Assembly: GCA_902533695.1 (NCBI GenBank)
Contig: CACAMV010000003.1
Span: 1 to 58,728, forward strand
Source of the DNA: an uncultured SAR116 cluster alpha proteobacterium
Lineage (GTDB): Bacteria > Pseudomonadota > Alphaproteobacteria > Puniceispirillales > Marisalimonadaceae
Length of the DNA stretch: 58,728 bases
Direction of reading: 5' to 3'
A program made the position numbers and the translations under genes. Shown in pieces: positions 1 through 58,728 of the stretch. The notes under the pieces are model-generated. The model did not search any database and had not been told where the DNA came from. It saw nothing but the letters and a program-made list of their open reading frames with translations. Within the stretch, counting starts at the first letter, position 1; each line of letters starts with the position of its first letter.

Positions 1-1
1 A

Positions 2-121
2 GAAAATGTTTTAAATGAATTAGAAATTGAAAATGCCGAGGTTACCGAAGATATACCATCAAGTACTTTGAGAAGGTATACAGAAAAAAGAGATGCAATA
101 AAATTACAGGAAAATAAATAG
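2..121 (+). CDS. C-terminal end of an unrecognised protein (partial)
   Basis: An open frame enters from the left edge and stops with TAG at 119-121, giving 39 C-terminal residues that begin ENVLNELEIENAEV and end RDAIKLQENK. The tail is charged and probably soluble. There is too little sequence to assign a family. The next gene on the same strand starts 18 bases downstream, so the two may be cotranscribed. Confidence 0.5.
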   Translation, partial: ENVLNELEIENAEVTEDIPSSTLRRYTEKRDAIKLQENK

Positions 122-139
122 AAAGAAGAGTTACTTTAG

Positions 140-994
140 ATGCCTACTGTCCTTAATGAAAGTCAAAGATCAGATTTTTTAAAAAATGGTTATGTAATTA
201 TTAAAAATTTTTTTGATGATGAAGAAACGGAATTGTTACAAAGAGCATCTAATCAAGATCCTGCTATAAGAAAATTTTTTTATGACAGAGAGGATTCAGA
301 AGGTTTAATTACAAAGATGGCAGCTTGGAATCATCCTGATGACAGCATTTATGGTATTACTGCAAGATCATTTAAATTAGTTGACACTATGGAAGATTTA
401 CTAGGTGGTGAAGTTTATCATTATCACTCGAAAATAACTGCAAAAGAACCTCTTGAAGGAGGTGCTTGGGAATGGCATCAAGATTATGGATATTGGTACA
501 ATAATGGATGTTTGTTTCCTTATATGGCTACTGCTATGATTGCCCTTGACAAATGTACTAAAGAAAATGGTTGTTTACAAATTTTGTCAGGATCTAATCA
601 CATAGGTAGAATTGATCATGCTCTATTAGAAAGTGGTCAAGTTGGAGTTGATCTCAAAAGAGTAGAAGAAGCAAAAAAGAATTTGGAATTAATTTATTGC
701 GAAATTAATCCAGGTGATGTTTTATTTTTCCATTGTAACACTCTTCATAGGTCAGATAGCAATAGGTCGAATGATAGGAGATGGACTTTACTTTGCTGTT
801 ACAATGCAGCAAGAAATAATCCTTTTTTGGATCATCATCATCCTAAATATACTCCTCTCAATAAAGTACCTGATGAAGAAATTAAAAAGGCCGGTAATAG
901 ATTTTTAGATCCTAAAAAGGCTGACACTTTTTTAAAGAGAACTTCTGTACCACCAACTTTAAAGGCTAAAGCTGGGAAGCTTTTCACCAATTAA
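140..994 (+). CDS. Phytanoyl-CoA dioxygenase (PhyH) family 2-oxoglutarate/Fe(II) oxygenase
   Basis: This 284-residue cytoplasmic protein has the layout of the PhyH family, which hydroxylates small molecules using Fe(II), 2-oxoglutarate and O2. The iron-binding facial triad is visible as H113-x-D115 in the segment WEWHQDYGYW and the distal H203 in CNTLHRSDSN. R213/R214, shortly after, are candidates to bind the 2-oxoglutarate carboxylate. Its length is typical for the family. It resembles ectoine hydroxylase in size, but no ectABC genes are nearby, so the substrate is unknown. Its stop codon interlocks with that of the convergent acyltransferase gene in the tetranucleotide TTAA. Family assignment is firm; substrate is open. 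Confidence 0.85.
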   Translation: MPTVLNESQRSDFLKNGYVIIKNFFDDEETELLQRASNQDPAIRKFFYDREDSEGLITKMAAWNHPDDSIYGITARSFKLVDTMEDLLGGEVYHYHSKITAKEPLEGGAWEWHQDYGYWYNNGCLFPYMATAMIALDKCTKENGCLQILSGSNHIGRIDHALLESGQVGVDLKRVEEAKKNLELIYCEINPGDVLFFHCNTLHRSDSNRSNDRRWTLLCCYNAARNNPFLDHHHPKYTPLNKVPDEEIKKAGNRFLDPKKADTFLKRTSVPPTLKAKAGKLFTN

Positions 995-1794
995 TATTTT
1001 TCAATTTCTTTTTGAAGAGATAAAGCTAAGTTTTTATCATCTAAAACTGGCAATTCCTCATTCTTAAAATATTTACAAACTTTAAAATTTATGGGTTTAT
1101 CAAGGCTTTTCCTGATCTCATACAAATAAAGACTTTGTTTAACTGTTTGATGAATTCTCGATGCCATTTGAAACCACTTGGAGTTTGCACCTTCAAACTT
1201 AGTAAGCAAAAGATCAGCTTTAGAAGCGTTAATAATTTTGCCCAACATTGGTTTCCAATCATCTTCTTGAACTGGTTCCCCTTTTTTTCTTGACCAAGCA
1301 ACCCCACCCGCTGGGAAAATTGCTATAACACCATTTTTTTTTAAAATCTCTATAGCCTCTTTCCTTACTTTAACATTTTTCCTCATGGCATCTTTTGCAT
1401 TGCTAAAATCAATTGGTAAAATACTGTGAGATAAAGAAGTTTCTTTTTGTAGTATTCCATGAGCAATAACTTTAAAGTTTGGGTCTATCCTTGAGGCAAT
1501 CCAAGCTAAAAAAACACCATCTGTCACGCCAAATGGATGATTTGCAGCTATTACTAGTCCTCTTTTTTTATTCTTTTGGGGGAGTGAAAATTTAGGATAA
1601 ATTATTCCCAAAGAATTAATTGCTTGATCCCATAAAGCATTACCTTTTTTATCTTTTACCTTTTCAGTATAAGACTCGTATCGCTTTTTTAATGCTATTC
1701 TGGCAGAACAAGTTTCTACAATATTTATAAAAAGTCTATGATGGAATGGAAGCCAAGACTCAGCATAAGTTATTTTAACAGTATTTTTTTCCAT
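991..1794 (-). CDS. PlsC-like / hemolysin-type lysophospholipid acyltransferase
   Basis: This 267-residue protein carries an acyltransferase core of the glycerolipid family. The segment ANHPFGVTD (about residues 84-92) matches the HX(4-5)D catalytic motif in the NHPxG variant found in putative hemolysin/OlsA-like acyltransferases. The block FPAGGVA (residues 160-166) matches the downstream substrate-binding motif. No clear transmembrane helix is present, so it probably acts at the inner face of the membrane. It would transfer an acyl chain to a lysolipid or an ornithine-lipid precursor; which one cannot be told from sequence alone. It runs tail to tail with the PhyH gene. Confidence 0.75.
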   Translation of the reverse strand: MEKNTVKITYAESWLPFHHRLFINIVETCSARIALKKRYESYTEKVKDKKGNALWDQAINSLGIIYPKFSLPQKNKKRGLVIAANHPFGVTDGVFLAWIASRIDPNFKVIAHGILQKETSLSHSILPIDFSNAKDAMRKNVKVRKEAIEILKKNGVIAIFPAGGVAWSRKKGEPVQEDDWKPMLGKIINASKADLLLTKFEGANSKWFQMASRIHQTVKQSLYLYEIRKSLDKPINFKVCKYFKNEELPVLDDKNLALSLQKEIEKY

Positions 1795-1959
1795 AAATCA
1801 AATTACATCTCAAAAACAATTGATTGACGATCAAGTATTTAAAAAAGAAACTTTTAATAAATTTTTAGAAAAATATCACCTTAACTTTCATCAATATTTA
1901 TATTTACAATATGATTGTAATTTATAAATTTTTAACCTCAAAATCAAATGAATTTTAAA

Positions 1960-3360
1960 TTAAAAATTTGGATCAATTGGTTGGATCTTTTTAAAAGAAT
2001 TTTCTAAATCATAACCAACTTCTAAAAGTTTATCTTCTCGAAACCTCCTACTAATAAACTGTACTCCTAAGGGGATTTTATTTTCCGTGATTCTGTTGGA
2101 AAAAGTTAATCCTGGTAATCCTAAGTAGGGTGGAGCTATTTGAGGTAACATTGAAGAAAAAACCTCATCAAAATCTTTAATTGATTTTATGTCTTTTAAA
2201 TCCTCAAAGGGTGGATTGCCTGAGACAGGGCATAATATCAATGGATATTTTTCAAAAAAATGATTCCACTCTCTTGCTAGAGTTGCTCTTTGTTGAAGCG
2301 CATCCATGAATTTTTCTATGGATGTATCAGGACATTTTTTAGACATTTCATTGAAAACAAAATTTGCCCCAGGATCATTTTCTTTTGCTATAGCTTCAGC
2401 AGAAGATCTCCTAAACTCCGCCAACCATAAAACTGCTTGATAATGAGCTGTTTTTTCAAAATTCGGTCCTTCAACGTTTTCTATATCCCATCCTAGTTTC
2501 TCCAATTCCTTCGCCACTAAATTAAGATTATCTACAATTATTTTTTCAGTTTTAAGGCCTTTTATTTCTGTAACAAGCGCAATTTTTTTAGGAAGAGGTG
2601 GTAGTTCAAAACTTACTGGTGTCCACCAAGGATCATCATAATTTCCTACACTCATGGCTTGTAGACCTATGTCCAAATCTTTAATTGATCTAGCTAAAGG
2701 GCCTGAAACAGCCATAATTTGTCCTCCGATAAACCTATCTGGTGCGCTATAATTGATCATTGGAACTCTACCTAAACTAGGCCTTAGTCCATGAATACCG
2801 CAAGCATAAGCAGGGTAACGTATAGAACCAGCAATATCAGTACCATGTCCAATTGATCCTATACCTGAAGCAGTCGCAGAAGCAGCGCCTCCAGATGATC
2901 CGCCAGGTGTTATTTTTTTGTTATGAGGATTTAAGGTGTGACCATGAAGAGAGTTATTTGTAAACCATCTCATACTAAATGCTGGGGTATTGGTCCTACC
3001 AATTATAATCCCATCAGCATTTTGAATATTCTGAACGACTGTACCATCTTTTTTTGCAGTAAGGTTTTTTTGTATTCTTAAGCCATTTGTTGAAACAAAT
3101 CCAGTCTGATCAGTATTAATTTTTATTGTAATAGGGATACCTGCCAATAGACCAAGCTTTTCATTTTTCATTAATTTTTCATCAAGTTTTTTTGATATTT
3201 TTCTAGCATATTCAAAAGTTTCTTCTGGAATTGCATTTATTTTTGGATTTACTTCTTGGAATCTTTTTTCCATAGAATCTAATATCTCATTTGAGGAAAT
3301 CTTTTTAGATTTAAATAAGTTTCTTATTTTGTTTCCTTCTAATTCCCATATTTCAGTCAT
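1960..3360 (-). CDS. Amidase signature (AS) family hydrolase
   Basis: This 466-residue enzyme shows the full AS-family Ser-cisSer-Lys triad: K80 in GIPITIKIN, cis-Ser S155 in the GGSSGG loop (153-158), and nucleophile S179 in GTDIAGSIRYPA. The 24-residue spacing between the two serines equals that in fatty-acid amide hydrolase. It hydrolyses a carboxylic amide, but the substrate is unknown. It is unlikely to be GatA, since gatB and gatC are not adjacent and the C-terminal half looks like a stand-alone amidase. It is transcribed away from the formate dehydrogenase island, with about 100 bases between the divergent starts. Confidence 0.85.
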   Translation of the reverse strand: MTEIWELEGNKIRNLFKSKKISSNEILDSMEKRFQEVNPKINAIPEETFEYARKISKKLDEKLMKNEKLGLLAGIPITIKINTDQTGFVSTNGLRIQKNLTAKKDGTVVQNIQNADGIIIGRTNTPAFSMRWFTNNSLHGHTLNPHNKKITPGGSSGGAASATASGIGSIGHGTDIAGSIRYPAYACGIHGLRPSLGRVPMINYSAPDRFIGGQIMAVSGPLARSIKDLDIGLQAMSVGNYDDPWWTPVSFELPPLPKKIALVTEIKGLKTEKIIVDNLNLVAKELEKLGWDIENVEGPNFEKTAHYQAVLWLAEFRRSSAEAIAKENDPGANFVFNEMSKKCPDTSIEKFMDALQQRATLAREWNHFFEKYPLILCPVSGNPPFEDLKDIKSIKDFDEVFSSMLPQIAPPYLGLPGLTFSNRITENKIPLGVQFISRRFREDKLLEVGYDLENSFKKIQPIDPNF

Positions 3361-3403
3361 AATTACACTCTTTATATAGTTGATTTCAAAAAAAGGATGA
3401 TTT

Positions 3404-3418
3404 TTCTATTTTATAGAA
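3404..3418. promoter_or_regulatory. Short inverted repeat in divergent promoter region
   Basis: A perfect 6-base inverted repeat, TTCTAT-TTT-ATAGAA, lies in the roughly 100-base gap between the divergent amidase and DUF5076 genes. It could be a repressor site or a tiny hairpin. The surrounding DNA is very AT-rich, so chance occurrence is quite possible. Confidence 0.2.
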
Positions 3419-3464
3419 TATATATTAGAATGAAAATAAAATAATTTTTAAGTATGGGTTAAAA

Positions 3465-3767
3465 ATGGATTTTCCAAAATGGCATGATCGGCCAAACGAT
3501 TCCAAAGAACCGGTGAGTAAGCAGCACGTTTTAGATGGTAAAAATTTTTTAAAAATTGCTGATCACTTTATCTCGCTAGCAAATACAAAAAATAAAACAA
3601 TTAAATCTACTGATCTTAAGTTTGCGATGCTTTACGCCGCAGCCAGATATTCAGCTCATGTAGGTAAAAATGTAATAGAAATTGAAGATCATGAAAAATT
3701 CGTTCAGCATATGAGTTCACAGTTTATTGATATGATGAGGGAAAATTTTGCTGATCCAAATTTATAG
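3465..3767 (+). CDS. DUF5076-like small protein, first gene of the FDH accessory operon
   Basis: This 100-residue soluble protein has the pattern of DUF5076, a family of about 100 residues found in alphaproteobacteria: a conserved end with FVQHMSSQFIDMMRENFADP and a central helical stretch (LKFAMLYAAARYSAHV). No catalytic residues stand out. It begins a same-strand run leading into DUF6494, Mrp, the ligase-like protein, DUF6505 and DUF6352, which tracks with formate dehydrogenase genes. A role in FDH maturation is inferred only from this context. The family call is from memory of its C-terminal pattern. Confidence 0.6.
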   Translation: MDFPKWHDRPNDSKEPVSKQHVLDGKNFLKIADHFISLANTKNKTIKSTDLKFAMLYAAARYSAHVGKNVIEIEDHEKFVQHMSSQFIDMMRENFADPNL

Positions 3768-3782
3768 TTAAGGAGAAAGTTT

Positions 3783-4019
3783 ATGAAAAAAAAATTGCCA
3801 GAAGAAATGTCAAAATCAGAAATGTCAATAAGAAAGATTCTTAAAAATCTTGGTGTTAAGATGCATAAATTGATTGATGAAAAACTAAAATCAAAACTTA
3901 CAAATGGAAGTATGGTTCATAGTAAAGAATATGTAATTAATTTAGAAATGAAAATAGATGAATTAAATTTAAGTCACACTATTTCTTCAAAGATAATTAC
4001 CCCAACTAAAGATGACTAA
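3783..4019 (+). CDS. DUF6494-like small protein
   Basis: This 78-residue protein is preceded by a good ribosome site (AAGGAG about 8 bases before ATG). Its middle, with MSIRKILKNLGVK and a late LSHTISSKI segment, resembles DUF6494, a short family I associate with alphaproteobacterial FDH neighbourhoods. It appears soluble, lysine-rich, and has no cysteines, so it does not itself bind an Fe-S cluster through Cys. Its last 8 bases overlap the start of mrp, which implies translational coupling with the Fe-S carrier. Function unknown. Confidence 0.55.
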   Translation: MKKKLPEEMSKSEMSIRKILKNLGVKMHKLIDEKLKSKLTNGSMVHSKEYVINLEMKIDELNLSHTISSKIITPTKDD

Positions 4020-5073
4020 TATTTTAGAAAAAGATATTTTAAACAATTTAAGAAATATTTTTGATCCTTCGCAAAACAAAAATATTGTGGAACTTGGCTT
4101 GGTTAAAAATATTTTAATAAAAAAAGAGAATATATTTGTTTCACTTGAGGTTCCGGCGCATCGTGGTTTAGCGATGGAACCGATAAGAAAGTTAGCAGAA
4201 AATTCTCTAAAAAAATTAAAAAAGGGACTTTTAGTTCATGTCGCACTTATTTCTCATGATAATAAAGATGGGTTAAAAATGGAAACGGAAAAGAAAGAAA
4301 TTAAAAAAACTTTCGAAACAAACATAAAAAGATTTCTTGCTGTTGCATCAGGGAAAGGCGGTGTAGGGAAGTCTACGACTGCTGTCAATTTAGCCATTGC
4401 TATGAAACTAGAAGGTATGAGTGTAGGATTGCTTGATGCTGATGTTTATGGCCCATCACAACCAAGAATGCTTGGGATAAGCGGGCGGCCATCTTCAGTT
4501 GGAAATGATATAGTAAATCCCTTAGAAAATTATGGTGTTAGATTAATGTCAATGGGTCTTTTGGTACCAGATGATACGGCAATGATTTGGAGAGGACCAA
4601 TGGTGCAATCAGCTTTAACCCAAATGTTAGATTCTGTAGCATGGGGGAAACTTGATGTAATCATAATTGATTTGCCTCCGGGGACAGGAGATATCCAGAT
4701 TTCACTTGCTCAGCAGGTTAATTTGTCGGGAGCAGTAATAGTATCTACGCCTCAAGATATAGCACTTTTAGACGTTCTAAAAGCAGTAACTATGTTTCAA
4801 AAAGCAAAGGTTCCTATTTTAGGAATGATTGAAAATATGTCATATTGGTCTTGTCCTGATTGTGGTAGGATAGATCATATTTTTGGTAAGGATGGTGTGG
4901 AGTTAGAAGCTAAGAAAAGAAATATTGATTTATTAGGCAAAATACCCCTATCTGCTGACCTTCGTCAAAGTGGGGATTCTGGTATACCAATGATGATTTC
5001 TAATCCAGATTCAATTCAATCTACAACTTATAAAACTATTTCAAAGAACTTGATAAAATTAATTAAATTATAG
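4012..5073 (+). CDS. mrp: Mrp/ApbC/NBP35-family Fe-S cluster carrier ATPase
   Basis: This 353-residue P-loop protein is likely to bind and transfer a [4Fe-4S] cluster to apo-proteins. A shortened MIP18/DUF59-like domain occupies about residues 5-80. The deviant Walker A GKGGVGKS is at 114-121, followed by the family blocks LDADVYGPSQP and DLPPGTGD. The CxxC that bridges a cluster between two subunits is C281-PD-C284 in WSCPDCG. It overlaps the preceding small gene by 8 bases and is followed directly by the ligase-like gene. In this operon it would plausibly supply clusters to FdhA, FdhB or the ferredoxin. Dimer formation and function are inferred from the family. Confidence 0.9.
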   Translation: MTNILEKDILNNLRNIFDPSQNKNIVELGLVKNILIKKENIFVSLEVPAHRGLAMEPIRKLAENSLKKLKKGLLVHVALISHDNKDGLKMETEKKEIKKTFETNIKRFLAVASGKGGVGKSTTAVNLAIAMKLEGMSVGLLDADVYGPSQPRMLGISGRPSSVGNDIVNPLENYGVRLMSMGLLVPDDTAMIWRGPMVQSALTQMLDSVAWGKLDVIIIDLPPGTGDIQISLAQQVNLSGAVIVSTPQDIALLDVLKAVTMFQKAKVPILGMIENMSYWSCPDCGRIDHIFGKDGVELEAKKRNIDLLGKIPLSADLRQSGDSGIPMMISNPDSIQSTTYKTISKNLIKLIKL

Positions 5074-5082
5074 GTGGAGAAA

Positions 5083-5847
5083 ATGAGTCTATATTATGAA
5101 TTAGATCCTGCAAATGATGATGATGAACCCCAACTTCCCCCTCTTTTGAAGGCAGAAAAAGTTTCAAAAGAAGTGAATGTTTTTAAAAAAGCAATATCTT
5201 CAATTGAAAAATCTGACACAGGAACAGTTTTTTATTCTGAAAGGTCTGATATAGTTGATATAGCAATTTTGTTAAACCCAGAAATAAATAAGAACAAATG
5301 TAATCAAATTATTTATGTCATGATGGTTGCTGCAGGAGACGCCATAGGAGCTTTGGCTCCTCCAGAAGTGCTTGTAAGCTATTCTTTCCCGGGATATATT
5401 TATTTAAATAGAGGAGAAGCTGGGGTTATTAATTATGCAATAGATAACCAAAAAAATGATGATCAAATACCAGAGTGGTTAATTTTGGGTCTTAAATTAA
5501 AGTTAAAACAGTCTGAAAATATTGAGCAAGATCATCCTGATCCTTCCGTAACATCTTTGGAAACCGAAGGTGCAGGGTTTATTTCTAGAACTAGGATGAT
5601 TGAATCAGTTTGTAGACATTTTTTGGCATGGTTAAACCAATGGGAAGAAGAAGGTTTTGCTCCAGTAGTTAAGATGTGGAATCAAAGAATAGATGAAAAT
5701 AAATCAATTCATTTACCAAACAAAAATAAAATGAAGTTTTTGGCAATTGATGAAAATGGTATTGCTATTGTAGAAGATAAAAATAAAAAAATATTTTTGT
5801 CGCCGGTTGAAGTTTTTAATGATTTGAAGGAGATTGTCCTTAAATGA
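5083..5847 (+). CDS. Biotin/lipoate protein ligase-like protein, probably non-catalytic
   Basis: About 254 residues; I take ATG 5083 as the start because AGGTGGAG lies just upstream, although an in-frame GTG exists at 5074. The order of segments fits the biotin/lipoate ligase-like family seen in FDH clusters: an LPPLL opening, DTGTVFYSERSDIVDIAILL, an alanine-rich helix, and EWLILGLKLKLK. The canonical biotin-ligase nucleotide loop (GRGRxG) and the catalytic KxxG lysine are not visible; the corresponding part reads YIYLNRGEAGVI. The C-terminal part (about 170-254) carries a helical block and a small beta domain. A role as a structural or binding partner in FDH assembly is more likely than ligation. 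Confidence 0.65.
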   Translation: MSLYYELDPANDDDEPQLPPLLKAEKVSKEVNVFKKAISSIEKSDTGTVFYSERSDIVDIAILLNPEINKNKCNQIIYVMMVAAGDAIGALAPPEVLVSYSFPGYIYLNRGEAGVINYAIDNQKNDDQIPEWLILGLKLKLKQSENIEQDHPDPSVTSLETEGAGFISRTRMIESVCRHFLAWLNQWEEEGFAPVVKMWNQRIDENKSIHLPNKNKMKFLAIDENGIAIVEDKNKKIFLSPVEVFNDLKEIVLK

Positions 5848-6323
5848 AATATGCTAAAACAATTAGGTTTGATAAATCGGATTTAAATATTTTCCCTTCT
5901 GTAGCAATGGAAGGAGAATTAGCCGTCGTGGGGACTTTTAGTTTTTTTGATTTAAATGCAGAGACCTTAAAAGGAAAGAGAAAACAAGCTTTTTCTAATG
6001 CATTTTTGGGGATTCCAAGTTTCGGTTATTCAACATTGATAAGTTTAGCAGAAGTTGAAGAAATAGATTTAAGAGATTTAAAGTTAAAATTGTCAAAGCA
6101 TTTTTTTAAAAATTATAAAGCACCTTCATTTGAACACGCAAACAAGGCAGCTGATGACGAGATTAACTTGATGTTAGATTTGTGTAGAAAACATGATAAA
6201 GGAAGTTTGATAAGTGTTTCAAGAGAAATGACATCAGAAGGTATAAAAGAAAATTTTAGGCATTTACCGAAGGCAGATTCTTGTGCTGAGCAAAAGATAT
6301 GGACATTTGTTGATGAGGATTAA
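5844..6323 (+). CDS. DUF6505 family protein
   Basis: This 159-residue soluble protein overlaps the previous gene in an ATGA junction, indicating coupled translation. Its opening (MKYAKTIRFDKSD..VFP-like) and the later KAFSNAFLGIPSFGYSTLISLAE-like region match my memory of DUF6505, found next to the ligase-like gene and DUF6352 in FDH clusters. Two cysteines (one in DLCRKHD, one in DSCAEQK) are not arranged as a metal site. Function unknown; inclusion in the FDH accessory set rests on position. Confidence 0.6.
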   Translation: MKYAKTIRFDKSDLNIFPSVAMEGELAVVGTFSFFDLNAETLKGKRKQAFSNAFLGIPSFGYSTLISLAEVEEIDLRDLKLKLSKHFFKNYKAPSFEHANKAADDEINLMLDLCRKHDKGSLISVSREMTSEGIKENFRHLPKADSCAEQKIWTFVDED

Positions 6324-6332
6324 AAAAGTTAG

Positions 6333-7325
6333 ATGAATAAAATAGATTTTTGGTTAACATCAGGCTGGCATCTTCTTGAGAAAGACCCCCAAGGGAAACT
6401 TGTAATTACTAAAGATTTTGTTAAAGCCTATTTTCTCAGGCCAGAAGTTGAAATTGTTGAAGAATCATGTGAAGCAGAAATTAAATTAAATGAGAAACTT
6501 CTTAAAGATTCGTTTGCAAAAGTCAGTGATCAAGAGCTAGAAAAAATCAAAGATAAAGATGTAAAATTTAATTATCAAATGATATTGAATTTTAGAGATT
6601 ATTTAACTGGTTGTAAAAATATTGAAGAGGCATATTTGAAGTTTTCTCGTGGAGAAAATATAAATTTTCCACCTTTGTTTTTGGACCAATTAGTTCAAAA
6701 TATTTTAAGAAACATTTTAGACAATGAACCGTTTCCTTTGCAAGCGAGAGTTTCAGAATTGTTTTTTCGTAGCCAGGTTGTAAGTTTGGCCGAAGATGAA
6801 ATCATGTTAGCAGATGAAGAAATTGTTAATCTTCGTGCTCAAAATTTTCAGAACATTAAAAATAGTAAAAAATCTCAAAATGTTGACATAGATATTTTAC
6901 GTGAAAGTACTTCAGATTATTATTGGGAAAGATCTGATAGGTTTGATACTTCTATTGATATAGCTTACTCTAAACCAGGACTTGATGCTTTAGCAAGAGT
7001 AATTGAAAAATGGATTTTCCACTTTTTTATGATAAAGGTTACAGTTACTCCTTTACAAAAAGTTGAAGATCAAAAATGGACTTGGCATATTGGTTTAGAT
7101 GCCGATTCATCCTCTATCTTGAACGATTTATACAATGGCAAAATAATATCTGAAAATAAATTGAAACAAATACTTTGTTTGTTTAAGTTACAATCTAACG
7201 AAGGGTTTTCTAAAGAAATGCTTGATAAACCAGTTTACTTAGCTCTATCAGCTAACAAAGATTCTGTTGTTAAATTTAAACCTCAAAACTTATTAATTAA
7301 TTTGCCATTGGTTAATTATTCATAA
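6333..7325 (+). CDS. DUF6352 family protein
   Basis: This 330-residue protein begins MNKIDFWLTSGWHLLEKDPQG and continues FVKAYFLRPEVEIVEESC, a pattern I recognise as DUF6352. It is soluble, acidic and mainly helical in the first half, with a mixed second half that includes the TWHIGLDADSSSILNDLY segment. No enzyme motif is apparent. It follows DUF6505 by 9 bases and ends the six-gene rightward run, stopping 2 bases before the end of the convergent ferredoxin gene. A role in FDH maturation is inferred from co-location only. Confidence 0.6.
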   Translation: MNKIDFWLTSGWHLLEKDPQGKLVITKDFVKAYFLRPEVEIVEESCEAEIKLNEKLLKDSFAKVSDQELEKIKDKDVKFNYQMILNFRDYLTGCKNIEEAYLKFSRGENINFPPLFLDQLVQNILRNILDNEPFPLQARVSELFFRSQVVSLAEDEIMLADEEIVNLRAQNFQNIKNSKKSQNVDIDILRESTSDYYWERSDRFDTSIDIAYSKPGLDALARVIEKWIFHFFMIKVTVTPLQKVEDQKWTWHIGLDADSSSILNDLYNGKIISENKLKQILCLFKLQSNEGFSKEMLDKPVYLALSANKDSVVKFKPQNLLINLPLVNYS

Positions 7326-7327
7326 AA

Positions 7328-9343
7328 TTAATTTAAATAGTCATCAGTTGTTCTAGGTTTTGGTCTTTCTCCTACATCTAGCATCTTTTCATTAGACTCA
7401 AACATTGCTCCAACTCTACAGTCTTCACACATTTTTAAAATATCTAGCTTTTTCTTAGTTCCAAACATGGAATGTTTTTCTAGCTTTTCAGAAATTTTTT
7501 CTATTGATTTTGTTGATCCAAAGGTTTTTCCACATGAAATACAATCAAAAGGCTTGTCTTCAATGATTACTTTTGCGGACATAGAGTCATCATTAAGGTT
7601 ATATTGAGGTTGAAGCTTAATGGCATTTTCTGGACAAGTTGCAACACATATCCCACATTGAAGGCAAGCATCCTCTCTAAAAGATAACTGAGGCGAATCA
7701 GGGCTATCTTGAAGCGCACTAGCTGGACATGCACTCACACATGACAGACAGATAGTGCATTTATCGACATCTATATCAAGTGTTCCGTAGGGAGATCCTT
7801 CTGGTAAAGCGATTACATCTTTATCATTTTTATACAAACTTTTCATTGCTATTTTTACAATGCTTTTGGGTTTGCCTAATGGGCTGAACGAGGAATTTTG
7901 AATTTTTAAACCATTTTTATTTTTGTAAATTAATTTATTGATTTCCTCAGGGTCATTAATATCAATAATAGCTAAATAGTTTTCATTAGTATTTTTGATA
8001 CGACTAAGCATGGATTTTGCCAAATCTATTTGAAGTGGAATATGGCTGTGTTCAGATAAAAGTTTAGGGTTAATTAAAACATATATCTTTTCATAGCCCA
8101 GTGCTATCAGTGAAATAATTAAATCATGACCTATTCTACCAGTTGAATGTAACTCATATGGAATTAAGTTTGCAGGGAGACCGTCATAATGTCTTGACAA
8201 AATAGCAATTAATTGATTTCCATAATCATGATCATGCAATATTATTTCAGGATTTTTACCACCGGCATTTGTGTATGATTCAAGAATTATTTTTGTTTCT
8301 TTTAAAATAAAGTCTAATTTAGGATAGTCAGTTTGAATTGCTCCTGACGGACAAACAGAACCACAAAACCCACAACCGCCACATATACCTGGGTCTACTT
8401 TAATTATATTTCCACTGGTTTCAATTGCATTTGCTGGACATATATCTAAACAATTTGTACATCCTGAAATTTGATTCCTTGAATGCGCACAGAGGTTTTC
8501 ATCAAACTTTACATAAAGTGGCTTTTCAAACTCTCCTATCATTTCAATTGTTTCTGTATAAATTTCTAAAAGAGCTTTTGGGTTATTTATATTTGATTTA
8601 AAATATCCGTCTCTTCTATGATGAGAACTAATTATATTTTCATTTGTAAAATCTATTATAAGATCACAATCAGTTTCAACACCGTCTTCTTCTTGATAAA
8701 AAGCTATATCTGATTTGCTACTGGGCTTTAACTTTGAGAAACCGTCAATATTTATTTTAAAATTAGAAAAATAGCCAGCAACAGATTTGATAGTACCTAT
8801 GCAAACTTGATATTTAAAATTATTATTATAATTTATTTGAGTATAATTTTTTATTAACAAAGTTATACCAAGATGACGAGACAGTTTTGAACAAAATTTA
8901 GCAATTTCATCTAAATGTTCTAAATTGTCTTTCAAATCAAAATATACTAGACATCTTCCATGAGAAACTAGGTTCAAACTTGGAGTAGTGTATTTTTTTT
9001 CTTGTGCATGTTTAATCAATGCGGACATTTTAGGAATAGTTTTATGACCTTCTTTAGACCATCCTGATAGTTCTCTAATATTAAATGTTTCGGGTGGCTC
9101 AAAATCATTCTCTTCAGAAAATTTTTCAAAAGTTTCAATTTCTTGAGTACAGGCAATTTTAATTTTAGAATTTCTTTCTTTTGCATCCTTTAATTTATTG
9201 CCAACAATTTCCAACTCACTGTTGCAAAGGTTAGTGTAAACCTCACAAGAGGATACATTGCAAGCCTTAGCCAATTTTTCTCCATCAATTTTCATTGTAT
9301 TTTCACAATTACAAATTAATGTTTCTTTTTTGTTAAACTTCAT
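7328..9343 (-). CDS. Large 4x[4Fe-4S] ferredoxin-type protein of FDH cluster
   Basis: This 671-residue cytoplasmic protein has two bicluster ferredoxin modules. The first uses C285/C295/C298/C302 and C321/C324/C327/C331; the second uses C529/C532/C535/C539 and C560/C563/C566/C570, so four [4Fe-4S] clusters are expected. An N-terminal region holds further cysteines (C11, C13, C28, C33, C40). A C-terminal CxxC...CxxC pair (CISCGK, CEDCR) looks like a zinc or rubredoxin-type knuckle. Such proteins sit beside DUF3305/DUF3306 and TorD in FDH clusters of many proteobacteria. It could deliver electrons or clusters during FDH assembly; the reaction is unknown. It reads leftward, divergent from DUF3305. 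Confidence 0.85.
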   Translation of the reverse strand: MKFNKKETLICNCENTMKIDGEKLAKACNVSSCEVYTNLCNSELEIVGNKLKDAKERNSKIKIACTQEIETFEKFSEENDFEPPETFNIRELSGWSKEGHKTIPKMSALIKHAQEKKYTTPSLNLVSHGRCLVYFDLKDNLEHLDEIAKFCSKLSRHLGITLLIKNYTQINYNNNFKYQVCIGTIKSVAGYFSNFKINIDGFSKLKPSSKSDIAFYQEEDGVETDCDLIIDFTNENIISSHHRRDGYFKSNINNPKALLEIYTETIEMIGEFEKPLYVKFDENLCAHSRNQISGCTNCLDICPANAIETSGNIIKVDPGICGGCGFCGSVCPSGAIQTDYPKLDFILKETKIILESYTNAGGKNPEIILHDHDYGNQLIAILSRHYDGLPANLIPYELHSTGRIGHDLIISLIALGYEKIYVLINPKLLSEHSHIPLQIDLAKSMLSRIKNTNENYLAIIDINDPEEINKLIYKNKNGLKIQNSSFSPLGKPKSIVKIAMKSLYKNDKDVIALPEGSPYGTLDIDVDKCTICLSCVSACPASALQDSPDSPQLSFREDACLQCGICVATCPENAIKLQPQYNLNDDSMSAKVIIEDKPFDCISCGKTFGSTKSIEKISEKLEKHSMFGTKKKLDILKMCEDCRVGAMFESNEKMLDVGERPKPRTTDDYLN

Positions 9344-9430
9344 AATTTTGTATCCTTAACTATTAGAGTATGTTGTGTAAAATTTTATTTTCAATATATT
9401 TTATTATTTGATTTTTTTTTTTATAACATT

Positions 9431-10069
9431 ATGTTCATTAAAAATTGTTATAAAATGGTTAAATTAGAAGAAAACAAACATTTATTAATCGCAGTCAAAA
9501 TTATTTTTGAAAAAAAAAAATTGGATAATAAATGGCAACCTTACGAGTGGGATATACATGATCTTATTTTATTAGACATCGCGTCTGGAGATGGATTCCC
9601 CCCTATTAATAATGTTGCAATTTTACCACTAAGATCTGCAGATAAGAAAATTTCTAGTGATATAGATAATTATTTTTTTGCTGAAGCTTCTATTGATCTT
9701 CATAGAGCTGAGGCTGAGGCTTATGCAGAAAACTTACAATCTTCTGACCCATCTATTTACATAGTTTTAAGAGAAGAATCCTGTGAAGATGATTTAGAAG
9801 AATTATTTTTACACGAGGGTATAGATATTCATTTGGCAGAGGTATCTTTGTCACCCTACAATATTCAGGATTATGAGGATTCAGGAGAAGATATTATAAA
9901 AAAAGTGCCTCTAGACGGACCAATATCAAATCTATTAGAAAAATTTGTTGAAAAGCACTTTAAGCCAGAACTATTTATTAAAAGAAAAAGAGATAGGGCT
10001 AAAATTGATGAAAATATATTAAGGGGAGGTGATAAAAGATTAAAGAAAAAAAATCAAAATTATCACTAA
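9431..10069 (+). CDS. DUF3305 domain protein
   Basis: This 212-residue protein is recognised as DUF3305 by its early block IIFEKKKLDNKWQPYEWDI, equivalent to the family's ERRPLDNPWQ..W signature, and by the following beta-rich region with DLHRAEAEAYAENLQS. It is short of any membrane segment and ends in a basic tail. The start may be ATG 9431 or the in-frame ATG 9455; neither has a clear ribosome site. DUF3305 and DUF3306 occur together upstream of TorD-type chaperone genes and fdhA in FDH clusters, and are presumed to help FDH maturation. Confidence 0.8.
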   Translation: MFIKNCYKMVKLEENKHLLIAVKIIFEKKKLDNKWQPYEWDIHDLILLDIASGDGFPPINNVAILPLRSADKKISSDIDNYFFAEASIDLHRAEAEAYAENLQSSDPSIYIVLREESCEDDLEELFLHEGIDIHLAEVSLSPYNIQDYEDSGEDIIKKVPLDGPISNLLEKFVEKHFKPELFIKRKRDRAKIDENILRGGDKRLKKKNQNYH

Positions 10070-10078
10070 TAAAAATAA

Positions 10079-10798
10079 ATGAAAGCAGATAAAAATAAAA
10101 ATTTTTTCAAAAGATGGTCAGATAGAAAATCAGGTCTCGAAAAAGATGAAATAAAGAAACAATCAAAAAATAATAAAAATAAAATTAAAAATCAAATTTT
10201 GGAAAGTAATAAGGAAATTGATAAAAAATATGCAGATTTTTCTGATGATGAAGTTTTAGACAAATTAAATTTACCTGATCCTAATAAAATAAAAAAAGAA
10301 GAAGACTTGAATGTTTTTTTTAAAAAATCAATACCAGAAAGATTAAAGAGACTTGCTATGAGGAGGCTTTGGAGATTGAATCCTGTAATTAGTTTTGCTG
10401 ATTCAGAGATTAATGATTATGCTGAAGATTTTACTGATGCTGCCACTGTTGTTGAGGATCTTCAAACGTCTTATATAGTTGGACAAGGCCATTTTAATCC
10501 AGAGATTAAAAAAAATGAAGAGAGTGAAGAAGAATTATCTAAAGAAAATAAAAAAGAAGCAAAAACATTAAAGCAGGATACAAAGGAATCAAAAACATTA
10601 AATCAGGATGTAAGTAAAAATAAGAATAAAAAGATATTAAAGAAAAATGAAAAAAATGGAAACAACATTAAAATAAAAACAAATGAAGTTGAAATAAGTA
10701 ATAAATCTCAAGAAAAACTAGAAAAAAAAGATCAAGAAAAAAAACAAAATTTTGGAAAAACCATTAAACCAAAAAATTTAACATTCAGAAAAAGTTAA
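10079..10798 (+). CDS. DUF3306 domain protein with long lysine-rich tail
   Basis: This 239-residue protein starts with FFKRWSDRKSG and contains the diagnostic block IPERLKRLAMRRLWRLNP followed by NDYAEDFTDA, which defines DUF3306. That core covers about residues 1-135. The last 100 residues are a low-complexity tail of Lys, Glu, Asn and Gln, probably disordered, and much more basic than usual for the family. It lies 9 bases after DUF3305, so the pair is presumably cotranscribed. Function is unknown but tightly linked to FDH genes. Confidence 0.85.
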   Translation: MKADKNKNFFKRWSDRKSGLEKDEIKKQSKNNKNKIKNQILESNKEIDKKYADFSDDEVLDKLNLPDPNKIKKEEDLNVFFKKSIPERLKRLAMRRLWRLNPVISFADSEINDYAEDFTDAATVVEDLQTSYIVGQGHFNPEIKKNEESEEELSKENKKEAKTLKQDTKESKTLNQDVSKNKNKKILKKNEKNGNNIKIKTNEVEISNKSQEKLEKKDQEKKQNFGKTIKPKNLTFRKS

Positions 10799-10806
10799 AT
10801 CTGCTG

Positions 10807-10854
10807 ATAATAATAATAATAACAATTATCAAGTTGATAATGATTATTATTATT
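10807..10854. other. Long AT-only hairpin between DUF3306 and torD
   Basis: A run of AAT repeats (10807-10823) followed by TTATCAA pairs with TTGATAA and a run of ATT repeats ending at 10854. This makes an imperfect stem of about 20 pairs around a tiny loop. It is composed almost only of A and T and lacks an immediate T tract, although a T-run follows about 17 bases later. It may slow transcription, protect mRNA ends or be a slippage-prone repeat. Confidence 0.4.
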
Positions 10855-10926
10855 TAAAAACAACAACTTAATTTTTTTTTTGTTGGTAATGTTATTAAAA
10901 TTATGTAGTATGTATCTTGCAAATGT

Positions 10927-11556
10927 ATGGGGAACAATTTGATAGTTAATGAAGTTGAATCAATTGCAGGGATTGAAGAAGAGGATGCCTTGAGGGCAGA
11001 TATGTATTCTTTTCTTGCAAATTTGATTCGCACAGAGCCAAGTGAAGAATTAGTTGATACTTTAAAAAATCTCTCTGGTGACCAGTCTAATATAGGTAAA
11101 TCTATAAAATTGATCTCCAAATTATCATCAACATTACATATATCTGAAATTAGTGACGAATATGTTAATTTATTTGTTGGTGTTGGAAGAGGTGAACTTC
11201 TACCTTTCGCTTCTTATTATCTCACTGGTTTCCTAAATGACAAGCCATTGTCAAAATTAAGAGATGATATGAATAAAATTGGAGTTGAACGTCTAAAAGA
11301 AGTCAAAGAACCTGAGGATCATGTATCTAGCTTATTTGATATCATGTCAGGATTAATCACTGGTAAGTTTGGAAGACTGTATTCAATTAACGAACAATCT
11401 GTATTTTTTGAAAAACATCTAAATTCTTGGGTGGATTTATTAATGACAGACATTGAGTCATCTAAATCAGCTGTTTTTTATGCTCCAGTAGGTAGTTTAG
11501 GAAAGGAATTCATTAAAATTGAGCGTGAAGCGTTCAGAATGAATGTTTCGGGGTAG
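10927..11556 (+). CDS. TorD/DmsD-type molybdoenzyme chaperone for FDH
   Basis: This 209-residue all-helical cytoplasmic protein matches the TorD family. It has RADMYSFLANLI near the start, the hallmark YVNLFVGVGRGELLPFASYYLTGF-type region (about 71-95), and the EPEDHVSSLFDIMSGLI motif (about 128-145). Such chaperones bind the twin-arginine signal of the catalytic subunit and hold it until the Mo cofactor is inserted. Its likely client is FdhA, 290 bases downstream. ATG 10927 is used as the start; no strong ribosome site is seen. The stop codon is part of a repeated hairpin described separately. Confidence 0.88.
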   Translation: MGNNLIVNEVESIAGIEEEDALRADMYSFLANLIRTEPSEELVDTLKNLSGDQSNIGKSIKLISKLSSTLHISEISDEYVNLFVGVGRGELLPFASYYLTGFLNDKPLSKLRDDMNKIGVERLKEVKEPEDHVSSLFDIMSGLITGKFGRLYSINEQSVFFEKHLNSWVDLLMTDIESSKSAVFYAPVGSLGKEFIKIEREAFRMNVSG

Positions 11557-11568
11557 CGATAGGCTCCC
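11551..11568 (+). repeat. Bulged hairpin repeat, copy 1 (spans torD stop)
   Basis: The bases GGG-T-AGC-GATAG-GCT-CCC can fold into a six-pair stem with one bulged T and a GATAG loop. The 15-base core TAGCGATAGGCTCCC (11554-11568) recurs exactly at 11870-11884. Here it begins with the TAG stop of the chaperone gene and sits 57 bases before the small Tat gene. It is noticeably more GC-rich than its surroundings. Confidence 0.6.
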
Positions 11569-11624
11569 GATAATTTATAGTCGGAATTCAAAATAATGGG
11601 ATTTCGTTAATGAAGGAGAAAAAA

Positions 11625-11813
11625 ATGAAGTCGACTAAATTAAAAAAAAGTAGAAGAGACTTTTTGAAAGGTGCAGCAACAACTGCGGCAGGTGCAGGAA
11701 TTGTTGCAGTTGCTTCAAAAACAGCTTCTGCTGAAAATCTCGGGAAGCACTCTCATGGTGTTTATCGTGAAACTAAACATATTAAAACTTATTACGAATT
11801 GGCAAAGTTTTAA
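11625..11813 (+). CDS. Small twin-arginine (Tat) signal peptide protein of FDH operon
   Basis: I place the start at ATG 11625, six bases after a clean AAGGAG, giving 62 residues (an in-frame ATG at 11610 would overlap that ribosome site). The protein carries a Tat signal SRRDFLKG followed by an alanine-rich hydrophobic stretch and a TASA cleavage-like site, leaving a mature part of only about 25 residues (from ENLGKHSHGVY). It matches the 'formate dehydrogenase region TAT target' type of peptide that regularly lies between torD and fdhA. It probably travels with or stabilises FdhA; its exact role is unknown. Confidence 0.85.
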   Translation: MKSTKLKKSRRDFLKGAATTAAGAGIVAVASKTASAENLGKHSHGVYRETKHIKTYYELAKF

Positions 11814-11844
11814 TTTTTATTATTTACTTTAAAGGAGGTAAAAT

Positions 11845-14736
11845 ATGCTTAGAAAGAAGACGCAAGGGATAGCGATAGGCTCCCAAAATTCGTCTTTTGT
11901 AGGCAAGGCAACACAGCAAGTTGTTGACAGAAGATCGTTTATCAAAGGATCTGGTCTTGCCATTGGTGGATTGGCAGCTGCCGCATCTATCATAGGACCA
12001 AATATAAAATCTGCTGATGCAAAGATTGCAAGTGGACCAATTTCAATTAAAAAATCAGTATGTACTCACTGCTCTGTAGGCTGTACAGTAATGGCAGAAG
12101 TTTCAAATGGTGTATGGATTGGCCAAGAGCCAGGTTGGGATAGCCCAATCAATTTAGGAGCTCATTGTGCTAAGGGTGCATCTGTAAGGGAAACTGCTAG
12201 TGGTGAAAGAAGATTAAAATATCCGATGAAGCTTGAAGGCGGTAAATGGAAAAGAATTTCCTGGGATGTTGCTATTAATGAAATCGGCGACAAGATGTTG
12301 AATATAAGGAAAAAATCTGGTCCTGACTCAGTTTATTGGTTAGGTTCAGCAAAGTTTAATAATGAACAGTCATATCTTTTTAGAAAGTTTTATGGTTATT
12401 GGGGTTCAAATAATGGTGATCATCAGGCAAGAATTTGTCACTCAACAACTGTAGCCGGTGTTGCTAACACTTGGGGGTATGGAGCGATGACGAATTCATA
12501 CAACGACATTCATAACTCAAAAGCAATGTTCGTAATAGGGGGTAACCCTGCAGAAGCCCACCCGGTTTCACTGATGCACTTGATGAAAGCGAAAGAGCAG
12601 AATAATGCACCTTTGATTGTTTGTGACCCTCGTTTTACAAGAACTGCAGCACATGCCGACGAATATGTTAGATTTCGTCCTGGATCAGATGTAGCTCTTA
12701 TCTGGGGCATTATGTGGCATATTTTCGAAAACAAGTGGGAAGACAAGCAGTTTATAAGACAACGCGTTTTCGGTATGGATGAAGTTAAGAAAGAAATTGC
12801 AAAATGGAACCCTGAAGAAACCGAAAGAGTGACTGGTGTTCCAGGTTCTCAGTTGAAAAGAGTTGCAAAGATAATGGCTAATAATCGTCCTGGAACATTT
12901 ATATGGTGTATGGGCGGGACTCAGCATACAAATGGAAATAATAACACTAGGGCTTATTGTGCGTTTCAATTAGCACTTGGGAATATGGGAACTTCAGGTG
13001 GAGGAGCTAATATTTTCCGTGGACACGACAATGTACAAGGAGCAACAGATTTTTGTATTTTGTCTCATTCACTTCCAGGATATTATGGTCTTTCAGCGGG
13101 TTCATGGAAGCACTGGTGCCGAGTTTGGGGAGAAGACTACGATTGGCTTAAGTCGCAATTTGATACTCTTACTACAAAAGACGGAAAGAAAAAGAGTCTT
13201 ATGAATCTTAAGGGCATTCCTGTGTCTCGATGGATAGATGGAGTTCTAGAAAATAAGGACAACATAGATCAACCTGATAATGTTAGAGCTATGGTTTTCT
13301 GGGGACATGCGCCTAACTCTCAAACGAGAATGAAAGAGATGAAGACTGCTATGGAAAAGTTAGATCTGATGGTTGTTATTGATCCCTATCCTACTGTTTC
13401 TGCTGTGTTGTCAGATAGAACAGATGGTGTTTACTTACTTCCATCTACTACTCAGTTTGAAACTTATGGTAGTGTAACCGCATCAAACAGGTCACTTCAG
13501 TGGAGAGAGAAGGTAATTGAACCTTCATTTGACTCAAAGCCAGATCATAATATTATTTATTTGTTTGCTAAGAAATTTGGTTGGGCAGATAGATTCTTCA
13601 GAAACATCAAGGTTAATGGTGATGAGCCATCTATTGAAGATACAACCCGTGAATTTAACAAAGGTATGTGGACTATTGGTTATACAGGTCAGTCTCCAGA
13701 AAGATTAAAAGCACACATGAAAAATCAACATGTGTTTGACAAAACTACACTGCAAGCAGTTGGTGGAGAACTTGATGGAGATTATTATGGTTTGCCTTGG
13801 CCGTGTTGGGGTAATCCAGAAATGAAACATCCAGGTACACCTTTGTTATATGATACATCAAAGCCTGTGGCAGAAGGGGGTTTATGTTTTAGAGCTAGAT
13901 TTGGAGTAGCTTACAAAGGTAAAAATTTACTAGCTGAAGGATCTTATCCAAAAGGGTCTGAAATTAAAGATGGTTATCCACAATTTACCATGGCAATGCT
14001 TAAGAAGTTAGGTTGGGATAAAGACCTTACTAGTAAAGAGCGGGATGCCATAAACAAAGTTGCTGGCGATAAAACAAACTGGAAAGTTGATTTGTCAGGC
14101 GGTATTCAAAGGGTTGCAATTAAGCATGGTTGTGCGCCATTTGGAAACGCGAAAGCCCGTGTAATTGTATGGACTTTCCCTGATCCTATACCACTTCATA
14201 GAGAACCTTTGTATACATCTCGTAGAGATCTAGTTGCGGACTATCCGACTTATTCTGATAGAAGAGCTTATAGATTGCCAACACTTTACAAATCAATTCA
14301 AGATGTGGATCACTCTAAAAAGCATCCAATAATACTTACATCAGGAAGACTTGTTGAATATGAAGGTGGTGGAGATGAAACTCGTTCTAACCCTTGGTTA
14401 GCAGAATTGCAACAGGATATGTTTGTAGAAATAAATCCTTATGATGCAAACTCAAGAGGCATTAGAAATGGTGCCATGGTATGGGTAAACACACCTGAAG
14501 GGGCTCGGATTAAAGTAATGGCTATGATTACCGAAAGGGTAGCAAAAGGAGTTGCATTCTTACCATTCCATTTTGGTGGACATATGGAAGGAAAAGACCT
14601 TAGGCATAAATACCCTCAAGGTGCCGATCCATACGTATTAGGTGAGGCAGCAAATACAGCCATGACTTATGGTTATGACTCAGTAACTCAAATGCAAGAG
14701 ACAAAGTGCTCTCTATGCGATATTAAACTTGCTTAA
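11845..14736 (+). CDS. fdhA: Formate dehydrogenase catalytic (alpha) subunit, Mo-bisMGD, Tat-exported
   Basis: This 963-residue enzyme oxidises formate to CO2 using a molybdopterin-guanine-dinucleotide cofactor. A Tat signal DRRSFIKG (28-35) precedes a hydrophobic stretch, so it is exported folded to the periplasm. One [4Fe-4S] cluster is bound by C73, C76, C80 and C108. The Mo ligand is C198 in ARICHST, a cysteine rather than selenocysteine, with neighbours R196 and H199. The dinucleotide-binding C-terminal domain (about 825-960) is complete. A strong AGGAGG lies 8 bases before ATG 11845. FdhB follows after 11 bases. Operon position and signal indicate a membrane-associated respiratory FDH rather than the soluble NAD-linked type. 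Confidence 0.96.
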   Translation: MLRKKTQGIAIGSQNSSFVGKATQQVVDRRSFIKGSGLAIGGLAAAASIIGPNIKSADAKIASGPISIKKSVCTHCSVGCTVMAEVSNGVWIGQEPGWDSPINLGAHCAKGASVRETASGERRLKYPMKLEGGKWKRISWDVAINEIGDKMLNIRKKSGPDSVYWLGSAKFNNEQSYLFRKFYGYWGSNNGDHQARICHSTTVAGVANTWGYGAMTNSYNDIHNSKAMFVIGGNPAEAHPVSLMHLMKAKEQNNAPLIVCDPRFTRTAAHADEYVRFRPGSDVALIWGIMWHIFENKWEDKQFIRQRVFGMDEVKKEIAKWNPEETERVTGVPGSQLKRVAKIMANNRPGTFIWCMGGTQHTNGNNNTRAYCAFQLALGNMGTSGGGANIFRGHDNVQGATDFCILSHSLPGYYGLSAGSWKHWCRVWGEDYDWLKSQFDTLTTKDGKKKSLMNLKGIPVSRWIDGVLENKDNIDQPDNVRAMVFWGHAPNSQTRMKEMKTAMEKLDLMVVIDPYPTVSAVLSDRTDGVYLLPSTTQFETYGSVTASNRSLQWREKVIEPSFDSKPDHNIIYLFAKKFGWADRFFRNIKVNGDEPSIEDTTREFNKGMWTIGYTGQSPERLKAHMKNQHVFDKTTLQAVGGELDGDYYGLPWPCWGNPEMKHPGTPLLYDTSKPVAEGGLCFRARFGVAYKGKNLLAEGSYPKGSEIKDGYPQFTMAMLKKLGWDKDLTSKERDAINKVAGDKTNWKVDLSGGIQRVAIKHGCAPFGNAKARVIVWTFPDPIPLHREPLYTSRRDLVADYPTYSDRRAYRLPTLYKSIQDVDHSKKHPIILTSGRLVEYEGGGDETRSNPWLAELQQDMFVEINPYDANSRGIRNGAMVWVNTPEGARIKVMAMITERVAKGVAFLPFHFGGHMEGKDLRHKYPQGADPYVLGEAANTAMTYGYDSVTQMQETKCSLCDIKLA
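11866..11884 (+). repeat. Bulged hairpin repeat, copy 2 (inside fdhA start)
   Basis: GGG-AT-AGC-GATAG-GCT-CCC forms the same stem and GATAG loop as copy 1, here with a two-base bulge. It lies 21 bases into fdhA and encodes residues 8-13 (GIAIGS), ahead of the Tat motif. The 15-base core at 11870-11884 is identical to 11554-11568. Confidence 0.6.
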
Positions 14737-14747
14737 AGGAGGCTTCA

Positions 14748-15338
14748 ATGGCAAGAATGAAATTTTTATGTGACGCAGAGAGATGCATCGAGTGTAATGC
14801 TTGCGTTACAGCATGTAAGAATGAACATGAAGTACCTTGGGGTGTTAACAGAAGAAGAGTTGTTACAATCCAAGATGGTAAACCTGGTGAAAGATCTATA
14901 TCAGTTGCTTGTATGCACTGCTCAGATGCACCATGTATGGCCGTATGCCCTGTAGACTGTTTTTATCAGACTGATCAAGGTGTTGTACTTCATTCAAAAG
15001 ACCTTTGTATCGGATGTGGATATTGCTTTTATGCATGTCCTTTTGGAGCACCTCAATTTCCGCAAGCTGGAAATTATGGATCTAGAGGCAAGATGGACAA
15101 ATGTACATTCTGCGCAGGTGGTCCAGAAGCAAATAGTTCTGCAGCTGAATTTACTAAATATGGTAGAAACAGGCTCTCTGAAGGTAAATTGCCAGTATGT
15201 GCAGAAATGTGCTCAACAAAAGCTTTGTTAGCTGGAGATGGAGACATGGTAGCAAATATTTTCCGTGAGAGAATAGTTGCTCGTGGCTTTGGATCAGGAG
15301 CATGGGGCTGGGGAACCGCATATCAATTGAAAGGCTAA
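14748..15338 (+). CDS. fdhB: Formate dehydrogenase Fe-S (beta) subunit
   Basis: This 196-residue protein should carry four [4Fe-4S] clusters. The cysteine groups visible are C13/C16/C19/C23, C55/C58/C63/C67, C87/C90/C93/C97 and C119/C122/C141/C145, which pair in the usual ferredoxin-like crossover. It passes electrons from the FdhA cluster to the cytochrome b subunit. It lacks the C-terminal membrane helix of E. coli FdnH, so it must be held by FdhC. It has no signal of its own and would be co-exported with FdhA by the Tat system. AGGAGG precedes the start, and a strong terminator follows 9 bases after the stop. Confidence 0.95.
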   Translation: MARMKFLCDAERCIECNACVTACKNEHEVPWGVNRRRVVTIQDGKPGERSISVACMHCSDAPCMAVCPVDCFYQTDQGVVLHSKDLCIGCGYCFYACPFGAPQFPQAGNYGSRGKMDKCTFCAGGPEANSSAAEFTKYGRNRLSEGKLPVCAEMCSTKALLAGDGDMVANIFRERIVARGFGSGAWGWGTAYQLKG

Positions 15339-15347
15339 TACATGAAT

Positions 15348-15375
15348 AAAAGGCGGGATTTATACCCGCCTTTTT
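15348..15375 (+). terminator. Rho-independent terminator after fdhB
   Basis: AGGCGGG and CCCGCCT form a seven-pair GC-rich stem around a seven-base AT loop, followed by a T tract; A residues before the stem pair with the Ts. It is among the most GC-rich hairpins in this AT-rich window and separates fdhAB from the lipoprotein and fdhC. Confidence 0.9.
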
Positions 15376-15391
15376 AAATATTAGTAATGTG

Positions 15392-15592
15392 ATGATGAAG
15401 AGTAATTTTCAATATATCTTTATATTATTTTCTATGTTTGCCTTACTTTTTGTTTTTTCATGTAAAGAAGAAGAGCAGAATAGAATACTTAATTATGAAA
15501 AAGGTGTCTATCTTGGTAAAGAGGATGATAAATTAGATGAAAGTCTAGTTTATTCCTTAAGCCAACATGTCAATAGACAAAAAAATAACTAA
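15392..15592 (+). CDS. Small putative lipoprotein between fdhB and fdhC
   Basis: About 66 residues with a hydrophobic signal (YIFILFSMFALLFVF) ending in a lipobox-like VFSC, so Cys would be the lipidated first residue of the mature protein. The mature part is acidic then neutral (KEEEQNRILNYEKGVYLGK) and about 43 residues long. Three in-frame starts lie together (GTG 15389, ATG 15392, ATG 15395). It sits between the fdhB terminator and fdhC, 18 bases before the latter. No family recognised; an envelope role linked to the FDH complex is inferred from position. Confidence 0.6.
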   Translation: MMKSNFQYIFILFSMFALLFVFSCKEEEQNRILNYEKGVYLGKEDDKLDESLVYSLSQHVNRQKNN

Positions 15593-15610
15593 TATAACAA
15601 GGGTCAAATA

Positions 15611-16672
15611 ATGAAGAGAATTTTTACTTTAACAATGCTTTTATCTATTTTGATAATAGGTTTTTTAAAAATTGATTCAACTACAAATAACGCTCTCGCT
15701 CAAGAGAAAGGGATGGTTCCTGGTAATACACTTGGTATAAAGTCAGATGCAGATTTGTGGAGATATATACGAACTGGTAAAGCGGGATCAACTCAGATGA
15801 AAGATGAACTCGCATCGGTAATGATTCAATCAGAGGGTGATAATTGGAGGGCTCTAAGAAATGGACCGCTTTCTTTTTATGGAGCGGTAGGTTTGGCTGG
15901 GATTATAGGACTTCTTGCCGTTTTCTTTTTTGTAAGAGGAAGAATTAGAGTGGATTCAGGAATGTCAGGTAAAACTATTTTAAGATTTGGGACAATTGAT
16001 AGGTTTGCACATTGGTTGATGGCAGGGTCTTTTGTCTTGTTGGCACTTACAGGCTTAAATTTAATGTATGGAAAGTATATATTACTTCCAGTTCTGGGAC
16101 CTGAAATATTTAGTTCAATGACAATAGGTGGCAAGTACATCCATAATTTTCTTGCATTTGGTTTTATGGCTGGATTAGCTCTATCATTTTTACTATGGGT
16201 AAAACATAATTTCCCAACAAAAGTAGATTGGGAGTGGATAAAGTTAGGTGGTGGAATTTTTAAAGCAGGAGTTCATCCTCCAGCAAGAAAATTCAATGCA
16301 GGGCAGAAAATTATTTTTTGGATTACTATGTTAGGTGGGCTATCTATAAGTATGTCAGGCATAGCTTTAATGTTTCCTTTTACAACATCTATGATGTCAG
16401 ATACGTTTGCGATTTTGAATGTATTTGGGTTTGGGTTACCTACTGACTTATCACCTATGCAGGAACAGCAATATAACCAAATCTGGCATGTAATAGTTTC
16501 ATTAGTGTTAATTGTAATGATTATTGCACATATTTACATTGGTTCTATAGGAATGGAAGGTGCTATAGACGCCATGAACACTGGTGAAGTTGATAGAAAT
16601 TGGGCTAAAGAACACCATGGATTATGGGTAAAAGAAGAAGACGAGAAGTCAGGTATAAAGCCTGCAGAATAA
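15611..16672 (+). CDS. fdhC: Formate dehydrogenase cytochrome b (gamma) subunit
   Basis: This 353-residue membrane protein anchors FdhAB and takes electrons through b-type haems. A signal peptide (1-30) and a periplasmic-looking segment precede the first membrane helix near 88-108. The cytochrome b core follows with candidate haem ligands H134 (RFAHWLMAGS), H178 (GGKYIHNF), H293 (IWHVIVS) and H307 (IIAHIYIG). The C-terminal tail (NTGEVDRNWAKEHHGLW) is typical of FDH gamma subunits. It probably reduces quinone, though the downstream cytochrome c gene leaves another acceptor possible. A terminator follows the gene. Confidence 0.93.
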   Translation: MKRIFTLTMLLSILIIGFLKIDSTTNNALAQEKGMVPGNTLGIKSDADLWRYIRTGKAGSTQMKDELASVMIQSEGDNWRALRNGPLSFYGAVGLAGIIGLLAVFFFVRGRIRVDSGMSGKTILRFGTIDRFAHWLMAGSFVLLALTGLNLMYGKYILLPVLGPEIFSSMTIGGKYIHNFLAFGFMAGLALSFLLWVKHNFPTKVDWEWIKLGGGIFKAGVHPPARKFNAGQKIIFWITMLGGLSISMSGIALMFPFTTSMMSDTFAILNVFGFGLPTDLSPMQEQQYNQIWHVIVSLVLIVMIIAHIYIGSIGMEGAIDAMNTGEVDRNWAKEHHGLWVKEEDEKSGIKPAE

Positions 16673-16687
16673 ATCACTAAAAAAAAT

Positions 16688-16727
16688 AAAAGGCACTATT
16701 TTTGAATTTACAAATGGTGCCTTTTTT
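16688..16727 (+). terminator. Rho-independent terminator after fdhC
   Basis: AAAGGCACTATTT pairs with AAATGGTGCCTTT through a ten-pair stem (one T-G pair) and A-T extension, with a ten-base loop and a following T run. It ends the fdhC transcript before the WD40-cytochrome c gene. Confidence 0.88.
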
Positions 16728-16741
16728 ATTTTAATTATCAA

Positions 16742-18079
16742 ATGAATAGAATTTTCAAATTTTTAATTATTTTAATTTTAATAATAAAAATATTTTTCAT
16801 TAACAATTCTGCTTATTCAATTGAAAAGCTTAGCGCTCATGGCGGCCCTGTGAAGGGTTTAACGATTTCAAGTGATAAACAAATTATAGCAAGCGCTAGT
16901 TTTGATTACTCTGCAGTATTATGGGCTATCAATCCAACAAAAGATATAGTGACCTTGATAGGGCATGATGCAGCAGTTAATACCTTGAAATTTACGGAAG
17001 ATATTAAATGGTTGGCAACAGGAGGTGATGATAACCAAATTTTATTATGGGATGTAAAGCAATCTATCTTATTAGATGGTGAAATAGAACCGATTAAATT
17101 ATTAGGTCATAAAGGTAAAATAGTTGATTTGGAATTTACAAAAGATGGAACAAAATTGTATTCAGCAAGCTGGGATGGGACAATAGGTATTTGGAATATA
17201 AAAGATAAAAAAAATATCAAATTTTTACGAGGTCACAAAGGACCAGTATATTCATTACAATTGAACAAAGATGAAAAAAAATTATTTAGTTCAGGTGCAG
17301 ATGGAAAAATAATAGAGTGGAATAATGAGACATTACAATATGTTGTTCCTTTAATAGAAAATGGATGGGGTGTTTCGGTCTTTACAGTTGATGAGGGAAA
17401 GGATTTTATTACATACGGTTCAATTGATGGAGTAATAAAAGTAAAAACAATAAATGAAAAAAAAGATTTATTAAAAATTGCCGAGGATAGAATTCCTATT
17501 CTATCGTCCTTTTATTTACCAAAAAAAAATATGTTAACTTACGGTAATGCAAAAGGTAGGGTTATAATATTAAATACTTTAGATTGGTCATTAATAAGGG
17601 ATTTTAATGCAGTGAACGGACCTGTATGGGATAATTTAATTCTAGAAAATGACTCGTCACTTTTTGTGGCAGGTTTAGATGACTTTATAACTAGATGGCA
17701 TATTTTTGATTTTCCACCACAAATTTTAGAAAGACCAGGCCCAGCTAGACGATTTCAACCAGATAAAGAGGCTAGTAATGGAGAAAAGCAATTTGCTAGG
17801 AAATGTAGTGTTTGCCACACCCTTAAAAAAGATGGTAAAAAAAGAGCTGGACCAAGTTTATATAAGGTTTTTGGAAGAGAGGCAGGCACATTAAATGGAT
17901 ATGTTTATTCAGAAGCATTAATTAACTCAAAGATAATTTGGAATGAAAAATCAATAAATAAATTATTTGAAGAAGGACCAGATAAAGTTACGCCAGGTAC
18001 AAAAATGCCTATTCAAAAAATGAAAAACAAAAAAGATAGAATAGACTTGGTTTTATTTTTAAAAGAAGCTACAAATTAA
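16742..18079 (+). CDS. WD40 beta-propeller fused to cytochrome c, exported
   Basis: This 445-residue protein has a signal peptide (1-26, ending AYS), a set of WD40 repeats (about 30-330; endings such as VLWAI, ILLWDV, IGIWNI, IIEWNN), and a C-terminal class I cytochrome c. The haem site is C355-SVC358-H359 and the likely sixth ligand is the Met in GTKMPIQK near residue 423. It would sit in the periplasm, where the cytochrome could accept electrons and the propeller could dock to a partner. Its place immediately after fdhC suggests it belongs to the FDH electron chain; direct electron transfer from FDH is an inference. Confidence 0.88.
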   Translation: MNRIFKFLIILILIIKIFFINNSAYSIEKLSAHGGPVKGLTISSDKQIIASASFDYSAVLWAINPTKDIVTLIGHDAAVNTLKFTEDIKWLATGGDDNQILLWDVKQSILLDGEIEPIKLLGHKGKIVDLEFTKDGTKLYSASWDGTIGIWNIKDKKNIKFLRGHKGPVYSLQLNKDEKKLFSSGADGKIIEWNNETLQYVVPLIENGWGVSVFTVDEGKDFITYGSIDGVIKVKTINEKKDLLKIAEDRIPILSSFYLPKKNMLTYGNAKGRVIILNTLDWSLIRDFNAVNGPVWDNLILENDSSLFVAGLDDFITRWHIFDFPPQILERPGPARRFQPDKEASNGEKQFARKCSVCHTLKKDGKKRAGPSLYKVFGREAGTLNGYVYSEALINSKIIWNEKSINKLFEEGPDKVTPGTKMPIQKMKNKKDRIDLVLFLKEATN

Positions 18080-18100
18080 TTATAAAAAAAGGAGGAACAT

Positions 18101-18223
18101 ATGAAAATAGCTATGACAGGAATAATTGCTTCTGCTATAATTGGAGTTGTATTTTACTTTGTCTTAACAAATTTAGGTATGGATACAGCTTCCGTTTTGT
18201 CAGGCACAAGCGTAAGATTATAA
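18101..18223 (+). CDS. 40-residue single-helix membrane peptide
   Basis: A short gene with a strong AGGAGG seven bases before ATG 18101 encodes 40 residues: a start MKIAMTGII, a hydrophobic helix to about residue 24, and a short tail ending GTSVRL. It is placed between the WD40-cytochrome c gene and the protease gene in the FDH island. The clear ribosome site, the exact fit to the gap and the membrane-helix composition argue that it is real. It may be a small subunit or assembly peptide of the membrane complex. No family can be named with certainty. Confidence 0.65.
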   Translation: MKIAMTGIIASAIIGVVFYFVLTNLGMDTASVLSGTSVRL

Positions 18224-18230
18224 GTACATA

Positions 18231-18929
18231 GTGTTAATTAGGTTTTTATTTCTAATTTTATTTTTATTCAATTCTGGGTGTTATTTACCTGATAACAAAA
18301 AGTCTCATACTTGGGAAGGTTCATTCAAATCAGTTGTAAGTGTACTTCCAACATGGCCAGGTTATGAGAAACCTGGATTTGGTGCCCCTTCAGATGTTGC
18401 ACCAGAAGGTACTGGTTTTTATTTTAATTATAAAAAAAATGAGAACTTTTCAGAGTATATTTTAACAGCATTTCATGTAATTAAAAATGCTTCAAAAATT
18501 GAAATAGAAGATTATATAGGCCAAAAAGAGGTTGCCGAAGTGGTATATAAGGATGAACCAACGGATATAGCCATTTTAAAATCAAAATCAAAAAAAAAAC
18601 CTATAAAATTTTCAAAAAGAAATATTTTTATAGGAAATGATGTTTGTGTTATAGGGAACAGTTTTGGATTAGGACCAAGTCTTACTTGTGGTGTGGTTTC
18701 AGCATTGAATAGAAAAAAATTAGGTTTTAATAGAATAGAAAATTTTATTCAAACTGATGCTGCAGTCAATCCTGGAGATTCAGGAGCTCCTTTGCTGAAC
18801 TATAGGGGTAAATTAATAGGTATGATTGATGCTATTTATACTAAAGAAGCTGATATTGATGCAGGAGTAAATTTTGCAATACATAAAAATTTAATAGAAA
18901 AAGTATTAAAAAAAGTAGAAGTAAATTAA
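18231..18929 (+). CDS. HtrA-like trypsin-type serine protease, putative lipoprotein
   Basis: This 232-residue protein has a signal ending in a lipobox-like NSGC, then a single chymotrypsin-fold protease domain. The catalytic triad is visible as His in TAFHVIK, Asp in PTDIAILK and Ser in NPGDSGAPL. There is no PDZ domain, so it is shorter than DegP or DegS. The start is GTG 18231, 7 bases after the membrane peptide gene. It lies just before moeA (7 bases). An envelope quality-control role for exported FDH components is possible, but only from position. Confidence 0.8.
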   Translation: MLIRFLFLILFLFNSGCYLPDNKKSHTWEGSFKSVVSVLPTWPGYEKPGFGAPSDVAPEGTGFYFNYKKNENFSEYILTAFHVIKNASKIEIEDYIGQKEVAEVVYKDEPTDIAILKSKSKKKPIKFSKRNIFIGNDVCVIGNSFGLGPSLTCGVVSALNRKKLGFNRIENFIQTDAAVNPGDSGAPLLNYRGKLIGMIDAIYTKEADIDAGVNFAIHKNLIEKVLKKVEVN

Positions 18930-18936
18930 ATAAGAT

Positions 18937-20166
18937 ATGGAAATCATTTTAACAAAAATAGATAAGGCAAGAAAATTATTATCTAAATCAATAAATTTTA
19001 AAACTGACCAAACAGAAAAATTACTTGTTTATGATTCTTTAGGTAGGATTGCTTCAAAAACTATTAAAAGTAAATTTAATTTACCCCAAACTAACAACTC
19101 TGCGGTTGATGGATATGCAATATCATTTAAAGAAATTTCTAAAAATAAAAAGCAAAAATATAAAATTGTTGGAATGGCAAAAGCAGGTAATCCTTATACA
19201 GGTGACATAGGAAAAAACCAAGTAGTAGAAATCTATACAGGTGCAATCATGCCTAAGGGATTGAATTCAGTTATCATGCATGAAAACACTAAAAGAACCA
19301 ATGACTCAATTTTCATCAAGAAAATTCCCGAAAAAGGTTTGAATATGCGACCAGCTGGAGAAAATATTAAGAAAAATGAAATAATAATTAAAAAAGGAAG
19401 AAAAATATATTCTCCAGATATAGGTCAGTTAGCAGCAAGTGGGAACAAATCTTTAAATGTATACAGAAAAATAAATGTTTCAATTTTTTCAACAGGCGAT
19501 GAAATTGTTGATGCTCCTAACAAATTGAAAATGGGACAAATATATGATGCCAACAGACCGATGTTATGTTCAACACTTAATAAACAAAATATAAACTTAG
19601 TTGATCAAGGTATCGTTAAAGATGACTTAAATTCATTGTCAAAAAAATACATAAAATGTATGGAATTTAGTGACATAATAATTTCATCTGGGGGTGCATC
19701 TGATGGAATAGAAGATCATACACAAAATGCATTAAAAAAAATTGGGGCTAAGTTAATATTTTGGCAGTTAGCTATTAAACCTGGTAAACCTATGGCAGTT
19801 GCTAAATACAAAAAAAAATTAATTTTTTGTTTACCGGGCAATCCTGTTGCAGCATATGTTTGTACACAATTATTGATTAAGCCATCTATAGAGAAAATCT
19901 CTGGAACAAACTTTATCGAACCACTTCATATTCTTTTGCCATCAGGTTTTACTCATAAAAAAAAGGAGGGTAGAACCGAATTCTTAAGGTGCAGAATATT
20001 GACAATAGGTAATATTTCTAAAATTTATCTTCACGGAAAAAAAGGGGCAGGTGTTATATCATCTTTAACAGGCGCAGATGGATTGGTCGAAATACCAGAT
20101 GAAATTACAATGGTTAAAGAAAATCAATTATTAAGGTTTTTACCCTTTTCAAATAAAACTCTATAA
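18937..20166 (+). CDS. moeA: Molybdopterin molybdotransferase MoeA
   Basis: This 409-residue enzyme inserts molybdate into adenylated molybdopterin, the last step of basic Mo-cofactor synthesis. Recognisable blocks are NSAVDGYAI near residue 50, the YTGAIMPKG motif, IFSTGDEIVD, and the core SSGGASDGIEDH with KPGKPMAVA and CLPGNPVAAYV. Domains I-IV appear complete (C-terminal domain IV from about 330). It ends the rightward FDH run and meets the 2OG-oxygenase gene tail to tail after 3 bases. Its purpose here is to supply cofactor for FdhA. Confidence 0.95.
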   Translation: MEIILTKIDKARKLLSKSINFKTDQTEKLLVYDSLGRIASKTIKSKFNLPQTNNSAVDGYAISFKEISKNKKQKYKIVGMAKAGNPYTGDIGKNQVVEIYTGAIMPKGLNSVIMHENTKRTNDSIFIKKIPEKGLNMRPAGENIKKNEIIIKKGRKIYSPDIGQLAASGNKSLNVYRKINVSIFSTGDEIVDAPNKLKMGQIYDANRPMLCSTLNKQNINLVDQGIVKDDLNSLSKKYIKCMEFSDIIISSGGASDGIEDHTQNALKKIGAKLIFWQLAIKPGKPMAVAKYKKKLIFCLPGNPVAAYVCTQLLIKPSIEKISGTNFIEPLHILLPSGFTHKKKEGRTEFLRCRILTIGNISKIYLHGKKGAGVISSLTGADGLVEIPDEITMVKENQLLRFLPFSNKTL

Positions 20167-20169
20167 AAA

Positions 20170-20814
20170 TTAGTCTGGTATTAAATCATTTGACCATTCA
20201 ACAAGAACATTAAAAGAAAGAGAAATTCTAGGAGCTTCTGACATATTTGGATGAACTAGATGGTGAATAAAAGCAGGCCAGATAAATAAATCACCAGATT
20301 TTGGCAAAACTTTATATTCAGGATCTACTTGTTTATCATTTTTTATTGAATTCATATTAGCTTGTGGTCTTGGATCAAAAAAACTGATAGATGCAGGATT
20401 TAGATCATTTCTAAAAATTTCAGCATCAGTTTGATCTGGAACATTAATATAATAAGTTCCTGATAACCACGAATGAGGGTGATTATGTAAATTATGATAA
20501 TCTCCTTTCATATTTACATTCCCCCAGCCTTGAATTGTCCATTTTAAATCATAATTAATTCCACAATGTTTTGAGTAATCATCTATAGCTTTATCAAAAC
20601 ATTGTTTTAACCAAAAGATTGCAGGATGATCTAAATTTAAAATATTTTCAATAGCATAATTTTCGGTCATATTTTGTACTTCAACATTTTTTGATAATAT
20701 AAGATCTGCAATTACTGGATTTGCGCCTTCATGACCTGGTAATGCCAGTTTCATAAAAAGAGTTGGCCACAAATTCAAAAAAGTTGGTTTTATATCTATA
20801 TTACTGTTATTCAT
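20170..20814 (-). CDS. Putative 2-oxoglutarate/Fe(II) oxygenase (TIGR02466 type)
   Basis: Taken from ATG 20814 (214 residues), which has GAGAAG upstream; an in-frame ATG at 20829 would deepen the overlap with mobAB. The protein starts with NLWPTLFMKLALPGH, typical of the family, and has the iron-binding region YHNLHNHPHSWLSGTYYINVP, later DLFIWPAFIHHLVHPN and RISLSFNVLV. These fit a double-stranded beta-helix oxygenase with His ligands. The substrate is unknown. It overlaps mobAB by 8 bases and may be cotranscribed with it, but no link to Mo metabolism is known. Confidence 0.78.
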   Translation of the reverse strand: MNNSNIDIKPTFLNLWPTLFMKLALPGHEGANPVIADLILSKNVEVQNMTENYAIENILNLDHPAIFWLKQCFDKAIDDYSKHCGINYDLKWTIQGWGNVNMKGDYHNLHNHPHSWLSGTYYINVPDQTDAEIFRNDLNPASISFFDPRPQANMNSIKNDKQVDPEYKVLPKSGDLFIWPAFIHHLVHPNMSEAPRISLSFNVLVEWSNDLIPD

Positions 20815-21952
20815 AATTTTTCTTCTCAAGTTGAAATTTATTTAAAATAAAATCTGAAATTTGTTGAATATTAGTTAAATTTAATACAGGAATTTTTGCT
20901 TTGATTTTATTATCACAAGCTACAGCAAAAATATTTTTGTCTTTGGAAAATAATAAAGGTTTATTTAATTCATGTCTATAAATCTCTAGTTTAGGAATAG
21001 GTTCTTTTTTAAATCCTTCAACAATTAATAGATCATTTTTTCTGAAAGTTGATTGAGAAAAAATATTAATTAATTCAAACAATGTTTTTTCATTTTCATG
21101 AGTATTTTCATAAATTAATCCAAATCTAGTTTTTGAAGAAATAATTGTTGGAATAGCACCTGATTTTCTAATTTTAAATGAATCTTTACCTGGTGTATCT
21201 AATTCAAAGTTGTGATGGGCATGCTTGATACAAGCGACATTAAAACCAAGATCTGTTAATTTTTTAATTAAGGAGGTACATAATGTTGTTTTTCCTGATC
21301 CTGACCAGCCAGCTAAACCAAAAAATGGAGGAAGATAACCTAAAATCCTTTGAGAATTTAAAATATCTGATGGAGAGTTAAGATTTGTAAATGGGTCAAA
21401 AGAATTTTCTTTAAAAAAATACTCAACATATTTAACATTCATATTGGAAGTAAAAAGATCAATTTTTCGAACTCCATCTTTAAGACTATTTTCTAATTTT
21501 TCAATTAAATTAGTCTTCCAAAGACCAATAACAGGATGAGTTTGGTGATTACATTTTACTGAAATAACATCAAAGTTATTTTTTTCAATTGAGGAAAGTT
21601 TCATGATCTTGGGGATTAGATTTTTCGGGAGATATGGTGTATCACATGGTAAAGTAAGGACCCAATTTTCATCAATATCTTTAGCCCAACTTAACGCTGT
21701 AAATATTCCTGACAATGGACCTAAAAAACCTTCAATTTTGTCTTTTAATAAAGGATATTTAAATTTAGTAAATTTTTTATGATTTTTATTTATATTTAAA
21801 CCTATAGGTGAAGCATAACCAGAGATAATTTCTAATATATAAGATAAAAGAGGTCTGTTTTGAATTTCAATGAGTGCTTTTTCTTTTCCGCCCATTCGCT
21901 TGGCCAATCCTCCAGCTAATATTACAACAGGAAGGTTTTTTATGTTATCCAT
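20807..21952 (-). CDS. mobAB: MobA-MobB fusion: molybdenum cofactor guanylyltransferase plus GTP-binding protein
   Basis: This 381-residue protein joins two normally separate proteins. Residues 1-205 are MobA, a nucleotidyltransferase that adds GMP to Mo-molybdopterin: ILAGGLAKRMGGKEKAL at 11-27 and the metal-binding D104 in LPCDTPYL. Residues 210-381 are MobB, a P-loop protein with GWSGSGKTT at 215-223 and KHAHHNFELDTPGKDS further on. The product, bis-MGD, is the cofactor of FdhA. The gene reads leftward, downstream of fdhD by 17 bases, so the two likely share an mRNA. Confidence 0.92.
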   Translation of the reverse strand: MDNIKNLPVVILAGGLAKRMGGKEKALIEIQNRPLLSYILEIISGYASPIGLNINKNHKKFTKFKYPLLKDKIEGFLGPLSGIFTALSWAKDIDENWVLTLPCDTPYLPKNLIPKIMKLSSIEKNNFDVISVKCNHQTHPVIGLWKTNLIEKLENSLKDGVRKIDLFTSNMNVKYVEYFFKENSFDPFTNLNSPSDILNSQRILGYLPPFFGLAGWSGSGKTTLCTSLIKKLTDLGFNVACIKHAHHNFELDTPGKDSFKIRKSGAIPTIISSKTRFGLIYENTHENEKTLFELINIFSQSTFRKNDLLIVEGFKKEPIPKLEIYRHELNKPLLFSKDKNIFAVACDNKIKAKIPVLNLTNIQQISDFILNKFQLEKKNYE

Positions 21953-21969
21953 AAGTAGCTAAACACCCC

Positions 21970-22854
21970 TTATTCCAAAATTTTTTGTTGTGCAGATTTA
22001 GTGTCATGTAAATTTAAATTTTTTGTATTGACATCAAAAATTATTCTTTCTTTACCATTTGCTATGATCATCCTTTTTCCTTTTGCTCGCCCAATTAAAG
22101 TAAGATCTGCTTCCTTGGCTAGAGAAACTCCAGATTCTGTAAAGCCGGATCTAGAAATTAATATAGGTATTCCCATCATAACAGTTTTAATTACCATTTC
22201 TGATGTTAATCGCCCTGTAGTATAAAAAATTTTGTCATCAGGTTCAATTTTGTTCATCATCATCCAACCTGCTATTTTATCAACAGCGTTGTGTCTTCCC
22301 ACGTCCTCAACATATGCTAAAGGCTTGTCTTCTTTACATAATACACAACCATGCAGTGCTCCAGCCTTTAAATATAAACTAGGACATGTATTAATTTTCT
22401 TTGACAATTGATACAACCAAGAAGTTTTTAAGACTGCCTTTTTATTTAATTTCACGGAAGAGAAGTCTTCAATAAGATCACCAAAAACTGTACCTACTGC
22501 GCATCCGCTAGTTCTTATTTTCTTTTTTAATTTTGTTTCAAATTTTGTAATTTTATCAGTTCTTACAATAACAACTTTCAAATCATCATCATAATCAACC
22601 GATGAAATTTCTTCATTTTTCTTAATCATATTTTGATTAAGTAAATAACCTAGGGCTAATAATTCAGGCATATCACCAAGTGTCATTACGGTAACTATTT
22701 CTTCTTTATTTAGAAAAATTGTTAGTGCTATTTCTTTTACTACTGGTAATTTTGTTTCATTTCCATTTTCATCGTATGAATTGATGATTTCGGTTAAAAA
22801 ATCATTTTCTAAATTAGGTTTTATTAAAAATTCTTTTTTCATATTGATTATCAT
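21970..22854 (-). CDS. fdhD: Formate dehydrogenase accessory sulfurtransferase FdhD
   Basis: About 294 residues from ATG 22854 (a longer frame begins at 22884, overlapping the upstream gene). FdhD passes sulfur from a cysteine desulfurase to the Mo cofactor, which FDH needs for activity. Family blocks are present: VVKEIALTIFLN-type start, GYLLNQ, the TSGCAVGTVFGD loop, CVLCKEDKPLAYVEDVGRHNAVDK, and TTGRLTSEMV. The catalytic loop reads C-A-V-G, so the second Cys of the E. coli CxxC pair is absent. It lies between the ModE-like gene and mobAB on the same strand. Confidence 0.9.
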   Translation of the reverse strand: MIINMKKEFLIKPNLENDFLTEIINSYDENGNETKLPVVKEIALTIFLNKEEIVTVMTLGDMPELLALGYLLNQNMIKKNEEISSVDYDDDLKVVIVRTDKITKFETKLKKKIRTSGCAVGTVFGDLIEDFSSVKLNKKAVLKTSWLYQLSKKINTCPSLYLKAGALHGCVLCKEDKPLAYVEDVGRHNAVDKIAGWMMMNKIEPDDKIFYTTGRLTSEMVIKTVMMGIPILISRSGFTESGVSLAKEADLTLIGRAKGKRMIIANGKERIIFDVNTKNLNLHDTKSAQQKILE

Positions 22855-22862
22855 AAACTTTA

Positions 22863-23246
22863 TTATTGGTTTAATTGAGCCCAATTAATGAAGGTTTTTG
22901 ACTCAGAAGTTAAATGTTTACACAATTTTTGATATCTATCTAACAATTCAAGTCCAAAAGAAGTTAATTTAGTTCCCTTATTGCCTGGTTGTTTAACTAA
23001 AACTGGTTTATCGAAAGCTTCTTGAATCGTGTTAAGTAACATATTCGCTCTTGAAAAGCTCATTCCCATTGAACTTGCAGCTCGTTTTATTGATCCATGT
23101 TTGTCAACAAGATAAAATAATTCCATTTTTCCTGCGCCTATCATGTGACCAGAAATATAGATTTTGACACGGACTCCATTTTCATCAAGGTTCATTAACT
23201 TTGGTTTTAAAAAATTATTCATAATATTTTTGTTAATTTTTGCCAT
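22863..23246 (-). CDS. ModE N-terminal-like winged-helix regulator
   Basis: This 127-residue protein is a LysR-like winged helix of the ModE type: MELFYLVDKHGSIKRAASSMGMSF and SRANMLLNTIQEAF form the helix-turn-helix, and GTKLTSFGLELLDRYQ completes the dimer helix. ModE's molybdate-binding TOBE domains are missing, so it either responds to another signal or only represses. It heads the leftward fdhD-mobAB run and diverges from the PBP-like regulator gene. It probably controls Mo-cofactor or FDH genes. An alternative start, at about 23222, would trim 8 residues. Confidence 0.8.
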   Translation of the reverse strand: MAKINKNIMNNFLKPKLMNLDENGVRVKIYISGHMIGAGKMELFYLVDKHGSIKRAASSMGMSFSRANMLLNTIQEAFDKPVLVKQPGNKGTKLTSFGLELLDRYQKLCKHLTSESKTFINWAQLNQ

Positions 23247-23301
23247 TTTAAATTATAAGATAAAAAGTGAGATGTGAGAATTAATTTTTAAAAATTATTA
23301 C

Positions 23302-24162
23302 ATGAGTGATTATTTTACAACGAAAGAACTAGCTTCTTATTTGAGAGTTAAACCTAGAAAAGTATATGATTTGCTTTCCAAAGATCAGATACCTTATACA
23401 AAGGTAATGGGTAAATTACTTTTTTCAAAAAAAGAAGTGACTCAATGGTTAAGAGCAAGTCAGTCTAAAGAACATCATACTATGATGCCTAAAGTACTTT
23501 TAGGAAGTCATGACCCACTTTTAGAAGAAACCCTTAAAAGGTCAAATTGTGGTATTGCAATTTCATTTGATGGAAGCAAAAAAGGTCTTCAAAGGATGAA
23601 TAATTTTGAGGGTTTTGCATGTGGATTGCATGTTTTTGAAGAAGAGAATGAAGAGTGGAATATAAAGGCTGTCAAACAACAATTAATTAATACAGAATTT
23701 GTGTTGATGGAATGGGCGAAAAGATCTAGAGGTATTGTTTACAAAAAGAATAAAAACATAATCAATTCCTTGAATGATATTAAAAAATTGAATTTTGCGA
23801 GCAGACAAGATGGTTCAGGGTCTAGTATCTATTTTGATTATCTTTTAAAAAAAAATGAATTGGATCAAAATATTTTTCAAAACGTTAATACTTTTTATAC
23901 AGAAACAGATTCCGTTATGTCAGTTTATGAAGATGAGTCAGATTTTACATTTGGTTTGAAATCAGAAGCTTACAGACTAAATTTAGATTTTACAGAACTG
24001 GTTCAAGAGAGATTTGATCTTGCAGTTGATAGAAGATCTTACTTTCATTCCAATTTTCAAACATTAATCGAATTTTGTAAAACAGAAAATTTTCAAATGT
24101 TACTAGATAAATTTAAAGGTTATGATGTTAATGGTTTTGGAACATTTCATTACATAAGTTAG
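23302..24162 (+). CDS. One-component regulator: HTH plus periplasmic-binding-protein-like domain
   Basis: This 286-residue protein has an N-terminal excisionase/MerR-type helix-turn-helix (about 4-52: TTKELASYLRVKPRKVYDLL then FSKKEVTQWL). It is joined to a PBP-like domain from about residue 68 (LLGSHDPLLEETLKRSNCGIA, FVLMEWAKRSRGIVY, SRQDGSGSS). This domain family is related to molybdate- or tungstate-binding proteins but stays in the cytoplasm, so the protein likely senses an oxyanion or cofactor intermediate and controls the FDH/Moco genes around it. Divergent from the ModE-like gene with a 55-base gap. The ligand is inferred. Confidence 0.82.
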   Translation: MSDYFTTKELASYLRVKPRKVYDLLSKDQIPYTKVMGKLLFSKKEVTQWLRASQSKEHHTMMPKVLLGSHDPLLEETLKRSNCGIAISFDGSKKGLQRMNNFEGFACGLHVFEEENEEWNIKAVKQQLINTEFVLMEWAKRSRGIVYKKNKNIINSLNDIKKLNFASRQDGSGSSIYFDYLLKKNELDQNIFQNVNTFYTETDSVMSVYEDESDFTFGLKSEAYRLNLDFTELVQERFDLAVDRRSYFHSNFQTLIEFCKTENFQMLLDKFKGYDVNGFGTFHYIS

Positions 24163-24169
24163 GCAGATT

Positions 24170-24271
24170 ATGATGAAAGAAGTTTTGATGGGTTTACTTG
24201 GAATTTGCATTATAATAACGCTTTTTTTCTTTTTTTTAGGCTTAAGAACTTGGATTTATACTTTTATTTAA
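24170..24271 (+). CDS. 33-residue single-helix membrane peptide
   Basis: Starting at ATG 24170, 7 bases after the regulator gene, this frame encodes 33 residues: MMKEVLMG, a strongly hydrophobic helix (about 8-24) and a short LRTWIYTFI end. Its last 8 bases overlap the end of the convergent dehydrogenase gene. There is no strong ribosome site, but the tight spacing suggests translation coupled to the regulator. It could be a membrane partner of the regulator or of FDH. Function unknown. Confidence 0.45.
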   Translation: MMKEVLMGLLGICIIITLFFFFLGLRTWIYTFI

Positions 24272-25310
24272 ATCTGATCTGAGTTTTCATGGTTTTCTTG
24301 TTAGGGTTCAGAGCGGTTTTAAATGCTTTTTCAGCTTCATCTAATGAGAAAGTATGTGTTATAAAAGGTTTAACATTGATAATACCTTTTTTCATTAAAT
24401 CTATGGCAAGAGGGAATTCTAAGTGAAATCTAAAGGTTCCTTTTATAATTAATTCTTTTGAGGTAAAGGGTACTAGGGGAAAAGTTAGATCTCCACCTAA
24501 ACCTACTTGAATTATTGTTCCATAAGGTTTTGTTGATTCTATTCCATCTTTTAAACCGCTTTGACTACCGGAACATTCAAATGTTATATCAAAATTACCT
24601 TTATCTTCTTTATAAATATTTAAGTCCTCTGGGTTTTTTCTAGAGTTAATTAATTTATTTACTCCTATTTTATTTGTAAAAAATAATGAATTATCATTTA
24701 TATCAGTTACTGTAATGTTTGAGGCTCCAGAATTTTTTGCTATTAAGGTGCACAATGTTCCAATGGGTCCTGATCCAATTATTAAAACTTTTTTTCCAAA
24801 AAGATTCTTAGCTTTAGTTGCAGCATGCAAACATACAGATAAAGGTTCAGCCATAGCTGCTTCACCAGGAGAAATTCCATTAGCTAAAACACATTGCGAT
24901 GGGTTTACGATTAACTTCTCTCTAAATGCCCCTTGTATGTGTGGGAATGGCATTGCTGAACCATAAAATCTCATATTTAAACATTGAGTGTGTATGCCTT
25001 GTGCACAATACTTACAAGAATTACAAGGTCTTGATGGAGAGATTGCTACCAAATCACCTTCCTTAAGATTATTAACTTTTTTTCCTATTTTTGAAATGTA
25101 TCCAGATACTTCATGACCAAGTATCATTGGCTCTTTTAATTTTATAGATCCAAATCCACCATCTTGATAATAATGCAAATCTGTTCCACATACCCCTCCC
25201 GTGGAAGTGTTAATTTCAATTTGGTTTTCATCCATCTCTTCTATAGGGTAATTTTCTACTCTTAAATCATAGGCCGAGTGAATAATGATAGATTTCATAT
25301 CCAAATTCAT
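24264..25310 (-). CDS. Zinc-dependent medium-chain dehydrogenase, L-idonate 5-dehydrogenase-like
   Basis: This 348-residue NAD(P)-dependent enzyme has the MDR architecture. Catalytic-zinc candidates are C41 (GGVCGTDLH), H66 and E67 (LGHEVSGYI). The structural zinc site C96/C99/C102/C110 is complete. The nucleotide fold shows VLIIGSGPIGTLCTLIAK at about 168-185. It faces, divergently, an SDR similar to gluconate 5-dehydrogenase; in known bacteria that pair converts L-idonate through 5-keto-gluconate to gluconate. The idonate assignment rests on this pairing and on general similarity; sorbitol or another polyol is possible. Confidence 0.75.
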   Translation of the reverse strand: MNLDMKSIIIHSAYDLRVENYPIEEMDENQIEINTSTGGVCGTDLHYYQDGGFGSIKLKEPMILGHEVSGYISKIGKKVNNLKEGDLVAISPSRPCNSCKYCAQGIHTQCLNMRFYGSAMPFPHIQGAFREKLIVNPSQCVLANGISPGEAAMAEPLSVCLHAATKAKNLFGKKVLIIGSGPIGTLCTLIAKNSGASNITVTDINDNSLFFTNKIGVNKLINSRKNPEDLNIYKEDKGNFDITFECSGSQSGLKDGIESTKPYGTIIQVGLGGDLTFPLVPFTSKELIIKGTFRFHLEFPLAIDLMKKGIINVKPFITHTFSLDEAEKAFKTALNPNKKTMKTQIRFK

Positions 25311-25328
25311 CCAATATGTTAAACAATA

Positions 25329-25344
25329 ATATTTATATAAATAT
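25329..25344. promoter_or_regulatory. 16-base palindrome in idonate-type divergent promoter
   Basis: ATATTTATATAAATAT is a perfect palindrome midway in the 62-base gap between the divergent MDR and SDR genes. A shared operator is plausible because the genes likely act together. Being only A and T in AT-rich DNA, it could be accidental. Confidence 0.25.
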
Positions 25345-25372
25345 AATAATTAGTAAAGAAGAGTAATTCAAA

Positions 25373-26143
25373 ATGACTGAAAATTCTGATTTATTTAAAC
25401 TTAAAGGAAAGACGGCCTTAATAACAGGTTCAAGTCAAGGTATAGGTTTAGCTTTAGCAAAAGGCTTGTATAATTTTGGTGCAAAAATAATTCTTAATGG
25501 AAGAAATAAGAAAAAGTTAGAAGAAGTTTCAAAAATATTTAAAAAACAAGATTATGTTTTTAAATTAAATTTTGATGTGACCTCTTACAAAGAAACAGAA
25601 AGATCAATTAACGATTTTGAACAAAAAGAAGGTCATATAGACATCTTGGTAAATAATGCAGGTATCCAGTTTAGGTCGCCACTCGAGAAATTTCCTAACG
25701 AAGAGTTTAACAAGTTGATTCAAACAAATATAATATCAATATTTAATGTCAGTAAGTGTGTTGCTAAATATATGATAAAAAGAGAAAAAGGAAAAATTAT
25801 TAATATTGCTAGCGTGCAGACTTCACTTGCACGACCCGGTATTGCTCCATATACAGCATCTAAAGGTGCCGTTGGAAATTTTACAAAAGGGATGGCCACA
25901 GATTGGGCCAAATATGGTTTACAAATTAATGCAATAGCACCTGGATATTTCAAAACACCATTAAATGAAGCTTTAGTTAAAGATAAAGAATTTTCAAAAT
26001 GGTTAGAAAATAGAACTCCATGTGGGAGATGGGGTGAAGTTCATGAATTGATAGGAGCATGTATCTTTTTAAGTTCTAATGCTTCCAGTTTTGTTAATGG
26101 TCATATTTTATATGTTGATGGTGGAATAACGGCCTCTTTATAA
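25373..26143 (+). CDS. SDR oxidoreductase, gluconate 5-dehydrogenase-like
   Basis: This 256-residue short-chain dehydrogenase binds NAD(P) through TGSSQGIG (18-25) and has NNAG at about 94-97. The catalytic set is N119-region, S147, Y160 and K164 (YTASK). It starts KLKGKTALITG after a short leader typical of gluconate 5-dehydrogenase (IdnO) relatives. With the divergent MDR enzyme it probably interconverts 5-keto-gluconate and gluconate or a similar sugar acid. No sugar-acid transporter or kinase lies in the window. Confidence 0.78.
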   Translation: MTENSDLFKLKGKTALITGSSQGIGLALAKGLYNFGAKIILNGRNKKKLEEVSKIFKKQDYVFKLNFDVTSYKETERSINDFEQKEGHIDILVNNAGIQFRSPLEKFPNEEFNKLIQTNIISIFNVSKCVAKYMIKREKGKIINIASVQTSLARPGIAPYTASKGAVGNFTKGMATDWAKYGLQINAIAPGYFKTPLNEALVKDKEFSKWLENRTPCGRWGEVHELIGACIFLSSNASSFVNGHILYVDGGITASL

Positions 26144-26152
26144 TTTTACAAA

Positions 26153-27316
26153 TTAAGGCAATAAATTTTTTACCAAACTTGTCCAATATTTTGTGCCGAT
26201 AGGAAGTAACTTATCATTAAAGTCATAATATGGACTATGCAGTTTCTCTGAATTTTCTCCGCAACCTAGCCAAATATATGCTCCAGGTCTTTCTTGGAGC
26301 ATATAGGAAAAATCTTCTGATCCCATTGTAGCTGATTGATTTGGATCAACCATGTCTTCACCGAATGTATTTTTATATATTTCATTGACTTTCTTTGCAC
26401 TATTTTTGTCGTTGATTGTAGGTGGATAGCCAGGGTTAATTTTAAATTCAATGTCACAATTATGAGCTAAAGCAGTATTTTTGGAAGTTTCTTCAATTTT
26501 TTTTAATAAATAGTTTCTTTCTTTATCATTCGTACTCCGAAGAGTCCCACCAATGTATGAGCTCTCTGGTATTACATTGAAAGCTGTTCCAGCATTTACT
26601 TTTGTAATTGATAAAACGGCATTGCTAAAGGGATCTAGTTGTCTAGAAAGAATTGTCTGTAAGGACGAAATAATAAACCCAAGTGCTATTACCGGATCAT
26701 TAGAATGTTGAGGTTGAGCTGCATGACCTCCTTTACCTATAATATTAATTTCAAACAGGTCTCCTCCAGCCATAGCAAATTCTTCATGAATTACAGCCTT
26801 GCCTAGTTCAAGTCCTGGCCAGTTATGGATACCCCAGACACTATCCATTTTAAATTTATCAAATAATCCATCATTTATCATCGATTTCGCACCCGCCCTT
26901 CCACCTTCTTCAGCTGGTTGAAAAATGAAATAAACTGTTCCAGAAAAATTGTTATCTTTAGACAAGTTGTAAGCAGCTCCTAAAAGCATAGTAACGTGTC
27001 CATCATGTCCACATGCGTGCATTTTACCAGGATTTCTAGATGAGTATTTTAAGTTTGTTTTTTCACTCATAGGAAGTGCGTCCATGTCAGCTCGCAATCC
27101 AATAGCCTTTTCAGATTTTTTGTTTCCTTTAAGTATGCCCACAACTCCAGTGCCACCTATACCTTTATGAACCTCTATGCCAAATTCTTCCAATTTTTCT
27201 GTTATAAATTTTGATGTTTCAAATTCTTCGTAAGCAATTTCAGGCTTACTATGAATTTTTTGTCTCCATTGTTCCATAATTGGTATAATGTCTTGGATAT
27301 TTTTTTCAAAATTCAT
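26153..27316 (-). CDS. M20 family aminoacylase/amidohydrolase (hippurate hydrolase type)
   Basis: About 387 residues from ATG 27316 (a longer frame opens at 27337). Two-metal peptidase M20D motifs are plain: LRADMDALP, KMHACGHDGHVTML with the metal-binding Cys and His, PAEEGGRAGA with the catalytic Glu, and WGIHNWPGLELG. A lid/dimer domain spans about 185-300. It removes acyl groups from amino acids, for example hippurate, N-acetyl or indole conjugates. It is divergent from the N-formylglutamate amidohydrolase gene by only 36 bases and next to a Dpp transporter, which suits a scavenging role. Confidence 0.88.
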   Translation of the reverse strand: MNFEKNIQDIIPIMEQWRQKIHSKPEIAYEEFETSKFITEKLEEFGIEVHKGIGGTGVVGILKGNKKSEKAIGLRADMDALPMSEKTNLKYSSRNPGKMHACGHDGHVTMLLGAAYNLSKDNNFSGTVYFIFQPAEEGGRAGAKSMINDGLFDKFKMDSVWGIHNWPGLELGKAVIHEEFAMAGGDLFEINIIGKGGHAAQPQHSNDPVIALGFIISSLQTILSRQLDPFSNAVLSITKVNAGTAFNVIPESSYIGGTLRSTNDKERNYLLKKIEETSKNTALAHNCDIEFKINPGYPPTINDKNSAKKVNEIYKNTFGEDMVDPNQSATMGSEDFSYMLQERPGAYIWLGCGENSEKLHSPYYDFNDKLLPIGTKYWTSLVKNLLP

Positions 27317-27352
27317 TATATTAAACTCCAATAGCATGAATAGGTTTACATT

Positions 27353-28219
27353 TTGACAAATAAGATATTATCAGTTCTTGGTGAAAAAAAGCAATCAATT
27401 CCTTTAATACTTGATTCTCCTCATAGTGGTATTATTTATCCAGATGATTTTGATCACATAACCACACTTAAAAAACTTAGACAGGCGGAAGATAGCTATG
27501 TACATGAGCTTTATATGGATTGTATAAAACAAGGAGCTGTACTTATTCATGCAAATTTTCCTCGTTCATATATAGACCCAAATAGATCAGAAAGGGATTT
27601 TAGTTATGAATTTATTGAATATGGAGAAAAATATTTTAATGAATTCAACTTTAAACCAACAATAAAAACTAAACTTGGGATTGGTTTAATTTGGACAAAA
27701 GTTCCTCCAGATGGAGAAAAGTTGTACAATAGAAAGTTGTCACCAGATGAGGTAAGATTAAGAATAAATAAATATCATCGTCCATATCATAAAAAACTTT
27801 CTTCTATAATGAATTCAACATTCTTAAAATATGGATGTTTCTACCATATTAATTGCCATTCTATGCAAAATAATGCATCCGCAATGTCAACGCAAACTAA
27901 AGGCACTTTAAGACCAGACTTTGTTATAGGAGATAAAGATGGTAAGTCATGTGTTAAATCTTTTACAAATTTCGTTGTAGACTTTTTGAGAGGATTGAAT
28001 TATTCAGTTGAGATTAATAATCCCTATAAAGGAATGGAGTTAGTCTCAGCATATAGCAATCCAAAAATAAGAAAAAATTCACTTCAAATAGAGGTGAATA
28101 GAAAAATTTATATGAATGAATTTACCAGAGTAAAAACAGATCAATTTCAAAAATTAAAATCTGATTTAAACCAATTAATTTATATGATAAAAAATCAGCT
28201 CGAAAAAGGGTTTTGGTGA
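27353..28219 (+). CDS. N-formylglutamate amidohydrolase family protein
   Basis: This 288-residue enzyme belongs to the N-formylglutamate amidohydrolase (HutG2-type) family, which splits N-formyl-glutamate or related N-acyl amino acids. Visible blocks are LILDSPHSGIIYP, EDSYVHELY, NFPRSYIDPNRSERDF and HINCHSMQ, which hold the zinc-binding His and acidic residues. The start appears to be TTG 27353, because no ATG or GTG is in frame before the first conserved block. Its stop overlaps the start of the ABC ATPase gene (GTGA). No other histidine-degradation genes are near, so a broader deacylase role is likely. Confidence 0.87.
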   Translation: MTNKILSVLGEKKQSIPLILDSPHSGIIYPDDFDHITTLKKLRQAEDSYVHELYMDCIKQGAVLIHANFPRSYIDPNRSERDFSYEFIEYGEKYFNEFNFKPTIKTKLGIGLIWTKVPPDGEKLYNRKLSPDEVRLRINKYHRPYHKKLSSIMNSTFLKYGCFYHINCHSMQNNASAMSTQTKGTLRPDFVIGDKDGKSCVKSFTNFVVDFLRGLNYSVEINNPYKGMELVSAYSNPKIRKNSLQIEVNRKIYMNEFTRVKTDQFQKLKSDLNQLIYMIKNQLEKGFW

Positions 28220-30120
28220 AAAAAACATATTCAAATAATGAGAGTAAAATTTCTAGAGAATTGATTAATATTAAAGATCTAAGGGTTCATTTTAATTTAA
28301 AAGATGAAACAATTAAAGCTGTAGATGGCTTGTCTTTAACAATTAAAAAGGGTGAAACTGTTGCTATTGTTGGAGAATCAGGATCTGGAAAATCAGTCAC
28401 AGCTCTGTCTTTGATGAGACTTACTGATTATTCAGGAGGAATGATTATTTCAGGTGAGATAAATTTTACTTCAAAAACAGGATCTAATTTAGATTTATCA
28501 AAACAGAATCAGAATATAATGATGGGCATTAGAGGCAACGACATTTCAATGATTTTTCAAGAACCCATGACCTCATTAAATCCCGTTTATACTATAGGAA
28601 TGCAGATTTCAGAAACAATCATTAAACATCAGGCTAAATCAAAAAAGGAGGCACTTGAAATGGCCTTAGAAATGATTAAGTTGGTAAGAATTCCAGAGCC
28701 TGAAAAACAATTAAATCAATATCCACACCAACTTTCAGGTGGAATGCGGCAAAGAGTGATGATAGCGATGGCATTGAGTTGTAGGCCTTCATTATTGATT
28801 GCGGATGAACCAACAACAGCTTTGGATGTAACGATACAGGCTCAGATTTTAGATCTAATTAAAACATTACAAAAAGAAATAGGAATGTCAGTAATGTTTA
28901 TTACTCATGATATGGGAGTTGTTGCAGAAGTTGCTGATAGAGTTGTAGTAATGTTTAGAGGAAAAAAAGTTGAAGAGGGAACAACACTAGAGATATTTAA
29001 AAGTCCTAAGCACCCTTATACAAAAGCTTTACTTTCCGCTGTTCCAAAATTAGGAAGCATGAAAGGAAAGAATCTACCTGAAAAATTTCCTAATGTAGAC
29101 ACAAACAGATCTGAAGGTGAGGAAGTCAAAGATTCAATTATAAATAAAAATTCTCAAGAGTTAGACGTAAAAGATACAGTAAATCATGCTTCGGAACCTT
29201 TACTAAATGTCATTGGATTAACAACCAGGTATGAAATTAAGCAAGGTATTGGGAGTACAAAAGGATGTGTACATGCTGTAGAAAGTATCAGTTTTAAAAT
29301 TCAACCTGGGGAAACATTTGGATTAGTTGGAGAAAGTGGTTGCGGAAAATCAACAACTGGACGGAGTATAATTAGATTAACTCAACCTACGAGTGGTAGT
29401 GTGATGTTTCAAGGTGTGGAATTGAATAACTTAAATAATGAGGAAATGATACCTTTTAGAAAACAAATGCAGATGATTTTTCAAGACCCTTTTGCTTCGT
29501 TGAATCCTAGAATGACTGTTGGTGAAATAATATCCGAGCCCATTTTAGTTCATAGTATTTCTAAAGGCCAAGAAGCTTTGGATAGAGTCAATCAGTTACT
29601 TAATAGGGTTGGATTAAATAAAGAATATATGTCAAGATACCCTCATGAGCTTTCTGGAGGTCAAAGACAAAGAATTGGAATTGCTCGTGCATTAGCATTA
29701 GAGCCTAAATTAATTATAGCTGATGAGGCGGTTTCGGCGTTAGATGTGTCTATACAAGCTCAAGTGATCAATTTATTAATTGAGCTTCAAGAACAATTTG
29801 GTTTATCTTATTTGTTTATCAGTCATGACATGGCTGTGGTTGAAAGGGTAAGTCATAGAGTTGCTGTAATGTATCTAGGAGAGATTGTAGAAATAGGCCT
29901 TAGAAGCCAAGTTTTTGAGAATCCCCAGCATCCATATACAAAAAAGTTGATGTCGGCAGTGCCCATAGCAGACCCCAGTAAGAGAAAAACTAAATTAAAT
30001 TTAATGAATGATGAGATTCCCAGTTTAATTAAACCAGTTGGCTACAAGCCAGAAATTGTTGACTTAGTTTCACTAAATAAGGAACATTTTGTAAAACCTT
30101 TTGATGGGATGAAATTATAA
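28216..30120 (+). CDS. Fused DppD-DppF-type ABC transporter ATPase
   Basis: About 634 residues from GTG 28216, overlapping the previous stop by four bases. Two complete nucleotide-binding domains are joined: the first with [17 protein letters not shown] and [11 protein letters not shown], the second with [17 protein letters not shown] and [11 protein letters not shown]. Each is followed by the oligopeptide-type C-terminal extension ([24 protein letters not shown]). The layout equals GsiA-like ATPases that energise Dpp/Opp permeases. Its partner permeases and binding protein are at 32428-35938 on the other strand. A linker rich in charged residues sits near 290-325. Confidence 0.93.
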
Positions 30121-30191
30121 ATATTAAGTTTTAAAATAAAAAATCAAAGTTTTTTTGGATTATGGAGTTCAGATAAATTAAGGAGGTGATG

Positions 30192-31175
30192 ATGAGTGAT
30201 CCAAGGTTAGATTATGAGAATGATTTACCAGTTGAGTTAATTTCTCCAGATATATCAAGTTACAAAAATTCTAATACTGGTGTAGATTATGTTTTAACAT
30301 TAGATAGCGGTTTTTCTGGACCCCACGTTTTTGTTTCTTCTGTTGTTCATGGTAATGAGCCTTGTGGTGCTATAGCAGTTGATTGGTTTTTAAAAAATGA
30401 CTATAGACCTACAAATGGAAAAATTTCATTAGGGTTTATGAATGTTGAAGCTTATCTTGCGTTTGACCCAAAAAATCCAAATAGAACAAGGTGGATTGAG
30501 GAGGATTTCAATAGATTATGGGCTCCAGGAGTATTAGAGAATAACAATAGAAAAAAAACAAGTGAATTTTGTAGAGCAAACGAAGTAAAACATATAATTA
30601 ATAATGTAGACCTTTTACTGGACATTCATTCAATGCAGAAACCTTGTATTCCTCTAATGATGGCAGGCATGCTTGAAAAGGGAATTGTTTTTGCAAAACA
30701 ATTAGGTGTTGAAATGCCAATCATTAGTGATACAGGGCATAAAGAAGGGATGAGAATGAGAGATTTTATGGAGTTTTCAGATTATAAGAGTCAAAAAAAT
30801 GCACTTCTAGTTGAATGTGGACAACATTGGGAAAAAAAATCTGAAAATATTGCAAAAGAGACACTAGTTAAATTTTTAAGATCTACAGGAGTTATGAATC
30901 AGGATTTTGGAATGGATTACATTTCAGAAAAAAATTTGAGTGAAAATAAAGATTCAAATGTTTATAAAGTAGGTGAGATTATCACCATTAAAACAGAAAA
31001 CTTTACTTTTGAAAAAGATTGGCAAGGCTTTGATAAGTTAAAAAAAGGTTCTATAATTGGTAAAGACGACAAAGAAATTATTTATGCTCCATTTGAAGAA
31101 ACTATTTTAATTATGCCTTCTAGAAGGCTTTTCCAAGGCAAAACAGCTGTAAGGCTGGCATATAAATTAAATTAA
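30192..31175 (+). CDS. Succinylglutamate desuccinylase/aspartoacylase family deacylase
   Basis: About 327 residues from ATG 30192, five bases after a perfect AGGAGG (in-frame starts at 30186 and 30189 crowd that site). This is a zinc carboxypeptidase-fold deacylase: SSVVHGNEPCGA gives the His and Glu ligands, EEDFNRLW is the substrate-binding block, and LLLDIHSMQ gives the third ligand His. A small C-terminal beta domain (about 230-327) is typical. It would release an acid from an N-acyl amino acid. The surrounding acylase genes and peptide transporter point to use of imported acyl amino acids; the substrate is not determined. Confidence 0.85.
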   Translation: MSDPRLDYENDLPVELISPDISSYKNSNTGVDYVLTLDSGFSGPHVFVSSVVHGNEPCGAIAVDWFLKNDYRPTNGKISLGFMNVEAYLAFDPKNPNRTRWIEEDFNRLWAPGVLENNNRKKTSEFCRANEVKHIINNVDLLLDIHSMQKPCIPLMMAGMLEKGIVFAKQLGVEMPIISDTGHKEGMRMRDFMEFSDYKSQKNALLVECGQHWEKKSENIAKETLVKFLRSTGVMNQDFGMDYISEKNLSENKDSNVYKVGEIITIKTENFTFEKDWQGFDKLKKGSIIGKDDKEIIYAPFEETILIMPSRRLFQGKTAVRLAYKLN

Positions 31176-31180
31176 AAATT

Positions 31181-32434
31181 ATGAGCTGCGAATATAAATA
31201 TATTAAAAAATGTGTTTATGAACTTGCAAAGTTGACTGAAAAGGATAAGCCTTATACACGGTTAGTTTTTAGTAAACAATTCCAAAGAGCAAGAAAGTGG
31301 CTGGTCAACCAGTTTAAAAGTTTGGATTTGGAAGTTAGAGTTGACAATGCTGGAAATTTGATCGGTTCTTATAAATCTAAAAATCATTCAACAAAAAAAA
31401 TTTTGATTGGATCTCATTTAGATACAGTTCCCTCTGGCGGTAGGTTTGATGGTATAGCAGGAATTGTATCTTCCTTATCGATTTTAAAAAATTTTAGAGA
31501 AAAGAAAATCGCTTTTCCATTTGACATTGAGTTGTATGACTATTTAGGTGAAGAGTTAAATGATTGGAGTATTTCTTGTATTGGAACTAGAGGCATGACA
31601 GGACTTTTAGATGAAGAAATATTAAATAGAATGGATAGTAAGGGTAGAATTTTAAGGGATGAAATTAATAAGGTTGGAGGAAGTTCAAAAAAACTAATTA
31701 AAAAATTTAGTCTTTTCCAAGATGTAATTGCTTGTTTCGAATTGCATATTGAACAAGGGATTACATTACAAAATAATAAAATAGATGTTGGAATTGTAAA
31801 GTCCATACCGAATATTTCAAGACATAGAATAAATATTAAAGGTCAGGCTGGCCATAGTGGAACAACATTAATGGATAATAGAAAGGATGCATTACTTTAT
31901 GCATCTTCTTTAATAATTTTCATTAACAAATTAGCCAATCAATTTTCAAAGAAAGATAATAGACATTTTGTAGCAACGGTTGGTAAAATAATTAATTTTC
32001 CAAATTCTGCCACTATAATTTCTGGTTCCGTAGAGTTAATTGTTGATCTAAGAGTTGTTAATTCACACTCTAGGGAACAGTTTTTAAAAAAATTAAATTC
32101 TCAAATTAATGATTTCAATAAATCCAAAAAAATATTAATTGACATGGAACAAATTGCATATTCACCTTATGTTGAGATGAGCAAAGAAGTTAATCAAATA
32201 CTAGAAAAATCAGCAAAACAGAAAAACATTTCATTTATTTATATGGATAGCGGAGCAGGACATGATACTGCTCACCTATCGAGAGTGGCGCCGGCATCAA
32301 TGATTTTTATCCCATGCAGAGATGGACTCAGTCACTGCCCAGAAGAATACGCAAAAGTATGTGATATTGAAAAAGGTTCAAAAGTAATACAGAATGCGAT
32401 ACTAGGTATCGCCAAAAATCTGAAAGCTTATTGA
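31181..32434 (+). CDS. M20 family N-carbamoyl-amino-acid hydrolase/allantoate amidohydrolase-like
   Basis: This 417-residue two-metal hydrolase has GSHLDTVPSGGRFDG (metal His and Asp), YLGEELN (catalytic Glu), CFELHIEQG (metal His), a dimerisation domain with RHRINIKGQAGHSG and PNSATIISGSVEL, and a final SGAGHDTAHLSR and DGLSHCPEE. These are marks of the AllC/HyuC/beta-ureidopropionase group that removes carbamoyl groups. It follows the deacylase by 5 bases in the same run. Its last seven bases overlap the end of the convergent permease gene. Confidence 0.88.
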   Translation: MSCEYKYIKKCVYELAKLTEKDKPYTRLVFSKQFQRARKWLVNQFKSLDLEVRVDNAGNLIGSYKSKNHSTKKILIGSHLDTVPSGGRFDGIAGIVSSLSILKNFREKKIAFPFDIELYDYLGEELNDWSISCIGTRGMTGLLDEEILNRMDSKGRILRDEINKVGGSSKKLIKKFSLFQDVIACFELHIEQGITLQNNKIDVGIVKSIPNISRHRINIKGQAGHSGTTLMDNRKDALLYASSLIIFINKLANQFSKKDNRHFVATVGKIINFPNSATIISGSVELIVDLRVVNSHSREQFLKKLNSQINDFNKSKKILIDMEQIAYSPYVEMSKEVNQILEKSAKQKNISFIYMDSGAGHDTAHLSRVAPASMIFIPCRDGLSHCPEEYAKVCDIEKGSKVIQNAILGIAKNLKAY

Positions 32435-33306
32435 AGCCTTGGATTAAACATATCTCTCAAGTGGTCTCCAACTAAATTGATTGAGGCGACAGTAATTAAA
32501 AGAGCCACTCCAGGAAAAATGCTTATCCAAAAATCACCACTATACATATATTCAAATCCATTACCAATTAGTAGACCAAGGGAAGGCTCTGTAATTGGAA
32601 GACCTAACCCTAAAAAACTAAGTGTTGCTTCTAAAGAAATAGCATGAGCAGTTTGCAATGTACCTACTACAATTAGTGGAGCCATGCAATTAGGCAAAAT
32701 ATGTTTAAACATAATTCTTGTATTACCAAAAGCTAAACATCTTGCAGCATCAACATATTCTTTATTAATTTCAACTAACGCGCTTGCTCTGGCGGTTCTC
32801 GCATAATATGCCCATTGAACTAAAATTAGTGCAATAATTGTTTTCTCAACCCCTTTGCCAAATGCTGCTAAAATTATTAAAGCTACTAATATTGAAGGAA
32901 AGCTTAATTGAATATCAACAATCCTCATAATAAAAGTTTCATATTTGCCTCTAAAGAAGGCAGCAGAGATACCAAAAAAAGATCCAATTATTAAAGCAAA
33001 TACACCAGATAAAACGCCAACACCTAAACTAACCCTTAGACCATAGAAAATTGCAGATACCATATCTCTTCCAGCGCCATCAGTTCCTAATAGAAAGTAA
33101 TTCCCTCCAAAATCTTCTGAAAAAGGTGGTAATCTACTATTCATTATACTAACCGTATTTAGATCATAAGGATCTGTTGGAGATACTAAAGGTGCAAAAA
33201 TTGCTACAAATAAAATTAATGCAAATATAAGTAAAGCAAACACGGCAATCTTATTTGCTGAGAAGTCTCTCCAAAAAGTTTTAAAATTTTTAAATTTTTG
33301 TTTCAC
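32428..33306 (-). CDS. Dipeptide-type ABC transporter permease (DppC-like)
   Basis: This 292-residue inner-membrane protein has about six helices, a first helix at 19-40, and the DppC-type N-terminal OppC region (APLVSPTDPYDLN). The cytoplasmic EAA loop that contacts the ATPase reads EINKEYVDAARCLAFGNTRI. The ASLFLGLGLP-like block TLSFLGLGLPITEPSLG is typical. It overlaps the DppB-like gene by 4 bases. Together with DppB, the binding protein and the fused ATPase it forms a complete peptide or N-acyl amino acid importer. Confidence 0.92.
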   Translation of the reverse strand: MKQKFKNFKTFWRDFSANKIAVFALLIFALILFVAIFAPLVSPTDPYDLNTVSIMNSRLPPFSEDFGGNYFLLGTDGAGRDMVSAIFYGLRVSLGVGVLSGVFALIIGSFFGISAAFFRGKYETFIMRIVDIQLSFPSILVALIILAAFGKGVEKTIIALILVQWAYYARTARASALVEINKEYVDAARCLAFGNTRIMFKHILPNCMAPLIVVGTLQTAHAISLEATLSFLGLGLPITEPSLGLLIGNGFEYMYSGDFWISIFPGVALLITVASINLVGDHLRDMFNPRLQ

Positions 33307-34280
33307 TGCTCAGTACCTTTAATCCTTACTCTGGGGTCAAGAAAAGTATAAAGGATATCCACAGCAAGATTTAGAAATACAAAAAATGTTACGATTATCA
33401 TTAAGTAAGCGACTATTACAGGTCTATCTAAATTGTAAATAGAATCAATAATTAACTTGCCCATGCCAGGCCAAGCAAAAACAGTTTCCGTTACAGTAGA
33501 AAATGCTATCAAGGATCCAAACTCTAAACCTATAACAGTCACAATAGGAATTAAAATATTTTTCATAACATGAACCATCACAACTCTTTTTTCAGTCAAT
33601 CCTTTTGCACGAGCAAATGTAATGTAATCTTGTAAAATTATTTCTCTTGTTCCCGCTCTCGTTAAGCGAATTACAGAAGACATTTTAAATAAAGCTAAAT
33701 TAAGTGCAGGTAAAAAAACATGCGAAAGCCCATCCAATGTGAATAATGAGCTATGGATACCTAAAAAAACTCCGATTTCACCTCTTCCAGTAGATGGTAA
33801 CCAACCAAGTTGAACAGCAAAAATCATAATAAATATAATACCGACCCAAAATGTAGGCATTGAAAAACCCAATATAGAACCTGCCATAATAGCTTTGCTC
33901 ACTTTACTATCAGGTTTATACCCAGCATAAATACCTAAAGGTATAGCTACAAGAAGTGAAATGAAAAGTGAAAAACATGCTAACTCAAGTGTAGCGGGCA
34001 TTCTTTGTAATATTAACTTTAAAGCTGGTTCTCCAAAAATAAATGAATCACCTAAATCACCCTTGAATGCATTTACCAAAAAATACCAATATTGTTCAGT
34101 GACTGGTCTATCCAAACCGAGGTCACGCATAACCCTCTCCACTTCTGCCTGATCTGCTTCAGGGTTAATTAACATTTCAACTGGATCGCCAACCAGATTA
34201 ACACCACCAAAAACAAGCAAGGACATTATAAATAGTACTAGAGCACTCTGGGCTAATCTTCTTAGAATATAAGGTGTCAT
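33303..34280 (-). CDS. Dipeptide-type ABC transporter permease (DppB-like)
   Basis: This 325-residue membrane protein begins MTPYILRRLAQSALVLF with helix 1, then the long periplasmic loop GDPVEMLINPEADQAEVE typical of DppB, and further helices to the end. The EAA loop is GTREIILQDYITFARAKGL. The C-terminal sequence NLAVDILYTFLDPRVR is diagnostic of this permease family. It is translated with the DppC-like gene (4-base overlap). An intrinsic terminator-like hairpin lies between it and the upstream binding-protein gene, which would make the permeases less abundant than the binding protein. Confidence 0.93.
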   Translation of the reverse strand: MTPYILRRLAQSALVLFIMSLLVFGGVNLVGDPVEMLINPEADQAEVERVMRDLGLDRPVTEQYWYFLVNAFKGDLGDSFIFGEPALKLILQRMPATLELACFSLFISLLVAIPLGIYAGYKPDSKVSKAIMAGSILGFSMPTFWVGIIFIMIFAVQLGWLPSTGRGEIGVFLGIHSSLFTLDGLSHVFLPALNLALFKMSSVIRLTRAGTREIILQDYITFARAKGLTEKRVVMVHVMKNILIPIVTVIGLEFGSLIAFSTVTETVFAWPGMGKLIIDSIYNLDRPVIVAYLMIIVTFFVFLNLAVDILYTFLDPRVRIKGTEQ

Positions 34281-34300
34281 TTTAAACTTATGTTATATAT

Positions 34301-34332
34301 AAAAACCCAGAACAAACCTGCTCTGGGTTTTT
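34301..34332 (-). terminator. Hairpin between binding-protein and permease genes (attenuator-like)
   Basis: AAAAACCCAGA and TCTGGGTTTTT form an eleven-pair stem with a ten-base loop. Because the stem ends in A/T runs on both sides, it can terminate on either strand. On the minus strand it lies after the solute-binding protein gene and before the permeases, the classic place for partial termination in binding-protein-dependent transport operons. Confidence 0.85.
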
Positions 34333-34348
34333 AAGTTTTTTAAATAAA

Positions 34349-35938
34349 CTATTTGCAACTTAAGTACATTGCGATCGTTCTCTCATCAGTTCTAGGTGTA
34401 TAGCTACACCCTGATTTAGCTGCCCATGTATTCATTTGATAGTGTATTGGTATAACACCATAATTTTTACCTACAGCTATTTCTGTTGCTTCAGCTAGGA
34501 GTTTTCCTCTTGCACCGGAGTCAACAGTTGCAAGTGCTTTTTGAACTAACTTATCTACTGCTGGATCAGAATGTCTTCCTCTGTTGGCTCTTCCCATACC
34601 TATTGATTTATCATAAGTATGTAACAATGCTCTTAACGGTGAAGAAGCTTCTCCAGAACCAGCCCCCCAACCTAAAACCATAAAACTAAATTCAGGGCTT
34701 TTGTTTGGACCACCTCTAGATGCTCTCTTGAAATAAACTGCTTTTGGCATTGTTTCAACTTTAGCTTTTATTCCAATTCTTGAGAACATTTGTGCTAAGG
34801 CTTCAGCAATTTTAGCATCATTAATATATCTATCATTTGGACCATGAATAGTCATTTCAAACCCATCCCCATAACCAGCTTCCTTTAAAAGCTTTTTAGC
34901 TCCTTCAGGGTCATATGGATCCGGTTTCATTTTAGATGATACACCATGAAAACCATCTGGAAGTAACTGACCTGCTTTTACCGCTATTCCTTCCATTACT
35001 TTTGCTACCATTGCATCGCGATTAATAGCAAGAGACAAAGCTTTTCTAACCCTTACATCCATTAGAGGATTTTTAATTTTTCCACCACCGATTGCTTTAA
35101 TATGTGGAGAGTTCTCTCTAAATTGATCCATATGCAAATAAATTACACGGTTTGAAGGACCACTGTTTAATTTTAAAGATGGGTTCTTTTTTAATTTAGC
35201 TACGTTTAAAGGTGGAACGTTATCAATAAAATCAACATCTTTAGCTAACAATGCTGCAATTCTAGCGGGTCCAGATTTGATAGGTTTAAAAAGTATATTA
35301 TCAAATTTTGGCATACCACGTCCTGCCCCATGATAGCCTTTGTTAGCTTTTAGAACAATTTTATCTCCTGGAACCCATTTTACAAATTTATATGGTCCAG
35401 TTCCAATTGCTGCTTTGCCACTATTATAATCGGCGGTTGAAGCACCATCACCATGTTTTTTAGATATAATTTTCACAGTCATTATATCGTTTGGCATCAA
35501 AGGGTAAGGCTTTGAAGTTTTGATATGAATAGTATGACTATCAATTTTTATAAACTCCTTACCTTTTAGGTAAGTACCAAATCCTGATGGTGATTTTGGA
35601 ACATTTTGTGCTCTTTTGGCAGTGAAAAGCACATCATCAGCTGTAAAGTCACTTCCATCATGAAACTTAACGCCTTTTCTAAGCTTAAACTCCCATGTAG
35701 TATCATTGATTGGCTTCCAAGAAGTAGCTAAATCAGGGTAATGTTGCTGATTCTCATCTGACCCAACCAATGTTCCAAAAATTTGAGTTGAAAAAGCATT
35801 GTTAGGACCAAGGTTATGGTAATGTGGATCGATAGAGCTTGGCTCCGACTTTAATCCTACAGTCAGGTCTTTTGCCATTGCAGTGCCAGACAAAAATATA
35901 CCGACTATAAAAATTAAAACTGTATTAAGAAATTTCAT
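34349..35938 (-). CDS. ABC transporter solute-binding protein, family 5 (peptide type)
   Basis: This 529-residue periplasmic protein has a cleavable signal (1-22, ending TAMA) and the SBP_bac_5 fold: LKSEPSSIDPHYHN near the start, TWEFKLRKGVKFHDGSDFTADDVLFT, and GTGPYKFVKWVPGDKIVL. Family members bind di- and oligopeptides, but many bind other solutes. A strong AGGAGG lies seven bases before the start. A single hairpin separates it from its permeases. Neighbouring acylases suggest N-acyl or N-formyl amino acids or short peptides as cargo; this is an inference. Confidence 0.92.
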   Translation of the reverse strand: MKFLNTVLIFIVGIFLSGTAMAKDLTVGLKSEPSSIDPHYHNLGPNNAFSTQIFGTLVGSDENQQHYPDLATSWKPINDTTWEFKLRKGVKFHDGSDFTADDVLFTAKRAQNVPKSPSGFGTYLKGKEFIKIDSHTIHIKTSKPYPLMPNDIMTVKIISKKHGDGASTADYNSGKAAIGTGPYKFVKWVPGDKIVLKANKGYHGAGRGMPKFDNILFKPIKSGPARIAALLAKDVDFIDNVPPLNVAKLKKNPSLKLNSGPSNRVIYLHMDQFRENSPHIKAIGGGKIKNPLMDVRVRKALSLAINRDAMVAKVMEGIAVKAGQLLPDGFHGVSSKMKPDPYDPEGAKKLLKEAGYGDGFEMTIHGPNDRYINDAKIAEALAQMFSRIGIKAKVETMPKAVYFKRASRGGPNKSPEFSFMVLGWGAGSGEASSPLRALLHTYDKSIGMGRANRGRHSDPAVDKLVQKALATVDSGARGKLLAEATEIAVGKNYGVIPIHYQMNTWAAKSGCSYTPRTDERTIAMYLSCK

Positions 35939-36018
35939 TCTTTCCTCCTAATTTTTCTAAAATCACACTGAAGTAAAATCATATTAGAGTCAAAAATAAA
36001 ATGGTAAAAAAATAATTA

Positions 36019-36036
36019 ATTAGTTAACATACTAAT
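36019..36036. promoter_or_regulatory. Inverted repeat between divergent binding-protein and hydrolase genes
   Basis: ATTAGT-TAACAT-ACTAAT is an exact 6-base inverted repeat with a six-base spacer that itself includes part of a GTTAAC palindrome. It lies in the 113-base divergent gap, just 4 bases before the AGGAGA ribosome site of the alpha/beta hydrolase. It could be an operator for the hydrolase-MFS operon. Not tied to a known regulator. Confidence 0.3.
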
Positions 36037-36051
36037 CATTAGGAGAAATTT

Positions 36052-36885
36052 TTGTCACAATTCGATTTTTTTTTAAATCTACCACAGAGTATATTTTATA
36101 GGGATGAACAAGAAAATTTAGTACTTTCTTACAGAATAAGCTTACTAAAGGATAAACCTTATTTAGTATTTTTGCATGGTTATAATGGCAATAGTAAAAG
36201 TTGGGCTTATCAATTTAATTATTTTAAGAATAAATTTTCTATAATTGCAATTGATTTTCCTGGTTTTGGAAGATCAGAAACAATGACTGATCCGGACATG
36301 TATAGAGTTTCAAGTTTAATTAATAGAGCATTAAAAAATATAAATGTTGATAAGTTTTCATTAGTTGGTCATTCCATGGGAGGTATGCTTGCCCAAATCA
36401 TATCTGCAAATTGTTCTGAATCAGTACAAAAACTAATTCTCTCATGTACGCATACTGGATATGCTTTAAATTATAAACATCCTCTAAGAGAACCTTATAT
36501 GAAAAGATTAGAACAAAGAAAAGAAATGTCAGATTTAGAATATGGTAAATTAAGAGTTAAAAAAATGCTACCCAAATTAGAAGATAAAACTATTTTTAAT
36601 TTTTTAGCTAAAATTAGTGAAGAAATAACTCAGGAAAGTATTTTGTGTGGAGGAACAGCAATGCAAATACTTAGTACTAAAAATATTTTAAATAAAATTA
36701 AGTGTCCGTGTCTAATTTTAACTGGATCAGATGATATTGTGGTTTCAAAAGAAAAATCATCATTTTTAATTAATCATATTACACATTCTTTGCATCATGA
36801 AATTGAAGGCGTAGGTCATGCGCCATATTGCGAAAGTTATGTAGAATTTAATGATACTGTTAATTCATTTTTGACTTCTGAATGA
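36052..36885 (+). CDS. Alpha/beta hydrolase
   Basis: This 277-residue protein starts at TTG 36052, five bases after AGGAGA. The alpha/beta-hydrolase fold is shown by LVFLHGYNGNSKSW (oxyanion region), IAIDFPGFGRS, the nucleophile elbow LVGHSMGGMLAQ, an acid candidate in LTGSDDIVVS, and the final catalytic His in IEGVGHAPYCE. It probably cleaves an ester or C-C bond of a small molecule. It overlaps the MFS transporter gene by four bases (ATGA), so hydrolase and transporter are likely used together. Substrate unknown. Confidence 0.88.
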   Translation: MSQFDFFLNLPQSIFYRDEQENLVLSYRISLLKDKPYLVFLHGYNGNSKSWAYQFNYFKNKFSIIAIDFPGFGRSETMTDPDMYRVSSLINRALKNINVDKFSLVGHSMGGMLAQIISANCSESVQKLILSCTHTGYALNYKHPLREPYMKRLEQRKEMSDLEYGKLRVKKMLPKLEDKTIFNFLAKISEEITQESILCGGTAMQILSTKNILNKIKCPCLILTGSDDIVVSKEKSSFLINHITHSLHHEIEGVGHAPYCESYVEFNDTVNSFLTSE

Positions 36886-38066
36886 CAGCACTTTCTTATC
36901 GTCCTTTTTTAGCTTATTTTATTACAAATTCTATTTCACTTCTTGGTTTATGGATTCAAAAGATAGGTGTGGGTTGGTTAACTTGGCATTTAACAGAATC
37001 AACCTTTTGGACTAGTTTTGTTACACTCGCATTAATGGCTCCAGCAGGAATATTAGGACCTTTTTTTGCTGTTTGGGCTGAAAATTGGGACATGAGAAAA
37101 GCTAGTATAATATTAAAGTTCTTAATGTTTATTTTAGCATCTTTAGTTTGGTATTTGCAGTTTTTAGAGCTTCACACTGTTTACTCTTTGGCATTATTGT
37201 CAATTTTGCACGGGATCTTAAGCGCGATTTATCACCCTGTTAGACTAGTGTTTGTATCTGTAATTGTTGAAAAGAATCTTCTGGGAAGTGCTATTGGTTT
37301 AAATTCTGCTTCGTTCAATGCATCAAGGGTTATAGGGCCATCTTTGGCTGGTTTTTTTATATTTTTTTTTAATCTTGAGAAAACTTTTTTAATATCTGCA
37401 CTATCTTATTTGCCCTTATTACCATTTCTTTTTTCAGTACCCTTAAGATTAAGAATATCTAGTAAAAATGAAGAAAATAATTTTATCAAAAATTTTAAAG
37501 ATGGATTTAAAATGGCTATTAAAACTAAGGTTATTTTAAGTAGTTTATTTGTTGTATTTGTTAATGCTTTTTTTGTAAGAGGAATTCTTGAGATTCAACC
37601 TACAATAGCTGGAGAAATGTTACTTGGTAGTAGTGCTAATTTATCAATAATTACAGCAACCGCAGGAATAGGAGCTTTGTTTTCTTCTATATGGATAAGC
37701 GCAAGAAATCTAAAAATAAATAATTTGATAAAAATATTATTTCCAATGTTAATTTTTGGTTTTATAAGTTCATTGCTTATAGGTTTGACAGGCAACTTAA
37801 TTTTTATATCAGGTCTATTTTTGGTAATGGGCTTTTCTACAACAATGATTGGAATATCTACTCAAACAATTATACAACTTGAAGTTAATGACAAATATAG
37901 AGCAAGAGTATTAACTTGGTGGTCAGCAATATCATTTGGTTCACTGACATTAGGTGGTATAATTCTTGGAATTGCGGGAGAGTTTTTCCCTATTAAATTT
38001 GGCATTATTTTTATGCCTATTATAGGTTTTATTATTTACAGATATTTTTTTGGAAAGTTTAATTAG
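36882..38066 (+). CDS. MFS transporter (EntS-like MFS_3 type)
   Basis: This 394-residue membrane protein has about 12 helices and the MFS_3 pattern: SISLLGLWIQKIGVGWLTW in helix 1, NSASFNASRVIGPSLAGF in helix 5, and a second half starting near residue 205. EntS and related members export siderophores or other metabolites; others import. Translational coupling to the alpha/beta hydrolase suggests a shared substrate. Its last eight bases overlap the convergent DMT transporter gene. Confidence 0.85.
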   Translation: MTALSYRPFLAYFITNSISLLGLWIQKIGVGWLTWHLTESTFWTSFVTLALMAPAGILGPFFAVWAENWDMRKASIILKFLMFILASLVWYLQFLELHTVYSLALLSILHGILSAIYHPVRLVFVSVIVEKNLLGSAIGLNSASFNASRVIGPSLAGFFIFFFNLEKTFLISALSYLPLLPFLFSVPLRLRISSKNEENNFIKNFKDGFKMAIKTKVILSSLFVVFVNAFFVRGILEIQPTIAGEMLLGSSANLSIITATAGIGALFSSIWISARNLKINNLIKILFPMLIFGFISSLLIGLTGNLIFISGLFLVMGFSTTMIGISTQTIIQLEVNDKYRARVLTWWSAISFGSLTLGGIILGIAGEFFPIKFGIIFMPIIGFIIYRYFFGKFN

Positions 38067-38940
38067 ACTTTTTAGTCTCTCGATGAAAAATATAAATACC
38101 TGAGATTGTAATAATTATACCGCCAATTAAAGTATTGACGACAGGTGACACATTCCAAATTAATGAGTCAAATAAAATTGCCCACAATATCCCTGTATAA
38201 TTAAACGGACTAACTATAGATGCCTGTGCTTTTTGAAGTGCATAAGTCATCAAAATTTGAGTAGCCAAGGCACAAGTGCCTAATCCAATAAACAATAACA
38301 AAATTTTTAAACTAGGTTCTTTCCAAAAGAAAGGTTGAAAGAAAGAGGTGCATATCACAGTAATCAACATAAAGTAAAATACTGTTTTTACTGGATTTTC
38401 TGTTTTTCCTAGTATTCTTAGAAAAATTATAGTGGTAGACCACATAAATGTTGCTATGACGGCAATGATAGAAGCCATTTTTATATCTGTAGATGGATCA
38501 ACTGCAATTATGACTCCCAAAAACCCAAAAATAATAGCAGTCCATCTTCTCCAACCAATAATTTCTTTTAGAAAAATTATAGCAAGTATAGAGCTAAATA
38601 TTGGAACAGACATAGATATAACAGTGACATCTGCTACTGGTATTCTGTGAAGGGAGTAAAAAAATAATAAATTACCAACTAATCCTGATAATGAACGAAA
38701 CAGGTGAAGAAAAGGCGTTTTTGTTTTTAAAAAATTAATACCACCTAATTTATAAATTAAAGGAGATAATAAAATTAAAACCACAATACCTCTTGCAAAG
38801 GCGATTTGGATAGGATGGTATTCAGGACCAATTAATTTTGCCTGAACACTCATTAAAGTCACGCTTAATACTGCAACTATCATAGCTAAAATAGCTTTAT
38901 AATTATTAGAAGAATCTTTAAAAAAATTAAATATTTTCAA
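38059..38940 (-). CDS. DMT superfamily (EamA) transporter
   Basis: This 293-residue inner-membrane protein has ten predicted helices in two EamA repeats (about 15-145 and 160-288). Family features include FARGIVVLILLSP, SLHRIPVADVTVISMSVPIFSSILAIIFL and, in the second repeat, ALQKAQASIVSPFNYTGILWAILF. Such carriers usually export amino acids, purines or other metabolites. A second, similar EamA gene lies at 44189-45094. It is 4 bases downstream of the leftward MFS gene, so they probably share an mRNA. Confidence 0.88.
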   Translation of the reverse strand: MKIFNFFKDSSNNYKAILAMIVAVLSVTLMSVQAKLIGPEYHPIQIAFARGIVVLILLSPLIYKLGGINFLKTKTPFLHLFRSLSGLVGNLLFFYSLHRIPVADVTVISMSVPIFSSILAIIFLKEIIGWRRWTAIIFGFLGVIIAVDPSTDIKMASIIAVIATFMWSTTIIFLRILGKTENPVKTVFYFMLITVICTSFFQPFFWKEPSLKILLLFIGLGTCALATQILMTYALQKAQASIVSPFNYTGILWAILFDSLIWNVSPVVNTLIGGIIITISGIYIFHRETKKSN

Positions 38941-38944
38941 TTTT

Positions 38945-40216
38945 TTATTTCTGCATCTCTGTGAGTTTCTCAGATTGTCTTAAAAAAAAGAAACATAAAA
39001 ATGCTGATAAAAAAGGATATAATGCAGATAATCTAATAGTAACTAATAAATCATAACCTAGATCCATAGCAGCTGCAAATGGCATTGCTCCAATAGATGC
39101 ACCTACTACTAATACCATTTGACCTGTTCCCTGAATACTGCCTACATGAAGTCGACCAAAATACTTAGGCCAAATATATCCAAATAAAGACAAATTAAAA
39201 GCATTGTTTATTCCAAAAATTATTGAATAAATTAGAGCATAATTAGTGTTTGTTGCGAAAGTAATAGACATTAAAGATGCTGTGGTAACCAACAGAGATA
39301 AACCGATTATGTTGTGTGTTTGAAATTTGTCTAACATTTTCCCTGCAATAGGAATAAATATAATCATTGCAATCATAGTTGGTATAAATAAAGCTGTTGC
39401 AGTACTGCTAGGCATACCAAAATATTGATTTAGAATTGTAACTTGGAAGAAATGTAAAGCTGTAACAAGAGTTGATATTGAAAAAAATGAAAATGATAGG
39501 ATATAAAAACTCTTTTCTTTTAAAGCTTCATTAAGTGATAAGCCAAAAATTTTGTTATTTACTTTATTTTTATTTTTAGCTATACCATCAGGATGTATAT
39601 TGACATCTTCGGGTTTGTTTATTGCTAAAAAAATCAATGGTGGGAGCATGATGATCCATGTAGATAAACCAATAATCACCCAGGCTTGTCTCCATCCATA
39701 ATTAGTGATCAAAAAATCAGAAATGGGTGGATGTAAGCCCATAGAAATAGCAAAACCTAATCCCATTAAACCTAATGCAAAACCTCGTTTTCTATCGAAC
39801 CACTGGGTTATGATATTTGCAGATCCTAACATCAAAGATCCTTGACCAAAAAATCTTAAAAAACCAAATGCTACAGCCAGCATAAGAAAATTGGCTGCTG
39901 CCCCAAATATCATGCATCCAATACCAAGAAAAATTATTGTATAAATTAAGACTATTCTTGGACCATGTTTGTCAACTAATTTACCCATTTTGGGAAGCAA
40001 AAAAGCAGCAAATAAAGTTGCTATCATGTAGGCAGTAGTGATTGAAGTGCTAGAGATTTGTAAATCTTTTGAAATCACGGGAATAAAAGGACTAAATGTA
40101 TGTGATTGTCCAGCCCCGCTAGCAAAAATTCCTAAGCTTCCAATCCCGACAATAACCCAACCATAGAAAAATTTTTCATTAAATGTTTTAAAAATTTTCT
40201 GATTAATTAAAGACAT
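38945..40216 (-). CDS. MFS transporter, oxalate/formate antiporter or monocarboxylate type
   Basis: This 423-residue protein has about 12 helices. Its start, YGWVIVGIGSLGIFASGAGQ then HTFSPFIPVISKDL, and GKLVDKHGPRIVL after helix 2, resemble the OFA/monocarboxylate branch of the MFS. It would move a carboxylate or similar anion. A near-perfect palindrome lies within the 35 bases upstream of its start. It leads a two-gene leftward run with the EamA transporter. Substrate unknown. Confidence 0.82.
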   Translation of the reverse strand: MSLINQKIFKTFNEKFFYGWVIVGIGSLGIFASGAGQSHTFSPFIPVISKDLQISSTSITTAYMIATLFAAFLLPKMGKLVDKHGPRIVLIYTIIFLGIGCMIFGAAANFLMLAVAFGFLRFFGQGSLMLGSANIITQWFDRKRGFALGLMGLGFAISMGLHPPISDFLITNYGWRQAWVIIGLSTWIIMLPPLIFLAINKPEDVNIHPDGIAKNKNKVNNKIFGLSLNEALKEKSFYILSFSFFSISTLVTALHFFQVTILNQYFGMPSSTATALFIPTMIAMIIFIPIAGKMLDKFQTHNIIGLSLLVTTASLMSITFATNTNYALIYSIIFGINNAFNLSLFGYIWPKYFGRLHVGSIQGTGQMVLVVGASIGAMPFAAAMDLGYDLLVTIRLSALYPFLSAFLCFFFLRQSEKLTEMQK

Positions 40217-40232
40217 AAATTTACCTTAAAAT

Positions 40233-40250
40233 TAATTTACATGTTAATTA
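40233..40250. promoter_or_regulatory. 18-base near-perfect palindrome upstream of MFS gene
   Basis: TAATTTACATGTTAATTA matches its own reverse complement except for one symmetric pair of positions, and is centred on ACATGT. It ends 17 bases ahead of the MFS start codon and would overlap the promoter, as repressor sites do. The form is compatible with a GntR- or LacI-type operator, but no regulator gene is adjacent. Confidence 0.35.
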
Positions 40251-40271
40251 ATTAATAGGCAATTTGTTTTA

Positions 40272-41174
40272 TTAAGTTTTATTTTTACTTGCCTCAACAA
40301 GCATATCAACTGCTTCTAATAATGATCTGGATTTATCAAAATTTTCTCTAGTTTCGATTGCGATAGGTGTTTTGTTTGCCAAATTCATTATATCTGCTGC
40401 TCCTTGATGAAATTTAGGGGTAAGGTTTATTTCTTCATAGGTATTAGCTATTTCTATCATTTCTCCTTCCCATCTGTCGGCATCTAGCGGTATTTTGGGC
40501 ACCATATTTTCCATAGCTTCTAAAATGTTTGGTTTGCTATACTTAAGCTCGTCAATATATTCATTAAATAAATTTAATTTTCTCGATGCCGTGATGACCG
40601 CTGCATGTAAAGCAAATGTTCCTTTTGTAGCACTTGCATATACCATTTTCATTGCGGATGCTTTGCCTATTTCAGTTCCAATGTTTTTTATTACAAATCC
40701 TTTTCCATCCATAACTTTTAATTTTTCTGCATCTTGACCAGATAGATATAATCTTGTTTGACCATTTTCAATTAAAGGGTTTAACCCTATTATTCCACCA
40801 TCAACAAAATTAAAATGTTTTTGAGACAAAGTATTCCCAATTTTAATTGATGTGTTAGGAGAAACAGCATTACAGTCAACATATGTTATAACTTTGTCTA
40901 TATTACTTTTTACAGAAGCCTCGTTTACTATTCTAGCTTGGGAGATGGCAAATTCAGGGGGTAAAATAGATAATATAATGTCAACTTCATTTAGCAGATT
41001 TGTAATATTATCAGTGTCATAAATTCCTGATTTTTTGGCTAACAATTTTGTTCTCTCTGATCTATTGCTTAGGCATGTAAAAACATTAAAACCGTTATCC
41101 AAAAGAGCTTTTCCGCAACCATGCCCCATGTCGCCAGGCATTAAGATACCTATATTAGGTAGTAGTGGTTTCAT
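40272..41174 (-). CDS. NAD(P)-dependent dehydrogenase with DUF1932 C-terminal domain
   Basis: This 300-residue protein has a Rossmann N-terminal domain (IGILMPGDMGHGCGKALLDNGF, similar to 6-phosphogluconate/3-hydroxyisobutyrate dehydrogenases) and a helical C-terminal domain (about 185-260) with the KMVYASATKGTFALHAAV lysine-containing helix that matches DUF1932. It likely oxidises a beta-hydroxy acid. The rhodanese gene precedes it by 6 bases on the same strand. Substrate not predictable. Confidence 0.8.
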   Translation of the reverse strand: MKPLLPNIGILMPGDMGHGCGKALLDNGFNVFTCLSNRSERTKLLAKKSGIYDTDNITNLLNEVDIILSILPPEFAISQARIVNEASVKSNIDKVITYVDCNAVSPNTSIKIGNTLSQKHFNFVDGGIIGLNPLIENGQTRLYLSGQDAEKLKVMDGKGFVIKNIGTEIGKASAMKMVYASATKGTFALHAAVITASRKLNLFNEYIDELKYSKPNILEAMENMVPKIPLDADRWEGEMIEIANTYEEINLTPKFHQGAADIMNLANKTPIAIETRENFDKSRSLLEAVDMLVEASKNKT

Positions 41175-41180
41175 ATAAAA

Positions 41181-41555
41181 TTATTTATCCATAGGTCCAT
41201 TATTTTTGTCCCAATCACTAATACCCCCAGCATTTTTAACATTTTGATATCCCATCTCTTTCATTGTCTTGCCTGCAAGTGCAGCTTGACCTCCAGCACC
41301 GCAAATAAGAATGATTTCAGCTTCTTTTTTTAGGTTAGGGTTGTAAATAGCAGTTGAATCATCTGCAATAAATTCTATCATTCCTCTTGGAATTCTTAAT
41401 GCATTTTTTATTGTACCAGTTTTATCTATTTCAGCACTATCTCTTACATCTATAAATGTTGCACTATTAGATCTATGTTTCTCTATTGCTGCGTTTGTAT
41501 CTATTTTTTCAACTTCGGAATTTGCTTCACTCAAATAAATTTTAGCTGTTTTCAT
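41181..41555 (-). CDS. Single-domain rhodanese-like protein
   Basis: This 124-residue protein has one rhodanese domain: TFIDVRDSAEIDKTGTIKNALRIPRGMIEF in the first half and the active-site loop ILICGAGGQAALAGKTMKEMGYQNVKNAGG in the second. The active-site Cys (about residue 85) is kept, so sulfur transfer is possible. A GGAG ribosome site precedes its start. It is cotranscribed with the DUF1932 dehydrogenase (6-base gap). Confidence 0.88.
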   Translation of the reverse strand: MKTAKIYLSEANSEVEKIDTNAAIEKHRSNSATFIDVRDSAEIDKTGTIKNALRIPRGMIEFIADDSTAIYNPNLKKEAEIILICGAGGQAALAGKTMKEMGYQNVKNAGGISDWDKNNGPMDK

Positions 41556-41574
41556 TTAATTCTCCGTTTAATAA

Positions 41575-42042
41575 TTAATATATTTTACCCATATCATAAG
41601 GTTGAGTAACACCCAAAGTCATCCAACAATTTAGACAGTCAGAGTTTAATGTTGCTCTTCCCAAAGACCAAAAAATTTTATATCTTCTATTATTTTTGTT
41701 ATCAAGTAATACTTCTATTCTAGCACTTTTTTTATTTTCAAAAAGAACTTTAATTTTAAAGAATTTTGAATTTAATAATTTGTTATAAGGTTTATTCTTA
41801 ATCATCTTTAAAAAATATTTAAAAGGACCAGTATACTTTTTATTTTCTGGATGAGCAAAAATCCAACATTGATAAATCCCTCTATTATCCTTGGAATTGG
41901 ATTGAAGTGACATTAATTGAATTTCAACTACATCTGATGCAGAAAATTTATCATTTGGTATAATGTCAGCGGATAAATTTTTGCCAGAAAATAGTAAAAA
42001 TGGCAATAAAAGCAAAATGGTAGTTAATTTATAATAGGGCAA
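41575..42042 (-). CDS. Exported protein, DUF4864-like
   Basis: This 155-residue protein begins at TTG 42042 with a signal peptide (LTTILLLLPFLLFSGKNLSA) and a mature domain with SASDVVEIQLMSLQ, a WIFAHPENKKYTGPFKYFLKMI block and a final LNCWMTLGVTQPYD. The block order resembles DUF4864 proteins, a periplasmic family of unknown function; I hold that loosely. Two cysteines near the end (DCLNC) form a CxxC. It precedes the rhodanese gene by 19 bases. Confidence 0.55.
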   Translation of the reverse strand: MPYYKLTTILLLLPFLLFSGKNLSADIIPNDKFSASDVVEIQLMSLQSNSKDNRGIYQCWIFAHPENKKYTGPFKYFLKMIKNKPYNKLLNSKFFKIKVLFENKKSARIEVLLDNKNNRRYKIFWSLGRATLNSDCLNCWMTLGVTQPYDMGKIY

Positions 42043-42117
42043 TGGGTATAGTACTTAAAAAAGTTGATTATAACTACTATATAAAACAACATTAATTGAA
42101 TTTAAAGAGGATAAAAA

Positions 42118-42597
42118 ATGAAAATATCAATACGCTTTCTAATCTATTTTTTTTTTATGTTAATGATTAATGTTTCAAATACTTTTGGGGTAAGTTCTGA
42201 CTCATCTTCAAGTTATATTGTGAAATCAACTGATTATTATGTTGCTAAAGATTTAATTGCAAAAGGTAAATATAGAGATGCTATAGAGGTTTTAAAATAT
42301 TTGGAAAAAGAAAGTTCAAAGGATGCGGATATACAAAATTATTTAGGGTTTTCTTATAGAAAAATAGATAATTTTGATCTAGCAGCAATTCACTATCAAA
42401 AAGCTTTAACTTTAAACCCAAAACACAAAGGGGCTTTAGAGTATCAAGGAGAAATGTTTCTCAGGTTGAACCAAGTTGAAAAAGCAAAAGAAAATTTGAA
42501 GAAATTGGATGAAATATGTTTTCTTGGTTGCAAAGAAATGGAAAAACTAGAATTATCTATTAAAATGAAATTAAAAAGTGTAGAAAGTAAATATTAG
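42118..42597 (+). CDS. Exported tetratricopeptide-repeat (TPR) protein
   Basis: This 159-residue protein has a signal peptide (about 1-24) and two to three TPR units: AKDLIAKGKYRDAIEVLKYLEKES, DIQNYLGFSYRKIDNFDLAAIHYQKALTL and ALEYQGEMFLRLNQVEKAKENL. It therefore likely acts as a periplasmic protein-binding scaffold. Two cysteines are at DEICFLGCKE, a possible disulfide. GAGGATAAAAA lies just before ATG 42118. It is divergent from the DUF4864-like gene and 12 bases before the CoA-transferase pair. Confidence 0.8.
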   Translation: MKISIRFLIYFFFMLMINVSNTFGVSSDSSSSYIVKSTDYYVAKDLIAKGKYRDAIEVLKYLEKESSKDADIQNYLGFSYRKIDNFDLAAIHYQKALTLNPKHKGALEYQGEMFLRLNQVEKAKENLKKLDEICFLGCKEMEKLELSIKMKLKSVESKY

Positions 42598-42609
42598 GAA
42601 AATTTAATT

Positions 42610-43452
42610 ATGTTGCCTTTTGAAAAAATGAGTGTTAACGAAATTGTTTCTGAAGTTCATGATGGTGCATTGTTAGGTGTTCCAGCTGATTATTCTGGTG
42701 TTCCGATGTCCTTTACTAAAGAACTTATTAAAAAGAAAATTAAAAATTTAAAACTATATTGTTTGCCTTTAACTACAATTCAAGGAGATATGTTAATTGG
42801 TTCTGGGTGTGTTGCCGAAATTGAGGCAGCTGCAGTTAGTTTAGGGGAATTTGGACAGGCTCCAAGGTTTCAAGACGCAGTTATTAATCAAAAAATAAAG
42901 GTAAGAGACTCTACTTGTCCAGCTTTGCATGCGCAACTTCAAGCTACTGAAAAATCAGTTCCATTTATGCCTTTGCGCGGGATAATAGGTTCAGATTTAT
43001 TGAAATATAGAGATGATTGGAAAGTTATTGAAAATCCAATGAAGAACTCTGGAAAGGTGGGTGAAGAAGTCATTTTGCTACCTGCAGTTCAATTAGATGT
43101 ATTAGTTTTCCATGCTACAAAAGCTGATAAAAATGGAAACATTCAAATTGGTAGAAGAAGAGAATTAGCTACTTTAGCTCATGCTTCAAAGAAGGTTTTT
43201 GTGACAGTTGAAGAGTTTACTGATGAGGATTTTTTTCAAAGTGAAGTTCATGCTTCTGCTTCATTGCCAGCTTTATATGTTGATGGTATAGCGGAATCAG
43301 CAAATGGTGCTTGGCCTTGTGGATTAACAGAAAAATACAGTCCAGATTTTGATGAATTAAAAACTTATTCCTTAGCGGCAAGAAATCAAAGTTCATTTGA
43401 TTCATATATGAAAGGTTTCTTAAATGCTGAGAATTTACAAGCAGCTCAGTGA
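42610..43452 (+). CDS. CoA-transferase-like subunit A
   Basis: This 280-residue protein is a class I CoA-transferase alpha-type subunit: DGALLGVPADYSGVPMSFTKELI at the start, the GDMLIGSGCVAEIEAA block, MPLRGIIGSDLLKY and LLPAVQLDVLVFHATKADKNGNIQIGRRRE. Such subunits bind the CoA of an acyl-CoA substrate. It overlaps subunit B by four bases. The pair resembles glutaconate/IpdAB-type proteins more than acetoacetate:succinate transferases. Substrate is unknown. Confidence 0.8.
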   Translation: MLPFEKMSVNEIVSEVHDGALLGVPADYSGVPMSFTKELIKKKIKNLKLYCLPLTTIQGDMLIGSGCVAEIEAAAVSLGEFGQAPRFQDAVINQKIKVRDSTCPALHAQLQATEKSVPFMPLRGIIGSDLLKYRDDWKVIENPMKNSGKVGEEVILLPAVQLDVLVFHATKADKNGNIQIGRRRELATLAHASKKVFVTVEEFTDEDFFQSEVHASASLPALYVDGIAESANGAWPCGLTEKYSPDFDELKTYSLAARNQSSFDSYMKGFLNAENLQAAQ

Positions 43453-44192
43453 AAAGATATGAAATAAAATTTGAAGAAATATTGATTAGTATTTTATGTG
43501 ATTTATTATCAGATGATAATCACGTTGCCGTAGGAGCAGCCTCTCCAATACCAGGAGCTGCCGCACTTTTGGCAAAAGAAGAACAAAAGCAAATAAGAAA
43601 AAAATTAAGAGTAACTATTCTGCACTCATTACGCTTTAATAATTTTACAGACGGTGCTAGGGAATTGTTTGATTGTGCTGCCCAAGGAAGAATAGACACC
43701 TTCTTTCTTGGTGGAGTTCAAATAGATCATGAAGCAAATATAAATTTAGTTGGGACTGGAAAATACCCAAGGTTAGATAAAAGATTCTCTGGTTCATTTG
43801 GTTCTGCTTTAATGTATTATGTAATCCCAAAAGTAATCTTGTTCAGAGAAGAACATTCCCCAAGGACTTTAGTGAAAAAGGTAGATTTTATTTCTGCACC
43901 TGGTATTTCTGATAAAAATTTATATCGTCCTGGAGGACCTAAGTATTTGTTAACAAATAAAGCTTTATTTAGTTTTAATAAAAGAAATAGGAGATTTTGT
44001 TTAGAACAAATAGCTCCAGGCCTTAATCAATATGATATAAAAAAACAAACTGGATTTGAATATGATATAAATAATCAAATCAATAATTTTGCTCTACCTT
44101 CCAAAAGTAGATTGGATATATTAAGAAAAATAATAGCCCCAATGGTTTCAGAGTTTTACCCACATTTCGCAAAAAAGATATGGTTTAGTTAA
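43449..44192 (+). CDS. CoA-transferase-like subunit B, catalytic Glu not evident
   Basis: This 247-residue beta-type subunit has HVAVGAASPIPGAAALLAKEEQ, followed by FFLGGVQIDHEANINLVGTG and the GSFGSALMYYV loop. In true transferases the beta strand after the first block leads to an E-(S/N)-G motif whose Glu forms the CoA thioester; here that place reads LRVTILHSLRFNN and no such Glu is seen. IpdB, a ring-cleaving hydrolase subunit, also lacks it. The gene ends with TTAA shared with the convergent DMT transporter. So hydrolase or lyase activity should be considered. Confidence 0.78.
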   Translation: MKRYEIKFEEILISILCDLLSDDNHVAVGAASPIPGAAALLAKEEQKQIRKKLRVTILHSLRFNNFTDGARELFDCAAQGRIDTFFLGGVQIDHEANINLVGTGKYPRLDKRFSGSFGSALMYYVIPKVILFREEHSPRTLVKKVDFISAPGISDKNLYRPGGPKYLLTNKALFSFNKRNRRFCLEQIAPGLNQYDIKKQTGFEYDINNQINNFALPSKSRLDILRKIIAPMVSEFYPHFAKKIWFS

Positions 44193-45094
44193 CGAGTTTT
44201 TTGTATCATTTCTCTCCACGCCATGTACGAAGTAGAGCCTAAAATTAATATACCACCGAGCCATAACGTGATTTCTGGTGTCTCGAAAAACAGAGTGTAT
44301 CCTAACAAAGCTGACCAAATCAGTCTTAAAAAATCAAATGGAATTAACATTGCCACTTCCCCTCGTTCAAAAGCGCTGTTCATCAAAGTTTGTGCTAATG
44401 TACCTGCAAAAGATATAAAAAATAAAATTATAGTTTGTTCAATAGTTGGATTGATCCAAACAGGTATAGCAACAAATAAAGTTGCTGGTACCATACCTAT
44501 CCCTGCATATAATGATATTGTTATTGCATTATCTGTTTTAGTAAGCTGTTTAATGAATATTAAACAAATTGACCATAATATAGCGGAAAATATTATAAAA
44601 AAAGATCCAATTTGAATTGAAATATCTGGTCTTAAAACAATTAAAGTTCCAATAAATCCTAGTATTAAAGCTGTAAATCTCCTTAGGCGAATTTTTTCTT
44701 TTAAAAACAAGATAGATAATATTGTTGCAAATATGGGAACAGTAAAACCTAAAGCTGTAGCCTCAGCTAATGTAGTTATACTTAATCCATAAAAAAAGCA
44801 AATTAATGCAACTGAGTTAAATAATATTCTGTAAACATGTGTTTTGGGTTGTTTTGTAACAAAAATTTTATGACCATTACTTATTATAATAGGTGCAAGC
44901 ACTAAAGCTACAAAAACATTTCGGAAAAATGCTATTTCAAAGGGGTGTATTTCCTGAGATAGATATTTAACTGTACAGTGCATGACTACAAAACAAAACC
45001 CAGATACAATCATTAATATAATTGCTAAAATAGTTTTAGGAATGAGCTGTAATTTTTCTATTAAACTAGAATATATCTTTGAAAAAAAAAGCAA
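44189..45094 (-). CDS. DMT superfamily (EamA) transporter
   Basis: This 301-residue membrane protein has ten predicted helices in two EamA halves (about 18-150 and 165-292). Landmarks are HPFEIAFFRNVFVALVLAP, SITTLAEATALGFTVPIFATILSILFLKEKIRL and ERGEVAMLIPFDFLRLIWSALLGY. It is the second such transporter of the window and is similar in layout to the one at 38059. Probably an exporter of a small metabolite. It converges on the CoA-transferase-like pair with interlocked stop codons. Confidence 0.88.
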   Translation of the reverse strand: MLFFSKIYSSLIEKLQLIPKTILAIILMIVSGFCFVVMHCTVKYLSQEIHPFEIAFFRNVFVALVLAPIIISNGHKIFVTKQPKTHVYRILFNSVALICFFYGLSITTLAEATALGFTVPIFATILSILFLKEKIRLRRFTALILGFIGTLIVLRPDISIQIGSFFIIFSAILWSICLIFIKQLTKTDNAITISLYAGIGMVPATLFVAIPVWINPTIEQTIILFFISFAGTLAQTLMNSAFERGEVAMLIPFDFLRLIWSALLGYTLFFETPEITLWLGGILILGSTSYMAWREMIQKTR

Positions 45095-45118
45095 TTTATT
45101 AAATTTGCAAAAGAATTT

Positions 45119-47053
45119 CTATTGATTTTGTCTATTGTCAATTAAATTGTCAACTACTGTTGGATCTGCAAGAGTTGAAACATCTCCAAGATCTCTGTAT
45201 TCATTAGCCGCAATTTTTCTAAGGATTCTTCTCATAATTTTTCCTGATCTTGTTTTTGGTAATTGAGGTGAAAATTGAATTAAATCTGGTGTGGCAATAG
45301 GACCTATTTCTTTTCTTACCCAAGTTTTTAACTCATTTAGCAAATCTTGACTATCTTGAGTTCCAACATTTAGAGTTACATAAGCATAAATACCTTGTCC
45401 CTTAATGTCATGTGGATACCCTACAACTGCGGCCTCAGCAACATCAGCATGAGAAACTAAAGCAGATTCCACTTCAGCGGTTCCCATTCTATGACCAGAT
45501 ACATTAATTACATCATCAACCCTTCCAGTTATCCAGTAATATCCGTCTTCATCTCTTTTACAACCATCCCCTGAAAAATATCTGCCAGGAAAGGTTTTAA
45601 AATAGGTATCTATAAAACGTTCATGATCACCATAGACTGTTCTCATCTGACCTGGCCAAGACATTTCTATACATAAATTTCCTTCATTTGCGCCAAAAAG
45701 TTCATTATTTTCGTTATCAACTAATGTTGGTTTTATTCCAAAAAAAGGCTTTGTTGCTGATCCTGGTTTTGTTTCTGTAGCACCTGGCAAAGGTGTTATC
45801 AAAATTCCACCAGTTTCTGTTTGCCACCAAGTATCAACTATAGGACAATTGTTTTCTCCAACAACTTGATTATACCAATTCCATGCTTCAGGATTAATGG
45901 GTTCACCAACAGTACCTAATATTCTTAAGCTTTTTCTGCTAGTTAGCTTTACTGGGTCGTTTCCTTCAGCCATTAAAGCTCTTATAGCTGTTGGTGCTGT
46001 ATAAAAAATATTAACTTTATGTTTATCAACAACTTCCCAAAATCTACTGACTGAAGGATAATTGGGTACTCCCTCAAACATAAGTGTAGTTGCACCATTA
46101 GAAAGAGGACCATAAACAATATATGAATGTCCAGTTACCCAACCAACATCAGCAGTGCACCAGTAAATTTCATCTTTTTTATAATCAAAAACATATTCAT
46201 GAGTCATTGAAGCATAAACCATATAACCACCTGTAGTGTGCAAAACTCCTTTTGGTTTACCAGTTGAACCAGATGTATAAAGAATAAACATTGGGTCTTC
46301 TGCACTCATCTCTTCTGGTTCACATTCATAAGATACCTGAGAACTTATTTCATGGTACCAAAAATCTCTTTCTTCATTCCAGTCTATATGTCCTCCAGTT
46401 CTTTTAACCACAAGACATTTTTTACAACAGGTAGTTTTTAAAAGCGCTTCATCTGCATTATTTTTGAGTGGAATTTTTTTGCCACCACGAACTCCTTCGT
46501 CAGCTGTAATTATTAATGAAGAATCACAATCATTAATTCTACCTGCAAGTGCTTCTGGAGAAAAACCTCCAAAAACAACTGAATGAATTGCTCCAATTCT
46601 TGTGCAAGCTAACATTGCATAAGCAGCTTCAGGAATCATTGGCATATAAATTGTAACTCTATCTCCCTTCTTAACGCCAAGTTTTTTTAAAACGTTTGAA
46701 AATTTGGACACTTCTTTAAGTAGGTTATTATATGAAATTATTTTTTGCTCATTTGGATTATCTCCTTCCCAAATGATTGCAATTCTATTTCCATTTTCTG
46801 AAACATGTCTATCAACACAATTATAACTTGCGTTAAGCGTTCCATCTTCAAACCATTTGATAGACAAATTTTTAATATCATATGAAAAATTTTTAACTTT
46901 TGAGTATGGTTTAATCCAATCAATACGTTTACCATTTTTGAACCAGAAATCATCAGGATTATTTATTGATTCATCATATAACTTGTCGTATTTTTTAGAA
47001 TCTATGTGAGCTTTTCTAATGATAGATTCTGAGGGCTTGAACTTTTGTGTCAT
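45119..47053 (-). CDS. acs: Acetyl-CoA synthetase
   Basis: This 644-residue enzyme makes acetyl-CoA from acetate, ATP and CoA. It is full length for AcsA. Landmarks are the nucleotide loop [19 protein letters not shown], the acyl-binding region [11 protein letters not shown], the hinge [25 protein letters not shown], and the regulatory lysine in [14 protein letters not shown], which is acetylated in other bacteria. No protein acetylase is adjacent. It is monocistronic or joined with the upstream recX (50-base gap). It allows growth on, or salvage of, acetate. Confidence 0.95.
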
Positions 47054-47103
47054 TTTAAATCCATTATTTTATAAATTAGGTGTAATTGATATTATATAAT
47101 AAT

Positions 47104-47661
47104 TTAAATTTTCATTCCATTAATAATATCTTCTGCTTCAACATGATTATTTATCTCTAAAACTTTTTTAACGATGTCATATGGGAAACCTTTTCTGGCT
47201 AGAGATCCTTGCCATTTTTTTAGCAAATTTTCTGGAATTTTTGAATCAAATTTTTCATAATGATAAATGCCAATTTTCCTTTTCTTAATATAGATTAGCG
47301 CAGAAGCTAATTCTCTTGTGTCGGTGTCAAAAAATTTATCTACAGAATTTTTAATTATTGATTTGCTAATTCCTTTCTCTTTAAGTTTTAAAAATATCAT
47401 TTTTTTTGATCCACCATTTCTAAATATTTGCTGAATCTTTATTTCTGAAAACCTTTTGTCATTAATATAATTTTTCTCCTTCATCTTGATTACAATTTTG
47501 TCAATGAAATAGTCATAGGCATCTATTTCAAGCTTAAGATCTAATTTTAACATTCTCCTTTTTAGGAAAACTCTAAATTGAAATTCTGAAGTCTCAAATT
47601 GAGAAATATATTTTAAACTTATATTTTCTAGTTTTTGTTGTATCTCTGAATTTTTATTCAT
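47104..47661 (-). CDS. recX: RecX-like regulator of RecA
   Basis: This 185-residue basic helical protein fits RecX: repeated three-helix units with KRRMLKLDLK, EKNYINDKRFSEIKIQQ, GGSKKMIFLKLKEKGIS and a C-terminal unit KKWQGSLARKGFPYDIVKKVLEI. RecX binds RecA filaments and inhibits their activity. recA is not adjacent, as is common in alphaproteobacteria. The sequence is rather divergent in its N-terminal part, so the call is moderately firm. Confidence 0.8.
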   Translation of the reverse strand: MNKNSEIQQKLENISLKYISQFETSEFQFRVFLKRRMLKLDLKLEIDAYDYFIDKIVIKMKEKNYINDKRFSEIKIQQIFRNGGSKKMIFLKLKEKGISKSIIKNSVDKFFDTDTRELASALIYIKKRKIGIYHYEKFDSKIPENLLKKWQGSLARKGFPYDIVKKVLEINNHVEAEDIINGMKI

Positions 47662-47728
47662 TTTAATTTAATTATTATGCTAATAATGTTTTTAAAACTT
47701 AAATAATAATAATCAATTCAACGTTAAT

Positions 47729-48538
47729 ATGAAACTAAAATCAAAAAATTTAGGAATTAGAAGAGAAATTAAAGTTGTAAATTGGCTTGGTTTTTACACC
47801 TTATATTTTAAAGAGGTTAAAAGATTTACTAGTGTTTTTCTTCAAACTATTACTGCGCCAATGGTTACAACGTTATTATTTGTATTAGTTTTTTCAATGG
47901 CTATTGATAGGGGGGCTGGACTAGAAGGTATCTCTTATATAACTTTTTTAGTCCCAGGCCTTTTGATTATGAGTGTTATTCAAAATGCATTTGCAAATGT
48001 TTCGTCCGCATTTATGACTGCGAAGGTTACAGGTTCAATTGTTGATTTGTTAATGGCACCACTTGGACCATTTGAAATTTTCTTAGCCTTTAATTTAGCT
48101 GGAATAACTAGGGGGTTTTTGGTTTTTATTTTTTCTTATTTGTTACTTTTTTTCCTTGGTGTGATTTCAATTCCAACGCATTTAATATGGTTAATAATAT
48201 TTTTGGTATTGGGAGGTTTTGCTTTGTCATCTATAGGAATGATTGCTGGGATTTGGGCTCAAAAATTTGATCAACTCTCAATTGTCTCTAACTTTATTGT
48301 GACACCTTTAGCATTCTTGTCAGGAACATTTTATTCTATTGATAGATTACCTGATTTTTTAAAACCAATTGCATATTTAAATCCATTTTTTTATATTATT
48401 GATGGATTTAGATATGGTTTTCTTGGTGTTAGTGATGCTTCTCCTTACAAAGGCTTCGTTATTTTGTTGCTAACAAATATGATTTTAGGATATTGTGCTT
48501 GGTATATCTTAAAAATTGGATATAGACTAAAACCTTAA
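47729..48538 (+). CDS. ABC-2 type transporter permease
   Basis: This 269-residue inner-membrane protein has six helices and the ABC-2 pattern: NWLGFYTLYFKEVKRFTSVFLQTITAPM at the start, PGLLIMSVIQNAFANVSSAF, DLLMAPLGPFEIFLAFNLAGITRG, and a final SNFIVTPLAFLSGTFYSIDRLPDFLKPIAYLNPF-like region before the last helix. It resembles NodJ/YadH-type exporters of lipids, polysaccharides or drugs. No ATPase subunit lies beside it; it may be encoded elsewhere. The dCTP deaminase gene follows after 11 bases. Confidence 0.87.
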   Translation: MKLKSKNLGIRREIKVVNWLGFYTLYFKEVKRFTSVFLQTITAPMVTTLLFVLVFSMAIDRGAGLEGISYITFLVPGLLIMSVIQNAFANVSSAFMTAKVTGSIVDLLMAPLGPFEIFLAFNLAGITRGFLVFIFSYLLLFFLGVISIPTHLIWLIIFLVLGGFALSSIGMIAGIWAQKFDQLSIVSNFIVTPLAFLSGTFYSIDRLPDFLKPIAYLNPFFYIIDGFRYGFLGVSDASPYKGFVILLLTNMILGYCAWYILKIGYRLKP

Positions 48539-48549
48539 GTTTAAAGATC

Positions 48550-49689
48550 ATGACGCTTTTATTTCAAGAAACCAAAGAAGGCATTTTACCTTCACAGTTT
48601 ATCGAAAAATTGATTGATAGAAATCATATTTTCAGTAATGAAAAAATTTATAAAGATTTAATTCAGCCCGCTTCTTTAGATTTAAGATTGGGTTTCCAAG
48701 CTTGGAGAGTACCAGCTTCCTTTTTGCCAGGTAAGGATAAAAGTGTGGAAGATAAATTGAAAGAACTTTCTATGCATCAATTTAGCCTTTCTGAGGGGGC
48801 GGTTCTTGAATGTGGTTGCGTCTATATAGTTAAATTATTAGAAGGACTGAATCTACCAAAAAACATCTCTGGTTTAGCTAATCCAAAAAGCTCAACAGGT
48901 CGGTTAGATATTTTTACAAGGCTTATTGTGGATAATAATCAAGAATTTGAAACTGTTCCAAAGGGTTATAACGGGCCTATTTATTTGGAAATTTCTCCAA
49001 GAACTTTTTCAATTGTTGTTAGAACTGGAACAAGATTAAATCAATTGCGTTTTAGCATTGGCAGTTTTCAAATTTCTGACAAAAAAATGATTGAGTTGCA
49101 AATGAAACATGGTTTAGTTCGAGATAATCATTCGACGATGCTATCTGATCAAATAAAAAATGGAATACCAATTTCAGTTGATTTGAAAGGTGATGATGGC
49201 TTAGTTGGTTACAAAGCAAAAAAACATACCATGTTAATTGATTGTGATATTGTAGAGAATTATGAGATAGATTTTTTTTGGGAAAAAATTACAATCAAAG
49301 ATCTAATAATTAGTAAAGATAAATTAAATAGATCTTTGGTTTTAAGCCCGGATGCTTTTTACATACTTGCGAGCAGAGAATTTATATCTGTTCCATCAGA
49401 GTTAGCGGCAGAAATGAGACCATATGATACGAAAGTAGGTGAGTTTAGAGCACATTATGCAGGGTTTTTTGACCCAGGATTTGGTTTATCCCTTTTAGAT
49501 GCAGGGAAAACAAAAGCGGTTTTAGAAATCAGATCCCATGATGTTCCTTTTCTTATTGAAGATGGCCAAACAATTTGTAGATTGGTTTATGAGCCTATGG
49601 CAAAAAAGCCATCAGCATTGTATGGAGAAAAAGAAGGAAAAAACAATTATCAGTCTCAAGGATTGAAATTATCAAAGCATTTTATATAA
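48550..49689 (+). CDS. dcd: Double-domain dCTP deaminase
   Basis: This 379-residue protein is about twice the length of E. coli Dcd and matches the alphaproteobacterial two-domain 2'-deoxycytidine 5'-triphosphate deaminase. The first domain (about 1-190) has PASLDLRLG and LANPKSSTGRLDIF; the second (about 200-379) repeats the fold with AEMRPYDTKVGEFRAHYAGFFDPGFG. It turns dCTP into dUTP for thymidylate synthesis. In the second domain the deaminase-type acidic and Arg residues are kept. It is cytosolic and precedes argD by 59 bases. Confidence 0.9.
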   Translation: MTLLFQETKEGILPSQFIEKLIDRNHIFSNEKIYKDLIQPASLDLRLGFQAWRVPASFLPGKDKSVEDKLKELSMHQFSLSEGAVLECGCVYIVKLLEGLNLPKNISGLANPKSSTGRLDIFTRLIVDNNQEFETVPKGYNGPIYLEISPRTFSIVVRTGTRLNQLRFSIGSFQISDKKMIELQMKHGLVRDNHSTMLSDQIKNGIPISVDLKGDDGLVGYKAKKHTMLIDCDIVENYEIDFFWEKITIKDLIISKDKLNRSLVLSPDAFYILASREFISVPSELAAEMRPYDTKVGEFRAHYAGFFDPGFGLSLLDAGKTKAVLEIRSHDVPFLIEDGQTICRLVYEPMAKKPSALYGEKEGKNNYQSQGLKLSKHFI

Positions 49690-49748
49690 TTTTATTTCCA
49701 CGTTAAAAACAATTAGGTATTATAACATATTTTATAGAGAGTGTTAAA

Positions 49749-50936
49749 ATGACATTGCATCCTTCGGTAATGAAGACATATGGAAGAATTGATATAGCTT
49801 TTACTCATGGTGAGGGCAGCTATCTATACTCTGAAGATGGCAAAAAGTATTTAGATTACGCAACAGGTATTGCTGTAAATTCATTTGGTCATTCTCATCC
49901 AAGATTAGTAGAGGCTATAACAGATCAGTCATCAAAGCTTTGGCATGTTTCAAATCTTTATAGAATTCCAGAACAAGAAAGGGTTGCCAAAAAATTAGTT
50001 AAATTTTCATGTGCAGACCAAGTTTTTTTCTGCAATTCTGGTGCAGAAGCTACTGAAGGTGCGGTTAAAGTTGCAAGAAGATATCATTGGTCTAGAGATG
50101 ATAAAGATAGAACAGAAATTATTTGTGCTACTGGGGCTTTCCATGGTAGGACATTGGCAATGTTGGCAGCTAACGATAGGCCACTGTTTAGAGAGGGGTT
50201 TGGACCAAAAGTTCCGGGGTTCACCCATGTTCAATGGGGTGATATTACAAGTATAGAAAGTAAAATAAACGAAAAAGTAGCAGCAATTTTAGTAGAGCCT
50301 GTCCAAGGAGAAGGGGGCGCAAGAAGCGCTCCAAAAGGCTATTTAAAAAAACTTGCTAGTTTAGCTAAAACAAATGGATCTTTAATTATCTCAGACGAAG
50401 TTCAAATTGGGGTAGGAAGATCAGGAACTTTGTTTGCTTATCAGCAAGAGGAAATAGAGCCAGATATTATAGCATTGGCAAAAGGACTTGGAGGTGGTTT
50501 TCCTGTTGGTGCGGTTTTAGCCAAGGAAAACATTGGAGAAGCAATGTCTCCTGGAACTCATGGTAGTACATTTGGTGGTAATCCGCTTGCAATGAGATCT
50601 GCTGAGGTAGTGTTAGATTTGCTTATGGAAAAAGGTTTTTTAACTGAGTTGCAAAATAAAATTACTTATTTAAATGACAAAATAAAGAAACTTATAGAAA
50701 GAAATGATTCAAGATTATTTTTAAAATCCAAGGGGAAAGGAATGCTGAAAGGAATAGAGTTATCAGAAAAAATAAATGTTGGAGAATTTTCAACTCTTGC
50801 TCGAGAAAAAGGTTTGCTTCTTGTTGGAGCTGCTGAAAACACAATTAGGATTCTTCCCCCTTTAAATACTTCTATTAAAGAGATTGACTTTGCAATAAGT
50901 GTATTTGAAGATCTTGGCAAAAAAATAATAGTTTAA
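49749..50936 (+). CDS. argD: Acetylornithine aminotransferase
   Basis: This 395-residue PLP enzyme of the class III aminotransferases makes N-acetylornithine from the semialdehyde. The cofactor lysine is K245 in ALAKGLGGGFPVG; other marks are FCNSGAEATEGAVKVAR, GAFHGRTLAMLAA, VEPVQGEGGARSA and SDEVQIGVGRSGT. Its coupling to argF (2-base gap) supports the arginine pathway, although ArgD enzymes may also serve in lysine synthesis. Confidence 0.93.
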   Translation: MTLHPSVMKTYGRIDIAFTHGEGSYLYSEDGKKYLDYATGIAVNSFGHSHPRLVEAITDQSSKLWHVSNLYRIPEQERVAKKLVKFSCADQVFFCNSGAEATEGAVKVARRYHWSRDDKDRTEIICATGAFHGRTLAMLAANDRPLFREGFGPKVPGFTHVQWGDITSIESKINEKVAAILVEPVQGEGGARSAPKGYLKKLASLAKTNGSLIISDEVQIGVGRSGTLFAYQQEEIEPDIIALAKGLGGGFPVGAVLAKENIGEAMSPGTHGSTFGGNPLAMRSAEVVLDLLMEKGFLTELQNKITYLNDKIKKLIERNDSRLFLKSKGKGMLKGIELSEKINVGEFSTLAREKGLLLVGAAENTIRILPPLNTSIKEIDFAISVFEDLGKKIIV

Positions 50937-50938
50937 AA

Positions 50939-51826
50939 ATGCCAAATTTTTTAGACATTAAGGATCTAGCTAAAGATCAATTGGACCAAATAATTTCAGT
51001 TGCTCAGGAATGGAAATTAAAAGGGTCGTCAAATTTTTTAGAAAAAAAAAATATTTTAATGATTTTTGAAAAACCTTCTCTAAGAACACGAGTTTCCTTT
51101 GAGGTAGGAATTAGTCAGTTAGGGGGAACTGTAACTAATTTAAATTCTTTGGACTTTAAATTTGGTAAAAGAGAAAGTATATTTGACACTGCAAAAGTTC
51201 TCGAACGATATGTAGATATGATTATAATCAGATCTTTTGACCATTTAATTTTAAAAGAATTTGCATCAATAGTTAATGTACCTGTGATTAATGCACTAAC
51301 AGACTTTAGCCATCCTTGCCAAGTTGCAGCAGATTTACTTACTTTAAAAGAAGCTCATGGATCTTTAATTGACAAAAAAATATCTTGGTTTGGAGATTGT
51401 AATAATGTAACTCAAAGTTGGATAGAAGCTTCAGTTTTATACGATTTTAGATTGTTCGTCGCTTGTCCTAAAAATGTCTCCCCAGGTGATGAAACTCTTA
51501 GATGGATCAAAGAGAAACAAGGAGATGTAACATTTACTGATGATGTATGTTTAGCTGCCGAAAATTCAGATTGTATTCTGACGGATACTTGGGTTTCAAT
51601 GGGAGAAAATATAAATAAATCTATTGAAAAATTTAAACCGTTTCAGGTTAATGAAAAATTGATCTCCTTAGCTTCAAAAAAGGCAATATTTATGCATTGC
51701 TTGCCTGCACATCGAAATTTTGAAGTTACTCCTGAAGTTTTAGAAGGTTCTAAGTCAGTAGTTTTTGAAGAGGCTGAAAATAGATTACATGTACAAAAAT
51801 CAATAATAAAATATTGTTTTTCATAA
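50939..51826 (+). CDS. argF: Ornithine carbamoyltransferase
   Basis: This 295-residue enzyme joins ornithine and carbamoyl phosphate to form citrulline. The carbamoyl phosphate loop reads EKPSLRTRVSFE, with Leu where S-T-R-T-R is usual. The DFSHPCQVAADLLT block and the ornithine-binding HCLPAHR near residue 260 are intact, which favours ornithine over acetylornithine as substrate. It is a little shorter than typical (about 305). argD lies 2 bases upstream, so these form an operon. Confidence 0.93.
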   Translation: MPNFLDIKDLAKDQLDQIISVAQEWKLKGSSNFLEKKNILMIFEKPSLRTRVSFEVGISQLGGTVTNLNSLDFKFGKRESIFDTAKVLERYVDMIIIRSFDHLILKEFASIVNVPVINALTDFSHPCQVAADLLTLKEAHGSLIDKKISWFGDCNNVTQSWIEASVLYDFRLFVACPKNVSPGDETLRWIKEKQGDVTFTDDVCLAAENSDCILTDTWVSMGENINKSIEKFKPFQVNEKLISLASKKAIFMHCLPAHRNFEVTPEVLEGSKSVVFEEAENRLHVQKSIIKYCFS

Positions 51827-51828
51827 AA

Positions 51829-53274
51829 TTATTTTTTCCAAAAAGATGGAGAAAACATAACTAATATTGCAAAAATTTCAAGTCTACCCAATATCATTCC
51901 AAAACATAAAAACATTTTTCCTAAATCTGGTATTGAATGGAAAGATCCATTAGGTCCAATGACATCTCCTAAACCTGGTCCAACATTACCAATTGCTGAG
52001 GCAGCCCCAGATATAGCAGTGATGAAATCAAGACCTAAACTTCCCAATAAACATGATAGAATTATAAAAGATAAAATGTATAAAAAGAAAAATCCCATTA
52101 CTGATTCGGCAACACTATCGGGGATTGGTTTTTGATTATAATAAGGCACAACTACTGCGTGAGGAGTTAACAATTTGTAAATTTGTGTCTTAGCATTTGC
52201 TATCAAAACTTGAATTCTTGCCATTCTTAACCCACAAGTTGTGGAACCAGCGCAACCACCCATAAACATTAACATTAGTAATAAAGTTGTTACAAACCCT
52301 CCCCATTGGCTAAAGTCAGAAGTTCCATAACCTGTCCCGGTTATTATAGAAACAACATTGAATAACGACATTTGAAGGGATTTTAATAATTCTGTACCAT
52401 TTAAATTTAAGTTTAAGGCTACAAGAAAAACTAAAATTAACAAAATGATTAAAAACCACTTAACCTGATCATCTCTAATAAGATTCTTCCACCCATTTTT
52501 TGTTATAGATAAATAATGGACAAATGGCAAAGATCCAACTATCATTCCTAAAACTATTATAAATTCAATGTAAGCAGAGTCAAAGTATGCCAGAGAGTTT
52601 GATTTTGTTGAGAAACCTCCCGTTGCTAATGTAGTCATTGCATGTGCTATTGAATCAAATATTGGCATGCCGACCAACCATAGCATTAATGCCCAAAAAA
52701 ATGTTAGAGTTGCATATACTATACTAATTCCACTTGCAAAAATTGCAGCCCTAGGAATAACTTTTTCTGGTGTTTCGTAAGCTTCAGTTTTAAAAAGTTG
52801 CATGCCTCCAATTGACAACATTGGTAAAATAGCTATTGCCATGACAATTATGCCTATTCCTCCCAACCATTGAAGTAACGCTCTCCAAAGTAAAATTCCA
52901 TATGATGTTTGTTCTAAATTTAAAATGACTGTTGAACCAGTGGTAGTGATTCCAGATGTGGACTCAAAAATTGCATCAACCAATCCCATTTTTAATTCTG
53001 AAAATAAAAATGGTAATGAACCAAATAAAGCAATTGAAATCCATGCGCTGTTAGTTAAAAGAAAAGCTTGTCTTAGTTCAAGGTGCTCTGATTTACTTCC
53101 TCTTGAAGACAAATATAAACCTGCTCCAACAAATAATGTGATAAATGAAGAGGCAAGAAAGGCTGGCCAATCTCTACTATTTAATAAATAATCAATTAAA
53201 GCTGGAATCAACATAAACACAGCTAAGATTGATAGCAAAAGTCCAATGATATTTATTACGGGCTGAAATTTCAT
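51829..53274 (-). CDS. trkH: TrkH-type potassium uptake channel
   Basis: About 481 residues from ATG 53274 (a longer frame opens at 53304). This membrane protein has the four pore-loop design of TrkH/KtrB: STSGITTTGSTVI, MTTLATGGFSTKSNS, SIITGTGYGTSDF and SAIGNVGPGLGDV, each giving a Gly to the K+ filter. CAGSTTCGLRMARIQV is the gating-loop region. A cytoplasmic TrkA partner is not in the window. It converges with argF (2-base gap). Confidence 0.93.
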   Translation of the reverse strand: MKFQPVINIIGLLLSILAVFMLIPALIDYLLNSRDWPAFLASSFITLFVGAGLYLSSRGSKSEHLELRQAFLLTNSAWISIALFGSLPFLFSELKMGLVDAIFESTSGITTTGSTVILNLEQTSYGILLWRALLQWLGGIGIIVMAIAILPMLSIGGMQLFKTEAYETPEKVIPRAAIFASGISIVYATLTFFWALMLWLVGMPIFDSIAHAMTTLATGGFSTKSNSLAYFDSAYIEFIIVLGMIVGSLPFVHYLSITKNGWKNLIRDDQVKWFLIILLILVFLVALNLNLNGTELLKSLQMSLFNVVSIITGTGYGTSDFSQWGGFVTTLLLMLMFMGGCAGSTTCGLRMARIQVLIANAKTQIYKLLTPHAVVVPYYNQKPIPDSVAESVMGFFFLYILSFIILSCLLGSLGLDFITAISGAASAIGNVGPGLGDVIGPNGSFHSIPDLGKMFLCFGMILGRLEIFAILVMFSPSFWKK

Positions 53275-53327
53275 TATTGGGACTATATAAAAATTACATT
53301 TCAATCATAACAATTTAATTTATTATT

Positions 53328-53945
53328 TTATTTTAACATATTAAAAAATCGTTCTTGCATTAAATTATTTTCTAGAAAGCAACCTCTAAATTGACTTGTA
53401 ATCATTTTACTATCTTTTTTTTGTACACCTCTCAATTTCATACAATAATGTTCCGCCTCAATAAATATAGCGCTTCCCAAAGGTTGTAAATATTTTTCTA
53501 TAGCATTCATTATTTGAGCGGTAAGTATTTCTTGTGTTTGAAGTCTTTTTGAAAAAGCATCAAGTATTCTGGCAAGTTTAGAAATGCCGACTATTTTTTT
53601 GTTAGGGAAATAAGCTATGCTAGCATGACCTATAAAAGGTAGCATGTGATGTTCACAGTAACTTGTGAAATCTATTTTTTTCAAAATAACCATATCTGTA
53701 TATCCCTCAGTTTCTTTGAAAGTTTTTGATAAAATTTCTTCTGGGTTATCTAAATAACCTGAAAATTTTTCAAGAAATGATTTCACAACTCTTTTTGGAG
53801 TTTCTCTCAAACCTTCCCTGTTAGGGTCATCACCAATCCATCCAATGAGAGTTTTGATTGCTTCTTCAGCATCTTTTCTATTTACTTCTTGATTTAAAAA
53901 TTTTTTGTTAGATTCTGTTTTGATTAACGAACTATATGAATTCAT
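53328..53945 (-). CDS. folE: GTP cyclohydrolase I
   Basis: This 205-residue enzyme makes 7,8-dihydroneopterin triphosphate, the first step toward folate. The zinc ligands are C97 and H100 (YCEHHMLPF) and C168 (HYCMKLRGV), with the same 71-residue spacing as in E. coli FolE (C110, C181). The block DDPNREGLRETPKRV is diagnostic. Complete and of normal length. It reads leftward and precedes trkH on the same strand by 53 bases. Confidence 0.96.
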   Translation of the reverse strand: MNSYSSLIKTESNKKFLNQEVNRKDAEEAIKTLIGWIGDDPNREGLRETPKRVVKSFLEKFSGYLDNPEEILSKTFKETEGYTDMVILKKIDFTSYCEHHMLPFIGHASIAYFPNKKIVGISKLARILDAFSKRLQTQEILTAQIMNAIEKYLQPLGSAIFIEAEHYCMKLRGVQKKDSKMITSQFRGCFLENNLMQERFFNMLK

Positions 53946-54015
53946 GTCTTTACCCTAATTACTAAACAATTAATATATATCAATTGAAAAAAACAAAACA
54001 AGAATTTTCCAGAAT

Positions 54016-54657
54016 TTATTTTTTAAAATCCTCAATATTTATAGGAAATTCGTCTCCAATATTATAATCTTTTTTATCATGTGAAACAATTATACAAGGT
54101 ATTTTTCTAATCTTTATTTCATCAATTACAAATTGTTTCAAAAGTTTTTTTGATTTTGCATCTAATGAAGCAAATGGCTCATCTAATAAGATTGCATTTG
54201 GAAAAGACAAAAAAGTTCTTAAACAGGCAATCCTTGTAATTTGTCCTATTGAAAGTTCAGAAGGAAAATAATTTTCTAAACCTGACATTTTAATTTTATC
54301 TAGATAATTTTCAATAAGTACCTCTTTTCTTGAAACATTTTTTGGGATAGCAAACAAAAGATTTTCTATAACTCGAAAATGTGGGAACAAAACCCTATCC
54401 TGCATAAGTAATCCAATTTTTCTTTTTTCAATAGGAAAGTCAGTTATATCTAAAGAGTTTAAAAAAACTTTACCTTTCCAAATTAAGCTAGGAACTTTTA
54501 TTCCTGAAAGAATGTTTAAAAGTGTGGTTTTCCCTAACCCACTTTTACCACAAATAATTTTAATTTCTCCCTTTTTAATACTAAATGTTAGATTATTAAT
54601 TAGGTTTTTTTTATTTATAGCACTAAAACTGAAGGATAAATTTTTAATTCGTAACAT
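54016..54657 (-). CDS. Orphan ABC transporter ATPase (YnjD-like) with altered signature
   Basis: This 213-residue ATPase has Walker A GKSGLGKT (about 38-45), IGLLMQDRVLFPHFRVIENLLFAIP typical of YnjD-like proteins, Walker B AILLDEPFASLD and the switch His in IVSHDKKD. The signature, normally LSGGQ, reads LSIGQ here: the first Gly is replaced by Ile. ATP binding is expected; turnover may differ. No permease or binding protein is adjacent. Divergent from the SprT-like gene with a 40-base gap. Confidence 0.82.
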   Translation of the reverse strand: MLRIKNLSFSFSAINKKNLINNLTFSIKKGEIKIICGKSGLGKTTLLNILSGIKVPSLIWKGKVFLNSLDITDFPIEKRKIGLLMQDRVLFPHFRVIENLLFAIPKNVSRKEVLIENYLDKIKMSGLENYFPSELSIGQITRIACLRTFLSFPNAILLDEPFASLDAKSKKLLKQFVIDEIKIRKIPCIIVSHDKKDYNIGDEFPINIEDFKK

Positions 54658-54697
54658 AGATCAAATCAACTTAAAAAATGAATAAAGTCATATTATA

Positions 54698-55204
54698 ATG
54701 TTATTTTCTTTTTTCAAAAATCCAAGAATTAATAACAAGCTCGTTAAATCGAATGAAAATAAAGCAATTCTAAGATATTTTAAAGAATTTAAATTTTTTA
54801 TAAAGTTTGCTAAAAAACAATTAAATCAATATAATTTGAATGACTGGGCAATTAGTTTTGATCATTCTCAAAGAAGGGCTGGTGCTTGTTTTTATAATGA
54901 AAAAAAACTTTCATTTTCTATACATTTCTTAAGAAAAGCTTCTGAAGAAGATATTATGGACACTTTATTACATGAAATTGCACATGCTTTAGTGGGGCCA
55001 AAAAATGCTCATAATAAAATTTGGAAAAACAAAGCTTTAGAAATTGGTTGTAGTGGTCAAGTGTATCATAATTTTCATTTTTCCCAACCAAAATGGATCA
55101 AATCATGCTCTAGAGGATGTTGGGAACAAAAATCTTATAGAAAAAATAAAAATTTAATATGTAAATTCTGTAAATCTAAAGTTATCTTTAAATTAAATAA
55201 TTAA
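54698..55204 (+). CDS. SprT-like zinc metalloprotein
   Basis: This 168-residue protein has the metalloprotease motif H92-E93-x-x-H96 (LLHEIAHALVGP) with a third ligand candidate at H105, and a C-terminal zinc ribbon C137/C141/C155/C158. This is the SprT/SPRTN layout; some members degrade DNA-protein crosslinks, but bacterial SprT function is unclear. Cytoplasmic. Its end interlocks with the convergent epimerase gene through TTAA. The start at ATG 54698 lacks a clear ribosome site. Confidence 0.85.
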   Translation: MLFSFFKNPRINNKLVKSNENKAILRYFKEFKFFIKFAKKQLNQYNLNDWAISFDHSQRRAGACFYNEKKLSFSIHFLRKASEEDIMDTLLHEIAHALVGPKNAHNKIWKNKALEIGCSGQVYHNFHFSQPKWIKSCSRGCWEQKSYRKNKNLICKFCKSKVIFKLNN

Positions 55205-55623
55205 GTTTCTTCCAATTCTACTAACGTACCAGTAAAGTCTGACGGATTGAGAAAAATTACTGGCTTATCATGAGCACCATTTTTTATTAATCCATCATTC
55301 AGAATTTTAACGCCATTTTGCAAGACTTGTTCTTTAGCTTTATTAATATCCTTGACTTCAAAGCAAATGTGATGAATCCCTCCATTTGGATTTTTAGACA
55401 AATATTTTTTTATTGGACTATTTCTTCCCAAAGGTTCAATGAATTCTATTTTAAGGTTTAAAAATTTTACAAAAATTACTTTAACACCATGCTCAGGAAG
55501 TTCCTTGATTTTACTTACATTACAACCAAGAGTTTTTGACCAAACTTTTCCAGCAGTTTTAATATCATTTACTGCAATTGCAATATGATTTACTTTATCA
55601 ATTTTATTTTTATTGTTTTTCAT
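55201..55623 (-). CDS. mce: Methylmalonyl-CoA epimerase
   Basis: About 140 residues from ATG 55623, which has GAGG seven bases upstream; a longer frame begins at 55635. The vicinal-oxygen-chelate fold is seen as two repeats: DKVNHIAIAVNDIKTAGKVW with the first metal His, and GGIHHICFEVKDINKAKEQ with the second, ending in the metal-binding Glu in LVELEE. It turns (S)- into (R)-methylmalonyl-CoA after propionyl-CoA carboxylation. It is divergent from pccB, about 100 bases away, which fits one propionate pathway. Confidence 0.92.
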   Translation of the reverse strand: MKNNKNKIDKVNHIAIAVNDIKTAGKVWSKTLGCNVSKIKELPEHGVKVIFVKFLNLKIEFIEPLGRNSPIKKYLSKNPNGGIHHICFEVKDINKAKEQVLQNGVKILNDGLIKNGAHDKPVIFLNPSDFTGTLVELEET

Positions 55624-55719
55624 TAAAAACCTCACTTTATATTAAAATAATATAATTAATTTTGTTAAAATTTTAATTTTATCTATAATTGTCAATATAG
55701 TTTTAAACACATTTATTAT

Positions 55720-57279
55720 TTGAAGGATAAAACAATTAGGAAAACTAATAAACAAATTATTGAAGAGCTTCAGGCTAGAAGAGAGCTTGCCAGATCTGGT
55801 GGAGGAGTTGAAAGAGTAAAAAAACAGCATAATGCTGGGAAATTGACTGCTAGAGAGAGAATTTCTTTGCTTTTAGATGAGGGTACATTTGAAGAAACAG
55901 ACATGTTTGTTATCCATAAAATCAGAGAGTTTGGGATGGATGGGAAAACCATTCCTGGAGATGGGGTGGTCACTGGTTCAGGAAAAATTTTTGGTCGTCT
56001 TGTTTATGTTTACGCCCAGGATTTTACTGTGTTTGGTGGTTCTTTGTCTTCAGCTCATGCTAGTAAAATAGTCAAAATTATGAAGCTAGCTATTCAAAAT
56101 CAAGCCCCTTTAATCGGAATGAATGATAGTGGAGGCGCTCGTATTCAAGAAGGTGTTGAATCCTTAGGTGGATACGCTGACGTTTTTTTGCAAAATGCCC
56201 TTGCCTCAGGCGTAATCCCTCAAATCTCTCTTGTGATGGGTCCATGTGCAGGTGGTGCAGTTTATTCACCAGCTATGACAGATTTTACTTTTATGATTAA
56301 AGGCACAAGTTACATGTTTGTAACTGGTCCTGATGTAGTAAAAACAGTGACATCCGAAGAAGTAACTTTTGAAGAATTAGGTGGAGCAGATACTCACACT
56401 ACGAAATCATCTGTAGCGGATGGATCATTCGTAAATGATTTAGAAGGTTTAAAAGAAGTAAGACGTTTTTTTACATTTTTGCCTTCAAACAATAACGAAA
56501 AATTAGATCCAAGAAAAACTGACGATAGCATTAAAAGAATTTCTCCATCATTAGATACATTAATACCACAAAATCCAAATACCCCTTATGATATAAAAGA
56601 GCTAATTGAAACTATAGCTGATGAAAATGATTTTTTTGAATTACAAAAAGAATATGCAAAAAATATTGTAATCGGTTTTATAAGACTAGATGGACTTACA
56701 GTAGGCGTGGTTGCTAATCAGCCCTTAGTCTTGGCAGGTTGTCTAGATATAGATAGTAGCAGGAAAGCAGCAAGGTTTGTTCGATTTTGCGATGCATTTA
56801 ATATTCCTATATTCACATTGGTTGATGTTCCTGGTTTTATGCCTGGAACGACCCAAGAATATGGAGGGATAATAAAACATGGGGCCAAGTTATTGTTTGC
56901 ATATGCAGAAGCAACAACACCTAAAGTAACATTAATTACAAGAAAAGCATATGGTGGTGCATATGATGTTATGAGCTCAAAGCATTTGCGTGGTGATGCA
57001 AATTATGCATGGCCTACAGCTGAAATTGCTGTCATGGGCGCTAAAGGAGCTGTAGAAATTCTCAATAGAAGTGATTTAAATGACAAAGAGTTAATAGAAA
57101 CTAAGACTAAAGAATATGAAGATAGATTTGCTAATCCTTTTATTGCAGCGGAAAGAGGGTTTATAGATGATATTATTATCCCAAATAACACAAGGTTTAG
57201 GGTTATTCAGGCCTTTTCAAAGTTAAAAACTAAAAATCAAAAAAATCCTAAGAAGAAATTTGGAAACATACCTCTTTAA
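55720..57279 (+). CDS. pccB: Propionyl-CoA carboxylase beta subunit (carboxyltransferase)
   Basis: This 519-residue subunit transfers CO2 from biotin to propionyl-CoA. It begins at TTG 55720, chosen because the conserved start ([32 protein letters not shown]) follows at the usual distance and no ATG lies between. Oxyanion/acyl-CoA blocks [20 protein letters not shown] and [13 protein letters not shown], and [22 protein letters not shown] with [10 protein letters not shown], are intact. Normal family length (about 510). pccA follows after 16 bases. Confidence 0.95.
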
Positions 57280-57295
57280 CCCTTGGTAAAAAATT

Positions 57296-58728
57296 ATGTT
57301 TAAAAAAATTTTAATAGCTAATAGAGGTGAAATTGCTTGTAGAATAATTAAGACTACTAAGAAAATGAATATTAAAAGTGTTAGTATTTTTTCTGATTCA
57401 GATCGAAATGCCGAACATGTTTCAATTTCTGATGAAAGTTATTACATTGGGAAATCTGATGTAAATGACAGCTATTTAAACCAAGAAAAAATTTTAAAAG
57501 TATGTAAAGAAGCTAAAGTAGATGCAGTCCATCCCGGATATGGATTTTTGTCTGAAAATTCAAGTTTTTCAGATTTATTAAAATCTAATGATATAGTTTT
57601 CATTGGCCCTACGTCAAAAGCAATTTCTGACATGGGTGATAAAATTAAATCAAAGGAGATAGCTAGAGAGGCAAAGGTAAATGTTGTGCCTGGTTTTATT
57701 GGTGAGATTAATAATTTAAATCAGGCAATAAAGATCTCAAATGATATTGGTTTTCCTGTTATGATAAAGGCTAGCGCTGGAGGTGGAGGAAAAGGAATGC
57801 GCATAGCTAACAATGAGAAAGAGATTGAGGATAGTTTTAAAAGGGCGTCTAGTGAAGCTCAAAAAAGTTTTGGTGACGGAAGGGTTTTTTTAGAAAAATA
57901 TGTTCAAAACCCAAGACATATTGAAATTCAAATATTAGCAGATAATTATGGTAACATAATTTCTCTTGGTGAACGAGAATGTTCGATACAACGAAGAAAT
58001 CAAAAAGTCATTGAAGAAGCTCCATCATTTTTTCTAGATGAAAAGCTAAGAACAGAAATGTCAAATCAAGCAATAAAACTAGCTTCTAAGGTTAATTATC
58101 GTAGTGCAGGCACAGTAGAGTTTATTGTTGATAGTAATAAAAAATTTTACTTCTTGGAGATGAACACCAGACTTCAAGTTGAACATCCTGTTTCCGAGTT
58201 AATCACAAATGTCGATATAGTTGAAGAAATGATAAAAATAGCATACGGAGAAAAATTAAGGTTAACTCAAAAGAATATTAAATTAAATGGGTGGTCTTTC
58301 GAAAGTAGAATATATGCTGAAGATCCTTATAAAGACTTTCTTCCTTCTATAGGAAGGTTGAAAAGGTACTTGCCACCTAAAGAACAAAACCATAAAAATC
58401 AAATTATCAGGAACGATACTGGAGTAAAAGAGGGTGATGAAATTACAATTTATTATGATCCAATGATAGCAAAATTGTCTACATGGGCAAAGACAAGAGA
58501 TGAAGCAATAAGACTAATGTTATTTGCTTTAGATCAATTTATGATACAGGGGGTAAAAAATAATATATCTTTTTTGTCATCAGTTTTGTGTAATAGAGAT
58601 TTTAAGAATGGTAATATTTCTACCTCTTTTATTGAAAAACATTTTCCTAAAGGTTTTAATGGGCTTTCTTTTAAAAAAAATGAAGAAATTATTTACCTAA
58701 GTTTACTTGTATTAAACTTTGATCAGAT
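57296..58728 (+). CDS. pccA: Propionyl-CoA carboxylase alpha subunit (biotin carboxylase), partial
   Basis: The gene starts at ATG 57296 (MFKKILIANRGEIACRII) and runs off the right edge; about 477 residues are seen. They cover the biotin carboxylase: HPGYGFLSENSSFSD, the ATP-grasp loop ASAGGGGKGMRI, GERECSIQRRNQKVIEEAPS and FLEMNTRLQVEHPVSELI. The biotin carboxyl carrier domain with its lysine is expected beyond the window. It carboxylates biotin with bicarbonate and ATP, then hands the group to PccB. The beginning after pccB strongly suggests one operon. Confidence 0.95.
   Translation, partial: MFKKILIANRGEIACRIIKTTKKMNIKSVSIFSDSDRNAEHVSISDESYYIGKSDVNDSYLNQEKILKVCKEAKVDAVHPGYGFLSENSSFSDLLKSNDIVFIGPTSKAISDMGDKIKSKEIAREAKVNVVPGFIGEINNLNQAIKISNDIGFPVMIKASAGGGGKGMRIANNEKEIEDSFKRASSEAQKSFGDGRVFLEKYVQNPRHIEIQILADNYGNIISLGERECSIQRRNQKVIEEAPSFFLDEKLRTEMSNQAIKLASKVNYRSAGTVEFIVDSNKKFYFLEMNTRLQVEHPVSELITNVDIVEEMIKIAYGEKLRLTQKNIKLNGWSFESRIYAEDPYKDFLPSIGRLKRYLPPKEQNHKNQIIRNDTGVKEGDEITIYYDPMIAKLSTWAKTRDEAIRLMLFALDQFMIQGVKNNISFLSSVLCNRDFKNGNISTSFIEKHFPKGFNGLSFKKNEEIIYLSLLVLNFDQ

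Follow-up and report, generated by a model that had tools for sequence, protein, structure and literature searches.

The window, a 58,728-nucleotide stretch of DNA from an uncultured SAR116 alphaproteobacterium, encodes two adjoining subunits, alpha and beta (Table 1). As judged from the alignments, beta is a subunit of the glutaconate CoA-transferase (GCT) type without the catalytic Glu of class I CoA-transferases, and this loss is a trait of the whole family of related pairs, which makes it more general than an earlier note on this DNA had recognized. The pair is a variant of a known fold family and not a new kind of system. In our judgement, it is very probably not an ordinary class I transferase.

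Table 1. Positions in the window of the alpha and beta genes, their diagnostic codons and two nearby genes.
Feature	Positions	Strand	Remarks
Beta subunit, GCT-type fold, without catalytic Glu	43449..44192	+	GTG start, 247 aa
Beta codons 56-65 (TILHSLRFNN)	43614..43643	+	Expected place of the class I ESG/ENG loop
Alpha subunit, bears invariant Cys103	42610..43452	+	280 residues
Alpha codons 102-105 (Thr-Cys-Pro-Ala)	42913..42924	+	Cys103 in the column of IpdA Glu105
TPR-repeat protein	42118..42597	+	12 bases 5' of alpha, same strand as alpha
Single-domain rhodanese	41181..41555	-	

The end of the alpha gene overlaps the start of the beta gene by 4 bases. Pfam CoA_trans (PF01144) matched beta (1.9e-7) and alpha (9e-10), both above the curated cut-off, and a search of PDB sequences with beta returned GctB (1poi_B, 2.2e-14), AibB (5n03 and others, ~5e-11) and IpdB (6con_B, 1.7e-4). 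These matches bear out the earlier description of beta as CoA-transferase-like; the coordinates and strand then given for its reading frame agreed with ours, and residues 56-65 read as had been claimed. The genome of the window (1.15 Mb, 59.6% complete; the window lies on contig C3) contained one copy of beta in its incomplete sequence and, at C2:7617-8929, a canonical class I pair distinct from alpha-beta. Such a canonical pair was present in 7 of the 8 SAR116 genomes searched.

The earlier note had also reported that the E-(S/N)-G motif is missing from beta. We examined the site with three kinds of alignment, namely MAFFT, an HMM whose columns were anchored at the YESG of a relative that has the Glu, and profile-profile alignment by hhalign, and all three agreed that it holds no Glu. 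The alignments retained 132 of 138 alpha and 133 of 142 beta BLAST hits (score >150, coverage >85%); four alphas and six betas were left out by score (L059-L063) and the rest by coverage, and merging duplicate rows gave 95 distinct alphas and 97 distinct betas. A conserved active-site Glu, which would have spoken against the note's claim, was not found in the candidate sites, columns 57-60, of any of the 97 distinct family betas. Column 57 held I (59), V (21), L (10) or M (7); column 58, L (88), I (8) or Q (1); column 59, G (55), H (36), N (3), S (2) or Q (1); and column 60, S (89), G (3), T (3), D (1) or A (1). Column 61 was variable, with Glu in 11/97, and column 62 held Glu in 5/97. By our reading, the column that corresponds to GctB Glu54 can be placed only to within two residues, at 57 if anchored on the GS of AibB or at 59 if placed by spacing, and neither column holds Glu. 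Further, Cys was absent from columns 55-66 of the 97 betas, the first Cys being in column 67 (2/97), and the column of AibB Cys56 was aliphatic or Gly/His. When the family was compared using hhalign with six Glu-bearing relatives, their YESG loop faced a gap in family beta, and the active-site loop therefore seems to be both altered and shortened. In class I enzymes, the Glu, within an ESG, ENG or EGG motif, lies where a strand of the beta subunit ends. The corresponding strand stops at residue 57 in the beta model, for which mean pLDDT was 75.7 and residues 89-120 fell under pLDDT 50. Acidic residues were invariant at two other positions, Asp75 (97/97) and Glu or Asp at 72 (97/97).

Among 121 genomes searched, the Glu-less beta was detected in 50 of 58 genomes of the window's own family, its own genome included. 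Identity in these 50 was 67-100%, except in G038, where the match was split in two (60 and 77%) and contained a stop; the eight family genomes without beta were 51-70% complete. Eleven genomes from other families of the order gave matches of 25-29% identity to the window beta, and the five that were examined were all Glu-bearing YESG pairs. Family beta was present in 70 of 385 alphaproteobacterial genomes (E <= 1e-30, own genome included). Members on plasmids (14 records), 62-72% identical to the query beta (L055), were found in Paracoccus, Cereibacter, Pseudosulfitobacter, Pseudorhodobacter, Sagittula, Sulfitobacter and Diaphorobacter. Those that were annotated were named CoA-transferase or CoA synthetase. 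If the pair is not a transferase, these names are wrong, as are pathway models built on them. Against an ortholog of 84% identity, dN/dS was ~0.10 for beta and ~0.06 for alpha, dS there being close to saturation; a comparison of two close SAR116 relatives gave ~0.10 for both subunits. Because dN/dS is low in both subunits, the missing Glu is not decay, and alpha-beta is under purifying selection. A Granulosicoccaceae contig (L057 860-1630) encoded a family beta (46%) for which no alpha was found; the gene upstream was a relative of HAD type II dehalogenases.

Thr102, Cys103 and Pro104 of alpha were each present in 95 of 95 distinct family alphas, and Glu72, Glu80, Arg123, Asp129, Asp136 and His168 were likewise invariant. 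In HMMER alignments, the column of Cys103 held Glu105 in IpdA and Gln in GctA; AibA had Gly there by phmmer, and 3-oxoadipate-type alphas had His. We take IpdA Glu105 to have a catalytic role, and PDB chain 6coj has Ala at its position, compared with 6co6. By phmmer, alpha was closest to IpdA (6coj, 9.6e-17), whereas the alpha profile ranked GctA first. The alpha model was poor (pLDDT 65), and all models were of single chains.

We surveyed the alpha and beta residues in loci of the family, in named plasmids and in 299 genomes drawn across the phylum, the genome draw giving 43 places with GCT-type scores (>170 bits). A Glu motif was defined as E-(S/N/G/A/T)-G near the column. The tally had 108 rows; without L217 and L219, which are self-paired, 106 pairs remained; two alphas of L211 shared one beta, and no beta was found for the Cys-bearing alpha of L212. 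Alpha His was accompanied by the beta Glu motif in 33/33 pairs. The motif was absent from all 73 pairs in which alpha had Cys (64), Glu (7), Ala (1) or Gly (1), some of which have a Glu nearby (GGEM in L172, DSEA in L214-L216 and DGEA in L218). Note that 40 of the 64 Cys pairs came from our own sample of family members and one is that of the window, so that these counts are not independent.

We built a tree from 63 pairs after thinning the family and excluding the motif columns. The Cys rows fell on one side of a short branch (93/91), and all His/Glu rows lay to one side of a second branch (97/96); six rows had long branches. Repeated co-evolution of alpha His with beta Glu was considered but not supported, as a single change accounts for the tree, which contains only one independent pair. 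As read from this tree, the residue rule is therefore a clade marker and not proof of repeated co-change. The rule allows a rapid check, by sequence, that may tell transferases from non-transferases within the GCT fold, and it singles out one residue, Cys103 of alpha. Alphas with the IpdA-like IDEG motif (L214-L216, L218) were in a different part of the tree from the family. Cys at the same alpha column was also seen in Candidatus Hestiella (L060, L061), Acetoanaerobium (L171) and two Pseudomonadota genomes (L208, L212), with alpha motifs TCG, HACY or HACA and no Glu motif where a beta was found. The source record of L171 (NZ_CP154629.1) is listed as an Acetoanaerobium noterae plasmid; at 2.63 Mb with four annotated features, it is possibly a chromosome. 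In each of L217 and L219, a single ORF matched both the alpha and beta profiles, possibly as a fused pair or through cross-matching.

Structural comparison of beta with GctB, IpdB and SCOT, which the earlier note had proposed as a check, could be carried out on the beta model. The fold matches to AibB (Z 14.1), IpdB (13.3) and GctB (1poi_B, 13.2) were near-tied, with AibB highest, and the SCOT-type match was lower (9.5). GctA/GctB (1poi) was the best sequence match both of beta and of the alpha profile; however, family beta lacks GctB Glu54, and alpha has Cys where GctA has Gln. GCT-type pairs beside 3-oxoadipate genes, such as that next to pcaF/pcaD in Azospirillum oryzae (L168), belong to the same superfamily but, unlike the family pair, combine a beta YESG with an alpha His. 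Glu-bearing pairs of this type also occurred in other families of the window's order (L174-L178), at 25-29% identity to the window beta.

Two characterized systems share the GCT fold and have likewise lost the beta Glu. AibA/AibB (5mzw-5mzz, 5n00-5n03), which decarboxylates 3-methylglutaconyl-CoA in Myxococcus xanthus, transforms the acyl moiety of an acyl-CoA, as we propose for the family pair. AibA/AibB lacks the Gct Glu, and its computed route runs through a thioester enolate that is protonated by Cys56B or, failing that, via Glu72B (PMC7756340). AibB Cys56, at the old Glu position, is not conserved in family beta (24% identity to AibB over aligned residues), and AibA has Gly where family alpha has Cys103. 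The second system, IpdA/IpdB (6con, 6co6, 6co9, 6coj), is the COCHEA-CoA hydrolase of steroid degradation. In RHA1, Gly57-beta is at the lost-Glu site; hydrolytic ring opening is assigned to the enzyme, and transferase activity was not detected (PMC5380842). The earlier note had likened the pair to IpdAB. The likeness in Glu loss stands, but invariant Cys103 replaces IpdA Glu105, the IDEG group forms a separate branch, and AibA/AibB is an equally good precedent. Because the alpha residue aligned with IpdA Glu105 is an invariant Cys, the pair, as classified by this residue, is not an IpdAB. Steroid-ring genes were absent from the annotated genes of seven plasmid loci and from the neighbours scanned, most of the chromosomal neighbours being unnamed. 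Among literature search listings, with limited coverage of subscription journals, we recognized no paper on this Cys103 family.

Outside SAR116, the most frequent named neighbour of the pair was a class III (CaiB/BaiF) CoA-transferase, which lay directly 3' of beta in 7/7 annotated plasmid loci. It was found within 400 bases downstream of beta, on the same strand, in 27 of 52 non-SAR116 loci; in a class draw of 40 chromosomal loci out of 70 matching genomes, 18 had it within 400 bases downstream and 22 anywhere in the region. CaiB did not adjoin beta in 25 of the 52 loci. Among 16 such genomes searched (E <= 1e-105), eight had no close CaiB, seven had one elsewhere and one had it ~0.65 kb downstream. 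A loose first look at 20 genomes with such non-SAR116 loci gave 12-33 CaiB candidates per genome, so that we judge adjacency by chance at the observed rate to be unlikely. Four CaiBs scanned against NCBIfam were nearest to the succinate-glutarate, mesaconate and oxalate CoA-transferase models, all below cut-off. Other named neighbours recurred less often, such as a TRAP-transporter subunit (DctM, 6/40 regions) and an ABC ATPase (7/40). Some frequent ORF clusters looked like antisense reading frames of these genes and were discounted on that resemblance.

On plasmids of Paracoccaceae and Roseobacteraceae, alpha-beta-CaiB was part of a larger cluster with genes for a 2-hydroxyacid dehydrogenase, a class II aldolase, an FGGY kinase, a TPP enzyme and a Mo S/N-oxide reductase, together with a divergent ABC transporter and an IclR regulator. 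The cluster was conserved in five of the seven annotated plasmids (L064, NC_008688.1 70262-94978; L066; L068; L069; and L070, which is cut) and partial in the remaining two. An AhpD-like gene was annotated in four of the five, a rhodanese in three and an acyl-CoA synthetase in two. The aldolase, kinase, TPP enzyme, IclR regulator and binding protein of this cluster were not found in the 40 chromosomal regions.

No CaiB adjoins the pair in the window, and the SAR116 relative of CaiB is located elsewhere. A relative of the CaiB of the Paracoccus triad (50-53%) was present in 7 of 8 SAR116 genomes searched and was not found in the incomplete genome of the window (best match 36%). Beside the CaiB in SAR116 were acyl-CoA dehydrogenase, AhpD-like and enoyl-CoA-hydratase genes (8/8 loci), HMG-CoA lyase (6/8) and biotin carboxylase (5/8). 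This SAR116 group (L141-L148), with two acyl-CoA dehydrogenases, carboxylase subunits, HMG-CoA lyase, enoyl-CoA hydratase, an AhpD-like protein and the CaiB relative in varying sets, resembles a leucine-type route to which further genes are added. A pathway for the pair was not drawn from this context, as a relative of the HMG-CoA lyase (34%) adjoined the unlinked CaiB in only one (L167) of seven other genomes.

These comparisons suggest the following scheme. Alpha and beta would form a heterodimer of the GCT fold that has lost CoA-transfer chemistry and would bind an acyl-CoA between the subunits, as in its relatives, altering the acyl group without moving CoA. The substrate may be the CoA monothioester of a dicarboxylic acid, made in many relatives by the adjoining class III CoA-transferase, and CO2 would be lost from it via a thioester enolate, as in AibA/AibB, with invariant Cys103 of alpha instead of a beta residue as the proton donor. 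Because a class III transferase that could make the diacid thioester often adjoins the pair, we tentatively regard this decarboxylation, with Cys103 as the acid, as the likeliest single reaction of a non-transferase acyl-CoA enzyme, while holding it to be somewhat less than an even chance. We infer the heterodimer itself, the substrate class, the decarboxylation and the role of Cys103, as well as any flux through the step in SAR116. In the broader reading, of an enzyme that resembles either AibA/AibB or IpdAB in its action, Cys103 would serve as acid or nucleophile. Against decarboxylation, AibA has Gly at the alpha column, and the AibB Cys56 column in family beta is aliphatic or Gly/His, so that the acid would sit elsewhere than in AibB; the 25 of 52 loci in which beta has no adjoining CaiB also count against it. 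The earlier proposal that the pair opens a ring or hydrolyses an acyl-CoA instead of transferring CoA is partly supported, but AibA/AibB-type decarboxylation ranks above C-C hydrolysis. It is conceivable, although we consider it doubtful, that a single old GCT-fold clade, here represented in Pseudomonadota, Bacillota and Thermoproteota, moved its catalytic centre from the beta Glu to a conserved alpha Cys and comprises a new class of Cys-dependent acyl-CoA lyases or hydrolases listed in databases as CoA-transferases.

A C-C hydrolase like IpdAB, in which water would cleave a beta-dicarbonyl, possibly cyclic, CoA thioester and Cys103 would stand in for IpdA Glu105, is unlikely at about one chance in a few. 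IpdAB has the same fold, lacks the Glu and is reported to open a ring (PMC5380842). Cys103 aligns with IpdA Glu105, and phmmer places alpha nearest to IpdA (6coj), though the profile puts GctA first. However, Glu105 itself is replaced, the IDEG-motif alphas lie elsewhere in the tree, and no identified neighbour points to ring degradation, most chromosomal neighbours being unnamed. The invariant Cys within a TCP motif could also serve a thioesterase that works through an acyl enzyme on Cys103, and the title of PDB 9cq2 calls a class I active-site Glu variant (CtfAB E46D) a hydrolase. That variant retains a beta acid, and a thioesterase would be futile beside a thioester-making CoA-transferase unless it acted on a later product; we consider this reading improbable.

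We give little credence to a pair that is still a CoA-transferase, acting by another residue or a ternary-complex route. It would fit the names in public records and the invariant acids of beta (Asp75 and Glu/Asp at 72), but the CoA-carrying Glu is absent from the aligned site in 97/97 rows, its loop is a gap in the profile alignment, and a class III transferase often adjoins. The loss of a known catalytic residue would also be expected of a binding or regulatory pseudoenzyme without catalysis of its own; the many invariant polar residues in both subunits, the strong purifying selection and the wide retention of the pair make this very improbable.

The genes around the pair in the window include acs, a DUF1932 dehydrogenase and an MFS transporter, from which the earlier note had drawn a possible acyl-CoA degradation route. 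These genes do lie near the pair, but their synteny with it was confined to SAR116, and a partnership in a pathway was not supported outside that group. An ORF-based blastp comparison gave MFS relatives at 22-26% in three regions; the ORF picker behind it was crude and noisy in GC-rich genomes, and we repeated the neighbour check with tblastn (1e-10). In 40 other alphaproteobacterial chromosomal regions (~11-20 kb), tblastn detected no relative of the DUF1932 protein or of that MFS (0/40); it gave distant relatives of Acs (23-35%) in five regions and relatives of EamA (25-29%) in two. Because gene order is kept across SAR116 throughout the region and the genes do not recur elsewhere, we did not take acs, DUF1932, MFS and EamA as evidence for a pathway. 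At loci L043-L050 and L058, a different gene replaces the second EamA of the window, in L043 one for a VTT-domain protein. An apparent alpha-beta-DUF1932-MFS operon in L051 was rejected, as its beta ends after ~176 residues and runs into an inverted rhodanese gene (L051 1105-2001), apparently through chimeric assembly or a local inversion. The TPR-repeat gene was found 5' of alpha in 23/23 SAR116 loci checked and was absent from the 40 other regions. A relative of the rhodanese was present in 1 of the 40 regions, and the window rhodanese was 27% identical (1.8e-21) to that of the Paracoccus plasmid cluster.
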